From Opeltia flavorubescens (taxonomy: Eukaryota; Ascomycota; Lecanoromycetes; Teloschistales; Teloschistaceae): 64,000 nt of DNA. Location: NCBI GenBank assembly GCA_000442125.1, contig KE546968.1, positions 1,521,795-1,585,794 on the forward strand, written 5' to 3'. Position numbers and translations under genes: made by a program. The notes beneath the pieces are model-generated. The model made no database searches. It was not told where the DNA came from and saw nothing but the letters and a program-made list of their open reading frames with translations. Shown in pieces: positions 1-64,000 of the stretch (positions within the stretch are counted from its first letter, which is position 1; each line of letters begins with the position of its first letter).

Positions 1-924
1 GTAGGTCCGAGCCCTCATCAGGCTCTTCGACTGATTGATCGTTTGAACTTGTACCTGATCATCTTCACGACCTTTGATAGCCAGCTTGACCAGTCAGTCA
101 AGACACTTCACTGGAAGAACGGATACGAGCAGCTGCAGGAAATCATGAATGCAACACTAGAGGCTGAAATAGCAAAGGATTCCCGAGGCAGCTCGAAAAC
201 CATCATCAAATCCATCCTATTTAAAGATACTGACAATCCCAATCAGGATAACTTCCATGCATGGCTTCTTTGCGCCTTTGTACCTTGGGCTAGAGTGACC
301 GCACCACCTTCAGATGATCCAGAAGCCAAAGCACCTCCACAGCCTGCAGCCATAGCAGCCCGAGAGGGTATAAAAGCTGAAAATAAAACTATTAAAATCG
401 TTGGAAATGCAGTCGCACATCTGGATGAGATCATTCGAACGAAAGATGCATTAGCCAATCCGATATCCACGACTTCCCCCTGGAAGCGAAAACGGGATGA
501 CACCACTCGATCCGAACAGGGGATGGCAATTCGTCGGTGGGGTCCTCACTGGCGAAGTAGCGTATTGTATGCCCTGTTGACGCAGATCATGGAAGATTTT
601 GAGCATGGTCAGTATTCATTATGATGCTTGATTCAGCGTTGCTAAATTGATCTAGGTAACGACACAAGTTCCCAAAGAATTCTCGATGGTTATGCAAGCT
701 GGCTTTCTAGTATTCAAGACATGGACTTGCTTGAAGTACATGAATTGAAGCCATTGGTGACTGGCAAAAAACTAGCCAAGGCGCTCTGTATAGGGACTGG
801 ACCATGGACGTCAAGGGCAATAGAGATGGTCATAGAATGGCAACTTGCAAATCCGGATGAGAAGAATCCAGACGAAGCCGTTTCAAACGTTGTAAGCAGG
901 AAGAAGGAGCTAGGTCTTGGATGA
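1..924 (+). CDS. CCA1: CCA tRNA nucleotidyltransferase, C-terminal part (5' end outside window)
   Basis: This enzyme adds or repairs the 3' CCA end of tRNAs in the nucleus, cytosol and mitochondria. The reading frame is open from base 1, so the N-terminal catalytic head (GxGxxR and the DxD metal site) lies upstream of the window. Two exons are visible, 1..607 and 656..924, joined by a 48-nt GT-AG intron in phase 1. What remains is the helical body and tail. The last exon carries the family's C-terminal signature: a stretch around HELKPLVTGKKLAKAL, then a GPW and an MVIEWQLANP helix. The stop is at 922-924. The family assignment rests on that C-terminal block, which I recognise from fungal Cca1 proteins. 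The catalytic residues cannot be checked here. Confidence 0.88.
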
Positions 925-3647
925 AGAGATTTCGTCTTACTTATCTTCCGCTCACTAGTATTAGAGGATTATGAAGAGGCTGTATGGCTCAAACACCGAA
1001 CCACGAAGGCGAAAAAACGACTCTGGCGTGAATTAGGGAGTACGCTTCTGGTGATTCTGAAGAGGTGGTGCATGAAAGCGACAGCGGCTATCAGATTATG
1101 GGTGTCACGACAATTTTCCGGGATGAGCTATGAGACCCCTCGAAAACTCGAGAGGGCAATTCCCGTATGAATCGATGCAACTGGGGACGAATGCCAGCTA
1201 TGGCAACTGCAATAAGAGAACGGCTGTGAGTATGAGTATGAGTATGAGTGTGAGGTCGAGCATGCGGTAGGTTCGGGACATGACTATGTTGAAAATCAAG
1301 GTCCTTTCGATATCCGTAGACCAGAATCAATACTTGACTCAGATTGATTTTTATTATGGAATTGATCTGGCTCATCTACTCGATTTCTCTATGACAGCTG
1401 TCTCTTAGATTGCTGAGCTAAATTTCGCCGTCCCAAATATCGATATGTGACATTTCCCAGGCCCCAGTACTCGAAGACTTGAATCCCGATACTCCTTCAC
1501 AAACAGCAAGGCCTTGACACGCTTTCCGCTCATTGGCTAATCATTTCATAAGATTAATGCTGAACTAAATGAACATGTATGACCAGTCATTTATCCAATC
1601 GTATCATCATATTTAGTAGCAGAACACAAGAAAACGAATAACCATTCTACACGAAGCAAACCGACAAAGAATATACTAATCGCAATTTCTCATCGGTAAT
1701 GATATCATGTACGTTAGACTACGTGTTCAAATCACGAAACGGTAACAATCTCCCTTCCCTGCAAACNCCCCAATCCACAATCCACAACGCCCAATCCACG
1801 GTCCACAAACCCAACAGCGAAAACCCTTGTGCATCACATACATGTCTCCACACCCCCCAATCCCCATTCGAAAAGTCGGTGTGACAAGAGGCACAGAATA
1901 CGAAATGTGTTCCTCGGCTCAAAAAGGAAACAAGCATCGTGGCTGTGTATTTTTTAGATTTTGGAAAATATGCCTGACGAGGCTGATTTTTTGGTCCTCG
2001 GGTCGCTGGGTGGAAGATTCGTTATGCATGTGTTATTTCATTTTGGTAAAGACAGATTTTGTGTGCTTGATGGTATGTATGCGAAAAGAAGAGGATGTGA
2101 TTGGATGGTGACGAAAATCTAGACTTTGAGAGATTGATGGGGGTGGTATGTGTGGGTGTGCCTCTCTCTGTGTGATACCGAGGCAGAGAGGGTACACCTC
2201 TATCACGACATTTCTTTGCTGAGGCTAAAACGCAATGCAGCGTGACTCTGGCCACTAGTCATGAAATGGATTCCAAAGGATTAAGTATTATTTACAAGCT
2301 GCGTGTAGTTTTGCAGGTATGGAATTGGAGATCCCTTGTTCAAGGACGATACAGGACTTCACATTACAGGAAGCTTGCGAAAGAAAGTACCGTACTGGAT
2401 AGTCGGACCCATCTTCAGGCTCTCCTTGGGTTTGTCTGACCTCATAGTTCAAAGAAATGGCCGTCGGCTGGTCAATCGCTCGCGTGTTGATAGAAGCGAT
2501 CATTTGAAATAGTATCGAGGGGACCAATTTTATTGGGTTGGGCTCGTGATGCATGGATCTTGATATGTGTTGATGTGGGTTTCTGGCAAAGAATAGTTGA
2601 GATGTGTGGGAGCGGTCCAGGGTAGAAACAATGGAAAATTCCAAAAATATCTCCAGCTGTTGTAAGAGAACATTCACCCCCAAGGAGATCTGACAGAACG
2701 CAAGCGATGCAGGTTGTACGTGAACGACTGGATAATTCCCCAAGCCCATTGCAGCGACGACAGAGCGATTCGTCTCGCAATTGAGAGGTCATCGAAATTC
2801 GGTCCACCTCGGACATAGAGGCTTCCGATTTGGACATTGGGTGACGCTTTCTTTCTTCATTTGGGGTTAACTGAAATACCGAGTAGGCCCGAAGAATTTT
2901 CATGAATGTTAAATACGAAAAGGATTTCGGGAGAGCTTCGATTTCAACCTCCTCCACCAACCATCATGCTGACGAATTTCGTTATTTTTTGACCCAGTCT
3001 CCGTAGAAAATGCAGCTGTTCATCCTCATGGTCTCTGTCCGGATTCTCACGGGGTATATCCGGTGTCGCATGATGTGGTTGTGCACTTTGAGGTCGAGAC
3101 GGTGGGCTCATCGTGTATAGTATCTATATAAAGTGTATAACAGAGCTGATTCTGAGCAATTGGGATTATTTCATGCGCCGATAAATCTTGTCTTCTGGAT
3201 GTTTGAGTGGTTGGTAGATCGATTAAAGATATGTATCGATTGGGTGAGGCGCAAGCTCTTTAGAGCAACGTGTCTCGGATGTTGCGCTTCACACCACACG
3301 GGAAATCCTGGCTCGAGGCACAGCTCTGCACTACGACTGCTAAAAACAGAATATTGAATTGGGACATACTTCACCTTAGCCTTTCGCCAAATGCGATAGT
3401 TGTTACATACACTATTACGATCGCATATGAACGAAACGTTGACAAGGCAGAATAGAGTATCTGTCTGCAGCTCAATCCTGTGACAAGTCACATATCCACG
3501 TCGGGATACAATTGAAGCTTGAGAAGCTTGAAGAGCTTTGTGGTTGAGATGAGCGTCACAGAATTCCTCAATGCGACTGCTCATGTCAAAGACTGGAAAG
3601 TAAAAGAGGTTACCTACTCAATCTGCCTGGATGACTGACTCTAGGCC
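925..3647. other. Long intergenic region, no supported gene
   Basis: About 2.7 kb between CCA1 and the M20 peptidase, both of which end into it. No open frame here has an ATG start, family similarity or a convincing splice pattern. Frames of up to 162 codons on the minus strand (2288-2960) overlap each other and begin at non-ATG codons. The region contains a short hexanucleotide repeat (about 1224-1255), a CCACAATCCA-like degenerate direct repeat near 1770-1812 and one ambiguous base at 1767. Confidence 0.6.
1224..1255. repeat. Short (GAGTAT)n microsatellite
   Basis: Several copies of a GAGTAT/GAGTGT hexamer lie head to tail, with one substitution. It is in the intergenic region after CCA1 and overlaps no supported gene. 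Confidence 0.8.
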
Positions 3648-4943
3648 TTAGCCTAGGAATGTCAATGCAGCAAGTGCAAGAGCATCGATCCCAGTCTTTA
3701 ATGTGGGCTCGATAACTGGCGCAAACCCCGCACTGTGGTTCGAGGGGAGCTTTTCGAGCTCGCCTTTGCGATTCGCTTCGTCCCACGTGGCAGGGTCACA
3801 GCCCCCCAATCCCCAAAAGATACAGGGAGTATCGATGGCTCTGGCGAGAATCGAGAAATCTTCACTCCCAGGAAAAGGCGGCATTGGACTGGTATTGCCC
3901 TTGAAATATGCTGAAAAGGTGGTATCTAAGATCTTAGTCTGATCCATGTCATTCACGGTCGTGGGTGAATGTGCGAAATAAGTGAACTCGGGGGCCTGTG
4001 GAGATCCCGAGGCATCGCATTCGGCTTTGACGATCCGTTCTATGGCGTCAAGCAGGTGTTTCTCGATATCCGGTTCATAAGAGCGAACTGTGAGCTCAAA
4101 GTCTGCATAGTCTGGGATGATATTGGAGGCGGTGCCCGCGTGGAACTTTCCACAAGTGATGACCCCTACTTTTCCTGGTTGCAACTCACGACTGACAATG
4201 GTCTGGAGACGAACAATGGCGTGACTTGCAATGACGACAGGGTCGATGCAAAATTGAGGGCTTGAACCATGTCCACCTTTCCCGAAGACGCGTACCCTTA
4301 CGGCGTCGACAGCTGCAGTGATTGGGCCAGGGCTCATAGCAATCGATCCGGCTTTGAACAGGCAAAATACGTGTTGCCCTAGGACGATATCCGGCTTTGG
4401 GAAATTGTATTTCGTGTAAAGACCGTCGTCGACCATGGCTTGGGCTCCCTTGACAAGCTCTTCAGCCGGCTGAAAGAGACAAATCAATGTGCCTTTCCAA
4501 ATGGATCTGGCTGCATATAGGAGCTCTGCTGCAGCCATCATGGATGTCACATGTACATCGTGTCCGCAAGCATGCATGACAAAAACTTCATTGCCATCGC
4601 CATCTTTCATCTTTCTCTTACTTGCATAATCCAGACCGGTGTTCTCATGTACAGGTAGGCCGTCCATATCTGCACGAAGGAGCACTGTGGGTCCTGGGCC
4701 ATTTTTGAGGACACCAATAAGTCCGTAGCCACCAATGTGCTGGTGGACATGGTAGCCGAGAGATTGTAGATGCTCAGCCGCAATTGATGATGTGCGCTCT
4801 TCTTTTTCTGACAACTCTGGATTTCGATGGAGGTCTTTGTAGGTAGATTCGTAGAACGCAAGCTTTGGACGATATTGCTCGATGGTTTTCCGATAAGGGC
4901 TGTCATTGCGAGACGCCGCGGTCAGAGGCTTGAGACGAGTCAT
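3648..4943 (-). CDS. M20 family amidohydrolase / metallo-aminoacylase
   Basis: Single-exon protein of 431 residues, a usual length for M20D enzymes (hippurate hydrolase, IAA-amino-acid hydrolase, N-acyl-amino-acid deacylase), which cut amide bonds of N-acyl amino acids with a two-metal site. Metal and catalytic motifs are complete: RADMDGLP (about 90-97), HACGHDVH (124-131), FQPAEE (157-162, with the general-base Glu), GQH (189-191), a GGHGS lid-domain motif and GSEDF near the C-terminus. No signal peptide is obvious, so it is probably cytosolic. It is transcribed toward CCA1 and has no close partner gene. The substrate cannot be read from sequence. The start at 4943 is an ATG that gives the family's usual N-terminal length. 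Confidence 0.9.
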   Translation of the reverse strand: MTRLKPLTAASRNDSPYRKTIEQYRPKLAFYESTYKDLHRNPELSEKEERTSSIAAEHLQSLGYHVHQHIGGYGLIGVLKNGPGPTVLLRADMDGLPVHENTGLDYASKRKMKDGDGNEVFVMHACGHDVHVTSMMAAAELLYAARSIWKGTLICLFQPAEELVKGAQAMVDDGLYTKYNFPKPDIVLGQHVFCLFKAGSIAMSPGPITAAVDAVRVRVFGKGGHGSSPQFCIDPVVIASHAIVRLQTIVSRELQPGKVGVITCGKFHAGTASNIIPDYADFELTVRSYEPDIEKHLLDAIERIVKAECDASGSPQAPEFTYFAHSPTTVNDMDQTKILDTTFSAYFKGNTSPMPPFPGSEDFSILARAIDTPCIFWGLGGCDPATWDEANRKGELEKLPSNHSAGFAPVIEPTLKTGIDALALAALTFLG

Positions 4944-5893
4944 AGCTGGTAGAGCCTATCGATAACCTGTCCTGATGCGTACCAGGTTTTCGCACAGCCT
5001 CGAAATTGAGTCGACTCAGGATGGAAAATTGCCGAAGAAGAACCGAAGGTCTTAAACCAGATTGAGGTAACCTTCGGAGCCGAAGGCAAACCACGTACCT
5101 TTGACAATTAAGCATTCCTCAACCCTCTATTATTCACCTGATGTCTTGACAATGGAGGATTGATGGCAAAAGTCTTTTCCAACAGTTCTCTTGTACGACA
5201 ATTAGCAGGGTGACCTCTGCCAGTTCAAAAGAGATAATGCTGGCAAATTCAAAGTAATTTCGAAAGAAAGATATCGATACACCGATTGAAACTTTGGTAA
5301 GCTTATACTATTGATTCGAACGCATACTGTTCTCGACAGATCTACTGTCCGCTCCTCGTCGGACATGACTTTTGTCATCAAAGCTCGCGAGCGTATTAAA
5401 GGCCTGTCAAACCGCATCCGCAAATACGATTTGCCATTTCCCAAACGCAAGGCACAATATTACTCCAGGCCCTCAGTCGTGTTGTGTCTAAGAGAATCTC
5501 CCATTCTCGTGGCCATCATTGAAAGCATACATTAGCTAGCACTTCTTCTTTCGTCTCAGTGTGCAAGATGTAAGCCCTCTAAATAGCTCTAATCCACACT
5601 GACAAGCGCGTTAAAGCTATGGCGGTACTATCCGACAATCTATAGATTTGCCATTGCCTGGTAAACCCTCTCATTTCATGAAAACCGCTTTCGATATCTG
5701 TGTTCTAAAGTGATTCGTTGTGTCAAATTTTTGGTCCCCTTTAGTTTCCTGAAATTCCTGATCATTTTATGGAAACATAATGCATCCATGAGCAAGAACA
5801 AAAATTACACAATTCTTATACCAATTTCAATCTCTAATGCTTTAATTTCTTGGCTCACCGGCCAGCTTCTTCTGAGAAAACTTTCCTCTCATC
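4944..5893. other. Intergenic region, divergent promoters
   Basis: Separates the minus-strand amidohydrolase from the plus-strand CxxC protein. Short frames occur (for example 5311-5535) but start at no good ATG and resemble nothing known. I see no gene here. Confidence 0.6.
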
Positions 5894-6811
5894 ATGCATT
5901 TCCTAGGCCTCAAGATCCTCTCGATAACCTTTGCAAGGGCTCTTGAAGGTTGTATGGCCAGCAGCCCTGCCTCATATCCGGATAAATCAGTCACTGGTCG
6001 CTTAATGGAAATATTGAGCAGCAATGATCAGGCTTGTAACGCAATTACCTCGGTGATCTCCAGCGTCAAGCGGAAGCTCGGCATAGGATCGTATGCCCGT
6101 CTGGTCTACCTGATGAAAACCAAATTACCCGCGGAAATTATCGACCATATTGAACAGAGCGTTTACCAACAAGTCTTTTGCCCAGGTCTAATATATATAC
6201 CTCGTCAACGGCGCTACAGGAAGACTGCTAAGTGGCGAGGAAAGTCATACTTTGTGGCAAGACCAGAGCTTCTGACGCTTAGCAAAGCTGTTCATTCCAA
6301 GTGGCAGACCCGCCTCTGGACCGACAACACTTATATACTTGGCAAGAATACTTATTCATGGTTGAGGAAGCTCAAGGAGGGCCGTGATCATGGATGTCCA
6401 TACAGCACAGTCCGATTGGCGCATGTTGTGTTTACTTTTCGATTATATGAAAGAGGAGCTCGGATATATCGTACTGATATCCAAGAGGATCTTGGGTTAT
6501 TCTGCGACAGCTGCAACCGTGTGATATTTCCGGACCACATTCGTAACAGAATTAATGGGATCATTCTGGACTCGCGATCTCGATGGATCTTGGAATTATG
6601 GCGGATATCACGGGTACTTTCGCCTGCGAAGCTGACCCTCGACTGCACAAAATGCTACATGCCAGACAACCGTTGTTTGGCCTTGGAGTGGCTACAACAG
6701 GACGGCCAGCAGATCCACCAATATCTACCTTCGGAGATAGAGGTTATCGCCGCAGATCGGGCAACGGAAGCTAGAATCATGCGATTGCTTCGTCCAGCAC
6801 GTGCAGGATGA
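5894..6811 (+). CDS. Hypothetical protein with F-box-like segment and CxxC pairs
   Basis: Single-exon frame of 305 residues, or 285 if translation starts at the second ATG (5954). A segment near residues 78-96 (LPAEIIDHIEQ) reads like the first helix of an F-box, as in many fungal F-box proteins that recruit substrates to SCF ligases. The C-terminal half has two CxxC pairs, at about 204-207 and 251-254, spaced like a zinc ribbon. The rest is basic and rich in Arg and Trp. No family is recognised with confidence. The length, lack of stops and CxxC pairing favour a real gene. The F-box reading is inference from a short match. Confidence 0.55.
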   Translation: MHFLGLKILSITFARALEGCMASSPASYPDKSVTGRLMEILSSNDQACNAITSVISSVKRKLGIGSYARLVYLMKTKLPAEIIDHIEQSVYQQVFCPGLIYIPRQRRYRKTAKWRGKSYFVARPELLTLSKAVHSKWQTRLWTDNTYILGKNTYSWLRKLKEGRDHGCPYSTVRLAHVVFTFRLYERGARIYRTDIQEDLGLFCDSCNRVIFPDHIRNRINGIILDSRSRWILELWRISRVLSPAKLTLDCTKCYMPDNRCLALEWLQQDGQQIHQYLPSEIEVIAADRATEARIMRLLRPARAG

Positions 6812-7671
6812 ACATCCCAAATCCAAAGAAAGTGGTTGAATCATGTCATACCAGAGCACTATACCACTTTCCACGCAACGAATTGCGATGAACTAGTGCA
6901 GCAGAATTTACTGTTGAAGATGAACTCCTTGTTAGACCATCACTGGCTTCATAGGAGTAACTGGTAGTTGGATACTTAAGCTGTACTCCAATATTATCCC
7001 TCGGTATTCGTGATGAATTCAATGCTCATGATCCGATGCATCCCCAAGAACCTATCCTTTAACGGTTATTCAAGGTAAAGTATCAGCAAGACATCTATCA
7101 AGTATTCCGAGTATTAGCCGTCAAGCTAAGCCAAATAAAAGTATTTTTCGAGATTTGATCTTCAAACCTCCGACAGAAATGGCTTGTTAACTCTCTGTCC
7201 AATGCATGTCATTTCGTTGTTGACATGCACTCATAATGTTGTTCAAGGTGTTCGATTTTACGTTATCTACAACAACGGCCAGGATTCATCAAAGTGGAAA
7301 CAAGTTTGCCTTTTCATCCCATCTCATTGCTACATGCTGCTGATTTACGATAGCAATCTCCCATACTCCTTTCTCTGCTCCTCCCTTCGGATCATTTTTA
7401 GCCGCTCTTTCCAAAACCATAGCATTAAGATCAAATGCAAACCCATTGTGCCTTCCTCTGCAAGGATGCAGGGTATTCATGTCGAGTCTATGACTTCGCT
7501 CATCAGCATCAACTTCTTCCGTACTTCCAAATCATCAGCAAATATCATAATCGTCTTTCATACTCGGCTTTTCGATTAGTTTTACTTTAGACCGTGGTTT
7601 CCTCCTATTCTCCTCCTGCATCAGTCGACTGCACACTCCAAAAACGCAGATCGATCGTCCACACCGTTCTT
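6812..7671. other. Intergenic region, AT-rich
   Basis: 860 nt between the CxxC protein and the secreted protein. A frame at 7184-7579 has no ATG at its start, no recognisable content and is not supported as a gene. Probably the 3' flank of one gene and the promoter and leader of the next. Confidence 0.55.
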
Positions 7672-8286
7672 ATGTATCTACATTTCCAAATAGTTCTGGC
7701 TCTTATCAGTACTGTCGTCGCTGTATCTAGTAAGGACGCGGCTTGGAATGTGCAATGCACCGAAGTCTTCTATCCCTATGTGCGGACTTTAGATCCTTAC
7801 AACCCGTCACTGGACTTCGCTTGGATAACAACCAACTCGTCCGCTACGGGAGATCCCTTCGCTATTCTAGAGAAAGATGCGTTCGGCGCAACAACCAGAA
7901 TAGCTTGTCTTAACGGGTCCACCGAAACGGGCGAAGGGATGCTGTTGTTCAACGCTGAGGACCACACTCTAAACGACCATGAAAATAGTGCAGAGATTCT
8001 TCGCTTCGGCCTCGTTGTGGACACGGTCAATGAAACATACCAACCCATGATGGTTGAAGAAGGTCATGGTTCCCAGGGATTCTATTTGGATTCATTAAGT
8101 ACCGAATACAGATTAGCACTCGGCTACAAAGGTTTCAGTGATACTATTTATGGTAAGTCTCGGACTACCGTGTCGTTTTGAGACTCTTGTCGTCCATATA
8201 CTGATTCATTGTCTCACCGGCCATCAGCTTGCGATACGGAAGTGGCGGGTTCACGAGTTATTCAACTTTTTCACAAATGTCCTTAG
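7672..8286 (+). CDS. Small secreted cysteine-containing protein, two exons
   Basis: Predicted 179 residues from exons 7672..8152 and 8228..8286, joined by a 75-nt GTAAGT-CAG intron in phase 1. The N-terminus is a classical signal peptide (hydrophobic core at about 4-17, likely cut near 20), so the product should be secreted. The mature part has four cysteines (about 29, 79, 162, 178), enough for two disulphides, and N-glycosylation sequons near 55, 81 and 120. Two of the cysteines and the end of the protein come from the short second exon, which supports the splice. Upstream codons in the same frame are open, but the first ATG giving a signal peptide is at 7672. No family is recognised. Effector-like in size only. 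Confidence 0.68.
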
Positions 8287-8595
8287 ATGGCTACCCCAGC
8301 AGGCTGTAGTGCAGTAGAATTACATGGACGTTACATTTGGCAGGACGATCGCCGGGCTTGAAGAATACCTCCGTCTTGTGTTCAGTGCTCAGAGGGTGTG
8401 AAAGGAAAAAACAATCAAAATATTGTGAGAGGTCCTGCTCATGCAATCACTGGGATTACATATCGAATGGCTTTCAGGAAAAGTTGCGCGTCGAAAATGG
8501 GCAAGGAGTCACCTCACAGAGGGAGTTGGCCGCTATAGCGATGGAATTGGTTTTCGGCTGCTTTTTCGAACGCACATTGCGCTTATAAATATGGG

Positions 8596-9505
8596 TTATG
8601 GCCAAAGCTCTTCCTTCGTCCATTCTCCTTTCCCATCGTTTGCATCCTCTACTAATGTGTATTTGAGTCTTCGTGCCGTCGCCGGATCGGAAATGTCTGT
8701 TTGCTCCACCTCATTAGGCTTTATGACCACGACCCGAAAATTACTTCTTGCAACTGGGTCTTCTAGATCCCCGACTTTCTGTCCAAGCTGATGATCCTGA
8801 TCAGGTTCGCCCTCTACAGGGCTGCCAGGCGGAGGGTTTTTCCATGAACCTGAATATCCGAAGTCAGATCCTGAACAGTAAGCGCGAACGAACAATCATA
8901 CCTCTCATGCCAGGACTGCAATTTCCGAAATGTCCTGTCAACTCCCTTCCCCAGCTCCAGTCTGCTTCCTTATCCTCCCCACCCTCTACAATCCTCATCC
9001 GACCTCCAACCTCACTCTTCACAGTCCTCACTCCACTGCTTTCCTCTTGACCCTCAATATCCGGGGCCACAACAAACGCCGTCCCTTTAATCCTCCACTG
9101 TGTCCCCTTCTCCTTCACCCAGAACGCCGCCTCGCAAGGGCCCCCACCACCGCTGCCCTGCACTTGTTCATCCTTCGCTGCCTTCCCGGCGCTACTCGCA
9201 AACAACTCCCCAACTTTCTGCATCCGCACGTCTGTGGTGAATGTTGGCATATCGGAGTCGTAAACCCGAGGATTCTTGGGCGCATCGTTGTGCTTGTTCT
9301 CGGGCAATTGGGACCACATGCCGCGGTATATGCAGTAGCGTAGGCGAGGTACGTAGTCGGTGGTGGGTTTCTTCGAACCGGTAGAAGAGCTGGGGGCGAG
9401 GGAGGCGAAGACAAATTCTGGGGAGGGCATAGAGGAGACATGGGACTCGAAGGTGGAGCGCCAGGGCGCTGGAGGGGAGGGACGGTGGTGGGTTGTTGAG
9501 GACAT
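8596..9505 (-). CDS. Pyridoxamine 5'-phosphate oxidase-like FMN-binding protein (Alr4036 type)
   Basis: Two exons on the minus strand, 9505..8902 and 8849..8596, with a 52-nt GTATGA-CAG intron, giving 285 residues. The protein follows the fungal Alr4036-type FMN-binding split-barrel family: an APWRSTFESHV start, a YCIYRGMW strand, a DMPTFTTDVRMQK strand typical of the FMN site, and a GTQWRIKGTAFVV strand. After the intron comes a WKNPPPGSP loop and a long C-terminal segment ending near ELWP. Reading through the intron without splicing loses the WKNPPPG block, which is why the splice is preferred. The family binds FMN and probably acts as an oxidase or reductase; the true substrate is unknown, and the protein need not take part in vitamin B6 synthesis. 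It shares a 416-nt divergent promoter with the next gene. Confidence 0.88.
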
Positions 9506-9921
9506 GGTGCGGAGGAGGGCGAGGAGGCGGTGGACTGGTGAGGACGCTATTTTGGGAGGAAATTAAGTGGGAGAAGTGAAAGAGAGCGAATGTTTATGAT
9601 CGAGAGGAAACTGGCGAAGTGAGAGGCCTAGGCCTCCAAATGTGATTGAATGATGACGTAGAGATTGGTTATGGAGATAAGGGCCCTACTAGTGGATTTA
9701 TGATTAGATTGACCACCCTTGCAAGGCAACCACGGTTGTTGATTGGATTGATTGGTTTCTTTACTTTCAATATTAGTAGTAACGACAATATCGATGTGTC
9801 GACATGTCTGAAAGCTGGTGTAGATGCCTAGACGCTAGTCATTTCCTCTTGTAAACTTTTTCTACTTTCTTGAAATGCTGCCCTCTGGCACGTTCAATCA
9901 CACTTCTTGCGTTTGACTAAA
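9506..9921. promoter_or_regulatory. Shared divergent promoter region
   Basis: 416 nt between the start codons of the minus-strand flavoprotein and the plus-strand 879-residue protein. It must contain both promoters and leaders. No specific element was identified. Confidence 0.5.
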
Positions 9922-12637
9922 ATGCCATTGACGAGCATGACTTCTCCTTCGGTGTCGTCTGAGCTTCCTGATTTCCTCTTCAATGGTTGGCAATTTCGTC
10001 ACAATGATATTTCTGAAGCGAAGGCACGTGGTGATCTTCAGGGTTGGACTGTTTCCTCTCTTTGTTCAGCCTATCTCAAGTACCAGTTGGACAGATACCT
10101 TCAAGCCAACGACCAAATTTCCCCTCCTTCGTTGAGCTCCGTCTCCATTGCACAAATACTGAAGACACTCAAGCTGTCTACCAACCTGCAAGCAGATCTC
10201 AAGACACTCGCAGAAAGCCTGGACACGACAGCACTCCGGCGAATTCTGCAAGATCCTAGGACCCCCTATCCCATCTTGCGTTTGCTAGATGCTTTGCCTT
10301 CCGCTACCATCAAAGGTAGCACCGGTGACCGCAAGATTGTTGACATTGACGAGACAGTACTCGCCGGCGAACAATATATCCGGGCACAGAAGTCAAAGTG
10401 TGGCGATGATTTCCTTGTCACGTTGGACGATCTTTCGAGGCTATTGGGACCTCCGGTGAATGGGGTCATTGACATACAACGCGAAACTCCCCCCAAAGGT
10501 GGGTTCGAATTCCTAGATCAAAAAAGGAAATCCTTCCTACAGATTCAAGGCACTCATGTTTCCTTCATCAAGACCTTCAATCGAGTCACCCGAGGTGTTT
10601 TGAAAGGTCTCGACTGGAGTCATTGTTTTGTTGCCGGAGGTATGATCGTGAATACCCTCCTTCATTGCGATCCCTCTCAAGATGGTCAAGGCGATGTCCA
10701 TGAATGTGACATCGACTTGTATCTTTATGACCTTACACCTGAAGAGGCGAATGGTAAGGTCAAGGAAATCTACCGGATTTGGGTCATAAACAATACGATC
10801 GACGGTACCAATGGCATAAATTCGAATTTCTCAAAAGAACACATTGTGGTAAAGAATGCTAAGACCATCAGCTTCATTCCCACATTCCCACGCCGACGCA
10901 TTCAGATCATTCTCAAGCTTGTCCCCTCTCCATTGGACATCCTTCTGAACATTGATCTCAATGCTTGTGCTCTTGGCTTCGATGGATCTCGGGTACTAAT
11001 GCTTCCACGCTGCGCTCGGGCCATCGAAACTGGCTATTCAGTGTTCACCATGGATTTGATATGGGGGCACCATCTTGGCAATAGGCGCGAATCACAAGAG
11101 ATTCGAATCTTCAAATACGCCGATCGAGGATTTGGCCTACGAATCTTACCTTCGTATGCAAAATCACTAGAGAAGGAGAGCCGTAACGGTGAGCTGCGAT
11201 CTGGTGAGGCACAGAAAGATGTGACAGGTCCTACAAGAGTATACGAAGGTGAACCAGGGCTAAAGACGCTCAGGCGTGTCGCCTGGATTGCTAGATATTT
11301 CGTGGACTGGTGCTATTATAGACATCCAACTTTCTTGGTAAAGGAGGAACGCCAACATCCTTACAATGCCGTTCGCACGACCATTACTAACAGGTCGCCT
11401 ATCACTGTCATTACGAATAAGACCACCTTGGATGAAGATTTGCTAAGTAATGAAAGTTCGGCAACGTACGACGAGGATATCCGACCGTTAATAACACTTC
11501 GCGCGATCGCTGGATACCAGTCTAGTGGAGCATTCCCCCATGGTCGCAAGAGCCTCGGTGTATTTGAGCTGTTCATGCGTCGTTGCGAGGCATGGCGACT
11601 GGACGCGATAGGCCTTGCTAAGTACGTTGGATCGTTGTTCTGATGATTCCGATATATCGATATCATTCGCAGATAAACTAATTCTCTTGATTGCTAGGCT
11701 CCGTATTAGATTGACAGAAGTCGACTATGACGATATGGGAAACTATGACGGTCTTCCCCAGTATGCATGGGGTCCTTATTTTAAGGATGCATACATGGAG
11801 AGTTATGCTGATACTATTAATCGTTACAACGACAAGCTGTTTTTCATTTTGAGATGTACGGTGGGGGCGAAGTTGAATATTGATCCAATGCAGGGCGGAT
11901 ATCATAATTATCTGACACGCCGTATCCGTCGCTTGGTTGTCGGTCCCGACCTGGACTCTGTGCAAGCCAAGCAGTTGACAATGCCCCTTCTCGTTCCCAT
12001 GGACCTCGAAACATACATCACCAACGAATTGGCAGACCGATACGACGGGCTACCGGAGGGTATCCTACCTAAGATTCTGATACCGGCTCACGATCCGTCA
12101 AAACATGATGTCGCTACAGCGACTATGCCTACCTTGCAAGATACCGTTACTGAAAAGGGCAATTTACGCTATTGGCTTGTCAGTAATAAGAGCATGTGGG
12201 CTCGTCAACACCGCGTGGTGGACGAGGTGTCAGAAATCTTAGCAGCCCTCTTCGACTGGTTTGTCCCAAGGGATGAGCTCTCGGACAATGATGACTCGTC
12301 CAACAGCAGCCCGAGAAAGAGCTACGCGACTGATGATCCTCGCTGTATCTGGTACCTTGCAGAGATCCTGCGACGGCGTCTCATCCTCCCTGACGAAACT
12401 GGTACGTCTGAGCGGGGTCAAACTCTGCCTATGAGGGAAGCTCGTCTCTTCCGCGCATGGGTATTGGAACGTCCACCTCCAATACCGAAATCTTATTTCG
12501 TTGAGGGAGATGAGAAGATACAGAAATTCCAAAAAGCGATGGCGAAGATACGGCATGTTAAAGATGAGCTTTTCTGGAAGGATGGGGATGAGGGGACTTG
12601 GGATCTTGAGGAGGGTGTGCCGGTTTGGCAGGCTTGA
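9922..12637 (+). CDS. Large fungal protein with nucleotidyltransferase-like GG..DxD signature
   Basis: Two exons, 9922..11621 and 11698..12637, with a 76-nt intron in phase 2, give 879 residues. The ATG at 9922 has an A at -3 and is the first ATG of the frame. The middle of the protein (about 238-270) reads AGGMIVNTLL, then an acidic loop, then CDIDLYLY. This order of a glycine-rich turn, a helix and a DxD strand is the hallmark of the polymerase-beta nucleotidyltransferase fold, where the two Asp bind metal. No known enzyme of that fold (poly(A) polymerase, CCA enzyme, 2-5A synthetase) matches elsewhere. The C-terminal 300 residues are helical, with a poorly conserved acidic Ser-rich linker. 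I recognise it only as a conserved-looking fungal protein of unknown role; the catalytic reading is inference. Confidence 0.8.
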
Positions 12638-13973
12638 GATATGGAAAGGGGATTTACAACGCAAGCGATGATGTGTAGGGGCGTGTGCTGAGGGGTTTTT
12701 ACATTTGATCTTGTTTCTCTACTAGATACCCCATTTTGCAAGGCTGTTGTTGTTGCTCCTCATCTTGTGGAGGATCGATCCTATGAGGGAGGGAAAAGAA
12801 GGTGTGTTTGATACACTATGGACAGGTGGGAAGGAGAAAGCGATAATTGAGAGGAATTTTCCATTTTTTCATTCGGGCTTTCAGGGGATATTTGTGGCTT
12901 TGTCTTGTGATGTTGTGGTTATCCTCACTCTTGAGTTCATATTGCGTGTTATTCCGTTGCACCGGAAATATAAGTTTCGTGCCTTTTTGTGCAATGGATA
13001 GTTGGAGTGGAACCTCTGTGTTCCAGGGCTGGACTCCCTTCCTGGATGTATATTCCCTTCCCCTTGTTACGCATGACGGTCAATGCTAGGGGGAGGTGTG
13101 TCGTGACCTCGATTTTCCATTGAAGTGAATTATACGCATGGGGATGGATTACGCGGATGGAGAGAACACTCGAACTTACGACTTTGATCAACGACTTTAA
13201 ATGCTCTCAATAGGCGAGAAAGTGGGTTTTAGATAAAGACATCTCGTATACGTGGGCATTGAGGTTTGTCACGCGAGACATTCGGTAGATCGATGATGAG
13301 GCTTGTACGAAGTACAACGATGTGGTGGGAGAGGCATATTGGTCATGGGATTGTATTCTTTAGGGCTCTATGGACGGTGGGTTCTAAGTACATTGGAGGT
13401 TTTTGAGAAATAAGGGGTGGAAAGATGTGTTCTGATATTAGGATTTGTGTCTTTGGGGTTCTATGGATGATGGCTTCTATGTAGAATGGAGGGTTTTGGA
13501 CTTAGGAAGCTGATATGTGTTATGGATTCTATGGACTTATTGGACCACTGTGCTACACTATTCGACACTGCCCGACTTTGGTGGATCTCCCAGTCCTTTT
13601 TGATGTTTCGTGGATATTTGGGATGAGGAAGGTTATGTNGTGCGCTTGCATGAAAGATTTGAATCGTCATTGAATATGACAAAAATTCCAATGTACCCCT
13701 GCATATTACAGGATAAAAGTCACTTACCCTAGCCTAAAAAAAGACATGTTGGAGATTGCCTGCCAGCTTCTGGTGTTATGGTGAGGGTCTCCAGATGCTT
13801 TCTCGAGATACTCTTGGGGGAAGTGCCGATGTCCAAAGCTTNTTGTAATCGGGACTAGCAGTCCGGGGCAATGCGTGTGGCAGCAACCATGAGAATAGTC
13901 TTATTCGATGATGCAGACTTCCTAAGCTGTCACGAAGATTTGGGGTGTCTGCTACTCAACAGTGCGGAAGGTC
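12638..13973. other. Intergenic region with a diverged tandem repeat
   Basis: About 1.3 kb between two genes that both end into it. It has G/T-rich DNA, two ambiguous bases (13639 and 13842) and the tandem repeat listed separately. No frame looks coding. Confidence 0.6.
13348..13535. repeat. Diverged tandem duplication, period about 93 nt
   Basis: Two adjacent units, about 13348-13440 and 13441-13535, line up by eye from a shared GGATTxGT start through the TTCTATGGA core to a GATxTGTG end, with roughly 70 percent identity and small gaps. A further TTCTATGGA follows unit 2. It is non-coding and lies downstream of the nucleotidyltransferase-like gene. Confidence 0.55.
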
Positions 13974-15101
13974 TCAGGTATCTTCAGCAAGGTCCATAGG
14001 CTGCGTTGCAGTCTCTTCAATAGGCTCGAATGGATCGTAGTTGCCAGCCAGTAGATGCTCGGTGTAAGGAACAAAAGGTCCATTGTCTTCAATGGCGGAC
14101 TCATCGCCACTATCAGGTTCACTGTCGATAGAATCGGCCACAGAGCTGTCAGAGTCTGCAGGTTCGAACTCTGCATACTCAAGGAGTTGAATCCGCCGTG
14201 GTGTTTCTGAATCTTCCTGTCCATCGGCTTGGCAATGGCAATAGCCTTCCTCTGCATTGTCGGCTTCGACTTCCCAGAAGCAGAGTCCACACCTCCATAT
14301 ACCATCGCTGGGGTCCCAGAATAGCTCACTGAGCTCCTCTGGTTCGCCTTCGGGAGTCGATTCCTCTGCGCCCCAGCAAATGGAACATGGCTCTTCCCAC
14401 AGATCATGGCTTTTCGAGGGGCAATATGGCAGGGTGATGTCAAGGTCTTCTGCGCATTGATGCAGTGGATGCTCGTTAGAACAGCTGGGATCTGCAAGAA
14501 CCTTGCCGCAGTCCTCACAAACACATCCTTGCTTTCCACATTCTATTATGGATTCGGAGGAACTTGACACATATTCATCACTACTACTAACGGAAGAGAA
14601 ATCGACGGAGAAATCACTGTCTTCTCTTAGATGGGGAGTAGAACTGGGCAAAACATCGATCGTTTCGGAACGGCTACTTCCTGGCCTCAATGCTGGCTTC
14701 TCTTCTGAAGGATTCTCATCTTGACCACTGATGCCCGCTTTTGTAGTGCCAACATCTGTCACTTTGGATACACTAAGGTCTGGGATGTCCTCGTCTCTGC
14801 CTGAGCCTTCATCTGCACTCTTGTAACTCTCGGTGTAATTACGGGGTGTTGGAGGCAATGGCAAAGTTGTCAGTAGTCCAACATTATTCGAAGTGAGGCT
14901 AGGGACGACGGTCCGGATAAAAAGTAGAGTCCGAGATTGCCGCACAGTGGCTATGACATCGAAAGCGTCAATGTAGCCTGACTGGGAGGAGGGCGAATTC
15001 GAAATGAGTCTATAGAATGAGGCGATGAGTTCCGTGTCAGTAATGTTTCGGTCAGTGATTTGCAACTTCGCATAAGCCAGGTCTTCAAGGGACGGCGCCA
15101 T
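13974..15101 (-). CDS. Hypothetical acidic protein with a cysteine-rich centre
   Basis: Single-exon frame of 375 residues starting with an ATG. Residues 1-80 look folded and helical, 90-185 are low-complexity Ser/Glu/Pro, and 188-290 hold 13 cysteines, several as CxxC or CxC (CVCEDC at 193-198, CSIC at 239-242, CGLC at 271-274, CHC at 288-290). The tail is acidic. The Cys spacing suggests metal binding, perhaps two or three zinc sites, but it matches no RING, PHD or zinc-finger pattern I know. There is no signal peptide or membrane helix, so it is probably nuclear or cytosolic. The two N bases nearby lie outside the frame. Function unknown. Confidence 0.6.
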   Translation of the reverse strand: MAPSLEDLAYAKLQITDRNITDTELIASFYRLISNSPSSQSGYIDAFDVIATVRQSRTLLFIRTVVPSLTSNNVGLLTTLPLPPTPRNYTESYKSADEGSGRDEDIPDLSVSKVTDVGTTKAGISGQDENPSEEKPALRPGSSRSETIDVLPSSTPHLREDSDFSVDFSSVSSSDEYVSSSSESIIECGKQGCVCEDCGKVLADPSCSNEHPLHQCAEDLDITLPYCPSKSHDLWEEPCSICWGAEESTPEGEPEELSELFWDPSDGIWRCGLCFWEVEADNAEEGYCHCQADGQEDSETPRRIQLLEYAEFEPADSDSSVADSIDSEPDSGDESAIEDNGPFVPYTEHLLAGNYDPFEPIEETATQPMDLAEDT

Positions 15102-16135
15102 CGTGTCGAGATTGTGGATGAGGGGGAGATGAATCCTGAAAGACGCGTCGTGATGTGGGACCAGAACGCGCTAGCACTACTCTAGCTATACTTGGGACAT
15201 GACAGGTTGACAGGGCATGTATTGAGTATCTAGAATCAATTTTTCATCATTCGCAAGCATGGATTTTGTAATGCTATGAAAACGTACATTCCGGGAAGTT
15301 GAGATAGAAATTCAATGCATAGAAAGGAACATAGCCAGTAGAAGAAGGAGAGAAGTCAAAAAGATCGGCATCAGCAGTCACCTTGCAATGTACCAATTGT
15401 TCAATAAAAATTTCTATTCATGTGTAATCATCTTACATTCCTTGGCAATTCGTTGCATTTCCAACTCCACACCATGTGCACTCTTCATATCCTTAGTACT
15501 GGCATTGTAAACAAATGATCTCATCCTTCCCAAGCCACCTCGGTTTCGAAGGCCGTGTTATTCAAGGGATGAGGCCTTGATCAAGAAGGCGGGTCACAAA
15601 TGGTGGACGTATTCGATGGTACGGGCACCAGACGGCAGTCGTACGTTGACGAGGAAGGTGATTTTATCGAGCGATGAATTCATTGTATGACCAGGTTGTA
15701 TGACGAGGTTGGTATGTCCTACCTGTTAGTCATGCTTGAAGAAATACGGAGAGGAACAGCTTCCGATGTCCTACGATGACGACGAAGCAGAAGAGGCGAA
15801 TCATTGACGAGGGTTGAAAGACATGCTCTTTGAAGGACGATGGCTGTGTCACAAACTAGGAAATAGAAGAGATTCTTGGATCAGTAGGGGATTTCAAGGC
15901 TGATGATGAAGTAGGCCTATCCATTTTTCGAGTCAAAACATGCGATGCTGTATGCTCCTTTGCTCGCGCTGGCAATCCTGATGTACAACCTTTGACCAAG
16001 CGCTTTTTCCCGATGATAATACTGATGTCCTAGTAGATACCTGGTCCGCAGTACATCTTAGCAATAGCAATACGAGGACAGCAAACCGCATACCTGGCCA
16101 AATCTCCCAACTCGATACATCGACTTCCCATCCTT
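15102..16135. other. Intergenic region, no gene seen
   Basis: About 1 kb upstream of the acidic cysteine-rich protein and downstream of the 87-residue membrane protein. No open frame of interest and no repeat was noticed. Confidence 0.55.
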
Positions 16136-16399
16136 TTATCCAAATAACTCTGTGCTGATCTCATCTAAAGTCACTCCCTCGTTTTGTCGACTATCTCTTG
16201 TCTCATTCCTACCTCCCTCGTTCTCAGGACTGTCATTTGGAAGCCCTCTCAACCGTCTCCACAACCGATATAAAGAGTGTCTGACTATGTAAAGAATCCC
16301 TGAGATCAAAAGTATGAATAAGACAGGGCCAAGGGTACCGCCAAATATTTTCCACCTTCGGCGAGCGCTGTTGTCTGAACTGGCGACTAGGAATTCCAT
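16136..16399 (-). CDS. Small single-pass membrane protein (87 aa)
   Basis: ATG-started frame of 87 residues. An 11-residue polar start and a basic RRR are followed by one strongly hydrophobic helix at about 18-39. After it come LYRLWRRLR, which is positive and likely cytosolic, and a polar acidic tail. No signal peptide is separate from this helix. It is one of nine small membrane proteins in the window with the same plan. The helix is long enough to span a bilayer and no stop interrupts it, which supports coding. No family is known and the subcellular membrane cannot be told. Confidence 0.5.
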   Translation of the reverse strand: MEFLVASSDNSARRRWKIFGGTLGPVLFILLISGILYIVRHSLYRLWRRLRGLPNDSPENEGGRNETRDSRQNEGVTLDEISTELFG

Positions 16400-17123
16400 T
16401 TGCAGTAATTAAGAGCGGTCAATTGGTAGTATGGTGGAAGAGCCCGGTCTCAGGATGCGCCGTGGCCAAGAATGATGTGCTTGAGGCAGGTTGCTCGATA
16501 AGACTTGAAACTATGAATAACTTTGAGAAGACGATAGTGATAGAAGGCTAAAGTGGGCAGGAACAGCACGTGGAAAGCACCAGAAATCCATCACGGCACA
16601 TGTCAAAACAACCTCCGCCAATAGAGCTTTGAGATCTGGGATGGCGCTGGCTGCAAAGTGTGGTTCTGTGCACGAGGCCGCTCTTGTGTAACCTGGGCTT
16701 GCGGGGTTGGTTTCAAAACTAAAAGAGAGATCAGGTAATGAGGAATGGATTACAGGATCTGATGGCGGTGGAGAGATAAAGCTGTAGGCAATATTTGGAG
16801 GACGGAGATATTGTTTTGTGAGTTCGAGGCGCATGAAACCCATCGAGTCAATAGTAAGGATGAAAGACAATTACACTGTGATGTCGTTCACCGTATACGA
16901 CTTTTTTCCAAGGCGGTCCCTTAAATTGACATGTATGAGCTATGAGAAGATCGACTGACATTTCCTGGTAGACTGAAGCAACATCGCATGATTCTGTTCA
17001 GATATTACGGGCGCCCAGCTTTTCCATGTATGACGATTTAGCATGATTGAATACAGAGATTAATACCAACAGAAAAGCCCCTCGAAAAGCATTGGTACTG
17101 GCGAGACCGGCATTTTCTATTTG
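16400..17123. other. Intergenic region between two small membrane-protein genes
   Basis: 724 nt. A minus-strand frame at 16511-16870 begins at a TTG; its internal ATG would give about 110 residues of unremarkable sequence. I do not support it as a gene, though a short exon cannot be excluded. Confidence 0.45.
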
Positions 17124-17336
17124 TCAGGATCTGCGCGTTTTGGTAATAATGGCCCATGCTGCCAAAACCAGAAGAGGAAGGCCGACGAGTAGTGCGAGAA
17201 CGATGATTATCATCTTCATTGGCTTTGGCCGTCGCTCGGAATGCTCTGTAGGCTTGCTAAATCTGCTGCTGGTTGTGGAGGCCGAAGATTTGTACCGAAT
17301 GAGGATATCTGGCTGTCTTTGAGGAGCCGACGGCAT
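17124..17336 (-). CDS. Small single-pass membrane protein (70 aa)
   Basis: ATG-started frame of 70 residues. The first 40 are polar, rich in Ser, Pro and Arg, with no signal peptide. A hydrophobic helix at about 42-65 follows, then the short basic end TKTRRS. It looks like a tail-anchored or type III membrane microprotein. It lies just upstream of the 87-residue protein on the same strand, about 0.7 kb away. An overlapping minus-strand frame (17257-17568) shares the region in another phase but has no membrane helix. No homologue is recognised. Confidence 0.5.
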   Translation of the reverse strand: MPSAPQRQPDILIRYKSSASTTSSRFSKPTEHSERRPKPMKMIIIVLALLVGLPLLVLAAWAIITKTRRS

Positions 17337-17740
17337 CGTGAAAGAGCGGTATTGCGAGAGATTTGTGGAGTGTTACTGTGTGCTTCGAAATGTAGCTTTG
17401 TGCTTTTGCTAGGATTCTAAACTGCGTTCCTATCGGAATTGTTTTCGTACCTATATGTCTGTAAGAGGAGTCTGACTGACTACCACAGAAGCAGCACTCA
17501 TGTTCTTCGCGAATGTAATGTTCAGCATGACTACGCAACGAATCATGCTCGTCACGATATAAAGCCATGATTCAGAACAGTCGAAACAAGTCCACTACAA
17601 AACATCAGACGTGTCACATCGAAATTCATCGTTTTTCCAGCTTATCGATCAATATGACTCGTCATGTATTTTCCTCAATTTTCGTCTTGTCATCAAATGC
17701 CATGAATTTAATTTCATACGTCGTCAGGTAGGGTCCTAGA
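17337..17740. other. Intergenic region
   Basis: About 400 nt between the 70-residue membrane protein and the 3' end of GCP4, both on the minus strand. It probably holds the GCP4 3' untranslated region and the small gene's promoter. The antisense and alternative-frame readings here are not convincing. Confidence 0.5.
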
Positions 17741-20086
17741 TCATTCTGACCATCGGATTGCATCTGTGTCTTGCGAACTTGTCGCCATCGTTTGTGGACT
17801 GGTGTAGTCGAGCTTGAGCAATAGACGATCCAGTCGATTCTTCTGCTTCGGCACAAATGCGTCATCCTCTCTTATATTCTGGATGCCGTAACCACCAGCG
17901 GTGCTTGTGTGTGCCGCATGGGACTCTCGAAGCAGTGTTACCATGGTGGTCATCCCCGTGTCAAGCTTCTTTCGGGCTGCCATTATATCACCGATGAGAC
18001 TTGCCTCTCCAGAGTCACCATTTGTAACTGTACCTCTAGAGTCGATATCGTTCTCGAGATCTCTATTTTGCCATGAAAGACTTAGTCGCGTCATCAAAGC
18101 GCAAGTATGGTCAACATCTGTCATGAAAGTTCGCATACGGGTCGTGAAAGAGGCATTCTTGAGCAAAAGAGCCTGACAAAGAGAACTGAGAAATGACTGG
18201 TGAGCAACCATCAGTCGTTCGGGGTCACGCAACGCTTCCTCAGTCTGGCTTTCAACTACAGCCATGGGAGTTTCATCGCCCCGCAGGTCTGAACGGGAAT
18301 TGGCAGAGGCTGTCAAACTTGCGCTGCCCTGAGACTTTTCAGGAGATTGAGGGCGTATCGAGGTCTTTGCGTGTGGATTCAGCCACCCTTGGAACTCGTT
18401 CCAAGATCCTTGAATCACTTCGCTCTGAAAGTATGCACCCAGCTCCGCAAGAAAGTAAGCCGCGGACCCCACTGTTGCCCAAACCGATCTCATGACTTTG
18501 GATCTCTGGAATGCACGACGCCTTTGTTTATTGAAGACTTGTAAGCGCTCAGAGGAGGTACGACCATGCTGTGGATATAAATCTCTTCGAAGTGCTGCAA
18601 GAGTCATAGTCTTGCTAAGATGCAGATGGGCCCTTCGTATAGCGAGGAGATAGGCATGAATTCTGGAATAAGTCGTGGTATCGGAAGGCGTAAGAAAGAG
18701 ATCCAAGGGGGAATCAATTCGGAGGGTTAGAACGGTAGCCGTCGGTAGCAAGAGATCTTGAAAGCTCTGCGCCAAGCCAGGTGAAGCCATTTGCCGTGCC
18801 GAAACATGCTGAGGTTGAGTCCTTGACTCTAGAGAGAGACTCATAAGTTCACGAGCCAATTCAAAGTTCTCGTCCCCACCTTCGTCCTCAAGAGTCTGTA
18901 GTGATGCTAAAGCGCTCCATGCTCGTGGCAGCAGTGAGCTGACCTCTCCTTCTTTGATCGTGATATGCTTCAGAGTGTCCAGGCCCTTCGTCTTGTAATG
19001 ATCCCTTGAGCTGGCCTGCTTCTCGGCCAAACGCTCATCGGCCGCCGAGATCAGTGCGAGTGCAAATTCGCCCCGCTCGAGGAGAATAAAATTCTTAAGT
19101 ACTTCAAGCACTTCGAGGACTTTGGGCAGAGGAAGCAATCGTCTCAAAGCGGTTTTTGACAGAGACATTCGGATAGATCGAATTGTGGTAGAGAATCGAG
19201 AGGGATTAATCGGGAATTTGAGGGAAGAAAGTTGCACCAGGGAGTGAGATCGTAGTATCGACGCGGAAGGTCCATCTCCGGACTTATTGTGTATGTCCTC
19301 AGATGCTCCTCGAACCCGAAGATAGTTTAGCGACCTTCCAATGAACAAGATAGAACTTGCGGTATCTGGCTCAACAAACGGAGGCACTAGGTCTTGTCGA
19401 ATACTGTATGTTTCCGTTGCTCCATCGCCATCGCTTTGGCTAGCCGGCGATATGTAGAAGTCCTTGGCACCGACTGGAAGCTTCCCATATAAAACCCAAG
19501 ATGTCAACTGTTTGAGCCATGCTGTCTCAGCCACTGTCACTAGGTCCACCGATAGCTCCTCAATGTCGGGATAGCCTGTGAGAGTAGAATCACGAAGGAA
19601 TCCGATTATATCGCTGGCTGTGTGTATTCTCTTTTCCGTGCTGGCCGTTGTTGGCGCGTTCAGATCCTCGTTGCGTATGCTAGAGACCAGTCGCCAAAGC
19701 CAGTCAAGTTTCCGCTCCCAGCCATTGAAAGCTCCCAAAATACTCGAGAGTGGTACTATGTTGTATGCTCCCACGATGCTCGAATTTCCATCCAAGATAT
19801 CTCTTTCCACGTCCAAGATCTTCTGCTGGAATTGGGCCAAATGGTTGGAGAGAATCGAGGCACATACAGCCCGACACACAATCGATGAGTGGCTGGTGAC
19901 GACATGGTTTGCTGTTGTTCGGATGCTGCTGTGCTTCAGGCCCAGAGTTTGCGAAAGAGATGTCAAAAGGGCGTTTTCGGCTGGGGATAGTAATCCATCG
20001 ACAACTGATTTTGTTTTCCTATCACCATTCTCACTCAGGAGTGGCGAAGGATGGCCTGATAGAGCTAATAAAAGCTCATGTATCAT
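17741..20086 (-). CDS. GCP4: Gamma-tubulin complex component 4 (Spc97/Spc98 family)
   Basis: Single-exon protein of 781 residues. The N-terminus, MIHELLLALSGHPSPLL, is characteristic of GCP4, the smallest of the GCP proteins. The body has the GRIP1 helical region (roughly 1-330) and the GRIP2 region (roughly 330-780), the latter binding gamma-tubulin. Acidic, Ser-rich loops interrupt GRIP2 near 575-625, as is common in fungi. GCP4 is a subunit of the gamma-tubulin ring complex at spindle pole bodies and microtubule-organising centres and helps nucleate microtubules. Filamentous ascomycetes keep GCP4 to GCP6, while budding yeast has lost them, which fits the organism assigned here. No neighbour is functionally related. 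Confidence 0.88.
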   Translation of the reverse strand: MIHELLLALSGHPSPLLSENGDRKTKSVVDGLLSPAENALLTSLSQTLGLKHSSIRTTANHVVTSHSSIVCRAVCASILSNHLAQFQQKILDVERDILDGNSSIVGAYNIVPLSSILGAFNGWERKLDWLWRLVSSIRNEDLNAPTTASTEKRIHTASDIIGFLRDSTLTGYPDIEELSVDLVTVAETAWLKQLTSWVLYGKLPVGAKDFYISPASQSDGDGATETYSIRQDLVPPFVEPDTASSILFIGRSLNYLRVRGASEDIHNKSGDGPSASILRSHSLVQLSSLKFPINPSRFSTTIRSIRMSLSKTALRRLLPLPKVLEVLEVLKNFILLERGEFALALISAADERLAEKQASSRDHYKTKGLDTLKHITIKEGEVSSLLPRAWSALASLQTLEDEGGDENFELARELMSLSLESRTQPQHVSARQMASPGLAQSFQDLLLPTATVLTLRIDSPLDLFLTPSDTTTYSRIHAYLLAIRRAHLHLSKTMTLAALRRDLYPQHGRTSSERLQVFNKQRRRAFQRSKVMRSVWATVGSAAYFLAELGAYFQSEVIQGSWNEFQGWLNPHAKTSIRPQSPEKSQGSASLTASANSRSDLRGDETPMAVVESQTEEALRDPERLMVAHQSFLSSLCQALLLKNASFTTRMRTFMTDVDHTCALMTRLSLSWQNRDLENDIDSRGTVTNGDSGEASLIGDIMAARKKLDTGMTTMVTLLRESHAAHTSTAGGYGIQNIREDDAFVPKQKNRLDRLLLKLDYTSPQTMATSSQDTDAIRWSE

Positions 20087-20374
20087 AATGACTTCAGCTC
20101 AATTTGTTTCGTCAGACTCCCGTACGCGTCTGGCAGCTCTTCTCGTATCGCCGCGTTAAGTCCGTCTATATCTTAATTATTGACATTGATACAGCATCTA
20201 GTCAGAATGAATCATTGTTCGTACTAGATTGAATTACACTGTGATCTACATAGCGGCTTTGCTTGGTCAAGTCAAGCAGCAACAAATGCGGACGAGCTGA
20301 CCCGCAAGAGTCGAAACATCGACACCCCTGATCTAAAGACGACAATGCTAGCCAGACCATAACCCTCGTCCCCT

Positions 20375-21404
20375 TCATAATTTACCCTGCGACGCCTCCC
20401 CTAGCTCAATAGCTTGTTTTGCTTCTGCATAAGTTTGATACACATCATCCAGTCTCATGTCACGTGGATTCAATCTCCTCATAAGCTCCCAGCATTGCTC
20501 TGCCTTGTCACACAGGACCCGGGCGAAATTTAGCTGGACCCTAGGATCGGCGGCGGTCATCCTGAAGTTGGCTGTCGCATCATGGTAAGTCGAGAGGAGA
20601 TCACTGAGCTTTGGGTCGTTCTGATTTGAGGATGGGTAGGAGTAATTTTGGAATTCGTGTGGCGAAATGTCCATTGGTGTAGCTTGATGGTTTAGCTGTT
20701 GGGGGGAATTGCCTCTCGTTTGGGTGCTTTCCAATCCTGCATTCCCGTGGTCGTGATCGTGATCAGGCTAGTTGGAAAACAAATGTTGAGCAGAGACACT
20801 ATTGGATCTAGCAGCAAGATGATTCAACAATTGCATCCCGCTCTGGGTTTGTGTAAAGACGTGGGGACACTGGATAGGAGGAAGATTTTCGACTATGGGT
20901 GATGGCTGAGTTCGGTTTTCGTTGATGGCAACTGCAAAGGGTTAGCTCCAACATCGGTTCCCATACTTCGCGCCACGTACAGTTCAAAATCATTGTTCGG
21001 ACTTTCACAGCGTTCGTCAACGCGCGGAGCTTCAACGGTTGACTAACAGCTCTGAGGCCGAGGATCTCTTCGACATAGATATGAATGGCGCCAAGATGGG
21101 TGTCTACATCCACCATCAACTTTGCGAAGGCTGCTTCGTAGATATTCAGCTCGTAGTCCTCGAGTCGAGGGGATCGATTGCAAAGTAGCTTATAATCATT
21201 GGTCATCGCTTGTTGGAACATAATGTCATTCGCCTGAGATCTTCTCAGAATTTGCACCGCCGGGTGCATAGTCTGGATTGAACCATAATCAAAGACAAGT
21301 TGTGTGACCCGGCCGTGGGCGGTGGCAGATAATCTTGCTCTGAATGACGCCTGCATAGTTGCCTCCCTTGAGGTTGAACGGGTATCGCTGTAAAATTCAT
21401 CCAT
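20375..21404 (-). CDS. Hypothetical protein, three exons
   Basis: Proposed exons on the minus strand: 21404..20981, 20931..20800 and 20736..20375, with introns of 49 nt (GTACGT-CAG) and 63 nt (GTGTCT-CAG), give 305 residues. The first exon codes for a mostly helical region with DEFYSDTRSTSREA at the start and a helix-rich stretch to VKVRTMIL. The third has a conserved-looking helix near LDDVYQTYAEAKQAIEL. The first intron is well supported. The second has an unusual donor and was chosen because it removes an in-frame stop and keeps phase, so it is tentative. The general look (a helical domain after a disordered stretch) recalls the regulatory region of fungal transcription factors, but no DNA-binding motif is visible. 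Function unknown. Confidence 0.5.
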
Positions 21405-21873
21405 ACTAAGAAAGCCCTAGTGGTCAACGAGACTATAAAGATGGCTTCAAATGCTCACATTGATATGTAAGACTTCTTGTCAACTTACTTGATCCTTTTT
21501 GTCCTTTTTATAGCCAATCTTTCGACGATATACAACTTGTTATACAAATATACTGAATATTAGAACAAGGATGAAACTCCTGGATCTGAGTAATGTTCAA
21601 CAGAGTAGCTTAAGCGAATCATCAATCAACACTGAAAAAATCCAATTTCACTTGCCAAGCCGGATGAACCAGTGTCAAAAGGCAAAAGGAGAGGAATGCC
21701 GCAATCGACATAATAGATGAAGTCACCCGGGTGTGATATAGAAAGCAGCATGAATGTAGTTTCGAATGAACATGGCAGAGAAGTGATGAATCATAAATCG
21801 TCACTCGTCAAACATGATTAATCATGTACATAACAATCGTGACAACATCAGAGGGAGAGATGTAGACCAATCT
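21405..21873. other. Intergenic region
   Basis: About 470 nt separating the three-exon gene from the four-helix membrane protein, both on the minus strand. AT-rich; no gene or element was recognised. Confidence 0.5.
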
Positions 21874-22610
21874 TCATGCTTTAACCCTCCACGGCTCATC
21901 TAAAAGCCTCGTTCGCCGTCGGATAAGATTCAGTGTTGCTACAAAAGTAACCAAGATACCGACTTCTGCTATGGTGATGAGGATGGCAAGGTACTTGATC
22001 GTACGCTATCCTGAGTCAGCACGAAAGCGATGAGAGAAAGCAAGCCCTTCCTTACTTGTTCGTCGCAGATAGATGTGTATTTAACAACCATATTGGTAGG
22101 ACTACTCCGCCGGCGGCAAGCCCAATTGAGAATATCCTTTTTGGGTGTATTTTCAGAGACACCCTGCAGAACATCCCCAACGATCCATACAACTAGTAGG
22201 ATACTGCCAATGTACGCCATGACCGTTTCCAACCTCGAGATTGACGAAGCCTTTGAGCGCCGGAGGTTTATGATAGCGGAAACCAGACTGGGTACGATGC
22301 TCAAGCCCGAAGCAGCTATAATAAAATATGCTGGGTGAAGATTGAGATCCTTCGGCCATGAGTTGGCAGTTCCTCCGAAACGGATGCCCCGTGTACCTGA
22401 ATAATTATGCAAGGAATGGGCCAGAATACCGATGATGGAGACGGATGCTGAGAAGACAAAGCCACTCAATGCCGTCCCTACGATGCGTGTCCATCTGGGA
22501 AAGGGTGGAGGACTGTTTGTGAAGACGAGAAGACCGGCTTCAGAGTCTCGGCGATCTGTAACCGAAACAATGGTTTCCTTCGTATCCGCCTGGCATGAGG
22601 TAATGGCCAT
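21874..22610 (-). CDS. Four-helix fungal membrane protein, two exons
   Basis: Exons 22610..22056 and 22005..21874, joined by a 50-nt intron in phase 0, give 228 residues. The intron has a CTGAC branch box and ends at GATAG. Splicing to this acceptor, rather than reading through, adds a fourth hydrophobic segment, so membrane helices lie at about 43-65, 93-115, 129-150 and 189-213. The short C-terminal tail is basic (RRR). A pair of cysteines at about 165 and 182 in the loop before helix 4 could form a disulphide. The topology resembles small fungal four-span proteins of MARVEL type, but I saw no diagnostic motif. Unspliced RNA would stay in frame and end in a short tail without helix 4. Confidence 0.68.
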
Positions 22611-25019
22611 CAGGAATATTGCAAGTAAAGGGGGAGTACAAGGTAGAGAGATGAGGAGTGATTGGAGAAATGCTGAGGTCTTCTTGTCAAGTAGTTGGGT
22701 TACTCATGAAGGATATCGGACCTTCATGACCGATTGAGGGCCACCAGTTATGTAGACAGAGCCATGGTAGGCAAAAGTACAGCTTGTGGAGGCTGCACAA
22801 AATTTTGTCACGTCTCTGACACCCAGATCTATATCCAGATTCATGCGATAGCCTGATTGTTTGGAGAAACCTACGGACTCAAAAAACGGTTGGCCATGAG
22901 AAACCGAGAAGTCGAGACATCGGTGTGTCGTTTCATGTTTGCACCTATTTTTGGCTTTAGGATTCGCCGCTATGAAGGGCTAGCGGGCGCCTTGCTAGAA
23001 AAAGCAAGGTGAATGTTGGATCAGCTTATCTTATCGACTGAAAATAACCTCGAGGCTTCGTCGCCGTCTCAGGCCTTTTCATCGCAGACCACAGATGGAA
23101 AGAAGAAGCACAATGTTGGCGGCAAGAAGATTTCAAACTCACGATTCCTGAAAGCGATAGGTCATGCTGTCTCTCAATATCCATCCAGAAGAGTACCCCA
23201 CGAAGGACACCAACATTTACCATTTCATTTGGTGAATCCTTCGGTCATGCCTCGGTCAGTCATGTAATGCCTGCTGTGCCGTTCTATCGCTGATATATGC
23301 AGGCAATTGCGGGGTTGAAAAACATCTAATTCTGGACGTCGAGCAAGAGCTGGAGGGACTCGCTTATTTCACTCATCCAACGTTTGTTTGGGAAATCGAA
23401 ATGTCCACCTCCCTCCTAGGTTCCGCCAGCCGATGTCATCAATCATGAGCTCTCAGTCATCAATGCTCCAACGTCTGCACCCTCCTCCTCGGTCCAGTAT
23501 AGTCCAACCATAGTCCTCCACCCCTAGCTGCTCCACGAGCTGCCCCTTCCATCCACCGGTTCTGTCTTCGTGGCAGTCCTGACGCTGGCGCCTCCCGTTT
23601 TATTCCGTTCACGTGCTCCTTGAGCTGGAACCTCTTGCCCCTTTGGGATCGCCAACATATCTCAGCACAGCGTTTGTTGCTCCAAAGAAATGGGTGTATC
23701 GTCGTCTCTTTGCGCTTGATCAAAACACAAGATAGCTGGCTAGCCTATCACTCCTGAACCAGAAATAGTGCGTGGATAATAGTATCTTCTTACTAAAGCA
23801 AAAAATGATAAATTAGAATGGAGACAAAGCTTGCTATAAGTCACAACTCCGAGGGTAGCATTTGCATGATTGGTGGAAGGGTAAGAAAGGGGGAATTGAG
23901 GATGAACATACGCTACTGCCGCATTCTTGGTTGCTTTGCAGTGGTGAAAGAGGACAAGGAAGTTTTAGTGAAGAATGAGCGGCGCAAATAATGTTTGTCC
24001 GCTGCGGAGTTGAGAAAACCATGCTATGAAGAACTTGCAAATCCGATTCGGGGGCAAGAAGAATACTAAACCAGATGTTACGCTGTACGTTCTCCCTTTC
24101 TGTGTTTTGGTCTCAAGCTGATGTCAATAACGAAGATGGCAAAATGTGCTGACTGCAATAATTTTCCAGAATATCAATGTCCTACTGAGCAATCACAAAG
24201 TCCTTTGGCTCTATACCGTCGTTCAGATATACATGCTCCAAATACTCTTCCCACGCTGCCACTGCCGTATTCACATGCCCACTCTTCCAATGAAAATAGG
24301 AAGTAAGCTGGCTCCCGTTCGCATGCGCCTTCTGAGACACATTGGACCAAGAGACCGATGAACTGTTAACGAGACTGGGCGGCGATCGGTTGCTGGACGA
24401 CGGTAAAGGGTTATGCCAAAGGTACCGGTGGCCCCACTGCAATAATTGCCGGTCTCATGGCCATCAAAGACCCCTTCACGTCGTTTGTCTCGCAGGTCAT
24501 GCCTTTCTGTTTGCACGAAACCACTGAGATCTGTGGTCATCTTGTAGATATATGGGTGGTTGCTTGAGTGAGTGAGTGTAAATATTGTATCAATTTTCTT
24601 CCCGGACTTCCAGTTTTGCTGTTCGTTGAAGAAAATGCGTTGTTTGCTGGCACCTCTGCAATGCGCTTTATTGAAATGGACCATACTGTTTGACAAGCCG
24701 ATTACAAGGCCTTTGCAAGCTTTACTTGGCTTGAACATCAATATAAACATAATCAACTGTCGACGAGAATGAAGAAAATGTTGATGGTGGAGCGCACCTT
24801 CCACCTTTAGAGATCCGAGACGTAAACAATGTCCCTTGACATGCTACTTCCATATTAGTGTCTGACTTTATCTTTACCCTTCGGATTTTCCACATCTTTC
24901 GTTCTTCATCACCTCACTTTGGAATTCACCTCCCAATTGTGTTCTTCCCTCACACTCCTTCCCTTTAATTCCCTTTGTTCAATATTAGCACTGCTGGCTT
25001 AAACGCATTGGCATTCGCC
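22611..25019. other. Long intergenic region with one weak coding candidate
   Basis: About 2.4 kb between the four-helix protein and the GMC oxidoreductase. Apart from the weak minus-strand candidate at 24179-24540, described separately, nothing here has the length, start codon or content expected of a gene. Confidence 0.5.
24179..24540 (-). other. Weak candidate for a small spliced gene
   Basis: The minus strand has an ATG in good context at 24540 followed by an open frame. A second, overlapping frame (about 24442-24179, no ATG of its own) encodes a plausible amphipathic region around AHANGSQLTSYFHW and an EEYLEH helix before the stop. If both are real they must be joined by an intron, but no donor and acceptor pair fits well. 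It could also be chance. Function unknown. Confidence 0.22.
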
Positions 25020-28000
25020 ATGTATCAAATGAAATTAGCTTCTACGCTATTTGCTAGTTGCTTGCCTCTATCAACTTGGGCCGTACTGCATCTTCATGGA
25101 CGAGACCTTAATACACCCTTACTAGACTCGTATGACTACATTGTAGTCGGCTGCGGCATTAGTGGGCTTGTCGTCACCAATCGACTATCGGAGGATCCTT
25201 CGGTCAATGTCTTGTGCATCGAAGCTGGCGATCCGTGAGTATCTTCAATAACGATCTCTTTGACAAGATGCTAATCTTTGGCAGTGATCGGTACGAGCCC
25301 ACCATCCAAGATCCTGTATATGTCGGAGCAGATATCGGTGGCATCTATGATTGGGACCTCTCCACGACACCACAGACGCAGCTCGACGGAGCAGCACGAC
25401 CAATGCCACAGGGTAAAGTCTTAGGAGGCGGCAGTATACTGAATGCCATGTGTTGGAATCGTGGCGGACAAGATGACTACAACGCGTGGGCAGCCATGGG
25501 AAATCCTGGATGGGATTGGGAAGGCATGTTGCCATACTTCATCAAGGTCAGCCAACCTCTCCAACTCCACATCCTCCACAGGCACTGACACGCTTTCAGA
25601 GCGAGACGTATACACCCGTCTATTCTGCAGATATCGCCCGAGAATACTCAATCAACTACAATCCACTTGTTCACGGCTTCCATGGACCTGTTCAAGTCAG
25701 CTACCCAAGATACTTTTACCCACAGTCGAGTAGGTACTATACCAGCAAATATTCGGCGTCACTAACATTGTGGCAGCCAACCTCTTTGCTGCTTTGAATT
25801 ACCTCGGTGTGCCAACACAGTTCGATCCCAATGACGGTAGCTCCGCAGGAGCAGCATTCGTCCCCACCGATCTAGATCCCAATAATCAAACACGATCAGA
25901 TGCACGTCGAACGTACTTCGATCCATACGTATCTAGGCCCAACTTTCATGTCATTACCGGGCAACACGTTACTCGTATCTTGATTGAAGGTGTCGGCTCA
26001 AATTACGAGGTCTCTAATCCCACTCCCGGCGGAAATGAGGATGGCAATGGCATGAATGGTGTCACGAGCAACAATGGATTCGGATTTGGACCTGGTGGGA
26101 GTACACCTGCGCTTGATAATACGACTCATCCTCGACTCCTACGACGTCAGTCACCTAGGACCTCCAACCTAAGGATTACTGGCGTTGAGGTGAGCTTCGC
26201 AGTTCTTCAGCCATTTGCATCTACTAATTGTAAAAGTTTGCTGCTAGTGCCTCTGATACCAGACGAACGATTACCGCCACGCGAGAAGTCATTATCGCAG
26301 CCGGCTCCCTACATTCGGCGCAGCTACTGCAAATTTCTGGCATCGGACCGTCGTCGTTACTACGCTCGTTTGGTATTCCGGTTGCACTCGACCTTCCGGG
26401 TGTGGGCAACAACCTTCAAGATCATTGCCTAGTCGGCACTTTCTACCCTTGTAAGCTACTCCACACTACAGACAAGTTGTAGAAGCTAATTTCCCGTCAG
26501 ACAATAATGCTAGCTATCCTTCGCCGACAGAGCTGACCACGAACGCTACATACAACGTTCTAGCGGAGGCAGAGTATAACACTTTCAAAACAGGTCAATT
26601 GTTCTCTCCACCCTTTCGATTTTCTGGCTGACCCATCGAAGGTCCGTGGACTGCAGGGTCTCCTAATGCTCTTGCATTTAACCCTTTGCCGTTGATCAGT
26701 AACAATTCTGCGAGCATACTTAGCGGAGCAAATGACCAACACCCGACCCAATATCTTGCCAGTGGTCTTGACCCAACGATCATCGCCGGTTATACATTGC
26801 AGAAGCAATCTTTGGTTCGTCGATTGGCCGAGACAAATGTCGCCTCGTATGAGATCATCAACAACAATGCGGGTAGTCTGACTGTTGCTGTCATGCATCC
26901 GTTCTCTCGGGGCCAATGCTATATTCACTCCGCCGACCCTTTCGAACCTCCTTCAATTGACCCCAGATGGTTGACCAACCCTGTTGATAGGCAGGTCCTC
27001 ATGGAGGCTTTGTTATTCAACCGGAAAATACTTGCAACTCCGGCTATGCTTCCTCTACAAGCCGCTCAGTTTGTACCTACGGTCGATGCTGATGAGGACG
27101 GAATCAACGCGATAATCAATACTGGCATAAGGACAGAATTTCATCCAAGTGGTACCTGTGCAATGTTACCTCTTGAACAGGGTGGGGTAGTAGATCCTCA
27201 TCTTCGTGTCCATGGAACCCGGAATTTGAGGGTAGTCGATGCTGGTATCTTTCCAATGATACCTGCTGCACATCTACAGGCTGTGGTTTACGCGGTGGCC
27301 GAGAAGGTAAGTCGGATATAGTAATCAAATTACAGCTATCTGACTTTGCCCATAGGCTGCGGATATTATCAAAGCCGATAACGTCGGCGTATCTACATCA
27401 GCTCCAAGCTCGTCTTCAGCTTCAGCATCGAGCCTTCTCGCAAGCTTGACTACGACCTCTGCAACCGTCCTATCTACAGCTGCGTCAACTGCATCAACAT
27501 CTGCCATGCCGTCCGCCAATTCTACAACAAGCCCAGCTACGACAACGAGTAGTTCCTTGGCTTTCTCAACGTTGCCCCTGACTTCGACTTCGGTTTCAAC
27601 CTCAAGGTCCATCGCAACGCCCATACAGACCAATGAGACGACACAAATAACGGCATCCTCTAGCGGATCCGTCCCTGCTACATCAAATACGCCCTTTGCA
27701 TCTTTGATTTCAGGTACTACCTCAGTTTCCTTGCAAGCTGGTTCAACCACTGGCCCCCAGGGATCATCAAAGTCGGCATCATCGAGCCTCGGTGTCTCTA
27801 CAACAATCAGTAGTACAGCTGGAACGTCTACAGGTGTCAGCGCAATGCCTATTTCAGGTACATTGTCGGCAAGTAGCTTAGGATTACCTTCAGGAACAAG
27901 CATGATATTCTCCTCGTCCTTGTCCGGTACTTCGGTTTTGTCCATGTCACTGGCATCCAGCTTCTCAGTATCGGCCGTAACCGTATCCGGGACAGTCGCT

Positions 28001-28786
28001 GAAACTCCAAGTGCAACGAGCAGCAGCACCCGAACGTTGTCAGCAATATCTCAATCATCTATCGTCACATTGAGCCCAGTCTCCACGAGTACGAGCATCG
28101 TCGAAACAACTTCGTATAACTTGCCGAGCTTCTATTCGTTGCCAAGTTCATATCCGCTTCCGACTTCCTACGATCTACCAAGTTCATACCCGCTCCCGAG
28201 CTCTTATGATCTGCCAAGCTCATATCCTCTGCCAACAACGTATAACTTGCCATCTACTGTCTCATATCAGCTGCCGTCATCGTATTCAAACAATCTACCA
28301 TCGACGCATTCGTTGCCATCGCACGTCTCAACGAATCCACCAAAATCTATTATACTGCAAGAAGGGCAAGAAGAATTAGTCCAGTCAATTCATAGCTCGA
28401 GTCCTTCAGAAACGACTCCAATAGTGGTCTCTTCGCTCCCAACGTCGCTCGCACAGATCTTGTCCACCCTGGGTATTCCGACAGCGGTCCAGACGGCTCC
28501 CGGAATACAGATCACTGTCACGCCGGCCTCGACTGTGCTCAATCCTACTCAGCTGAGCAGCTCTGTCAAGAATGCTCTGACCTCTGGGGGAATACCGACT
28601 GGTGCAGCGAGTGCCCTCGTGCCGATTATAATCAGCAACTTCGAGATTTCGATCACGGTACCTACGAATCTACCATCTGCGGAAGCTGCTGCGATATCCA
28701 AGGCGGTACGGCAAGAACAGCTGGAGCTTCAGGCATCGATTGAAGCATTCATCCAATGGCTACTTCACTTTCTTCATCTTGGGTGA
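25020..28786 (+). CDS. GMC oxidoreductase with a long Ser/Thr-rich C-terminal tail
   Basis: Eight exons: 25020..25234, 25285..25546, 25600..25729, 25777..26189, 26237..26450, 26501..26593, 26642..27306 and 27356..28786. All seven introns are 46-53 nt and the total of 1140 residues stays in frame throughout. An N-terminal signal peptide (about 1-25) is followed by the FAD Rossmann motif VGCGISG (43-49). The GMC signature 1 ([14 protein letters not shown]) and signature 2 ([16 protein letters not shown]) follow. The two catalytic histidines are at about 610 (FHPSGT) and 653 (PAAHLQ), so the enzyme looks active. Such enzymes oxidise alcohols or sugars and pass electrons to oxygen or quinones. 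Residues 665-1140 are a Ser/Thr-rich, mucin-like tail with hexapeptide repeats, unusual for the family. Secreted or wall-linked; the substrate is unknown. Confidence 0.9.
28121..28310 (+). repeat. 18-nt coding minisatellite (hexapeptide xLPSSY) in the GMC tail
   Basis: About nine copies of an 18-nt unit encode x-L-P-[ST]-[ST]-[YF], where x is N, S, P, D or Q, with slips near the 3' end. The unit keeps frame through codon-level variation, as expected of a selected protein repeat. It lies inside exon 8 of the GMC gene. Confidence 0.85.
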
Positions 28787-31700
28787 TTTGGGCTTGCATG
28801 TCGACAATGTAGGGAATATATCGTCAATGATCCAACCACATTCGGTGGAAGTAATACTGTCTTTCCTTAATATCTGGGCGAGGTTTATGTTGCACAATTT
28901 GCGGAACAAAAAAAAGTTTGAATCCTATAATTTAGCATGTATCGCAGAATAACAGATCAAATCATTATCACTACTGGTAAAAAGATCTTTGCTTAACTGT
29001 ATTGCTGAAAACACTTTGCTCAATCAAACTAATTAGTTCCTAACACTTCAAGCCAGACAGTCTATCTAAATAATGTTTAACCCTCGACGCTAACACGCTG
29101 CCCTTGACCCCCTCTTCTCCAAAACCATCGCACGAGGAAGTCTTCCTTCGCATCGACGACCAATGTATGACGCAAGATAAGGTACATCAACCTCTGAAAC
29201 TATAAAAGAGTATTGATACCTGATTGAGATGGGTTTTGTTTGATAAGGCGTGGGGTGATGATGATTGGTTGTCAAATTGACACGATGATAGAGACCATTC
29301 CTGCCGGACTCTTGGACTTTTTCTCAAGTCAAACTAGAGTGCTGGAGGAGTATAGCGCCGGGTATATTTCGGCACCTGGAAGACTGGAAAAATATGCTAA
29401 GCTCTTTTTTAGGGGTCCTGGATGGAAAATAGTGTGAAAAGATGGCAGGAGTGGGTTTACTTGTTGCCACTCTTATTTATCCTTATGATTGGTTTTGGTG
29501 CTTTTCTTCAGGTCTATACTGCTCTTTAGTCCCGTTATTTGCTTGCTTGTGTATAAATATGATTTTGCAATCTATTGATTTAAGATAATCTCTCTATATT
29601 TTGGAAAACGCTGAGAAGGATTTGGCGTGGAAAGGGGAGGTGGAAAATAGGGAAGGGAGTTATTTGGTGAAGGGGACGGAGGACCGCCTTGTGGATTTTT
29701 TTTGGGAAAGGGATATATTTGGGGAATACTATGCCCTTTGAGGATTTTGGATAGAGGTGGTGGGAGGAGAGCGGATGTCTACTGCTTGGAGGGGAGAGAG
29801 GTTGGTGGAAGCTGGCGAGACTAGGTGGGGTGCAAGTATAGCAAAGTCAAAGTTCAATGCTTGAGACAGAAAACAGTGGAGGATGACTTGATTCGGTATG
29901 GTTATTGAATGCTGATTGCCCCGTCACCACCATAGGTCTTCTTCGTTCTCTTTTGGTTTTGGACAACTTTGCCTAGAGTGAGAATACTATTGAAAATGAT
30001 CCAAGTAATCGATGTGAAGAACCTGCAAGCAAAGGGAATATGGAAATTGGTAGATAATGGAAAGAATTCCGTAACTCTACATCGGGATTGAGGTCCTCAT
30101 GCTCTGTACTGTGGTCTCGACGCCTGGCACTGGGATACAAGATGAAAACATTCGGCCAAGGGGCCTTTCACGTCCACGACTGAGCTCGGGTAACACGATT
30201 GCTGCCAAACTAAACGGTACCTACAGGCCGACGCGATGGCTCGCGCAACGAATTGGTCTCTCTGCAAAATCCTACCAACGCAAGGCTGTTGTTACCACAA
30301 GCATCGGGATGATTTCTTTGGTCATTCTCGGCGGCCGGCAAGGCTTACGGGCAAACAGAGACGAAAATAAAACACGATAGATCTCGATGGTACCTCTCCT
30401 AGCACCATGTCTAGGAAAGCAACCAGTTCAACGGCGAAGAAAGTCAACGGCTGCTATGAGCGCGCTTGCGTTCATGAATGTTGCTGTCGTATGTCGGGTC
30501 GCAGCTCGCTTGCGGCATTGCGAACGGCTCTCGGATGCGAGAGACATACGGCCGTAGGTTCGACATCCGGCTCTGAAAGGCTAGAAAGGAGATCGAGATT
30601 GGTGAACGTGAATAACAAACAGCCTTTACGAAGGAAAAGTGTAAAGCATGCGCAATCGACAAAAGTTGCTTTTACTCACTGGTCTTTGCCGCGCTGCAGG
30701 TCGGGTCAACATTGAAGCCGAACAGCAAGGAATCACAAATCTATAATGTACGGACCGGGACAGCGACAGGATGATAGAACAGATGACCTGGGATGCATGC
30801 GGGAAATGCAGAGGATCACTTCTCGCGTGCATGGCCTATCTTAAGGGCACGCTTCAGGGCCAGACCCTTGATCTAAATTTGACGAGTCGATCAACTTTCG
30901 GAGGTTTGACAACCACTCGCGAAGGATTGCGTACTTCTAGACGGATGTGATGCAGTTCAACCCCTCATTCATGATGGGTCCTACCCCGACGATGATCTCA
31001 AGCCTGGCCCCATTGCAAGGCAAGCGCAACGCTCAGATGCGGTCATAGCTCCTTTGAATGGGGGTTGGTCTGCAGCAGACGCAGGGCAAGCTCGGTTGGA
31101 GGAGCATTTCGTTGGTCGTAGCCGCCTGAGACGCGCCATCGGAAGAGAGAGAATACTGATGATTGGTGATGGTTCGATGAGCGACTCGCAAGGGCTGCCT
31201 CTTATGGAAAGCGAGATGCGAAGATAAACACGTCGTCGTGGTTGTATGGTTCAGAGCGCGATTGCAGCGCATGGAGACGCCGAGTCTTGTTGTAAGAGCA
31301 GAGAGAAGTCCGTCTTGACCTTTCAATCGCGTTGTCATAATTATGGTGGGTCGGATGGCTTCGAGACAAGTCGACTAAATCGATTTGGTCCGAGCGGTAT
31401 CTACCGGCTCAGCCGTCCTTGGCCCCCTTGGTCTGCAGCTTCTCCCGTCTCTCATTACGGGTGCGGGCCGTATTCATCTTACCGGACGTCAATAATTACC
31501 ACGTGCTGTGAAAACACGGAAAGTGGAGTCCGAAATGAGTAGAACCATTCCTCCTCTTGAACCATCTGAAGTTGTCAACTGTCCTGTTTATTGATTACCT
31601 AGAAGGGGTTCCATGGAGTCGTCTCGTCGGACACGAAGAGCAACAAAGTGGGCGGGAGGCTGGTGGATGACTACCGATGCGGGCTGATGTCAGTGGTTGA

Positions 31701-32829
31701 CTGCCAGCATAGCGGTGCATTGTAATTGTGCATGACGGGGATGGTTGGCGTTGCACACATCCTCCTTCCACTTCTTGGCTGGCTTGTTCCCTTCCTTTGT
31801 CCTTAATCGCGCTTTTCCGATAGTGTTGGCTGCTGGGCAACTGTCGGCACTGGGTTGCTTTACACCTACAACCTCGGCCATTGTCGACTGCTGTCAGCAC
31901 TCAGCAGGCCGTAAGATGAAACAGAGTTTGGAGTAGTAATCTACCTGGCACGCAATCAAATGAGTTGGCTGTCGATCGCTCAATGTCGCCCACGTGGCAG
32001 GGAAGAGAAAGAGTTTGATCAGCGATGCTACGGGCAGGCTTACGGGGCTTCTCCGTGTCGATGTGGAAGGAGCGCTGGCGACGAGGGTCGAGGATTGGTC
32101 AGTCGTGGAAATTAATGCGCATTGGGTGCGAAGTGTTTGGTCCGGGGCTAATCCACCACTGGAAGTTGATCTTCGGCGTCATCTTGAGCCCGTGTAGCGA
32201 TGGGATGGATGGTTGTGGTGTAGATGTTCACTCTTGTGTCGTTGGACAAGAGAAGATTGCCTGATTTCGCTCATGATTAATTGTTATTGTTATCAATTCG
32301 TAATCAATTGTTGCTGTTGTGGGAAGAAGCAAGTACCACAACAGAAGCATACTTCATACCCTACTCTAACGGAGCCATCTCCTGCGTACAGCAACCCGTA
32401 CCCTGCATTTGCACACCGCATCGCCGATAGACCTCGCCTGTTCACTTGCCTGCTCGCGACAAAAGATCGACCTTGCGTTGCTATCATTCCAAATCCAAGT
32501 CCAATACAGAGCTGAACCCCACATTGCCAATCTACATCTCAGCCCGATGCTCCCTTAACCTGCAATTCCACTTCCACCACCCCCAAAGCGCCTCCACCTT
32601 GGCTTGCGACTTTCCTTCTGTCCATCCAACAACAACCGGCCCTTCCGGACAAACTTCCTCAATCACTCTCACTTCTACTCGTTGTATGATGATTTTACGA
32701 CCTCACAATGCACTCATGACTTGATTACGACGTTTACGACCATCACGACATTACGCTGTCTCACTTTCAATCCAATCACCCCGCCCACGCCTATTTCCCT
32801 TACAAACCAACTGCTTCCTCTGCCCCACA
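28787..32829. other. 4 kb intergenic stretch, no gene supported
   Basis: The longest stretch without a gene in the window. The first 1.2 kb is AT-rich. The middle (about 30.0-32.2 kb) is closer to neutral composition, with many short overlapping frames of up to about 100 codons on both strands, none with a good start or recognisable content. The last 330 nt (32500-32829) are rich in C and T and probably form the leader of the downstream gene. No tRNA, rRNA, transposon ends or long repeat was seen. Confidence 0.5.
32500..32829 (+). promoter_or_regulatory. Pyrimidine-rich leader of the downstream gene
   Basis: A C/T-rich strand runs into the ATG at 32830, with runs such as CCACTTCCACCACCCC. 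Pyrimidine-rich stretches just upstream of or within the leader are common at fungal core promoters. No transcription start was mapped. Confidence 0.45.
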
Positions 32830-33819
32830 ATGCCTGAAGCAATGGATGCTCTCAAAGGCTTCGTTCACTTGACCGATAGCATCCCGGAATGGCTGGTCAA
32901 ACTCGATGCCCTTGCTATACAAGTTGCCGAACAACATTCTCGCTTCGCTAGGTTATCACAGTCACAATTCACCGAGTTCCGGTTATCCAAGAAACACGAC
33001 TCGACCGAATCCCTGCGCCCAGCTAAGGATGATCCCGACGATTCTTCCTCCCCTGCTCTTCTCGATCCCTTCGATCCTTCAAAGAAAATCCAGCCTACCA
33101 CCCAAGCCGGTGCAAACATCGTCGTCAAAGAAATCAAGCGAAAACGCAAGTCTGGCTCCGCCGACTTATCCGCTACCTCTGGGCCGCAACGATATCGGAC
33201 ACGCTCGCTGGTCATAGTCTACTACGACTCTGCCATCCAAGAAGCCTTCGAACAACTCGTCCGGGGTATTGCAGGTGCAAGGAATAATCTTCGCAAAGGT
33301 AGGACTGCCGCATCATTCCAAGCCCGCCTGGCTTCCATCGGTATGGGAGGGGATGAAGCCGATGACGCCGATCCGGCTCGGAGCCCCAAACTGACGGTCA
33401 AACGAGCCTCACGCTTTTCACCGCCTACCGAAGGCCCAAATTTCAAAAAGGCAGATGAAGACTTGGACGCAGCGCAAAATCTTTGTGAGGTGGCCGCTCA
33501 TCAATTCTTAAGAGATGGAGACTGTGTGGCAGAGATCGTGGGGGCAAGAAAGAGATTCGAGGAGTGTCTCGAAATAGCAAAAGCCGAAGTAAAGAAACTT
33601 CAGGCGGAGCAAGCCGCTAAGAGTGAGCTCAACCCTACGGAAGAAGCACTCGAGGTCATAAATCAACCGGTCACCATCCCCACGGAAAAGATTGAAGGAC
33701 CAAGAATACCAACGATACCCACCTTTACGACATCTGACACGATTGAGGTGGACAATAATTCTGATGCCAGCTCGGTTCACATAGATCTGACAGCGCTTCG
33801 GAGGATGAGGCGAGTATGA
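32830..33819 (+). CDS. Hypothetical fungal protein, 329 aa
   Basis: Single-exon frame with an ATG in good context after a pyrimidine-rich leader. Residues 1-60 and 130-160 look helical and folded. Between them is a disordered, Ser/Pro-rich stretch with a basic KEIKRKRK patch that could be a nuclear localisation signal. Residues 210-270 form a helical segment, possibly coiled coil, ending in AKAEVKKLQAEQAAK. The last 50 residues are Pro/Thr/Ser-rich. It has no known catalytic motif. I think it belongs to a filamentous-ascomycete family without a characterised member. Confidence 0.72.
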   Translation: MPEAMDALKGFVHLTDSIPEWLVKLDALAIQVAEQHSRFARLSQSQFTEFRLSKKHDSTESLRPAKDDPDDSSSPALLDPFDPSKKIQPTTQAGANIVVKEIKRKRKSGSADLSATSGPQRYRTRSLVIVYYDSAIQEAFEQLVRGIAGARNNLRKGRTAASFQARLASIGMGGDEADDADPARSPKLTVKRASRFSPPTEGPNFKKADEDLDAAQNLCEVAAHQFLRDGDCVAEIVGARKRFEECLEIAKAEVKKLQAEQAAKSELNPTEEALEVINQPVTIPTEKIEGPRIPTIPTFTTSDTIEVDNNSDASSVHIDLTALRRMRRV

Positions 33820-34572
33820 AGCTCTGGTGTCATTTGAAATTTCATTATGTTCTATAGCGATGCATGGCGAGGTGCGTTGATGGTATCGATGACCGTCGCT
33901 CATTTATTTTTGCAGCTGGAATGAGGTGAGCCAATTTTGCTCAGATAAATGTCATTTAAGTATATCGACGTAAGATTCTCTTCGCGGTCGGAGCGTGTCT
34001 ACATCAAGATGGGAACGCGCTTTAACTTAATGTCGTCTTGTATGTTTATGTTCCTGTATTTGGCCAATACCGCGTAAGTCATGAAAAGTTGTCTCCTCCA
34101 AGCCTACACACTGAGTTCCTTGACCCACCTAGTCGCTGTACAGATTGATTAAAGAACAGCCTACAAGTTGTGCCATGTTACAAGTCCTCGATGACCTGTT
34201 CTTACTTCCAAGTGAATAGTGAATGCTTGATTTTGTCAAGGCCGCTCTTTCCTTCCTCAGTCTGACCAAGCTTTGACCTCACCCGAACCTTGCCCCAACT
34301 TCTTACACCCCAGCACTGAACAACGATTGAGTCTGGTCGATCCTTTCACCCTTGATTATGCTTTTTATATAGCAATCAAGCTTCGATGGTCTATCTAACT
34401 GTCATACTTTTGTGTTGTCGTCATTAGTAAGCTCTTTATATTGTGCTTACTGTTGAGAGAACTGATCTAGTCTCGAATTTCTGGTCGCGTCACGACTTAG
34501 TCGCATCTAAGAGACACCCCCAAGCATTAATCCGAATCGGTTGGATTATTATCATTGTCATCAAGACGCGTC
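33820..34572. other. Intergenic region
   Basis: About 750 nt between two plus-strand genes; terminator of the first and promoter of the second. No frame of interest. Pyrimidine-rich DNA near 34240-34320 may be part of the next promoter. Confidence 0.5.
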
Positions 34573-36724
34573 ATGGATGGTGCCACGCCAAAGCCGAAGA
34601 ACAAGGTAAGTCCAGCGCTGGAGACAGAGAGAAAATCTTACTGAAGGATATTCTTCCCAGCCCACTGGTATGCGCAACCCTAATTCGAGGGCGAAGTCAA
34701 ATAGACCTTACGAAATAGACTATGCCACACCTAGTCCAAAACGTCAGAGAACTACCCGGGCAAGTACAACAGGCAAAACTATGAGTTATGACATGAGGTA
34801 TCATCCCATGGACGACATCCTCCGTCCGGCTGCCTCCGCGGCGCGTAAAGCTGCACATGGGCTGGATACGAGACGATCATCGACAACAAGTGATTCAGCT
34901 ACTTTCGTCGATGACACAGAGGGCTCGGACGATGAGGAAGATGAATACCTCAGAGCCCCACCCAGGACATGTGCTCTTGACGCGGAATCTTTCGCAAGTC
35001 CGCCGCGTCGCCCCGTTCCACCGAGGTCCGGTAGTCCATCGGGTCGACGGATAACTCGAGCAGAGCTGAATGGGGAAAAGCCCGTGCTGTATGACATGAA
35101 GCATCATCCAATGGATCTCGTCACTCGTCCCGCCGCTGCCAAAAGGGTGTATGAGAAGTATTCTTCCTTTTCCAACGATGCATGTCCTGGCTTGATTCAT
35201 GTATCACAGTCTTCAAAGACGGGAAAAGGGAAACGCAAGAACTCAAAAGCTTATAAGCATGCATCTACTCAAAACATTGCAGATGATTCAGATGGAGCGC
35301 CACATTGGGACACATCCGCGGCGACACCCGTGGAGCCGAAAACCTCTTCATCAGCAGCTGATCTGACCGGCGAACAAGGTATGATCCCTAAGCCAGCGAC
35401 GTCATTATGGAAGTCGGTCTCGAACTTGGAGCGTCTGTTGTATCTCCTGCAAAAAGGCGCACCTGCCGACAGTGCTACATTACCTATGTCGTGGTACGAC
35501 GAAGCACAAGCGCTGCAGGCTGCTTCTGCCATTGATGGTACTTCACCAGGTGTTGGGTTTGATTTACAAGTCGAAGCAGTGCGAGATCAATATGCAGACC
35601 TCCATCACAAACTTCAAGAAGATTTCGGTGCCGACGAAGAACCGTCGGAGATGGAAGATTGGACTTTACATTACGCAGAGGACTTCGATGTCTACAATCT
35701 CGAAATGGGCGACAAGTATTTCAAGCACCGAAACAACCATGTTGTGCAGGAGCCGTTTCACCGCGCTTGTGATTGGATCATTTGCAAGCCAAAGGCGGCT
35801 TCCCGCAATGATATAGTGGAGAATGCAAGTGACCGTTCTAACGGCACACCCAAAGGCACCAATGCAGATGCCGAGGCTCAAGCCGAGTCCCACGACGAGT
35901 CTAGAGAATGTATGGAAGACGGACACCTCAGTGGTGAGAGTGAAGTACCAACCGCGAACGAGGAAGTCGGCGACCTACAATATCCAGAAGACCTCCTGGC
36001 CCGTAGAGAAGCAAGTGCGACCGGCTTTGAGATAGCGGACAGTGAAGATGATCACAGACTAGGCGGCTCCTACAATGATGCTGAAGGATACCTCCGCCAG
36101 TCGAGAGGAGAGCAAGATGACGATCACTTGGCCGATGACAATTTTGAGGATGAGCTCATTGCTGCTATGTGGAACTCGGGTACAAGCTTAACTGGAGAGG
36201 TAATGGAAATCGGCGAGCTGGCCCCAATGTTCTCTTCGTCATCCGGCCAAAACGAGGATGAGGATGACGAATTGGCGGCAGCGCTGATAGCTGAGGAGGG
36301 AGTCATGAACAGTGGGCTGATGCCAATTTTTTCTGCTTCATCTAGCCAGGTTGAAGACGAGGAAGTAACGGTAACCGATGGCATGTTTTCTTCTTCATCC
36401 GGCCAAGTCAAAGACGAAGATGGTGAATTGGCGGCCGGGTCGATAGCTGAGGAAGCAACGGTAACCAATGGACTAGTCCCAATCTTTTCTTCTTCATCTG
36501 GCCAAGCTGAGGACGAGGATAGCGAGCCAGTCGTGCAGAAGCGGCCATTGAACCGGCGTTCCAGAAATAGAACTACCGAAGCAAGCTTCTCGGTTCATGA
36601 GGATGAACCTGGGAGTACACCACGGATCAAGAGGCAGATCGCATTGAACCCGAGGTCGCCAGGTACGGACATCCCGAAAGAAAACCTGGTAGAGCGGAGC
36701 GCATCTGAAGAATATGGGTCTTGA
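34573..36724 (+). CDS. Hypothetical disordered protein with duplicated HPMD motif and FSSSSGQ repeats
   Basis: Exons 34573..34605 and 34661..36724, joined by a 55-nt GTAAGT-CAG intron in phase 0, give 698 residues. The first exon has only 11 codons, and the ATG at 34573 is the first in frame after splicing. Near the N-terminus the motif YDM-[RK]-x-HPMD-x(3)-RPA occurs twice, about 100 residues apart, each followed by a basic helix. The centre (about 245-370) has some helical, Trp-containing sequence that may fold. The last third is acidic and has four copies of a FS[SA]SS[GS]Q-acidic unit. Much of the protein looks disordered and nuclear (basic PKRQR near 30). No enzyme motif was found. Confidence 0.75.
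36226..36525 (+). repeat. Coding tandem repeat: FSSSSGQ plus acidic tail, four units
   Basis: Four units of roughly 25-38 codons each contain a hydrophobic residue or two, then F-S-S/A-S-S-G/S-Q, then a run of Glu and Asp. The units sit at about 36226, 36325, 36385 and 36484. Similarity at nucleotide level (TCTTCTTCATC..GGCCAA) shows recent or homogenised duplication. Confidence 0.8.
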
Positions 36725-37586
36725 AAAGGAGGTGAACGGCGGTTGGGTTTGGTATCAAAGCTGGTTCGGTTTGAGAAGTGAAGTACGATTGAACGATGCC
36801 ATGACTGAAGATGTTGTTCCCATGTTGCAAAAGCTTTGTTTGCTTTTCGGCTTGACGATTTCTTGTGGCAAATGGGCACTACAAACTAATGCCGGATCCG
36901 GTATGAGGGATATCTTTCTGCATGGCTTTTCAAGGACATACAACAGCATTATACACACATGACTTAGCGAGTATGCTTACAATGCTATTTCATTCCTTCG
37001 GCAAAATTTAACAGATCAATAATGGAAGCTGTACTCATAAATGAGCAGGTTACACTTCCCAATTAATGTTTGGGCCTGCACATTGTCGCTGAGATGAAGC
37101 ACTTTGATAATGACGACCTGATGATTGACTTTATCATTAACTTTAGAGGAATCTCTATTCACTTCCTGCTATCTTGCTATCCTGGATGCCTTCACGATAA
37201 TATGAACAAAGAAGATTCACGATTGCTGTTTCATTACATGGTGCTTTGTCTGTCTTTTTGCAAGTTCCCACTTTTCCCTTTGTTCATAGGTTCTCCGACT
37301 GAATGCATCCATCTTTGGAACTACTGTGTTTTCCTCTGCTCCAGCATTCTAGCTTCTATGGTCCTACGTCTTGACGCAGCTTCATCTTTTACAGGTACCG
37401 GTTCCTGAGAACTTGGATAGCCGGTCTGCTTTCCAGTCTCTATTACGGGTCTCTACCATCACATACCCAACAAGAAGAAAGCCGAGTTCCATAACAACCA
37501 TTATCTATTTCCCACAACATCCTCAACGCCTCCACCTCACCCTCACGGCCCTGCAGACAATCTCACCACCGCCATCCGAAATCATC
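36725..37586. other. Intergenic region
   Basis: About 860 nt, AT-rich in the first half and C/T-rich just before 37587. Frames here start at non-ATG codons or lack content. It carries the promoter and leader of the small membrane protein. Confidence 0.5.
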
Positions 37587-37916
37587 ATGCCACCGTCACC
37601 GTCCCCCCTATCCCAACGTTCCAACTTCGACCTCTCACAGGTTTCCACGCTGGTCATACTGCTGTATGTGGCGACGCCTTGTGTGATTTTTCTCTTTGGC
37701 TTGCCGGTTGCGATTTGGTTGGTTTTCAGGTGGAGGAGGAAGAGGAGGGAGGAGAGGGAGGGGGAGAAGGAGAAGGGGGGTGTGGGGATGGAGGTTGTCA
37801 GGGGAGGGGGGTCGGGTGGGGAGGGGAAGGGGAAGGGGAAGGGGAAGGGGGGGTATGGGAAGGGGAAAGTGTTGCACAATACACCGAGCACGGAGGGGAT
37901 GTTGAGGGGAGGCTGA
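37587..37916 (+). CDS. Small single-pass membrane protein with Gly/Lys-rich tail (109 aa)
   Basis: ATG-started frame of 109 residues. A Pro/Ser-rich N-terminus of about 19 residues is followed by a hydrophobic segment at 20-48, long for one helix, and then RWRRKRREER. The C-terminal 50 residues are Gly, Lys and Glu in a low-complexity pattern, encoded by an almost pure purine strand. There is no signal peptide before the helix, and the positive-inside rule predicts N-out, C-in. Like the other small membrane proteins here, it passes from a C-rich to a G-rich coding strand. Part of the tail may be a by-product of the G-rich tract. No homologue is known. Confidence 0.5.
   Translation: MPPSPSPLSQRSNFDLSQVSTLVILLYVATPCVIFLFGLPVAIWLVFRWRRKRREEREGEKEKGGVGMEVVRGGGSGGEGKGKGKGKGGYGKGKVLHNTPSTEGMLRGG
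37790..37865 (+). repeat. G-rich purine tract with G-quadruplex potential
   Basis: Repeats of GGGGAA and GGGGAAGGGG with almost no pyrimidines on the plus strand, inside the tail of the 109-residue membrane protein. Many runs of four or more G are spaced by one to three bases. Confidence 0.8.
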
Positions 37917-38468
37917 AGAGGAATGAGTTGTCAGGGCTGGGTAGGATAAAGGTGAATAGGGGCGAGCAGGGGTTTTTGATCAGGACGAACGGAGCGGCTG
38001 TAGGAGAGTCTACGCAACGAAGCGTTGAGGCGCCCCCAGCCTATCGGTGGAGACTATCCCACTGAATTTATCCGAGGGGCTATACCTTGATGGCTGCAGT
38101 GTCTGTTTGGATTTCGAATATCTGGCCACGTTCTACGATTGGCAGGATGATCTCTCAAAGATATCAAATCCTTATGGTCTATCACGAGATTTCGGTGATG
38201 CGTGGTGAATGTTACTGCTAGATTGAAGTCCACCGGTACATCATGAACATGGCGCCTTTACAAAACGTCCTTATTTTGCGTACAAAATATCTGTGTATCG
38301 TCGCTTGATGCTGTCAACGAGAAGCGCCGATGCGATTCGCACCAGATCATGTCGTCAGGGATCTCAGGCGATGAAAACCTCCGATTTACATCAAGTCTAA
38401 GACTAATTGCACATGCTTCTTGCTAATGCCTAGCTTGATTTTGTAATTCTTGTCATTGTATTTCTAGT
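37917..38468. other. Intergenic region
   Basis: About 550 nt between the 109-residue membrane protein and the secreted protein, both on the plus strand. No coding frame is supported. Confidence 0.5.
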
Positions 38469-39252
38469 ATGTGCCGTAAAAAATTGTTCTCTTTGCTCCT
38501 TTTCTTCATCTTCTGCAATGTCGCTGTCGGAGTTTCGCCGCGAATATGTCCTCCAGATCAGGCGCATGTATCAAAAGAAATAACAACGCCTTCAAGCCTT
38601 TGCTCTCAAAATCGTAACATCACAATGTAAGTAATCCCCCCTTCCCCTCCTATCCCTCGTCCATACAAACGAACATCATGATGAAAATGACCCTACCTAC
38701 TTAGACCAACGCCCCCTTTCCCCGAACTCTTCGCCGTCCCCGGCACCGACAATTCTATCTTCTTACATGTAAAATATGTATGGGATGAGATCCAACGGAG
38801 GGAATATTCACCCACTAGTCGGGTCATTGAGACCGTTCTTTCGGATTTGAAACTTCGACAAGGGGATGTTCCGATGGATGAGGTTGGGGTTGTGAGAAGT
38901 GTGGGTGGGTTGGAGATTAGTGTTGCGCCTTTTCATACTAGATTGTAAGTAATTTGTTTTACCACGTGAATTGGCTTTCTTGTTTTCGTATAATCTATTT
39001 ACATTTCTGCTTCCTTTTTTTGTTTTGGTGATTTTTTTTGAAGGGTATGATAATTGACAACAGGGGGGTGTAAAAAGGTACGAAATCCGCTATTCTGTAG
39101 CGAGAGCTTCGATCTTGGCTCTGGGGAATCTGTATCGGATCTATGGGTATTTTGAGGTTGAGGCGAATATACATGTTTGGAGTTATGATGAGGGGAGGCC
39201 GGATGGGTATATTATTGTTATCAGAGATGAGGAGGTTGAGGTGGTGTCTTGA
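38469..39252 (+). CDS. Small secreted protein, three exons (190 aa)
   Basis: Exons 38469..38626, 38705..38944 and 39078..39252 give 190 residues; no single exon exceeds 80 codons. The first exon encodes a strong signal peptide (hydrophobic core at about 6-21). The introns are 78 nt and 133 nt, both starting GTAAGT; the second ends at an AAAAG site because no other acceptor keeps frame. The mature protein has a Cys pair near its start (about 27 and 45) and an IPTPPFPELF segment. Two folded-looking stretches follow, one with VKYVWDEIQRREY and one rich in Tyr and Val near the end, which ends EVEVVS. No family is recognised. The acceptor choice is the weakest point. Confidence 0.62.
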
Positions 39253-39608
39253 GAGGGACTTGGATGCTTTTGGGAGGGAAGAGTTGAGTTGACCGGATGT
39301 CTCGTTGGTACTTCTCGACGGGACTGATGCTACTACATCCAATCTTTCGGAACAGTCAAGCTGATCTCATCGAACACTATATCGAGACACCCGTCTACCA
39401 AGCTTCTATCATCAATTCCCAACGAAAAAAGAAGCTTACGGACAATAAAGGGCCAAAATCTGATCGAAGCCAAGGCAAAACCATGCATAACGACCGGGAA
39501 GGTATTGGAAAAATGGATTAAAGCTACCGGACCATTACCAAATTCGAAAAAAATTTATACCTATCATCATTCGATCAACACCAACAGCCCTCAATCAAGT
39601 CAATCTAC
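39253..39608. other. Intergenic region
   Basis: 356 nt between the convergent ends of the secreted protein (plus) and the 106-residue membrane protein (minus). A frame at 39297-39521 is not convincing. Confidence 0.5.
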
Positions 39609-39929
39609 TCACCCCCCTCTCGACACCGACAACGAAAGACTGTCCCTCACCCTACTATAAACGCTCTGACTCCTAACAACCGGATCCCTTAAGTCCACAT
39701 CTACGAAGTTCAAATCCGCCTCCGTAGCTCTGCGAATCGGGCCCGGACGATCTACCTCTGCCATCTCACCTTGCGTATGGTGGCTCTTTTCGAGATCTTT
39801 CGCCTCGAGTCGTCTTTGGGTACGCATGTATTTGATCAAACCTGCTACAAAAGCGAGGAGGATTATCACCGCTACGACGCCGCCGGCGATGGTGCCGAAG
39901 AACCAGGCTGGGGGTTGGGTGGTGGGCAT
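39609..39929 (-). CDS. Small single-pass membrane protein (106 aa)
   Basis: The ATG at 39929 (A at -3) gives 106 residues; the frame is open upstream, but that part looks like a leader. After nine polar, Pro/Thr-rich residues comes a helix at about 10-32 with small residues (FGTIAGGVVAV), then KYMRTQRR, then a polar tail that is acidic around 45-90 and Ser-rich at the end. The helix with an Ala/Gly-rich first half resembles the membrane segments of fungal wall sensors, but the outer domain is almost absent. It faces the 177-residue membrane protein upstream on the same strand. Confidence 0.55.
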   Translation of the reverse strand: MPTTQPPAWFFGTIAGGVVAVIILLAFVAGLIKYMRTQRRLEAKDLEKSHHTQGEMAEVDRPGPIRRATEADLNFVDVDLRDPVVRSQSVYSRVRDSLSLSVSRGG

Positions 39930-40517
39930 TTTGCGTTCTTTGGGGAGGGTTTGGGTGTGGTGGGATGTATATTGAGACTTTGAGACGGAATAATGAGACG
40001 TCGTAGGAGGAAGAGTCGACGAAAAGGGCGCTTTGTAGAAGGTATATAAATGGGGATGAGATGAGTTTGTGGGCAGGGGAAAGCCTTGAGAATGCTCACT
40101 ATATACAACAATACCCATTGTTGGAAAGTGCACATCTTGGGGAGACAAAGAAAGGGTTCTTCCCTCCTGGGGGTGGTAACAATGTCATTGTCTTCCGTAT
40201 CTGGGATTTTATCGACTGCTGGACTTTTGTATCCTATCATACGAGCTAGGGTGGATAATATAGAATGAAAGCAGAGTGGTTGGTAAAGATACCTAGAAAT
40301 GTCTTCCATTGATGAACATAACCGGCGGCAAGCAAAAATCGGAAGTTTGAGAAATTTTAGCGTCTCTGATAGATAGTCAGTGTCCTGCGAGGAGAAACGG
40401 ACTGGTGGAATGGATGTTCGAATCACTTACCCAATACTTCTCTCTCGATCTGCCTCCAACTTCCTTTATCCCAGTTACTTATGATACAGACACTTACTTA
40501 CCGCCACACCAACCCAT
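39930..40517. other. Intergenic region
   Basis: 588 nt between two minus-strand small membrane-protein genes, serving as promoter of the 106-residue gene and 3' flank of the 177-residue gene. Frames that cross it begin without ATG in context and are not supported. Confidence 0.5.
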
Positions 40518-41051
40518 CTACCCACATCCCCATATCTCCATCCCCTTCACCATTTCCCCCCTCATCCCCTCTCGCTCAAAAACCGGACTCCTCAACCCCG
40601 GCAGCAGAGAACTCACACTCTCCGTATCCTCTCCATCCTCATCATCCTCTCCGTCTCCCTTTCCAGCACTCAACGCGAGAAAATCTCCCTCATCATCTTC
40701 AAAAACGCTACCAACCGCAAAGCCATCCCCGAATTCACTGAGACTACCCACCTCAAAAACATCACCCAGATCCGCGATTTGGTGCGCGTATCGCAGCGCG
40801 TCAACCCCTTCACTAGGCATAGGCAGAGCAATGGCTCCCATTTCTAATCCCGTATCTGCTTCGGAGAAAGTAATCACCGAAATGCGGTGACGAAGGAATT
40901 TTCTGTATAAGAGATACATGAGTGTGAGGAGAATGGCGAAGAGAGCGATAAGGGCGAGGATTATGAATACTGTGGAAGCGGTGCCGGTTGGCAGGAGGGT
41001 TTTATTTGTGCTTTTGGATGAATTTTGGGGGGAGGGGTGAAGGATTGCCAT
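40518..41051 (-). CDS. Small single-pass membrane protein with acidic tail (177 aa)
   Basis: ATG at 41051, 177 residues; the frame is open further upstream, but the codons there look like a leader. A 26-residue Ser/Thr/Asn-rich N-terminus leads into a strong helix at about 27-49, then YRKFLRHR (basic, cytosolic side). A folded-looking region with an ITFSEADTGLEMGAIALP segment follows, and the last 80 residues are acidic with Gly and Ser. It is the largest of the nine small membrane proteins. A divergent neighbour (41456, plus strand) starts 404 nt away. Confidence 0.58.
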   Translation of the reverse strand: MAILHPSPQNSSKSTNKTLLPTGTASTVFIILALIALFAILLTLMYLLYRKFLRHRISVITFSEADTGLEMGAIALPMPSEGVDALRYAHQIADLGDVFEVGSLSEFGDGFAVGSVFEDDEGDFLALSAGKGDGEDDEDGEDTESVSSLLPGLRSPVFEREGMRGEMVKGMEIWGCG

Positions 41052-41455
41052 TTTGGGGGGTGTGCACGTGGGTGGTTTGAGAAGGAGATGGGGGCTTACC
41101 TTCGGAGTCGGGAAATGAATGGAGGGTGCTGAACTTGCGAAGGATGTTATGGATGAGGGCGTTTGGAGGAGGGCGTTATTGCGAGATGCTGAGTAGAGAA
41201 TCGAGTAGGATGCAGAGGGACGAGGTGACGGATGAGTTAAGGAAGAACAAAACATGAGATAAAGGATATGAAGACCTTCGATTCGTCTGAGGGTAGTACA
41301 CAAAGGGATTGTGTGGAAGAATGATTCGAGTCGTTCCATTCTCTGTTTCTTTATCCCCACCCACGTGCTCGTCTACGGGTACTTCTTCAATGTCCTCTCC
41401 CTGGTTTCCTTTTCCTCCTATCTGATACCATCCAAATTTTCCGACTCTGCCAGGC
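41052..41455. promoter_or_regulatory. Shared divergent promoter of two small membrane-protein genes
   Basis: 404 nt between the starts of the 177-residue gene (minus) and the 59-residue gene (plus). It contains two CACGTG hexamers, near 41065 and 41365, one close to each start. Whether these are bound by a bHLH factor cannot be told, since the hexamer occurs elsewhere in the window at about the chance rate. Confidence 0.4.
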
Positions 41456-41635
41456 ATGCTCCACCCAGTCAGCGTACCCACTATCGTCGGACTATCCATC
41501 GTCGCCGCTGCGCAAGTCGCGGGGACCGCTTGGGCGATATGGAGGTATTGCATCTCTGGTGGACATGGCGGGATGGTCGAGAATCGCGCAGAAGAGGAAG
41601 AGATGAGAGGACGCCAAAATGTACGAGGGGTTTAG
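41456..41635 (+). CDS. Single-pass membrane microprotein (59 aa)
   Basis: ATG at 41456, stop at 41633-41635. Seven residues precede a hydrophobic helix at about 8-30 (IVGLSIVAAAQVAGTAWAI), which is followed by WRYC, a Gly-rich turn and an acidic then basic tail (ENRAEEEEMRGR). The helix is somewhat short and rich in Ala, so membrane insertion is likely but not certain. It is divergent to the 177-residue gene. It lies below the usual size cut-off for gene calling, and no family is recognised. Confidence 0.4.
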   Translation: MLHPVSVPTIVGLSIVAAAQVAGTAWAIWRYCISGGHGGMVENRAEEEEMRGRQNVRGV

Positions 41636-42414
41636 ACACGGTACATTAGGGATAGGAAAAGGATGAAAGTTGCCTAGACGGAAAGGGAAAAACATGATGT
41701 TGGAAGTAGGTAAGGATACGAACGATACCCCGAGATGATGCGTCGCGGTATAGTATTACAATCTCATGTGGAATTCTCTTAGCTGTATGATCTCTCGAAA
41801 CAACCCCTTCGAAACAACTTTCGCAAAGATTAGGACATCTTATGTCCTCCAATGATTCAAATAATCATTACCGTGGTTTCAAAGCTTTTCGTGTACTCTT
41901 TCTTCTTTGCCGTCGGTTCCCCGAGGACTATTTTTCTACCCTGAATTCCTGCATTTCGTACAACAACCAGGTCTCGACAGATGTTTTTGGTGTCGAAAGA
42001 CCAGGGAGATGGGATTTAAACGCCTCTCGTGCGTTTTAGACAGAATTTCTCCGTTGCATATTGTACACTTGCATTGTCAGACCTTTTGTGATACAGCGAT
42101 GCATAGCGTACTTGGGAGCAGCTGATTCTTGTATGCGAGGTAAGATATCTCGATCCAAAGAAGGCACTCTTGCTGGTTTGATCGGTGGTTGTGTGCTGAG
42201 TCACCGATGTTGATGAAGATCTGTTGAGGACTGGTGGGATTTTGAACGCAAGATCGATGGATGCCGTCGGTTTTGGGGGACTATAAATGAGCAAGCGATA
42301 TGGCCATCTCTATGCTCCTCGTCCATATCTATGGACCTGATGTGATATGTGTGCGAATTGTATGTTGAAAGATGGTAACCATGACGGCAAAACACCGTCA
42401 GGCTGCCAATCTTT
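41636..42414. other. Intergenic region
   Basis: About 780 nt between the 59-residue microprotein and the 3' end of NBP35. AT-rich with short overlapping frames. I see no gene here. Confidence 0.5.
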
Positions 42415-43428
42415 CTAGCCAAAGTTTCCTTCTTCGATTCCCGCTACTTGCGCAACTTTCCTTACGATCTTCTTCAGTGCAATACATGCCGGACTATCGG
42501 GGAAATTATCGAAGAAGCTTTCGCCGTAATCGCAGGCCATCCCAATTCGTGGATCCAAAGGCACAGCTCCGAGGTAGGGAATTCCAGTCTCTTTTGCTAG
42601 TCTTCTCGCACCACCAGTCGTAGCCCTGAAGATCTTATTCTTATGGGTACAACCTGGACAGACAAAGCCAGACATGTTCTCGACGACACCTAAGACCCTG
42701 ATTCCAGCCTTCCGGCAAAAATCAATCTCTTTCCTCACGTCCAGCAAGCTGACCTCTTGCGGCGTGGTAACAACCACAGCGCCATCAACACCGCTTTCTT
42801 TGAGGAAAGAGTTGACACTCAAATGCTCGTCGCTTGTCCCTGGCGGCGTGTCCACAATCAAGTAATCCAACTCACCCCATTCTACATCTTTCAAGAATTG
42901 TTTGATTAGCCCGTTCTTCTTTGGGCCTCGCCAAATCACGGCATCGTCCCGATTTGGCAGCATGAACTGCACACTCATGACTCCCAAATTATCGGCCACC
43001 CACACAGGACTCCATCCCGCATTGCTGACATGAATCGTCTCGGCCTCGACGCCCATCATCTTTGGTATGCTTGGCCCACAAATATCCGTGTCCATGATCC
43101 CCACCATATTTTCTTGATCCGAAGCATAGGCGTGGGCAAGCATAGTGGTGAATGTAGATTTACCGACACCACCTTTCCCACTGAGAACGAGGATTTTGTG
43201 CTTGATGCCAGCGAGCCTAGAAGTGATGAGGGCGATATCGGGATCGGGACCTTTGGGTGCGGAGGCACATATCGATTGGTTTGGACACCCGGCACAGGCA
43301 TCGCCTTTGCCTGCAAGATTGGATTCTGGACCAGGGCAATGTTCGGGTTCGGGGGCAACTAGGGTAGGTGCCTTTTTGAGGGGAGCAGAGAGGTCCACTT
43401 GGATGGGCTCTTCGAGGGAGGGAGCCAT
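42415..43428 (-). CDS. NBP35: Cytosolic Fe-S cluster assembly scaffold Nbp35
   Basis: Single-exon protein of 337 residues, the usual length. The N-terminal ferredoxin-like motif is C31-x13-C45-x2-C48-x5-C54, the pattern that distinguishes Nbp35 from Cfd1. The deviant Walker A is GKGGVGKS at 84-91, and the [11 protein letters not shown] stretch follows. The C-terminal CxxC (FVCPGC) that holds the bridging 4Fe-4S cluster at the dimer interface is intact. Nbp35 works with Cfd1 as a P-loop NTPase scaffold in cytosolic iron-sulphur protein assembly and is essential in yeast. It is divergent to CHO2. All key residues are present, so it looks functional. Confidence 0.96.
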
Positions 43429-43993
43429 ACTGTGCTTGAGGGTAACGATGATGGGGTTGGGTTGAGTTTAGTATTGATGGAAGCCCTTCTTTGACGCCAT
43501 AACGATTACTGTTGTATGATGATTGATAATCGACACCGATAAGATTGCGGGATGAGTTTAGGCTATTGACGCCCCCAAGCCTCGCTAAAGCCAACCCCAC
43601 GCAAACGGCCTTCTTTGCAGGGTCTTGGCATGTACCTGGCATGCACCTACAGTTCAACCAGTGCTAATAAGGGTCCACTGTTGAAGGCCATCGTCGAATT
43701 ACTGCACGTAATGAACGTTGACACCATCCACTAGAGCAAGCCCAAGCCTTCTGTCGATGCGCCCACACATGGCTTCGTCACTCGACTTCCTTGGAAACAT
43801 TCCTCGCACAGACCTTTCTCAAACACGCAACTGCCAACAATCAAGCCTTACGATACAACTTTCAATTGCTCAACCTCGCAGGGCCGACGGCATCCCAGAG
43901 AAAGCCGACGAAAATCGAGATTCAATTGATCTCAAATGTCCCAAAGATTTCGGATGAGAGTTTCAACTGTGGCACATTGTCTTTGTTCCCAGC
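43429..43993. promoter_or_regulatory. Shared divergent promoter of NBP35 and CHO2
   Basis: 565 nt between the start codons of NBP35 (minus) and CHO2 (plus). It must hold both promoters. No element can be named with confidence. Co-regulation of Fe-S assembly and lipid methylation is possible but not shown. Confidence 0.5.
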
Positions 43994-46900
43994 ATGCAAT
44001 CAACCGGAGGAACACCTAATGGGAACAGTGTCCATCAAAGGAAGACACATGAGCAGAGACCTGACCCAACCATACAAGAGAACAATCAGGAACGCGATGG
44101 AGTTGCAACATTAGAAGAACCTAGCAAGGAGAAGAAAACATTTGGACGAACACCCGATGGAGTCGGTAAGTCTACATTGGTCTGATCTTCGTCCGCCTGG
44201 CTGGTGGTCATACCGATTAGGGCGACACTTCGAAGCAGCCTATCTTTGAGATGCGCTATTATGAGTTCAAAGCATTGTCCGTGAGACTGACTTGATTTCA
44301 CCTAGTGTTTACTGTCCCTCAAACCCATGACATGGTTTCCCAACTCCTGTCTCCGAGCCAGCCAAAGAACATCTCCGACCTCCTTCTGTTAGCCATCTTG
44401 GGAATACTGATACTGGGCTGCTACTTAGCACCTTCATCTGTAAGGATACCATTGTACGCTGTCATCTTCCTCTTCTGGAGAGCGAGCTATAACATCGGCA
44501 TTGGGTACCTCCTCCACATCCAGTCTCATCATATTAAGCTTGTGGCTTGGGCGAAAAGATGGCGTATCTTCGTGGATCCCAAGACTGGTCAAAACCCTCA
44601 TCCTACCTTGTATAAGATTCTCCGCCGTGAGATGGAAACCAAAATACCCAAGGATTACAGCTTCGCTGAAGCTCCGGTTGAATACAATACTTGGCTTCTG
44701 TTTCGCCGTGTCGTCGATTTGATCCTTATGTGCGATTTTGTATCCTACTGTCTCTTCGCCATGGCTTGTGGCGGGAGACCGGCTGGTGAGAGCTGGCTTC
44801 TGACCGCTGTTCGTTGGATCACTGGCCTAGGACTTTTCGGTTTTAATTTGTGGGTTAAACTCGATGCTCATCGAGTTGTCAAAGATTATGCATGGTACTG
44901 GGGGGATTTCTTCTACCTAATTGACCAAGAGCTGACGTTCGACGGCGTATTCGAGATGGCTCCGCATCCCATGTACTCCGTTGGGTATGCTGGCTACTAC
45001 GGCATTTCTCTCATGGCCGCTAGCTACAAGGTCCTTTTTATCTCTATCATTGCCCATGCCGCCCAGTTTGCTTTCTTGGTGTGGGTTGAAAATCCTCACA
45101 TCGAGAAAACCTATAACCCTCCACCACCACGAAAGTCAACACCAATGGAAGAACGCGATGACTTTGCATTTCAGATGAGTCACACTAACGACGGCCCCCG
45201 ATTAGCATCAGTCGGTCAACCATCGCCTGTCCATAATCTATTAGGATTCCAAAACATCGACCTCCACCGCGTCACAGATACATCAGTCATCCTCCTACAA
45301 TTATACCTGTTTGCTTTCACAGCACTTACTCCCTCGACCCCGCCCTATCAGGCACTTTTCGTCGCCAATGCAGCCATCTGGCGGTTATGGTACTCTGTAG
45401 GCATGGGCTTGGTTTTGAACAGGCAATCGAATCGGAAGCGATGGACTCGGCATTTTCTCAAATACGGCGAAAGCACGGAGGAAGCATGGCGTCAATGGAA
45501 AGGCTCATATCACCTTTGTACAAGTATGTGTTACGCTAGCTTTGTTGCAGCCTCCTGGAAGATGTACTCGCTACCACCGGACTGGGGAAATGGTTTGGTC
45601 CTTCTTAAACACGTGCTTGGTGCGAGCTTGATCTCCCTACAGATCTGGGTTGCTATCAGTATATACGATTCATTGGGTGAATTTGGCTGGTTCTTTGGTG
45701 ACTTCTTTTTCGACCAGGCACCCAAACTTACATACAGCGGCATCTACCGCTTCCTCAACAATCCTGAGAGGGTTATTGGCCTAGCCGGTGTCTGGGGTGC
45801 AGCATTGATCACCGAGAGTAGTGCAATACTTGGACTGGCGGTCTTCAGCCACGTTCTCACCTTGATGTTCATTCAATTCGTGGAACGGCCTCACATGCAA
45901 AAGTTGTACGGACAGAGCTTACGCCGAGACTCCGGATTGGTCAAAAGTCTTAAACGATCTCTTCCGGATCCTCTCTGGCAGTGGCAAGGAAGCGTAGACA
46001 AAATGTTGGCAGAAACCCTTGACTCAGTCGAAGACTTTATTGATGCCACTCGACCGAAGATTGCAGCTGGCATGAGTTTCTTCGTCAAGGATTCGACGGC
46101 CTTATTCAAACATCCAACGCGCATCAGCATCACACGCTTAGCGCCGGACCTTGCCGGTTATGATCCCAAAGACTATTCTCTAGAAATTGAAGGCATACCA
46201 GCACCCTCGGGAAGTAGTAAAAGTTCTAGGCCGACTATGACAAGACTCTCAAGTACAGCTAAGAACTTTCAAACACTTGTCTTTGAGTACGGGTCCCCGA
46301 TCAAACTGAGGTGGACAGCTCCTCTGAATCATGGCAAGAGAGATTGGGTTGGGTTGTATATGGTCGCTGACAACGCCTCTCGTGAGGTGACACGAGTCGC
46401 TTCGCAAGGGCGGTGGATTGCAGTCAAACCTGATCAGTACGGGTCCATAGTCGCTGATCGAGGTATACTCACGAACGACACACGAGTGTCAGGGAAGGGG
46501 CGGAAAGATGGGGAAACTCAAGATTATTTCTCAGGAGAAATGGAATTTTCGGGCGACAAGATGTGGTGGACGACGGGCGTGTTTGAGTTCCGCTACCACC
46601 ATGATGGGAAGCACAACGTGATGGCAATCTCCGTGCCTTTCGAGATAAAGATCCCTAGATTTGACGCCGATGACGCGGAGGTGGATTCAAACGGCTCAAT
46701 GCGAGGAGCAGTGGAGCAGACTCTACTTCGGTTAATACAGAATTGCTTTGACCGAGACCCAGAGATTGCTCCTGGCAATGTTGACGAACAATTCGGAGGT
46801 ATGGTCGAGCGAGAGGGAAAGTTTGCCAAGCGGGTCGTCTATGCAGTTCACCAAATGTAAGAATCTAGTCCGACTAGGGTATATGGAATATTAGCTGACC

Positions 46901-47159
46901 GTGACAGGTTCGGCATTGAATTTGCACCAGAGGTGGTACAGGCCGATGGTAAAGAATAACGTCCCCAGATAAGTTCCGAATGCTGACTCATGCCTTCCAG
47001 GGAATGTCAGGAATCTCGCATGGAGGGTCTGTAATGCAAAAAAAGTTCTGGTATGAGATTTCTAAGATCACCCAACCAAAAATTCGACTGACACTGCCCT
47101 CTCAGGCCCCATATAGCTCGCTCTCGGCAGGAAAATGTACACCAACGAGCAAGTATTGA
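43994..47159 (+). CDS. CHO2: Phosphatidylethanolamine N-methyltransferase
   Basis: Five exons, 43994..44165, 44306..46856, 46908..46948, 47001..47050 and 47106..47159, give 955 residues, the usual size of fungal Cho2. The enzyme makes the first S-adenosylmethionine-dependent methylation of phosphatidylethanolamine toward phosphatidylcholine, in the endoplasmic reticulum. The first intron splits the N-terminus so that [22 protein letters not shown] reads as in other fungal Cho2 proteins. Two homologous membrane halves follow (about 80-320 and 370-600), each with several helices and an HPMYS- or NNPERV-type loop. A C-terminal globular domain with [17 protein letters not shown] comes after them. 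Three small 3' exons restore the family's end ([26 protein letters not shown]); without them the protein would stop 48 residues early. An in-frame stop directly follows the second exon. Confidence 0.95.
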
Positions 47160-47781
47160 TTTACTTGGGGGAGGGGGGTGGGTGGGACATGGACTCTTAT
47201 TGTCTGTCCATCGCATCGCACAAAGAGTCCATATTGATTTGACGATGGAAAGTCCGTTCAGACTGAAGAGAGATACCCTACTGTTTATATGAGGTGCAAG
47301 GGAGAAATTCCCCAGCCCCTTTATCGTTATCGTTATGTTGAAAAAAACGAGTGTCTACCCACTGGTATACTTCATTATCTAGGTTTCGAACTATGACTAT
47401 TATCTAAGCCACCCATAATTTATCTTAAAATTGATTACCATTCCTGAGGAGGCTTGGTCGGCGACAGAAATCATGTTAGCATGAGTTGAGATATCACGCT
47501 TCCAAACTGCGTAGGGCTAGCCCTGTGGATCAGCGACAGCTGACAACAGTAGAAGCTCTCCATGCCTGAATAATTTCCTGACTCACCATTGTGCAGTGCA
47601 TGCTGACAGGCGAGCCAGGAATTTCATCACAGAAAGAAAGCTCATAATCCTGCCTGTCTCGCGGCTGAAGCTGGCTCCAGTCCTACGACATATCATCCGC
47701 CAATTAATCCCTCTTCGAACAGCCCATAAAAACTCTACTAACTCTCCATTGATATACACACCGTTCAGACCATTTGCTGTC
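47160..47781. other. Intergenic region; frame open into the next gene from 47521
   Basis: About 620 nt after CHO2. From 47521 a frame stays open, without ATG, into the Arc1-like gene. Part of it, near 47660-47740, encodes basic and hydrophobic residues. Otherwise no gene or repeat. Confidence 0.5.
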
Positions 47782-49143
47782 ATGTCGGCGCAGACATCCT
47801 CATCTTCTGCGCTGCTGGATTTTTTGAGACAAAGCTACCCTTCAGCAGTCTCACCATCGACTTCCGAGGCCGACCTTCCAGCTCTTTCACATCAGCTCTT
47901 CCCCTCTACATCTTACTCCGACAACGAAAAGGTTGAGACATCTCAATGGCTGACCACCTCATCTCGCCTTGCGGCAACAGACGAAGATGAAGCCAAAGTT
48001 GCGGAACGTCTTGGGTCCCTTAATATTCACCTCTCCACCCGTACAACTCTACTAGGCTCAAAGCCATCCGTAGCCGACGTCGTTCTTTATTACAGATTAG
48101 CACCAGCAGTCAAATCATGGTCGACAGAGGAGAGGACCGGACAACATGGCTATCATCACATCGTCCGATTCGTCGACTTCGTACAGAGTTCGCCGTTATT
48201 CGGGCTTTCGATCAAAGACGAGGACAAGGTGGCTATTGATCTCAACGATGTCAAATTCGTGCACAAGCCATTAGACGCCAAGGAAGAAAAGGAACGCAAG
48301 AAGAAAGAGAAGGCTGCTGCAGCTGCTGCCGATGACAATCAGAAAACATTGGCTGTGGGCAAGGGAAAAGAGGAGGGTAGCAGCAAGCCGGGCAAGAAAG
48401 AGCAGGCTCGAGATGCCGCCGCAAAAGTAGAAGAGAAGGTCAAAGGTGCGATTGCAGGTGATGGCGCCCAACAGTCCAAGAAGGAAAAGAAGGAGAAACA
48501 ACCAAAGCAGCAAAAGCAACCGGCTAAAGAGACACCTCTTTCACCATGCCTCATCGATCTTAGGGTAGGACACATTCTCAAAGCGGAGAATCATCCAAAC
48601 GCAGACTCGTTGTATGTCTCCACTATAGCTTGCGGTGACGCGCCGGGCACCGACAACACTTCGGAATACGAAGGTCAGGTCGCACGTACAGTGTGCTCTG
48701 GTCTGAATGGCCTTGTGCCACTGGAGGAAATGCAAGGGCGGAAAATTATTGCTGTATGCAACCTGAAACCAGTCACTATGCGTGGAATCAAATCAGCTGC
48801 AATGGTTCTCGCAGCGTCGCCACGCCCGAAGGATGGAGAAGCAGACCATCATGGAGGACCAGTCGAGCTTGTTAGTCCACCGACAGATGCCAAGGCTGGG
48901 GAGAGGGTGATATTTGAAGGTTGGCCTGGGGAGCCAGAAGGGATCTTGAACCCGAAAAAAAAAGTTTGGGAAACACTGCAACCTGGGTTTACCACGACGA
49001 CGGCATTGGAGGTCGGTTTTGATGCTAGTGTTGTTTCGCAGCTTCAAGGCGAAGGACAGGCGCAGAAGCCAACGGGTAAGCTGATTACTAGCAGTGGAGG
49101 CACATGTACGGTGAAGAGTTTAGAAAATGCTACGGTCAGGTGA
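47782..49143 (+). CDS. ARC1: tRNA-binding aminoacyl-tRNA synthetase cofactor (Arc1/EMAPII type)
   Basis: ATG at 47782, 453 residues, single exon. Residues 1-150 resemble the GST-like N-terminal domain that docks synthetases. About 155-245 is a Lys/Ala/Glu-rich linker, highly charged like the tRNA-binding middle of Arc1. Residues 253-453 form the EMAPII-like OB-fold (a DLRVGHILKAENHPNADSLY start and SGLNGLVPLEEMQGR, CNLKPVTMRGIKS strands) plus its C-terminal extension. In yeast, Arc1 gathers methionyl- and glutamyl-tRNA synthetases in the cytosol and helps tRNA delivery. The start was chosen as the first ATG; the frame is open upstream through a basic stretch that could be a mitochondrial presequence if a non-ATG codon is used. 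The family call is firm; which synthetases bind is inferred. Confidence 0.9.
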   Translation: MSAQTSSSSALLDFLRQSYPSAVSPSTSEADLPALSHQLFPSTSYSDNEKVETSQWLTTSSRLAATDEDEAKVAERLGSLNIHLSTRTTLLGSKPSVADVVLYYRLAPAVKSWSTEERTGQHGYHHIVRFVDFVQSSPLFGLSIKDEDKVAIDLNDVKFVHKPLDAKEEKERKKKEKAAAAAADDNQKTLAVGKGKEEGSSKPGKKEQARDAAAKVEEKVKGAIAGDGAQQSKKEKKEKQPKQQKQPAKETPLSPCLIDLRVGHILKAENHPNADSLYVSTIACGDAPGTDNTSEYEGQVARTVCSGLNGLVPLEEMQGRKIIAVCNLKPVTMRGIKSAAMVLAASPRPKDGEADHHGGPVELVSPPTDAKAGERVIFEGWPGEPEGILNPKKKVWETLQPGFTTTTALEVGFDASVVSQLQGEGQAQKPTGKLITSSGGTCTVKSLENATVR

Positions 49144-49641
49144 ATGTCCATTTCTACCAAAGGAAGCTTTCTCCCCAATATCAATGGTGTGATCACAATC
49201 AAGCCCGATTTTCACAACAGGCTGCGATAAGCCTGATTCCTCGGAGGGCACTGTTCACGTATCCAGGCTAGAAAGAAAAGCTATCGTCAACAGCATTACT
49301 GTACGATGCTTAAAAGCCCCTGGTCAGCGCCTGTGTCGCCAATGTCAGATTTACAATACGCCAGCAACAGTGTCTTTCTCAACCGAATGAAGCATACAAA
49401 TACTGTCGCCCCTTCCTCTTTGTTCCTACCCAACTTTCTTTGTCTCTTCTTTCCCTCACACCTTCCAGAACCAAGCCTGATAAAGCCCCCTTGATAGATC
49501 TTAACTCACTAATAACTTTTCTCTAACCCTTTCAATCGAAGTTTCAGTTTCTCTACATCAAACACACTTGAGGAAGCCATACTCAAATATTTCGCCTCAG
49601 ACAAGTTAAAAAAACAAGAAGAATCTCAGAACATCAAAATC
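49144..49641. other. Intergenic region upstream of the microprotein trio
   Basis: About 500 nt after the Arc1-like gene. The last 200 nt are C/T-rich and then A-rich before the ATG at 49642, a layout repeated before the other two microproteins. A frame at 49306-49494 is not supported. Confidence 0.5.
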
Positions 49642-49833
49642 ATGCCAGCCATCCCATCCACCGACGGCTCAGCTTTCAGCGCCAGCAACGATGGTACGGG
49701 TAGTGGTACTAGCAATAACTTCGACGTCAAGCAAGTTGCTATCTATACCGTGGCTATTATTGGAGGTTCGATTCTTCTGGTTGCGGTTGTTGTGGGGGTT
49801 GTGAGGGTTGTTAGGAGGAGGAGGGGGGTGTAG
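49642..49833 (+). CDS. Tandem membrane microprotein 1 (63 aa)
   Basis: ATG at 49642 in good context, 63 residues. A polar N-terminus of 29 residues, rich in Ser, Asn, Gly and Asp, precedes KQVAIYTV, then a helix at about 33-57 (Val/Ile/Gly) and a terminal VRRRRGV. It has no signal peptide of the cleavable kind. N-out, C-in topology is predicted from the Arg run. The KQxxIYTV entry to the helix and the basic end match microproteins 2 and 3, which lie 859 and 1696 nt downstream. Unknown function; possible roles (membrane-protein partner, regulator) are guesses. Confidence 0.6.
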   Translation: MPAIPSTDGSAFSASNDGTGSGTSNNFDVKQVAIYTVAIIGGSILLVAVVVGVVRVVRRRRGV

Positions 49834-50500
49834 GGTTTGAGGTTTGAGGTTTGGGGGTATCTAGTAGGTATTCATGAGAACGGAGAGAGGAGTAAGAGCG
49901 ATTATGAATGTTTGTTTTTTCGTTGAAATGGTTTTGTGAAACTTGAGCGTGGGTTTCGAGGATGTGCTTTTTTGTGTGTATCATCCCTTTTTTTCTTTCT
50001 TTTTTTCTTTCACGTGCCTATACTATGGAGGAATTGGGATGAACGCTCGTTACCAAATATGTAACAATACTGCAGGTCAGCATATCACCCCCGTTGCTGT
50101 TTCGAACCCATTCATCTCTCAAAAGCCGGTCGATGTACATGGTTCTTTGTGACTCCACGCCCCTGGCGCATGCTTCATATAGCGTGCCCTTTGTCCTCCA
50201 CTTTGTCCTTCTCTCCCAAGACTGCGTCTCCTCATCCCCACATTGCACCTGATTCCCTTTCTGCCCTTTTTCACACAGCTTCTTCCAAATTATCATCCGT
50301 TACCACTGTACTTGATTACAACCTTACAATCGCCGGTCGATTCCTCCAACTCACCAGCATAGGCATCACAGATTTAATTCCACCTCGCCGGATTCCACAT
50401 CTACAAAAACCACAGCTCGAAATAAAAAATTCTCGCTGGTCACCAACCACATACCTCCAAAATCATCACCCCCCTCAAAAAAACCAACATACAACAAAAG
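49834..50500. other. Intergenic region between microproteins 1 and 2
   Basis: 667 nt. It starts G/T-rich and ends C-rich and then A-rich. It contains a T-rich tract near 49988-50011 followed by CACGTG. No gene was seen in it; a frame at 49943-50152 is not convincing. Confidence 0.5.
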
Positions 50501-50698
50501 ATGGCACCATCCCCCCTTCCCCTTCCCCTCGCCCCTCTCCAAACACGCGATTTCCACGTCTCAAACTCAACAATCACGACGCATAAGGTTGTCATCTATG
50601 GTATTGGAATTTTGATCGTTGTGGCTATATTGGCGGTTCTGGTAGCTTGGATTGCGGGGAAGATTAGGAGGAGGGGGAAGCCGGTGGCGGATCCGTAG
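50501..50698 (+). CDS. Tandem membrane microprotein 2 (65 aa)
   Basis: ATG at 50501, preceded by A-rich leader sequence, 65 residues. A Pro/Leu/Ser N-terminus with an NST glycosylation sequon at about 22-24 is followed by HKVVIYGI, a helix at about 30-53 and GKIRRRGKPVADP. The frame is C-rich in the first 60 nt and G-rich in the last 60 nt. It shares with microproteins 1 and 3 the K/H-x-V/L-x-I-Y pattern right at the membrane boundary. The sequon would be outside the membrane if N-out topology holds, which agrees with the positive-inside prediction. Confidence 0.58.
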   Translation: MAPSPLPLPLAPLQTRDFHVSNSTITTHKVVIYGIGILIVVAILAVLVAWIAGKIRRRGKPVADP

Positions 50699-51337
50699 GG
50701 GGGTTTTTGTTGGATTGGTGGTACGAGGGGAGGAGGGGAAGGGAGGAGAACAGAGGAGGCTTTTTTAGGGTTTGAAGTAGGCAAACATGGAACGGGGTTG
50801 AGTCGTGGAGTACTGAACAGGGGGAGAGGATATGTGTCCGTAATTGCGCTGTGGTACTCCTGTCTGCAGAGTCAATATCTTACCTGTGTTTGTAGGCTGT
50901 CACGTGGGTTCCCATGGAAGGGAGGGAGGGAAGAGAGAAAGAGAGAAAGCATATGGAATGGCTTTGTCCCCTTTCCACGATCCACTTTTTGAATAAACTC
51001 CTTTGTGCCAATGTTCTTTCGCTCGTTCTGCCACATTCTCTTTCCCTTTGTCGTACTTTCCACCTATGGCTAGAACAAACTATTTTTCACATCAGTTTGA
51101 CTGTCTTCCTTCCTCGAATCTCATCTCACTCGCTCGTTCATACGTACTTTTCTACATCGCTTTTTTCCGGACGCAATCAAAATTAATTTTTCTTTTGATA
51201 TACTCTTGCCATCATCCAATAAACAATAAACTCATCCCTGGAGGATCACCCCCTTTTCTCTCTCTCCACCAAGAATCGTCAATATCATCTAAAAAACAGA
51301 GAAATCCACTCTACCATTACACACAATCCCCATAAAG
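50699..51337. other. Intergenic region between microproteins 2 and 3
   Basis: 639 nt with the same layout as the previous gap: G-rich at the start, C/T-rich near the end. It includes a CACGTG at about 50902. No gene is supported. Confidence 0.5.
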
Positions 51338-51493
51338 ATGTCGCCTCTCCCCCTAACGACCACCCCTCAGGGTAAGAAATTACTAATCTACACCATTATC
51401 GGCTTGTCTGTAACGTTAGGGCTGGTGTTCCTAGCGGCGGTGGTACATTATTGGAGGAGGAGAAGGAGGGGTGGGATGGGTGCTGGGGTTTAG
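51338..51493 (+). CDS. Tandem membrane microprotein 3 (51 aa)
   Basis: ATG at 51338 after the A-rich stretch CCCCATAAAG, stop at 51491-51493. A Pro/Thr-rich N-terminus of 11 residues leads into GKKLLIYTI, a helix at about 16-38, then YWRRRRRGG and a short Gly-rich end. The shortest of the nine small membrane proteins. Taken alone its coding status would be uncertain; matching the other two members of the trio in motif, order, spacing and strand raises confidence. It is not similar to any named family known to me. Confidence 0.5.
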   Translation: MSPLPLTTTPQGKKLLIYTIIGLSVTLGLVFLAAVVHYWRRRRRGGMGAGV

Positions 51494-52395
51494 GGGAGGA
51501 GGTTTTGAGGGATGTTGGGGGTTGTGGGATGGTTTAGTTTTGTCTTTCGATAGAAAAGGCTTTCGATTTGATGGAGGTGCATGTTGGGGCGTATTATGTT
51601 GATGTGGTGGTGGTGGTAGGGGCGGGTGTATGGCGTGTATGAGATGCTTTTCTTGTTTTGATTTTCGAAAATCGTGAAAATACTGGAGTAAAGCAAAGCT
51701 GGAATTTGATCAGTGATCTCATAACCTGAACCGATTCATCCTTTTTTCATACCCTGTACTTTGTTTGGAATTGAAGACTGGCGATTCATGTTCAAAGTCG
51801 GGTTGTAGGGGCAGTGTAACTACACACAAGTCCACGCATGCTTAGTTCTCATTCTACATGTCGAGGTCAGGAGGGGTTTGAGATAAGGTAGGGTAGGATG
51901 GGATAGGTAAGCCAGTCGAGTTGGATATTAAATAGGGGTTGACGTCGGTCTCCAGGCTCACAGGGCGAGTGGCATAGGGCATGGAGAGGGGTTTGAAACT
52001 AAGAGCACAGGCGAGGCAAGAGTTTCGGGGGGAAATAACAACTTATTGTCAATGGAGAGACGAGAGCATGGTAGTAGACGTGCCGTCATACCTTGCGTGC
52101 TCGATCAAGAGATGACGAGTGGGATACAGTGGGAAATAGAGGGTCGTGATCGGGATGGGATTCGTGGACTCTAGAATGTATGCACTTCCTGGGGATTTGA
52201 GTCTATTTTGATAGGCATGCATAAGATGTTCTATTGACAACTTTCGCCTGGGCAGTGTTTGTGGAAGGTTGAGTGCCAGTCGACGCCGTTTCTCTCCGTG
52301 GCTCATAATAACCCTTTCTGCCATCATCAGCCTTGACCGACTATGTGGATAGATGTCAAGTACTGACTGGCGTTATGCTGAAGATCCTCGATTGG
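51494..52395. other. Intergenic region after the microprotein trio
   Basis: About 900 nt, G/T-rich at first, no supported gene. It separates the plus-strand trio from the convergent F-box gene. Minus-strand frames at 51490-51696 and 52049-52327 show no recognisable content. Confidence 0.5.
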
Positions 52396-54078
52396 CTACT
52401 GTAGAGCACGTCGGTTTTGACTCGCTGATGCCCGCATCTGTCGAAGTTCGTCGAGGGTCTCATTGAGCCTGATCAGATACTTGGTCGATGCACTGTCCGG
52501 TTCGTCATCTTTTAGGCTTGGATGACGTCCGCCTTCATTGATGTAGCGGTTGCAATGGTCGTAGAACTTATTACACCTGATTCCGTGGTAGTATCCTGTA
52601 ATATATTCCTGATCTGGGTACTTGTAGTGAAGTTGGTACATCTCACAACTCGACAGCCCATTCGCATGCCGAAAGCCTTCTACGATATTGTCCCAGTTTC
52701 CGTCCGTGAGTATGAGGTGACACAGATCCAGGTGTTTCAGCCTCGGGAGGCCAAGAAATAGCAGAGTGACGAGCTCACGGTAGGAGGCGGATAATCCACG
52801 TAGTCTTAGACTGGTCAAATGCAGGCTCCACCATTCCGTGACAGGAGGGAAGACTTGGTGATAGTCGTAGAACCGTATACCATTTCGATATCGACATATT
52901 TCAAATGGAAAAACGAGTGAAAGCGTTCGTAGTACCGGCGCATCACGGAAAAGGGCCTGGAGGCCATCAAGACAAAATATGACATCCCCCGTCGAAAACT
53001 TTGCGCCAAGATTATCTGCGAGTTCGATCTCGAGGACTTGGATTCCTTTTAGAAGAGTATTCAGCTGTGTCCGAACGGGCCATCTGCTCAAGTTCCAAAA
53101 GGCAGGCGGAATCGTACCATCTGGCATTACTAATTTTGATGGCTGTTTTCTAGCAGACCTTAGCAAATGTATTACCTTGAAGGCCTCAAAGCTGCCATCG
53201 GAGATACCAAGCTTACGCAGCTGTGTGATGCCTGGATTAGCGGACGGATCAACCATGGTGTATGGCAGCAGTCGAGTGAGGGGCCAGGACCGAGCGACGG
53301 GTGGTGTCCCCAATTTGCTAGGTGCATCGGAATCTGCATCAATGAAAGCTTGGACCTCGACATAGACAGCTTCTTCTTCTTCTATATCCTTTTTCTGCAT
53401 GGCGACATTGCCTTTCTCGGTGCAATCATCATCATCATCATGCCAATCGCCCAGTAAACCGCTTTGGCTGTCGTTGGTGCTCTTGATTTCATTCTCCCTG
53501 CTTGTGGAGGCAAATGCATATGGTATAAAATACGCTCTCCATGCGCAGGCAATAGTCACCGACTCGAGTGTACCGATGGCTTCCAAACCCTTGCGAGCCC
53601 TGGCAAACCACCTCTTGCTGAAAAGATTCCTCTGTTCCCGCACCAATATCTTGTGATGGACTAAACCATCGGTCAACGTCAGATCACGACGAAATAGAGC
53701 AAGCACTTGCTGCTGAGACATTTTTTCATCGAGCTTCGTATATTCTGGCTCAAGTGCTTGGAATCCGTGGTCGTTCCGAAAGAAGCGCTGAGCTCCGATC
53801 TGCTCGAAAAGAGCCAAGAAGTATTGTTCTTGGCGTAAGTTGACGAATTGTGCTAGGTCATATACGACATGCCTGACTGATTGACTCAGGATGGGATGTT
53901 GGGTGATGCCGTCAAAGACCTCCATATCCTTATCGCGTGGAGAGATATGCACGGTTTTGAAATCGAGAACCTTGAGACCGAGTCCTGCCAGCTGTCTGCA
54001 AACGAGGCGAGCCTGCTTGACATCTTGATCTGGTAGGTTCCCAAGGATCTGAATTATCAGCTCATTCGGTAGGTCCAT
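52396..54078 (-). CDS. F-box protein, 560 aa
   Basis: Single-exon protein of 560 residues starting MDLPNELIIQILGNLPDQDVKQARLVCRQ, an F-box with the usual LP-x-E-x-I-x-x-I-L opening. The F-box covers about 1-42 and should bind Skp1 in an SCF ubiquitin ligase. The rest has Leu-rich strands in the C-terminal half (for example LTSLRLRGL, LKHLDLCHL) typical of fungal F-box/LRR-like proteins. An acidic loop with Asp and Glu runs interrupts the middle (about 205-240). The target cannot be inferred. Such genes are numerous and fast-evolving in filamentous ascomycetes. Confidence 0.85.
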   Translation of the reverse strand: MDLPNELIIQILGNLPDQDVKQARLVCRQLAGLGLKVLDFKTVHISPRDKDMEVFDGITQHPILSQSVRHVVYDLAQFVNLRQEQYFLALFEQIGAQRFFRNDHGFQALEPEYTKLDEKMSQQQVLALFRRDLTLTDGLVHHKILVREQRNLFSKRWFARARKGLEAIGTLESVTIACAWRAYFIPYAFASTSRENEIKSTNDSQSGLLGDWHDDDDDCTEKGNVAMQKKDIEEEEAVYVEVQAFIDADSDAPSKLGTPPVARSWPLTRLLPYTMVDPSANPGITQLRKLGISDGSFEAFKVIHLLRSARKQPSKLVMPDGTIPPAFWNLSRWPVRTQLNTLLKGIQVLEIELADNLGAKFSTGDVIFCLDGLQALFRDAPVLRTLSLVFPFEICRYRNGIRFYDYHQVFPPVTEWWSLHLTSLRLRGLSASYRELVTLLFLGLPRLKHLDLCHLILTDGNWDNIVEGFRHANGLSSCEMYQLHYKYPDQEYITGYYHGIRCNKFYDHCNRYINEGGRHPSLKDDEPDSASTKYLIRLNETLDELRQMRASASQNRRALQ

Positions 54079-54702
54079 GCTAGCGGTGATCTCGAGAGGT
54101 AGACGTTCCGCAGTTGATATCGCTGAGGATGATGTAGGTTAGAAGAAAGGTGAGACTTCAAGATCAAACACATATGTCTTGATTGATGTATCTGTCAGCA
54201 AAGGATGGCTTTCATAGGTCAATAGCCATCTCATTGACATAAAAAGGAGTCTAACTGTGCAGGAGTCAATCTGCTCATTGTCATTCCAGTAGAGGAAAAA
54301 GTAGATGGAGTAAGGCCGATTGCCGCAATGAGGATTGAAAGTTGAAGTAGCGAGAGGATCGTTTGTTGTTTTGGGCTATCAGGCCCCACGATACCTTCAT
54401 ATAAAACTCTGCTATGTGATGAAATGCTCACTTGTAACTCTCATTACTAGAATCTTCATCAGCCTAACTGTACGCACCACCACCTCAAAGACTAGCGCCT
54501 TCAAATATATCTTCCACGAAAGTTCACGAAATCCGGTGCAATGCCAAAGGGCTGATGAACAGAATGGAATTACCTATACTGTATAATGAACCACAGACTG
54601 TTCGACACGCACCCCGGGTATCATTCATTACCACTCGCTAGAACAAATGAGATTCGTGATCAAACCACAATCATTCCGCATGAACCCAAGCAAATATCTC
54701 AT
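54079..54702. other. Intergenic region
   Basis: 624 nt between the start of the F-box gene and the 3' end of LST4, both minus strand. It is AT-rich; a frame at 54231-54431 begins at GTG and is not supported. Confidence 0.5.
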
Positions 54703-57700
54703 TCATGAGACCACCGACACGGGACCAACACCTCTCAACCACTTCCGTACCCCTTCCCTCAACGTACTGTCTGGCGGAAACCCGTTCTCCCCATCCCTCA
54801 CCGGCTCACCGCTGATATGCCTCGCTCCACTTCCTCCAGCATCCTGTTCAGCCTGCACACTTCTTACCACTTCTTCTAAAGCACCTAGGACGACTTTCTT
54901 GCATTCGCTCTTCGGAACCTCGAGTGCAAATTTAGGCATGTTCTCCTGGCTGGCGGACGACGCGTGCAGCTCGTTCTGTGATTTGACTCTCTTTTGGCCC
55001 CGGGATTTTGTAGAGCGAGACGGTGAGGGTGCGCGAGATGGAGCACGGGACTGGACTCGGGAGGAGTGACCGCTTTGCGCGAGGACGCGCTCGACAGCGT
55101 CAATAAGGATTGGATCCATATCCATCACTGCTTCCTCGACAATTCGCTCTTCCGTGCTTTGCGTTGCTGATTCGGAATCAGTCCACAGAGGTCCAGTCGA
55201 GTCCGGTTTCTGGGCCTTTGGCCGCCGTTGAAGGCACAGCCGCGTGATTGAGAAGTTTGCTGTATCTGCTACCAAAGATGTTCCTACTTGTGTCCAGCCA
55301 TTGTAATCGCCGTTATTCGAGCTTGTTCGTTTAGTTGGCAGTTGATAAGCTGCTTCGGCTTTCATCCCCTCTTCAATGTCACTTCTGAGACCTTCATATG
55401 GGTTGACTGCTTGCAGAATGAACTCTTGGTTATACTCTTTCAGCCAGCCAGCAACATGTGTGGGTGACTCGGACATGCGTGACGTGCGCTCCTTGCTCGG
55501 CGAACGCGTGTAGACAGACGAGTGTTCATTAAAGCTGCTCGCTGCCGTGTGACTTTGGCCGGTTGAACCAATGGAAGACCCGAAAGAGGATGAGTAGGAG
55601 TATGATGTGGGCAATTGAACATCAATGACACCATCACTGTCATCTACACAAAGCTTAACAGGTATATTCTCAGCCTTTGGACGTTCGGGGATGGCTCTGG
55701 CTTGCGTCACAGATGCACTGGAGCTAGCTTCTTCATGATCGACCGCAAAATCGAGGGTTTGACCTGGATTTGAAGAGGTCGGTGGATATTGATCTCCATG
55801 ACGACTTGGGCGCCTGGTCTGATTTACCACCTCCGCTTCTTCCACCATCCTTTCCAATGTCCCTGCTGAACTTGATTGGCCAGGCATCTTGGTCACACCA
55901 GATATTCCTAACCCCTCAGCAGAGCGAGAAAAGGATTCACTGTCATCAGTAGATGACTCTCTTCTGCTGCTCCAGAAGCCACTCATCATACTTCCCCATC
56001 GACCGAAGGATTGCGACGTAGTGCTAGAATTACTATGATCGTTGCTTTCTGAACGGTGAAGAGTATGCTGGAGAGATAGAGAAGCCAGGCTTCCGCTACT
56101 TCCTGGCCTTGGCGCCGGAGTCGTACCCATAAGTGGGTCATGGGCAGCATTTGAGAAATGTGCTACTGGGACAGCGGTCTCAGGGGCGATCGTTGACGTT
56201 GTAGTAGTGCTGCTCTTGCGCGTATCTCCACCACTAGTTACGATGGGTAGTGCAGGCGTCATGATTGATCTAGCGTTCGATGCTCGTCGAGAATGTCTCC
56301 CAGATTTATTTAGTGCTACCGAGTCGTCGTCTTTGTTAGGCCCAATTTCTGAAGCGGCAAAGCTTAAGGATCTCGTGTGTAATGCTGTGGAACTTTGAGA
56401 AGATCGATTCCCTCTTTGCCGTCGATTGATTGTACGGCGCAATGACATCTCTCGTAGAAGAGGGATACCTGATGGTGGGGACTGAGACATAGACGTGCCT
56501 GTCCGGGTAAATCTTGGAGTCAGCAGCATTTCTTGCGTCTGCTGAGTTGCACTCGGAAGGAATGCAGAGAGCAGAAAAATCAAGCGTCTTGCAGCCATCT
56601 TATTTGTTGATATGATTACGGTCTGCTGTCGACCAATCGGGGCAGTAGGCTGTCGCTTTTCAGATTTATGCCGACAATGACGGGTACGTAAGCCATCCAG
56701 TGAATCCAGCCAATCGGTATGTGACCCCAAGAATACGGTTAGAAGATTGAAGAAGAAGAAATTTTGCTCTCGACTCCCAGCCCATCTTCCAACCCAGCGG
56801 GCTTCCTCTCTCCAAACGCCCCATCGACCTTGACCAGTAACGACACGTTGAGTACGAAGGACAGCGGCGACTCGCCTTCCGAAGGTGGAGATCTCTTGTC
56901 GGATATCTTCACGAGTTTGTAAGGCATCCGCAGGGAGTTGAATGAGCCTCTGAGACGGCTGCCTTACTTTCTTGATAGGAGACATCGCTCGATCATTGGC
57001 AACCTTAGCGAAAGCCGTTGGAGACGAGTTCGCCAAGGGATGTATAGACGTGAGATCGATGCTGGTCAAGAGAGTCAAGATCTTGTTCCGAACCTTTACT
57101 TCAAGAGAGGCCATGAGTTTTGTCAATAAGGTCCAATGGAATAAGACCTGTTCAATATCACGATCCGCACCGCATAGTAAACCTTCGGGAGCTTTTGCTT
57201 CTGTCCATTGACTGTCATTTGAAAAGTTCACTGGCTCAGTTGAATCGGGTGACACTGGCGATGTTATCTGGGAAGCTAAAGGACCACCATGCTGTGAGGC
57301 CAACGGCAATCGTAAAAAGAGCGAAACTGCGTAAGCTGGACACTTGAATTGTTTGGCGCTAGCAGTCTCACTGACATTCGACGGCCGCCTAGGGCCTTGG
57401 AAATCTTGGGCCTGGACCTCTGGCTCTGTGGATGGATGTTGTGTATGGGGACGAACCTTCTCTAAAAGTGGACTCAACGGCTCAGCTGGATCAACTGTAA
57501 AGAGTCTTGTGATCAGGACGGAAGCGTTCTGCGATCGCGGCGTGTTTGCCTCAAGCCTTTCTGCAGGTGCAGAGGCAGACATCATATGAATGCTGTCGGC
57601 AGTTGTTGACCTAGTCAAAGGTGTTCTCCTGCGACCGTTGGGTTGTACTAAGCCTGCCTCAGAGGACAATGGGCTGGTATTGCTCCGGGTCACGTCCCTC

Positions 57701-58446
57701 CCTACGGTATTCCCAGGAGGCCTCACGTGGAGTTTGGTTCCTGATACCAAAGGCAAACCCGTCGAACCAAACATGCAGCCAAGCAAGGCCTCGACCTCTT
57801 CTTTTCCTTCCCGTGCTTTTCGGCTCTGCAGTGTTTCCCCATCACTCGTGACTGGCCGAGCATTTGACCGTCGGAATCTTGGGTTGCCAAAGGCGCCTTT
57901 CGGTTCAGGTGCTGGCGTAGCTGCTAATGGAGATGAGCGCTCCAAGGGCGGTGCTTGAGTGGCTCGTCCAATTGAGAAATAGCGGGTATGTTTGCTTCTT
58001 GTAGAGGATTCAGGCGAAGTGTCTGTCTTCACTGAAGGTTGATGAACGTCACCATTGGCGGCCCCCCTCGTTTCCGTGGGACTACCTAAGCGTCCAGTGG
58101 GTAGAGATGGTGGAGGATGGGTGTCAAATAGAACCTTGGCTTGCTGTGAGAGATTGCCATCCTGGGCGATGATAATCCTAATGTCACGAGGGCTTTGAAT
58201 ATCAAGTCCGCCACGGTCGTCGAAACTGCTCGCCGCCGAGACCAGCGACAAAGGATTTCCGCTACGAAGAGGGTACACTTGGTCTAGAGACTGTTGTAGA
58301 GCGGTGTAGTCGGGGTAGAGAAGGTCATAGGTGTGGGATTCTTCGGTGACTGACTGAAGATGTGGGGTTCGGGAGGATTGCGATGACTGGGAGGATGCCG
58401 TAGCGAACAAGCGATGGATCCCAGAAACGTTGAACTCTGTGAACAT
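54703..58446 (-). CDS. LST4: Folliculin-interacting protein, Lst4/FNIP family
   Basis: Single-exon protein of 1247 residues. An N-terminal FNIP region includes LQSVTEESHTYDLLYPD (about 30-46) and SPRDIRIIIAQDGN (85-98), the first strands of the longin domain. A mid-domain around 575-650 has FFFNLLTVFLGSHTDWLDSL and MAARRLIFLLSAFLP, typical of fungal FNIPs. The rest is Ser/Pro-rich and disordered, with a shorter folded stretch at 970-1170. In yeast Lst4 pairs with Lst7 (folliculin) as a GAP for Rag GTPases at the vacuole and links amino acids to TORC1. The start at 58446 fits the usual N-terminus. Family call from motif order; DENN details are not verified. Confidence 0.84.
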   Translation of the reverse strand: MFTEFNVSGIHRLFATASSQSSQSSRTPHLQSVTEESHTYDLLYPDYTALQQSLDQVYPLRSGNPLSLVSAASSFDDRGGLDIQSPRDIRIIIAQDGNLSQQAKVLFDTHPPPSLPTGRLGSPTETRGAANGDVHQPSVKTDTSPESSTRSKHTRYFSIGRATQAPPLERSSPLAATPAPEPKGAFGNPRFRRSNARPVTSDGETLQSRKAREGKEEVEALLGCMFGSTGLPLVSGTKLHVRPPGNTVGRDVTRSNTSPLSSEAGLVQPNGRRRTPLTRSTTADSIHMMSASAPAERLEANTPRSQNASVLITRLFTVDPAEPLSPLLEKVRPHTQHPSTEPEVQAQDFQGPRRPSNVSETASAKQFKCPAYAVSLFLRLPLASQHGGPLASQITSPVSPDSTEPVNFSNDSQWTEAKAPEGLLCGADRDIEQVLFHWTLLTKLMASLEVKVRNKILTLLTSIDLTSIHPLANSSPTAFAKVANDRAMSPIKKVRQPSQRLIQLPADALQTREDIRQEISTFGRRVAAVLRTQRVVTGQGRWGVWREEARWVGRWAGSREQNFFFFNLLTVFLGSHTDWLDSLDGLRTRHCRHKSEKRQPTAPIGRQQTVIISTNKMAARRLIFLLSAFLPSATQQTQEMLLTPRFTRTGTSMSQSPPSGIPLLREMSLRRTINRRQRGNRSSQSSTALHTRSLSFAASEIGPNKDDDSVALNKSGRHSRRASNARSIMTPALPIVTSGGDTRKSSTTTTSTIAPETAVPVAHFSNAAHDPLMGTTPAPRPGSSGSLASLSLQHTLHRSESNDHSNSSTTSQSFGRWGSMMSGFWSSRRESSTDDSESFSRSAEGLGISGVTKMPGQSSSAGTLERMVEEAEVVNQTRRPSRHGDQYPPTSSNPGQTLDFAVDHEEASSSASVTQARAIPERPKAENIPVKLCVDDSDGVIDVQLPTSYSYSSSFGSSIGSTGQSHTAASSFNEHSSVYTRSPSKERTSRMSESPTHVAGWLKEYNQEFILQAVNPYEGLRSDIEEGMKAEAAYQLPTKRTSSNNGDYNGWTQVGTSLVADTANFSITRLCLQRRPKAQKPDSTGPLWTDSESATQSTEERIVEEAVMDMDPILIDAVERVLAQSGHSSRVQSRAPSRAPSPSRSTKSRGQKRVKSQNELHASSASQENMPKFALEVPKSECKKVVLGALEEVVRSVQAEQDAGGSGARHISGEPVRDGENGFPPDSTLREGVRKWLRGVGPVSVVS

Positions 58447-58955
58447 GTTGGCTGACGGAGTATTTGAACGTCTTCTTCAAGATTCGGTCTCGGAGTAGGC
58501 GTCGCCAAAGTGGTAGTCTGAGCGAAACGCGCTTTGGTATGAAGGCAAAGATCAGTCAAGGACTGGCGCCACAGGAGGATGGTGACATATTGCCAACTTG
58601 CCTGCCACGGCTGAAAAGATATCAACCGCGCCGAGTGGCATTGATTCAGTTTGTGAAGTAGAAGTGAAGCCCAAGGAGCTCGTTGCCTTCGCAAATATGA
58701 TGGGTGTTGCTCTTCATGGCTTCACCGCCATTTCTCCCGCACTTCCGCTCGGCAACGGTTACGCTTTCCCATTTTGGGGTTGGTGCTTCCGAGAATCACT
58801 CGCCGCCTTGCTGTCCACAGGGCTGAGCTTTCGACATCCATGATGTAGACCTTGAGTAATGCGATTAACCGAATTGTGACAGGATCAAGAGTTCACTGCG
58901 GTGCTTTCAGAACACAAGGACAAGATGTTCTGACATTTTTGCGGCAGTCGCATCC
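58447..58955. other. Intergenic region, promoter of LST4
   Basis: 509 nt between LST4 and the short-chain dehydrogenase, both minus strand. A minus-strand frame at 58284-58694 has no ATG in context upstream of LST4 and is not supported as an extra exon. Confidence 0.5.
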
Positions 58956-60162
58956 TTATGAAGTAGAAGTACTCTTGTAAGGCAAATGTCCCAATTTGTC
59001 TCGCAATATCTGCTCGCTCAAGCGCCAAAGATTTTCACCCAGCTCAACATCCTTTGCTTGCTTAGACGGGTCTTCAACTTTGCGGTCGGGTACAATCTTT
59101 GTGTCATGTATTAGTTCTCACTGTCGAACAATACCAAGGGATAGACTCACGTATTGGCCCTGCATTTTCTCCTTGACAACATCATCACTGGTTGCGGCAA
59201 AGAGCGCTGGTCGGCACCCCCCGTCCACTGGATCTTTCAGGAATGGCCTTACAGCTGTGACCCCTATTTTCCCCATGACTCCGTATGCGTCCACTGCTTG
59301 TTCTTGCTGGTCTGTGTTCACTCCTCCTGGGTGTACCGCTAGGACCCACGGACCTGTCTCTTTTGGGCTTTGAAAACCTGGCTGATTTTCATCCATTCTT
59401 CGCGCCATAGCCCGGACGATGAGTACCTGGGCAAGCTTTGACCTGGCGTACAGGTTCATCGCCCCAAGATCGGTGTTGATCTCGGGTACGTCGGTGAATG
59501 TTGTACTTGAGGGACAGCCGCGATGAAATTCGGAGGATTGAAGGACTAGACGGGAATTCGGTGTAGCTTGAAGGTTGGGCCAGAGCATCATGAAAAGGAG
59601 AAATTGGGAGAGATGGTTGACTTGGAAATGGGAGTCTGAAAGCATAAGTCAGCATAGATCGAAGAATGTCCTGGTCATCGTGGATCTTACCAAGATCATT
59701 GGTCGTTTCATTGTAATTTCCAACGCCCTCCCCAGCGTTGCAGATGAGCTGACCTTGTTAGCTAGACACCGACTCTTCGATAGGTCGAGTCTCGTACTGC
59801 ATCTATCTGTTTCTCACTTTGCATCTGCTTGGCAACACTCTCCGTTTGCTTGAGATCTTTCAAGTCCAATTGCGTCCATTGCACTTTACTTGTGTCTCCA
59901 TATTCCTTCAACTTCTCTATTGCTTCGTCGGCGTGCTCCTCTTTTTGTGACAGAATTATGATTTTAGCCGGGCTGTGTTGTAGCAAATGTGCAACTATTC
60001 CGAACCCGATGCCAGCTGTGCCTCCTGTAATTACGTATACCTTGATGTTGACCAGATTAGCGTCTTGAAATGGGCATAAGGCTCCCTGTTACTTACTTTC
60101 CCGTTCAAGTCTGGAATGTCATTATTAGGATCGAACTTGTTACCAGTGAGGATGGATACCAT
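58956..60162 (-). CDS. Short-chain dehydrogenase/reductase
   Basis: Five exons on the minus strand, 60162..60097, 60040..59798, 59748..59691, 59635..59151 and 59096..58956, give 330 residues with introns of 49 to 56 nt. Classical SDR motifs are in order: NAD(P)-binding TGGTAGIG (about 27-34), LICNAG (104-109), the catalytic Ser in the LQSSEF strand (about 156-157) and Y185-x3-K189. A long C-terminal part ending in LGENLWRLSEQIL is usual for the retinol-dehydrogenase-like subgroup. The splice sites are firm because NAG and the N-terminal cofactor site appear only after joining. The enzyme reduces or oxidises a carbonyl or alcohol; substrate unknown. There is no signal peptide. Confidence 0.92.
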
Positions 60163-61780
60163 TTTGCTGATATCGATGTCACGGTTGTAGGGATAATTAC
60201 CACGGGCCGTAAAGATTTTACTTTTGATAGGGTTCCAGGCGTTAGATCCTAGTGTTTCAAAGCAAAGATTTTTTTCAAAGATTGAAAAGTCGTGACGGAT
60301 GACCACATAATGATGACGTCAAAGGAGAGCTGTTAAGGCTTTATTAGTACCGTAGATGTTTCAAATCGCACATTGATGCCCGTGATACTGTGTAGTTCCA
60401 AAAAGATGAAATATATCAGGTTGATCCAATGAAGAGGTCATAAAAGATTGGCTTTCAATCATAACAAGAAAACTTGTAAGCCGTGTCCACCTAGCAAAGG
60501 CTTCTGCAGCATCTGGGTATACCATTTTAACTACTCAAATGATGATATGACGGTACTTAGATATAGCCTCTGTCTGGTGGGATAATCTGATTCCCTCTAT
60601 CGATAATAATTATCAAATTGAACGTTAGACCCTAATCACCAGCCGCAAGCGAGGACGCTCTCCCGAGATATCTCAAATGACCCGAAACTAGTCTTAAACA
60701 ATTGTACACATGGCACCTATGATATGAGGTGTACCAGGGTCCCGCTGGCCATTACCAGGCATCGGGTACATTTGAAATGAATATACACGAAGCATCATCG
60801 GCGAAATAGCATCTACTTCTAAGACCGAATGATTGTGTCTCGCATGCGTTGGCTGCTTTGGAATACCTTACGTGCGCTGTAGGGGTTTTGGAATTCTTGA
60901 ACACTGTAGAAACTTACACATAGGGTATGTATACCCGTTCTGGCTCACGGCTGAAGAGACAGTATAAGCACTGCCTCTCCTTCTAATCCATTGCGGCAAC
61001 TGCACGCTTGGTAGATTAGATTTGGTTTGTGGCGGTGGCTCAACTTATGAGGCTTGACTCTTTTCCGGCGCGTGTGGAAAAGGGCCGAAAGCCCAGAAAG
61101 GCAGTTTCAAGAGCTCGCGAGCCAGTCATCTCAAGCATTTGATTGCGCATAGGCCTTCGACGAGCAGCGGTAACATGATACATGTCTGAAGCATGGCCCT
61201 GGAGGGTGAGAGGCAACGGCCAAGGGTCCAGCTGGGCAGGGATCTGTATCTGTGATCTTTAGGGCGTGCAGAACCGGGAAAGGAAGCAAAACCTTGTTTT
61301 TCGGTACCCAATTCCTTGCATCTAGTCGGTCGTTCCACCAAGTTCTAGATGCCCACCAGTGGCAGAGAGCCACAGCTGCATAGGTACAACTTGCGGCCGC
61401 ATACATCTCCATCTGCTGATTTAAGAAGCGGGGAAGAGTATCCGATAGACATCAAGAAGCCGTCGAAGCCTCCTCAATATTCTTCAACATCTTTGATCAT
61501 TTCCCTTTTCGTGTACGAGGAATAACCTCGAATTGGAATTTGGGTTGTCGATCGTCGCGTCTGCGTCACAACTAATCTCAGAATAACCCGATCTGTACCA
61601 GAGCAAGGAAATTACAGGCGCTAAGCTTTCTACTGGCATCCATCAATTTCACACTTCACCCCGTCAACAACGGAACGATTAATTGAATTCCTCTCTCCGC
61701 CCTTCTCGTCATCTTTGGCCATACGCGACAAGAACTTCAAGCTCTTTTCTAAGAGCTCCTGTATGGTCTGAGCAGCCATC
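60163..61780. other. Intergenic region
   Basis: About 1.6 kb, the divergent space between the dehydrogenase and the Csc1-like gene. AT-rich to neutral, with frames at 61126-61412 and 61630-62013 (minus strand) that are short or antisense to coding exons. I see no gene. Confidence 0.5.
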
Positions 61781-64000
61781 ATGCAATTCACCGACACGCT
61801 CGATGCGTTCAACAGCGGCGTCCAGCGTCGCTCCCCATCAGGTCTCACTCTTCGAAATGTCATTGAACGTCGATCTTTTTCTTTCGTAAGCCTGCCGACT
61901 CCGTCTGCGATATGTAAGACAGAGTTGCTGATATGCACAGTGCGACAAAACCAACATTGCTGGAAGCAACCCAGACGCTGGATCTGCACAATCCGATGAA
62001 ACAAACAACCCATCCCTCTCAGCTTTCCTTTCCACCCTTGTCCCGACTCTTCTGCTCGCCCTTGCTTTTGTGATCCTGTTCCTTCTTCTGCGACGCAAGT
62101 TCAAGCGCAACTATGAGCCTCGCACTTTCTTGGGGAGCCTTCGCGAGCAGTGAGTACCATTCTGCAGCTCAAGCCAGACGGCCAGACTGATTGTTGTTCA
62201 AGGGAACGCACTCCATCACTACCAAATGGCCTACTCAATTGGTTCGGCGCATTTTCCAAAGTCCCTGATAGCTTCGTCCTCAACCACCAGTCCCTCGATG
62301 GCTTTCTGCTCCTACGATACCTTAAGGTTGCTTCTGCAACTTGCCTAGTTGGCTGCTGTATCACCTGGCCCGTCCTCTTCCCTGTCAATGCTACTGGAAA
62401 AGGCGGTCAAAAGGAACTAGATCTTCTCAGCTTTGGCAATGTCGTTGACAAGAACCGATATTACGCTCATGTCTTCATTGCTTGGATATTTCTCGGTATG
62501 AACGCTTGTCTGTTGGTATTCCCAATACTAACTGCAAATTAGGATTTGTCTTCTACATGGTAGCCAGAGAAAGCATCTACTACGTCAACTTGCGTCAAGC
62601 CTATCTCCTTTCGCCTCTGTACGCCAACCGCATGTCTTCCAGGACCGTCCTTTTCACCTCTGTGCCGAAGGATTATCTTGACGAAGGAATCTTGCGACGA
62701 ATGTTTGGAAGACAGCTCAAGAACATTTGGATCGCCAACGATTGCGAGAAGATTGAGGAGCTGGTCGAAGAACGAGACAAGGTTGCAATGAAACTTGAAG
62801 CAGCCGAAACCAAGCTGATCAAGTTGGCAAATACCAATCGACTAAAGGCAATGAAGAAGGGTGGACAGACTGATGGACCGCTTGACACTTCCGATGAAGC
62901 CAACGGAGAATCAGGGTCAATAGCTGCCAAATGGGTCCCAACGAAAAAGCGACCTACACACCGCTTGAAGCCCATCATTGGAAAGAAAGTGGATACGATC
63001 AACTGGTGCCGGTCCGAGCTCGAACGATTGATACCAAAAATAGACGCCCTCCAAGCAGAACTTCGTGCTGGCAATGGCAAGTTCATCCCGTCGGTTTTTG
63101 TCGAGTTCCATCGTCAATCCGAAGNTCAATCTGCTTTCCAGAGTCTCAGCCACCATCACGCACTCCACATGGCTCCTCGTTTCATTGGCGTCAACCCCGA
63201 TGAGGTGATTTGGAAGAATTTGAAAATCAACTGGGCTTCTCGTGTCGTCCGGAACATTCTGACCATCAGTTTCGTCATTTTGCTCATCGTTTTCTGGTCT
63301 ATCCCCGTGGGCTTCGTCGGTATACTGTCCAACATCAATTCCCTGATCAAGATGGCGTCTTGGCTTGAGTGGCTACACAAAATACCCACGGTGATTTTCG
63401 GACTTGTCCAAGGTCTTCTTCCGTCAGTCCTACTCGCGGTTCTCATGGCACTGCTTCCCATCATCCTCCGTTTAATGGCCAAGCTTGGCGGCGCACCTTC
63501 ACTCTCGGCCGTCGAGCTTCGTACCCAGAATTCCTATTTTGGCTTCCAGGTCGTACAAGTGTTCTTGGTCACCACATTAACATCCGCCGCTTCTGCTTCA
63601 GTCACAAGCATTCTTTGCAAACCTGGAGATGCTCCAAATCTGCTTGCTACCAATTTGCCAAAAGCTTCGAACTTCTACATCTCCTATTTCGTTCTGCAAG
63701 GTCTCACCATTAGCTCTGGTGCGCTTCTGGGTATTGCAGGCTTAATTCTGTTCAAGCTACTCGGCAAGTTCCTTGATACAACACCTCGGAAAATGTACAA
63801 ACGATGGTCGAGTCTTTCTTCTTTGGGCTGGGGTACTGTCTTCCCAATCTACACCAACTTGACAGTTATTGGTATGTGTTCAATCACTGTATTGCTAAGA
63901 TCTCCTACTGATATCGTACAGCCATCACCTACTCCATCATCGCACCGCTTGTGCTTGGTTTCGCAACAATCGGTCTCTACCTCATCTATATCGCCTACAG
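61781..64000 (+). CDS. Csc1/OSCA/TMEM63-family channel (DUF221), 3' end outside window
   Basis: Exons 61781..61885, 61941..62149, 62203..62495, 62543..63871 and 63922..>64000, with introns of 47 to 55 nt. The product matches fungal Csc1/Rsn1-like 10-helix proteins, which are osmosensitive, calcium-permeable channels at the plasma membrane. TM1 (SLSAFLSTLVPTLLL) is followed by FKRNYEPRTFLGSLR. Next come ERTPSLPNGLLNWFGAF, two more helices, and VTSVPKDYLDE-like sequence starting the cytosolic RRM-like domain with a charged coiled segment. The core helices follow, including NLTVI just before the last visible intron. The first exon (35 codons) is the least certain; a later start could exist. One N (63125) leaves a codon undefined. 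The gene runs off the window after about 670 residues. Confidence 0.9.

Follow-up and report, generated by a model that had tools for sequence, protein, structure and literature searches.

Three neighbouring candidate genes for single-pass membrane microproteins in Opeltia flavorubescens, and a possible fourth member upstream

Three small open reading frames, here called P1, P2 and P3, follow one another on the + strand of the window, by which is meant the whole stretch of 64,000 nucleotides that was analysed (C4:1521795-1585794), belonging to a genome of 34.4 Mb in 23 contigs. Their neighbours are, on one side, a gene whose product has tRNA_bind and Arc1p_N-like domains (47596-49143) and, on the other, an F-box gene on the opposite strand (52396-54078); a candidate fourth member of the set, P4, lies about 12 kb upstream. 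The features are as follows.

37587-37916, + strand: P4, candidate fourth member, 109 aa; short S/P-rich N-terminus, one helix, RWRRKRRE and a long K/G/E-rich tail, preceded by a 226-nt ATG-free leader.
49390-49641, + strand: leader of P1, 252 nt without ATG; G 0.09-0.11 over the final 250 nt and A 0.42 over the final 100 nt.
49642-49833, + strand: P1, 63 aa; 33 residues (S/T/G-rich) before IY, helix from IY (residues 34-35), tail RVVRRRRGV (+5).
50173-50500, + strand: leader of P2, 328 nt without ATG; G 0.06-0.11 over the final 250 nt.
50501-50698, + strand: P2, 65 aa; the N-terminus is P/S-rich and contains a single N-S-T sequon, the helix starts at IY and the tail is GKIRRRGKPVADP (+4).
51069-51337, + strand: leader of P3, 269 nt without ATG; G 0.09 over the final 250 nt.
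51338-51493, + strand: P3, 51 aa; IY is preceded by 16 residues and opens the helix, and the tail is YWRRRRRGGMGAGV (+5).

Order, strand and architecture of P1-P3 can be read directly from the DNA: the + strand ATG-to-stop frames of 63, 65 and 51 codons reported in a preliminary description, with starts 859 and 837 nt apart, were recovered with the same coordinates, strand, lengths and distances, and the strings KQVAIYTV (P1), HKVVIYGI (P2) and KKLLIYTI (P3) are all present in the translations. Each product contains, as had been proposed, one strong helix with IY at its entry and an arginine run behind it, the distance from IY to RRR being 22, 22 and 21 residues in P1, P2 and P3, respectively; to call the N-termini short and Ser/Thr/Pro-rich is fair, S, T and P together making up 0.33, 0.39 and 0.44 of the residues before IY. 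The hexamer CACGTG occurs at 50011-50016 and 50901-50906, that is, 490 and 437 nt upstream of the P2 and P3 starts, and is absent between 45610 and 50011; there being 15 copies in the window, this placement before P2 and P3 may well be due to chance.

Judged from their sequence features, P1-P3 are quite probably real single-exon small genes for single-pass membrane proteins, and they look like genes of an ordinary kind. The background against which they were compared comprises 264 kb, namely the 64-kb window and twenty 10-kb stretches sampled from the same genome; it contains 949 ATG frames of 40-90 aa, 48 of them with a hydrophobic 19-mer (KD of at least 1.8); in 11 of these the 19-mer begins no earlier than residue 9 and is followed by a basic tail (at least three K/R). 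Ranked by the length of the ATG-free leader, P2, P3 and P1 take the first three places among these 11 frames (328, 269 and 252 nt; the next has 189 nt), and they account for three of the 12 frames, among 622 small frames outside long ORFs, whose ATG-free leader reaches 250 nt; for the 51 long ORFs, counted from the first ATG of each, the median ATG-free leader is 89 nt, so that a long ATG-free leader does not generally distinguish genes in this sample. The leaders of P1-P3 are first C/T-rich and then A-rich, with G at 0.06-0.11, an A occupies position -3 in all three cases, and a splice scan of the three units gave no candidate introns. Synonymous codon choice barely separates genes from other frames in this DNA and favours coding for none of the three, P3 (-0.085 bits per codon) falling below about 99.5% of 407 gene chunks.

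The hydrophobic stretch is found in the ATG frame only: the best 19-residue KD values are 2.71, 3.19 and 2.37 for P1, P2 and P3, and in the other two frames they do not exceed 1.47, 0.31 and 0.58, respectively. Composition-preserving shuffles of the frames attained the hydropathy observed, while keeping at least three quarters of the length, in 0, 0 and 2 of 3000 trials; this comparison is uninformative, because most other helix-bearing frames pass it too (27 of the 42 others tested, at 1/300 or less, or about 28-30 of 45 with P1-P3 included, three of the 48 helix-bearing frames having been dropped for N or short flanks).

The composition of the locus brings in a different explanation, according to which P1-P3 are chance frames, and not genes, in intergenic DNA with an unusual switch from a C-rich to a G-rich strand. 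A scan of 51,540 positions for sharp changes of this kind gave 12 sites over threshold, of which the three sharpest lie at 50595 (in P2), 51395 (in P3) and 37660 (in P4, the third), all of them inside frames of this build, whereas P1 is not among the 12 sites, and at eight of the other nine, which were inspected, no frame built like P1-P4 was seen. DNA with such a switch encodes P, S and T and then V, L, G and R, and a helix-like stretch is also present in 45 other small frames of the 949, most of which, as said, beat their own composition null. The long ATG-free leaders and the confinement of the helix to the ATG frame speak against an accidental origin, as does the finding that the third sharpest switch, too, falls in a single-pass frame whose leader is long; chance frames are in our judgement an improbable account of the locus. 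Together with P4, P1-P3 would probably represent four genuine small genes, each with its own leader.

Whether these genes are also related to one another is a separate question. The strings that the preliminary description took as a shared motif are there, as stated above, while their excess over chance is weak: 79 of 2000 shuffles do as well as the 8-column block or better (59 of 2000 if the entry is shuffled separately from the rest), blocks of 5, 6 and 10 columns are reached by 247-412 of 2000, and an alignment of P1-P3 anchored on RRR is equalled by 188 of 5000. Among the pairwise similarities, that of P1 and P3 is clear of segment shuffles (27 of 2000), unlike those of P1 and P2 (285 of 2000) and of P2 and P3 (389 of 2000); when the cuts were shifted slightly in a rerun, the counts were 30, 400 and 403 in the same order. 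The corresponding scores are 44, 40 and 38, and comparable values are found among the 45 other helix-bearing small frames, where the frame at 11678-11905 scores 45 against P3 and one other frame scores 39 against P2.

Three further single-pass frames of the window were used as controls in tests of summed similarity.

16136-16399, - strand: 87 aa, single-pass, ATG-free leader of 189 nt; no Pfam family over its cut-off.
17124-17336, - strand: 70 aa, single-pass, ATG-free leader of 162 nt; no Pfam family over its cut-off.
40518-41051, - strand: 177 aa, single-pass; short S/T/P N-terminus, helix, basic stretch and long acidic tail; residues 1-62 taken as control.

The summed score of P1-P3 is reached by 3 of 1000 shuffles and that of the three control membrane frames by 7 of 1000, from which it follows that the shuffle null is too easy. 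At the level of DNA, neither the leaders (pairwise scores reached by 179, 55 and 76 of 200 shuffles) nor the 3' flanks (28, 142 and 60 of 200) show kinship; the DNA of the frames themselves beats dinucleotide shuffles, which reach its scores in 0, 4 and 2 of 200 cases, and this similarity was not counted as kinship because a dinucleotide null loses the C-to-G switch within each frame. No second copy of P1, P2 or P3 was found among the best-scoring candidates in the same genome, and a DNA pattern for the motif, which fits P3 and neither P1 (owing to its GTG) nor P2 (owing to its His), gave 2456 matches over the genome against 2464 for the reversed control, that is, no enrichment.

P4, which is absent from the preliminary description, offers the strongest hint that a real, if loose, family exists in this part of the genome. 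With its 109 aa it exceeds the 90-aa limit of the small-frame count, and a wider filter also missed it, its best helix window ending early. When its residues 1-62 are aligned to P1, P2 and P3, the scores are reached by 28, 35 and 85 of 2000 segment shuffles; P1-P3 taken with P4 give z 6.24 (0 of 1000 shuffles), to be compared with z 4.08, 4.85 and 4.00 (1, 0 and 2 of 1000) for P1-P3 taken with each of the three controls and with z 2.20 (28 of 1000) for P4 taken with the controls. P4 lacks the IY motif and has LLY instead, deeper in the helix; it matches no Pfam family over its cut-off, and elsewhere in the genome two weak places were found (E 0.025 and 0.085). The set of such genes may thus, on this similarity, be larger than three. 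The proposal that P1-P3 arose by tandem duplication followed by divergence is only suggestive: it is favoured by the common strand, the regular spacing and the similarity of P1 and P3, whereas the other two pairs stay within the shuffles and the flanking DNA is unrelated. A family relationship is unproven but plausible, its strong form, in which motif-sharing tandem duplicates would constitute a new family, being more tentative; that these genes are distant paralogues of one another seems to us an even question.

If they are not paralogues, P1-P3 could be young, lineage-specific proteins, each born independently from T/G-rich intergenic DNA and with little or no defined function. Passages of PMC7005711 indicate that thymine-rich intergenic DNA tends to yield membrane helices, and the second halves of the three frames are C-poor (0.09-0.11), with G+T at 0.70-0.77; the lack of detected relatives in the same genome and the weak codon preference point in the same direction. 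De novo transmembrane proto-genes of budding yeast treated in those passages, such as YBR196C-A, are likewise short, with one helix encoded by T/G-rich DNA; what sets P1-P3 apart is that three frames of similar build recur at regular distances, each behind a clear leader. Several such births would be required to yield three neighbours on the same strand with well-formed leaders and nearly constant spacing from IY to RRR, and we regard this origin as unlikely, if worth keeping in mind.

The preferred reading, that of small membrane-protein genes of an ordinary kind, was also compared with known families. In a Pfam profile search no family exceeded its cut-off for P1-P3. The nearest approach is that of P3 to COX14 (PF14880), with 20.6 bits and E 0.00038 against a cut-off of 25, a resemblance between its helix region and model positions 15-45 that was judged to be due to chance. 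The idea that P3 belongs to the COX14-like assembly factors of cytochrome oxidase, with P1 and P2 as its relatives, is one to which we attach hardly any credence, and it is largely refuted already: a better COX14 lies on contig C14, where the profile passes its cut-off in two pieces read as exons, P3 is only the third-best place in the genome (18.8 bits), and the COX14 profile does not match P1 or P2.

Membership of the Pmp1/Pmp2 family (PMP1_2, PF08114) was likewise rejected, none of P1-P3 matching it at E of 5 or less; the same profile has no match in the genome at E of 10 or less. Pmp1 of yeast is a very small protein with a single helix and a basic C-terminal tail. P1-P3 resemble yeast Pmp1 and Pmp2 in all of these respects, with a possible binding of lipid and of a partner, and differ from them in their longer N-terminus and in a tail that is a plain arginine run. 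In the portions of PMC10498586 that were available, Pmp1 is described as having 38 residues, as a possible regulator of the plasma-membrane proton pump and as co-localising with Pma1, and work on the binding of phosphatidylserine by a Pmp1 fragment is cited there. Pmp3 (PF01679) and other conserved small membrane proteins of fungi are likewise of about 50-60 aa and encoded by small genes; Pmp3 is not among the matches of P1-P3, and it passes its cut-off at three places elsewhere in the genome.

Searches of solved structures gave five weak matches for P3 alone (best E 0.44) and 16 for a profile of P1-P3 (chemokine receptor helices first, best E 0.019), both read as generic likeness between helices. 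An AlphaFold prediction from the three-row alignment gave one long helix for P1, at residues 24-61, with a mean pLDDT of 69.4 and a value of 91 at residues 41-50; a predicted single helix is what would be expected for any such protein. Among viral contigs, 55 pattern matches were collected and none was confirmed. In the titles and abstract openings that were searched, a collection with most subscription journals outside it, and in the passages cited here, no description of such a set was found, which is weak evidence.

For topology, membrane, partner and function we infer from the build of the proteins and from studies of other systems. With the helix taken as 21 residues from IY, its GRAVY is 2.60, 2.83 and 2.11 in P1, P2 and P3, and the tails behind it have 9, 13 and 14 residues with net charges of +5, +4 and +5; the net charge of the N-termini ranges from -2 to +2. 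A single helix near the C-terminus, as also predicted in P1, with a short basic tail is the build of a tail-anchored protein, and P1-P3 might be proteins of the peroxisome or of the mitochondrial outer membrane, with a cytosolic N-terminus and the basic tail as targeting signal; indeed, a tail charge of +4.9 sends ACBD5 to peroxisomes in mammalian cells (from passages of PMC5450235). The same passages give the helices of ER tail-anchored proteins in yeast a GRAVY above 1.75, unlike those of mitochondria and peroxisomes, and P1-P3, at 2.11-2.83, fall on the ER side; the positive-inside rule, as presented in sections of PMC13261788, would moreover place the arginines in the cytosol and the N-terminus outside. 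We therefore prefer an N-out topology in the ER or plasma membrane to an N-in tail anchor, which seems to us rather improbable; the charge argument for N-out is weakened because the N-terminus of P3 carries +2.

The mechanism that would follow from an N-out topology can be outlined with the help of the same sections of PMC13261788. According to these, a helix at the C-terminus does not leave the ribosome tunnel before termination, EMC is an efficient route of insertion for N-exo proteins whose tails are short, and positive charges tend to remain on the cytosolic side; mitochondrial tail-anchored proteins are poor clients of EMC, in part on account of their positive flanks. Because only 9-14 residues follow the helix, translation of P1-P3 would stop with the helix still inside the ribosome tunnel, so that insertion would come afterwards, post-translationally, by an ER insertase; the short N-terminus would cross the membrane and the arginine cluster would stay in the cytosol (N-out, C-in). 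The arginines could then bind acidic lipids of the membrane, and the helix could lie against a larger membrane protein and thereby adjust how stable or active that protein is, in the manner proposed for yeast Pmp1 and the proton pump Pma1. The whole of this reading, namely small single-pass genes, post-translational N-out/C-in insertion and a Pmp1-like accessory role beside a larger membrane protein, is drawn by analogy and put forward tentatively, with a confidence somewhat short of even.

A bolder extension, which we consider doubtful, would see in P1-P4 an undescribed, fast-diverging fungal family of single-pass microproteins, with at least four genes within 14 kb, unified by the length of the helix, its aromatic entry and its arginine exit, and with the tandem members as interchangeable subunits tuning one shared membrane partner. 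Should the locus hold a tandem set of similar one-helix proteins, it would offer a clean test of duplication against repeated birth, as well as a place to ask whether the helix-entry motif selects the membrane partner; should it be ordinary, it would be a reminder that motif sharing among short membrane helices is easily overrated, since helices taken as controls come through shuffle tests of this kind as well. According to passages of PMC7394265, genes this short are frequently overlooked in the annotation of fungal genomes; on L026, a 43-aa frame at 8754-8885 (+ strand), with a hydrophobic stretch and the end CLTCGRGGGRRRR, is another possible membrane microprotein.
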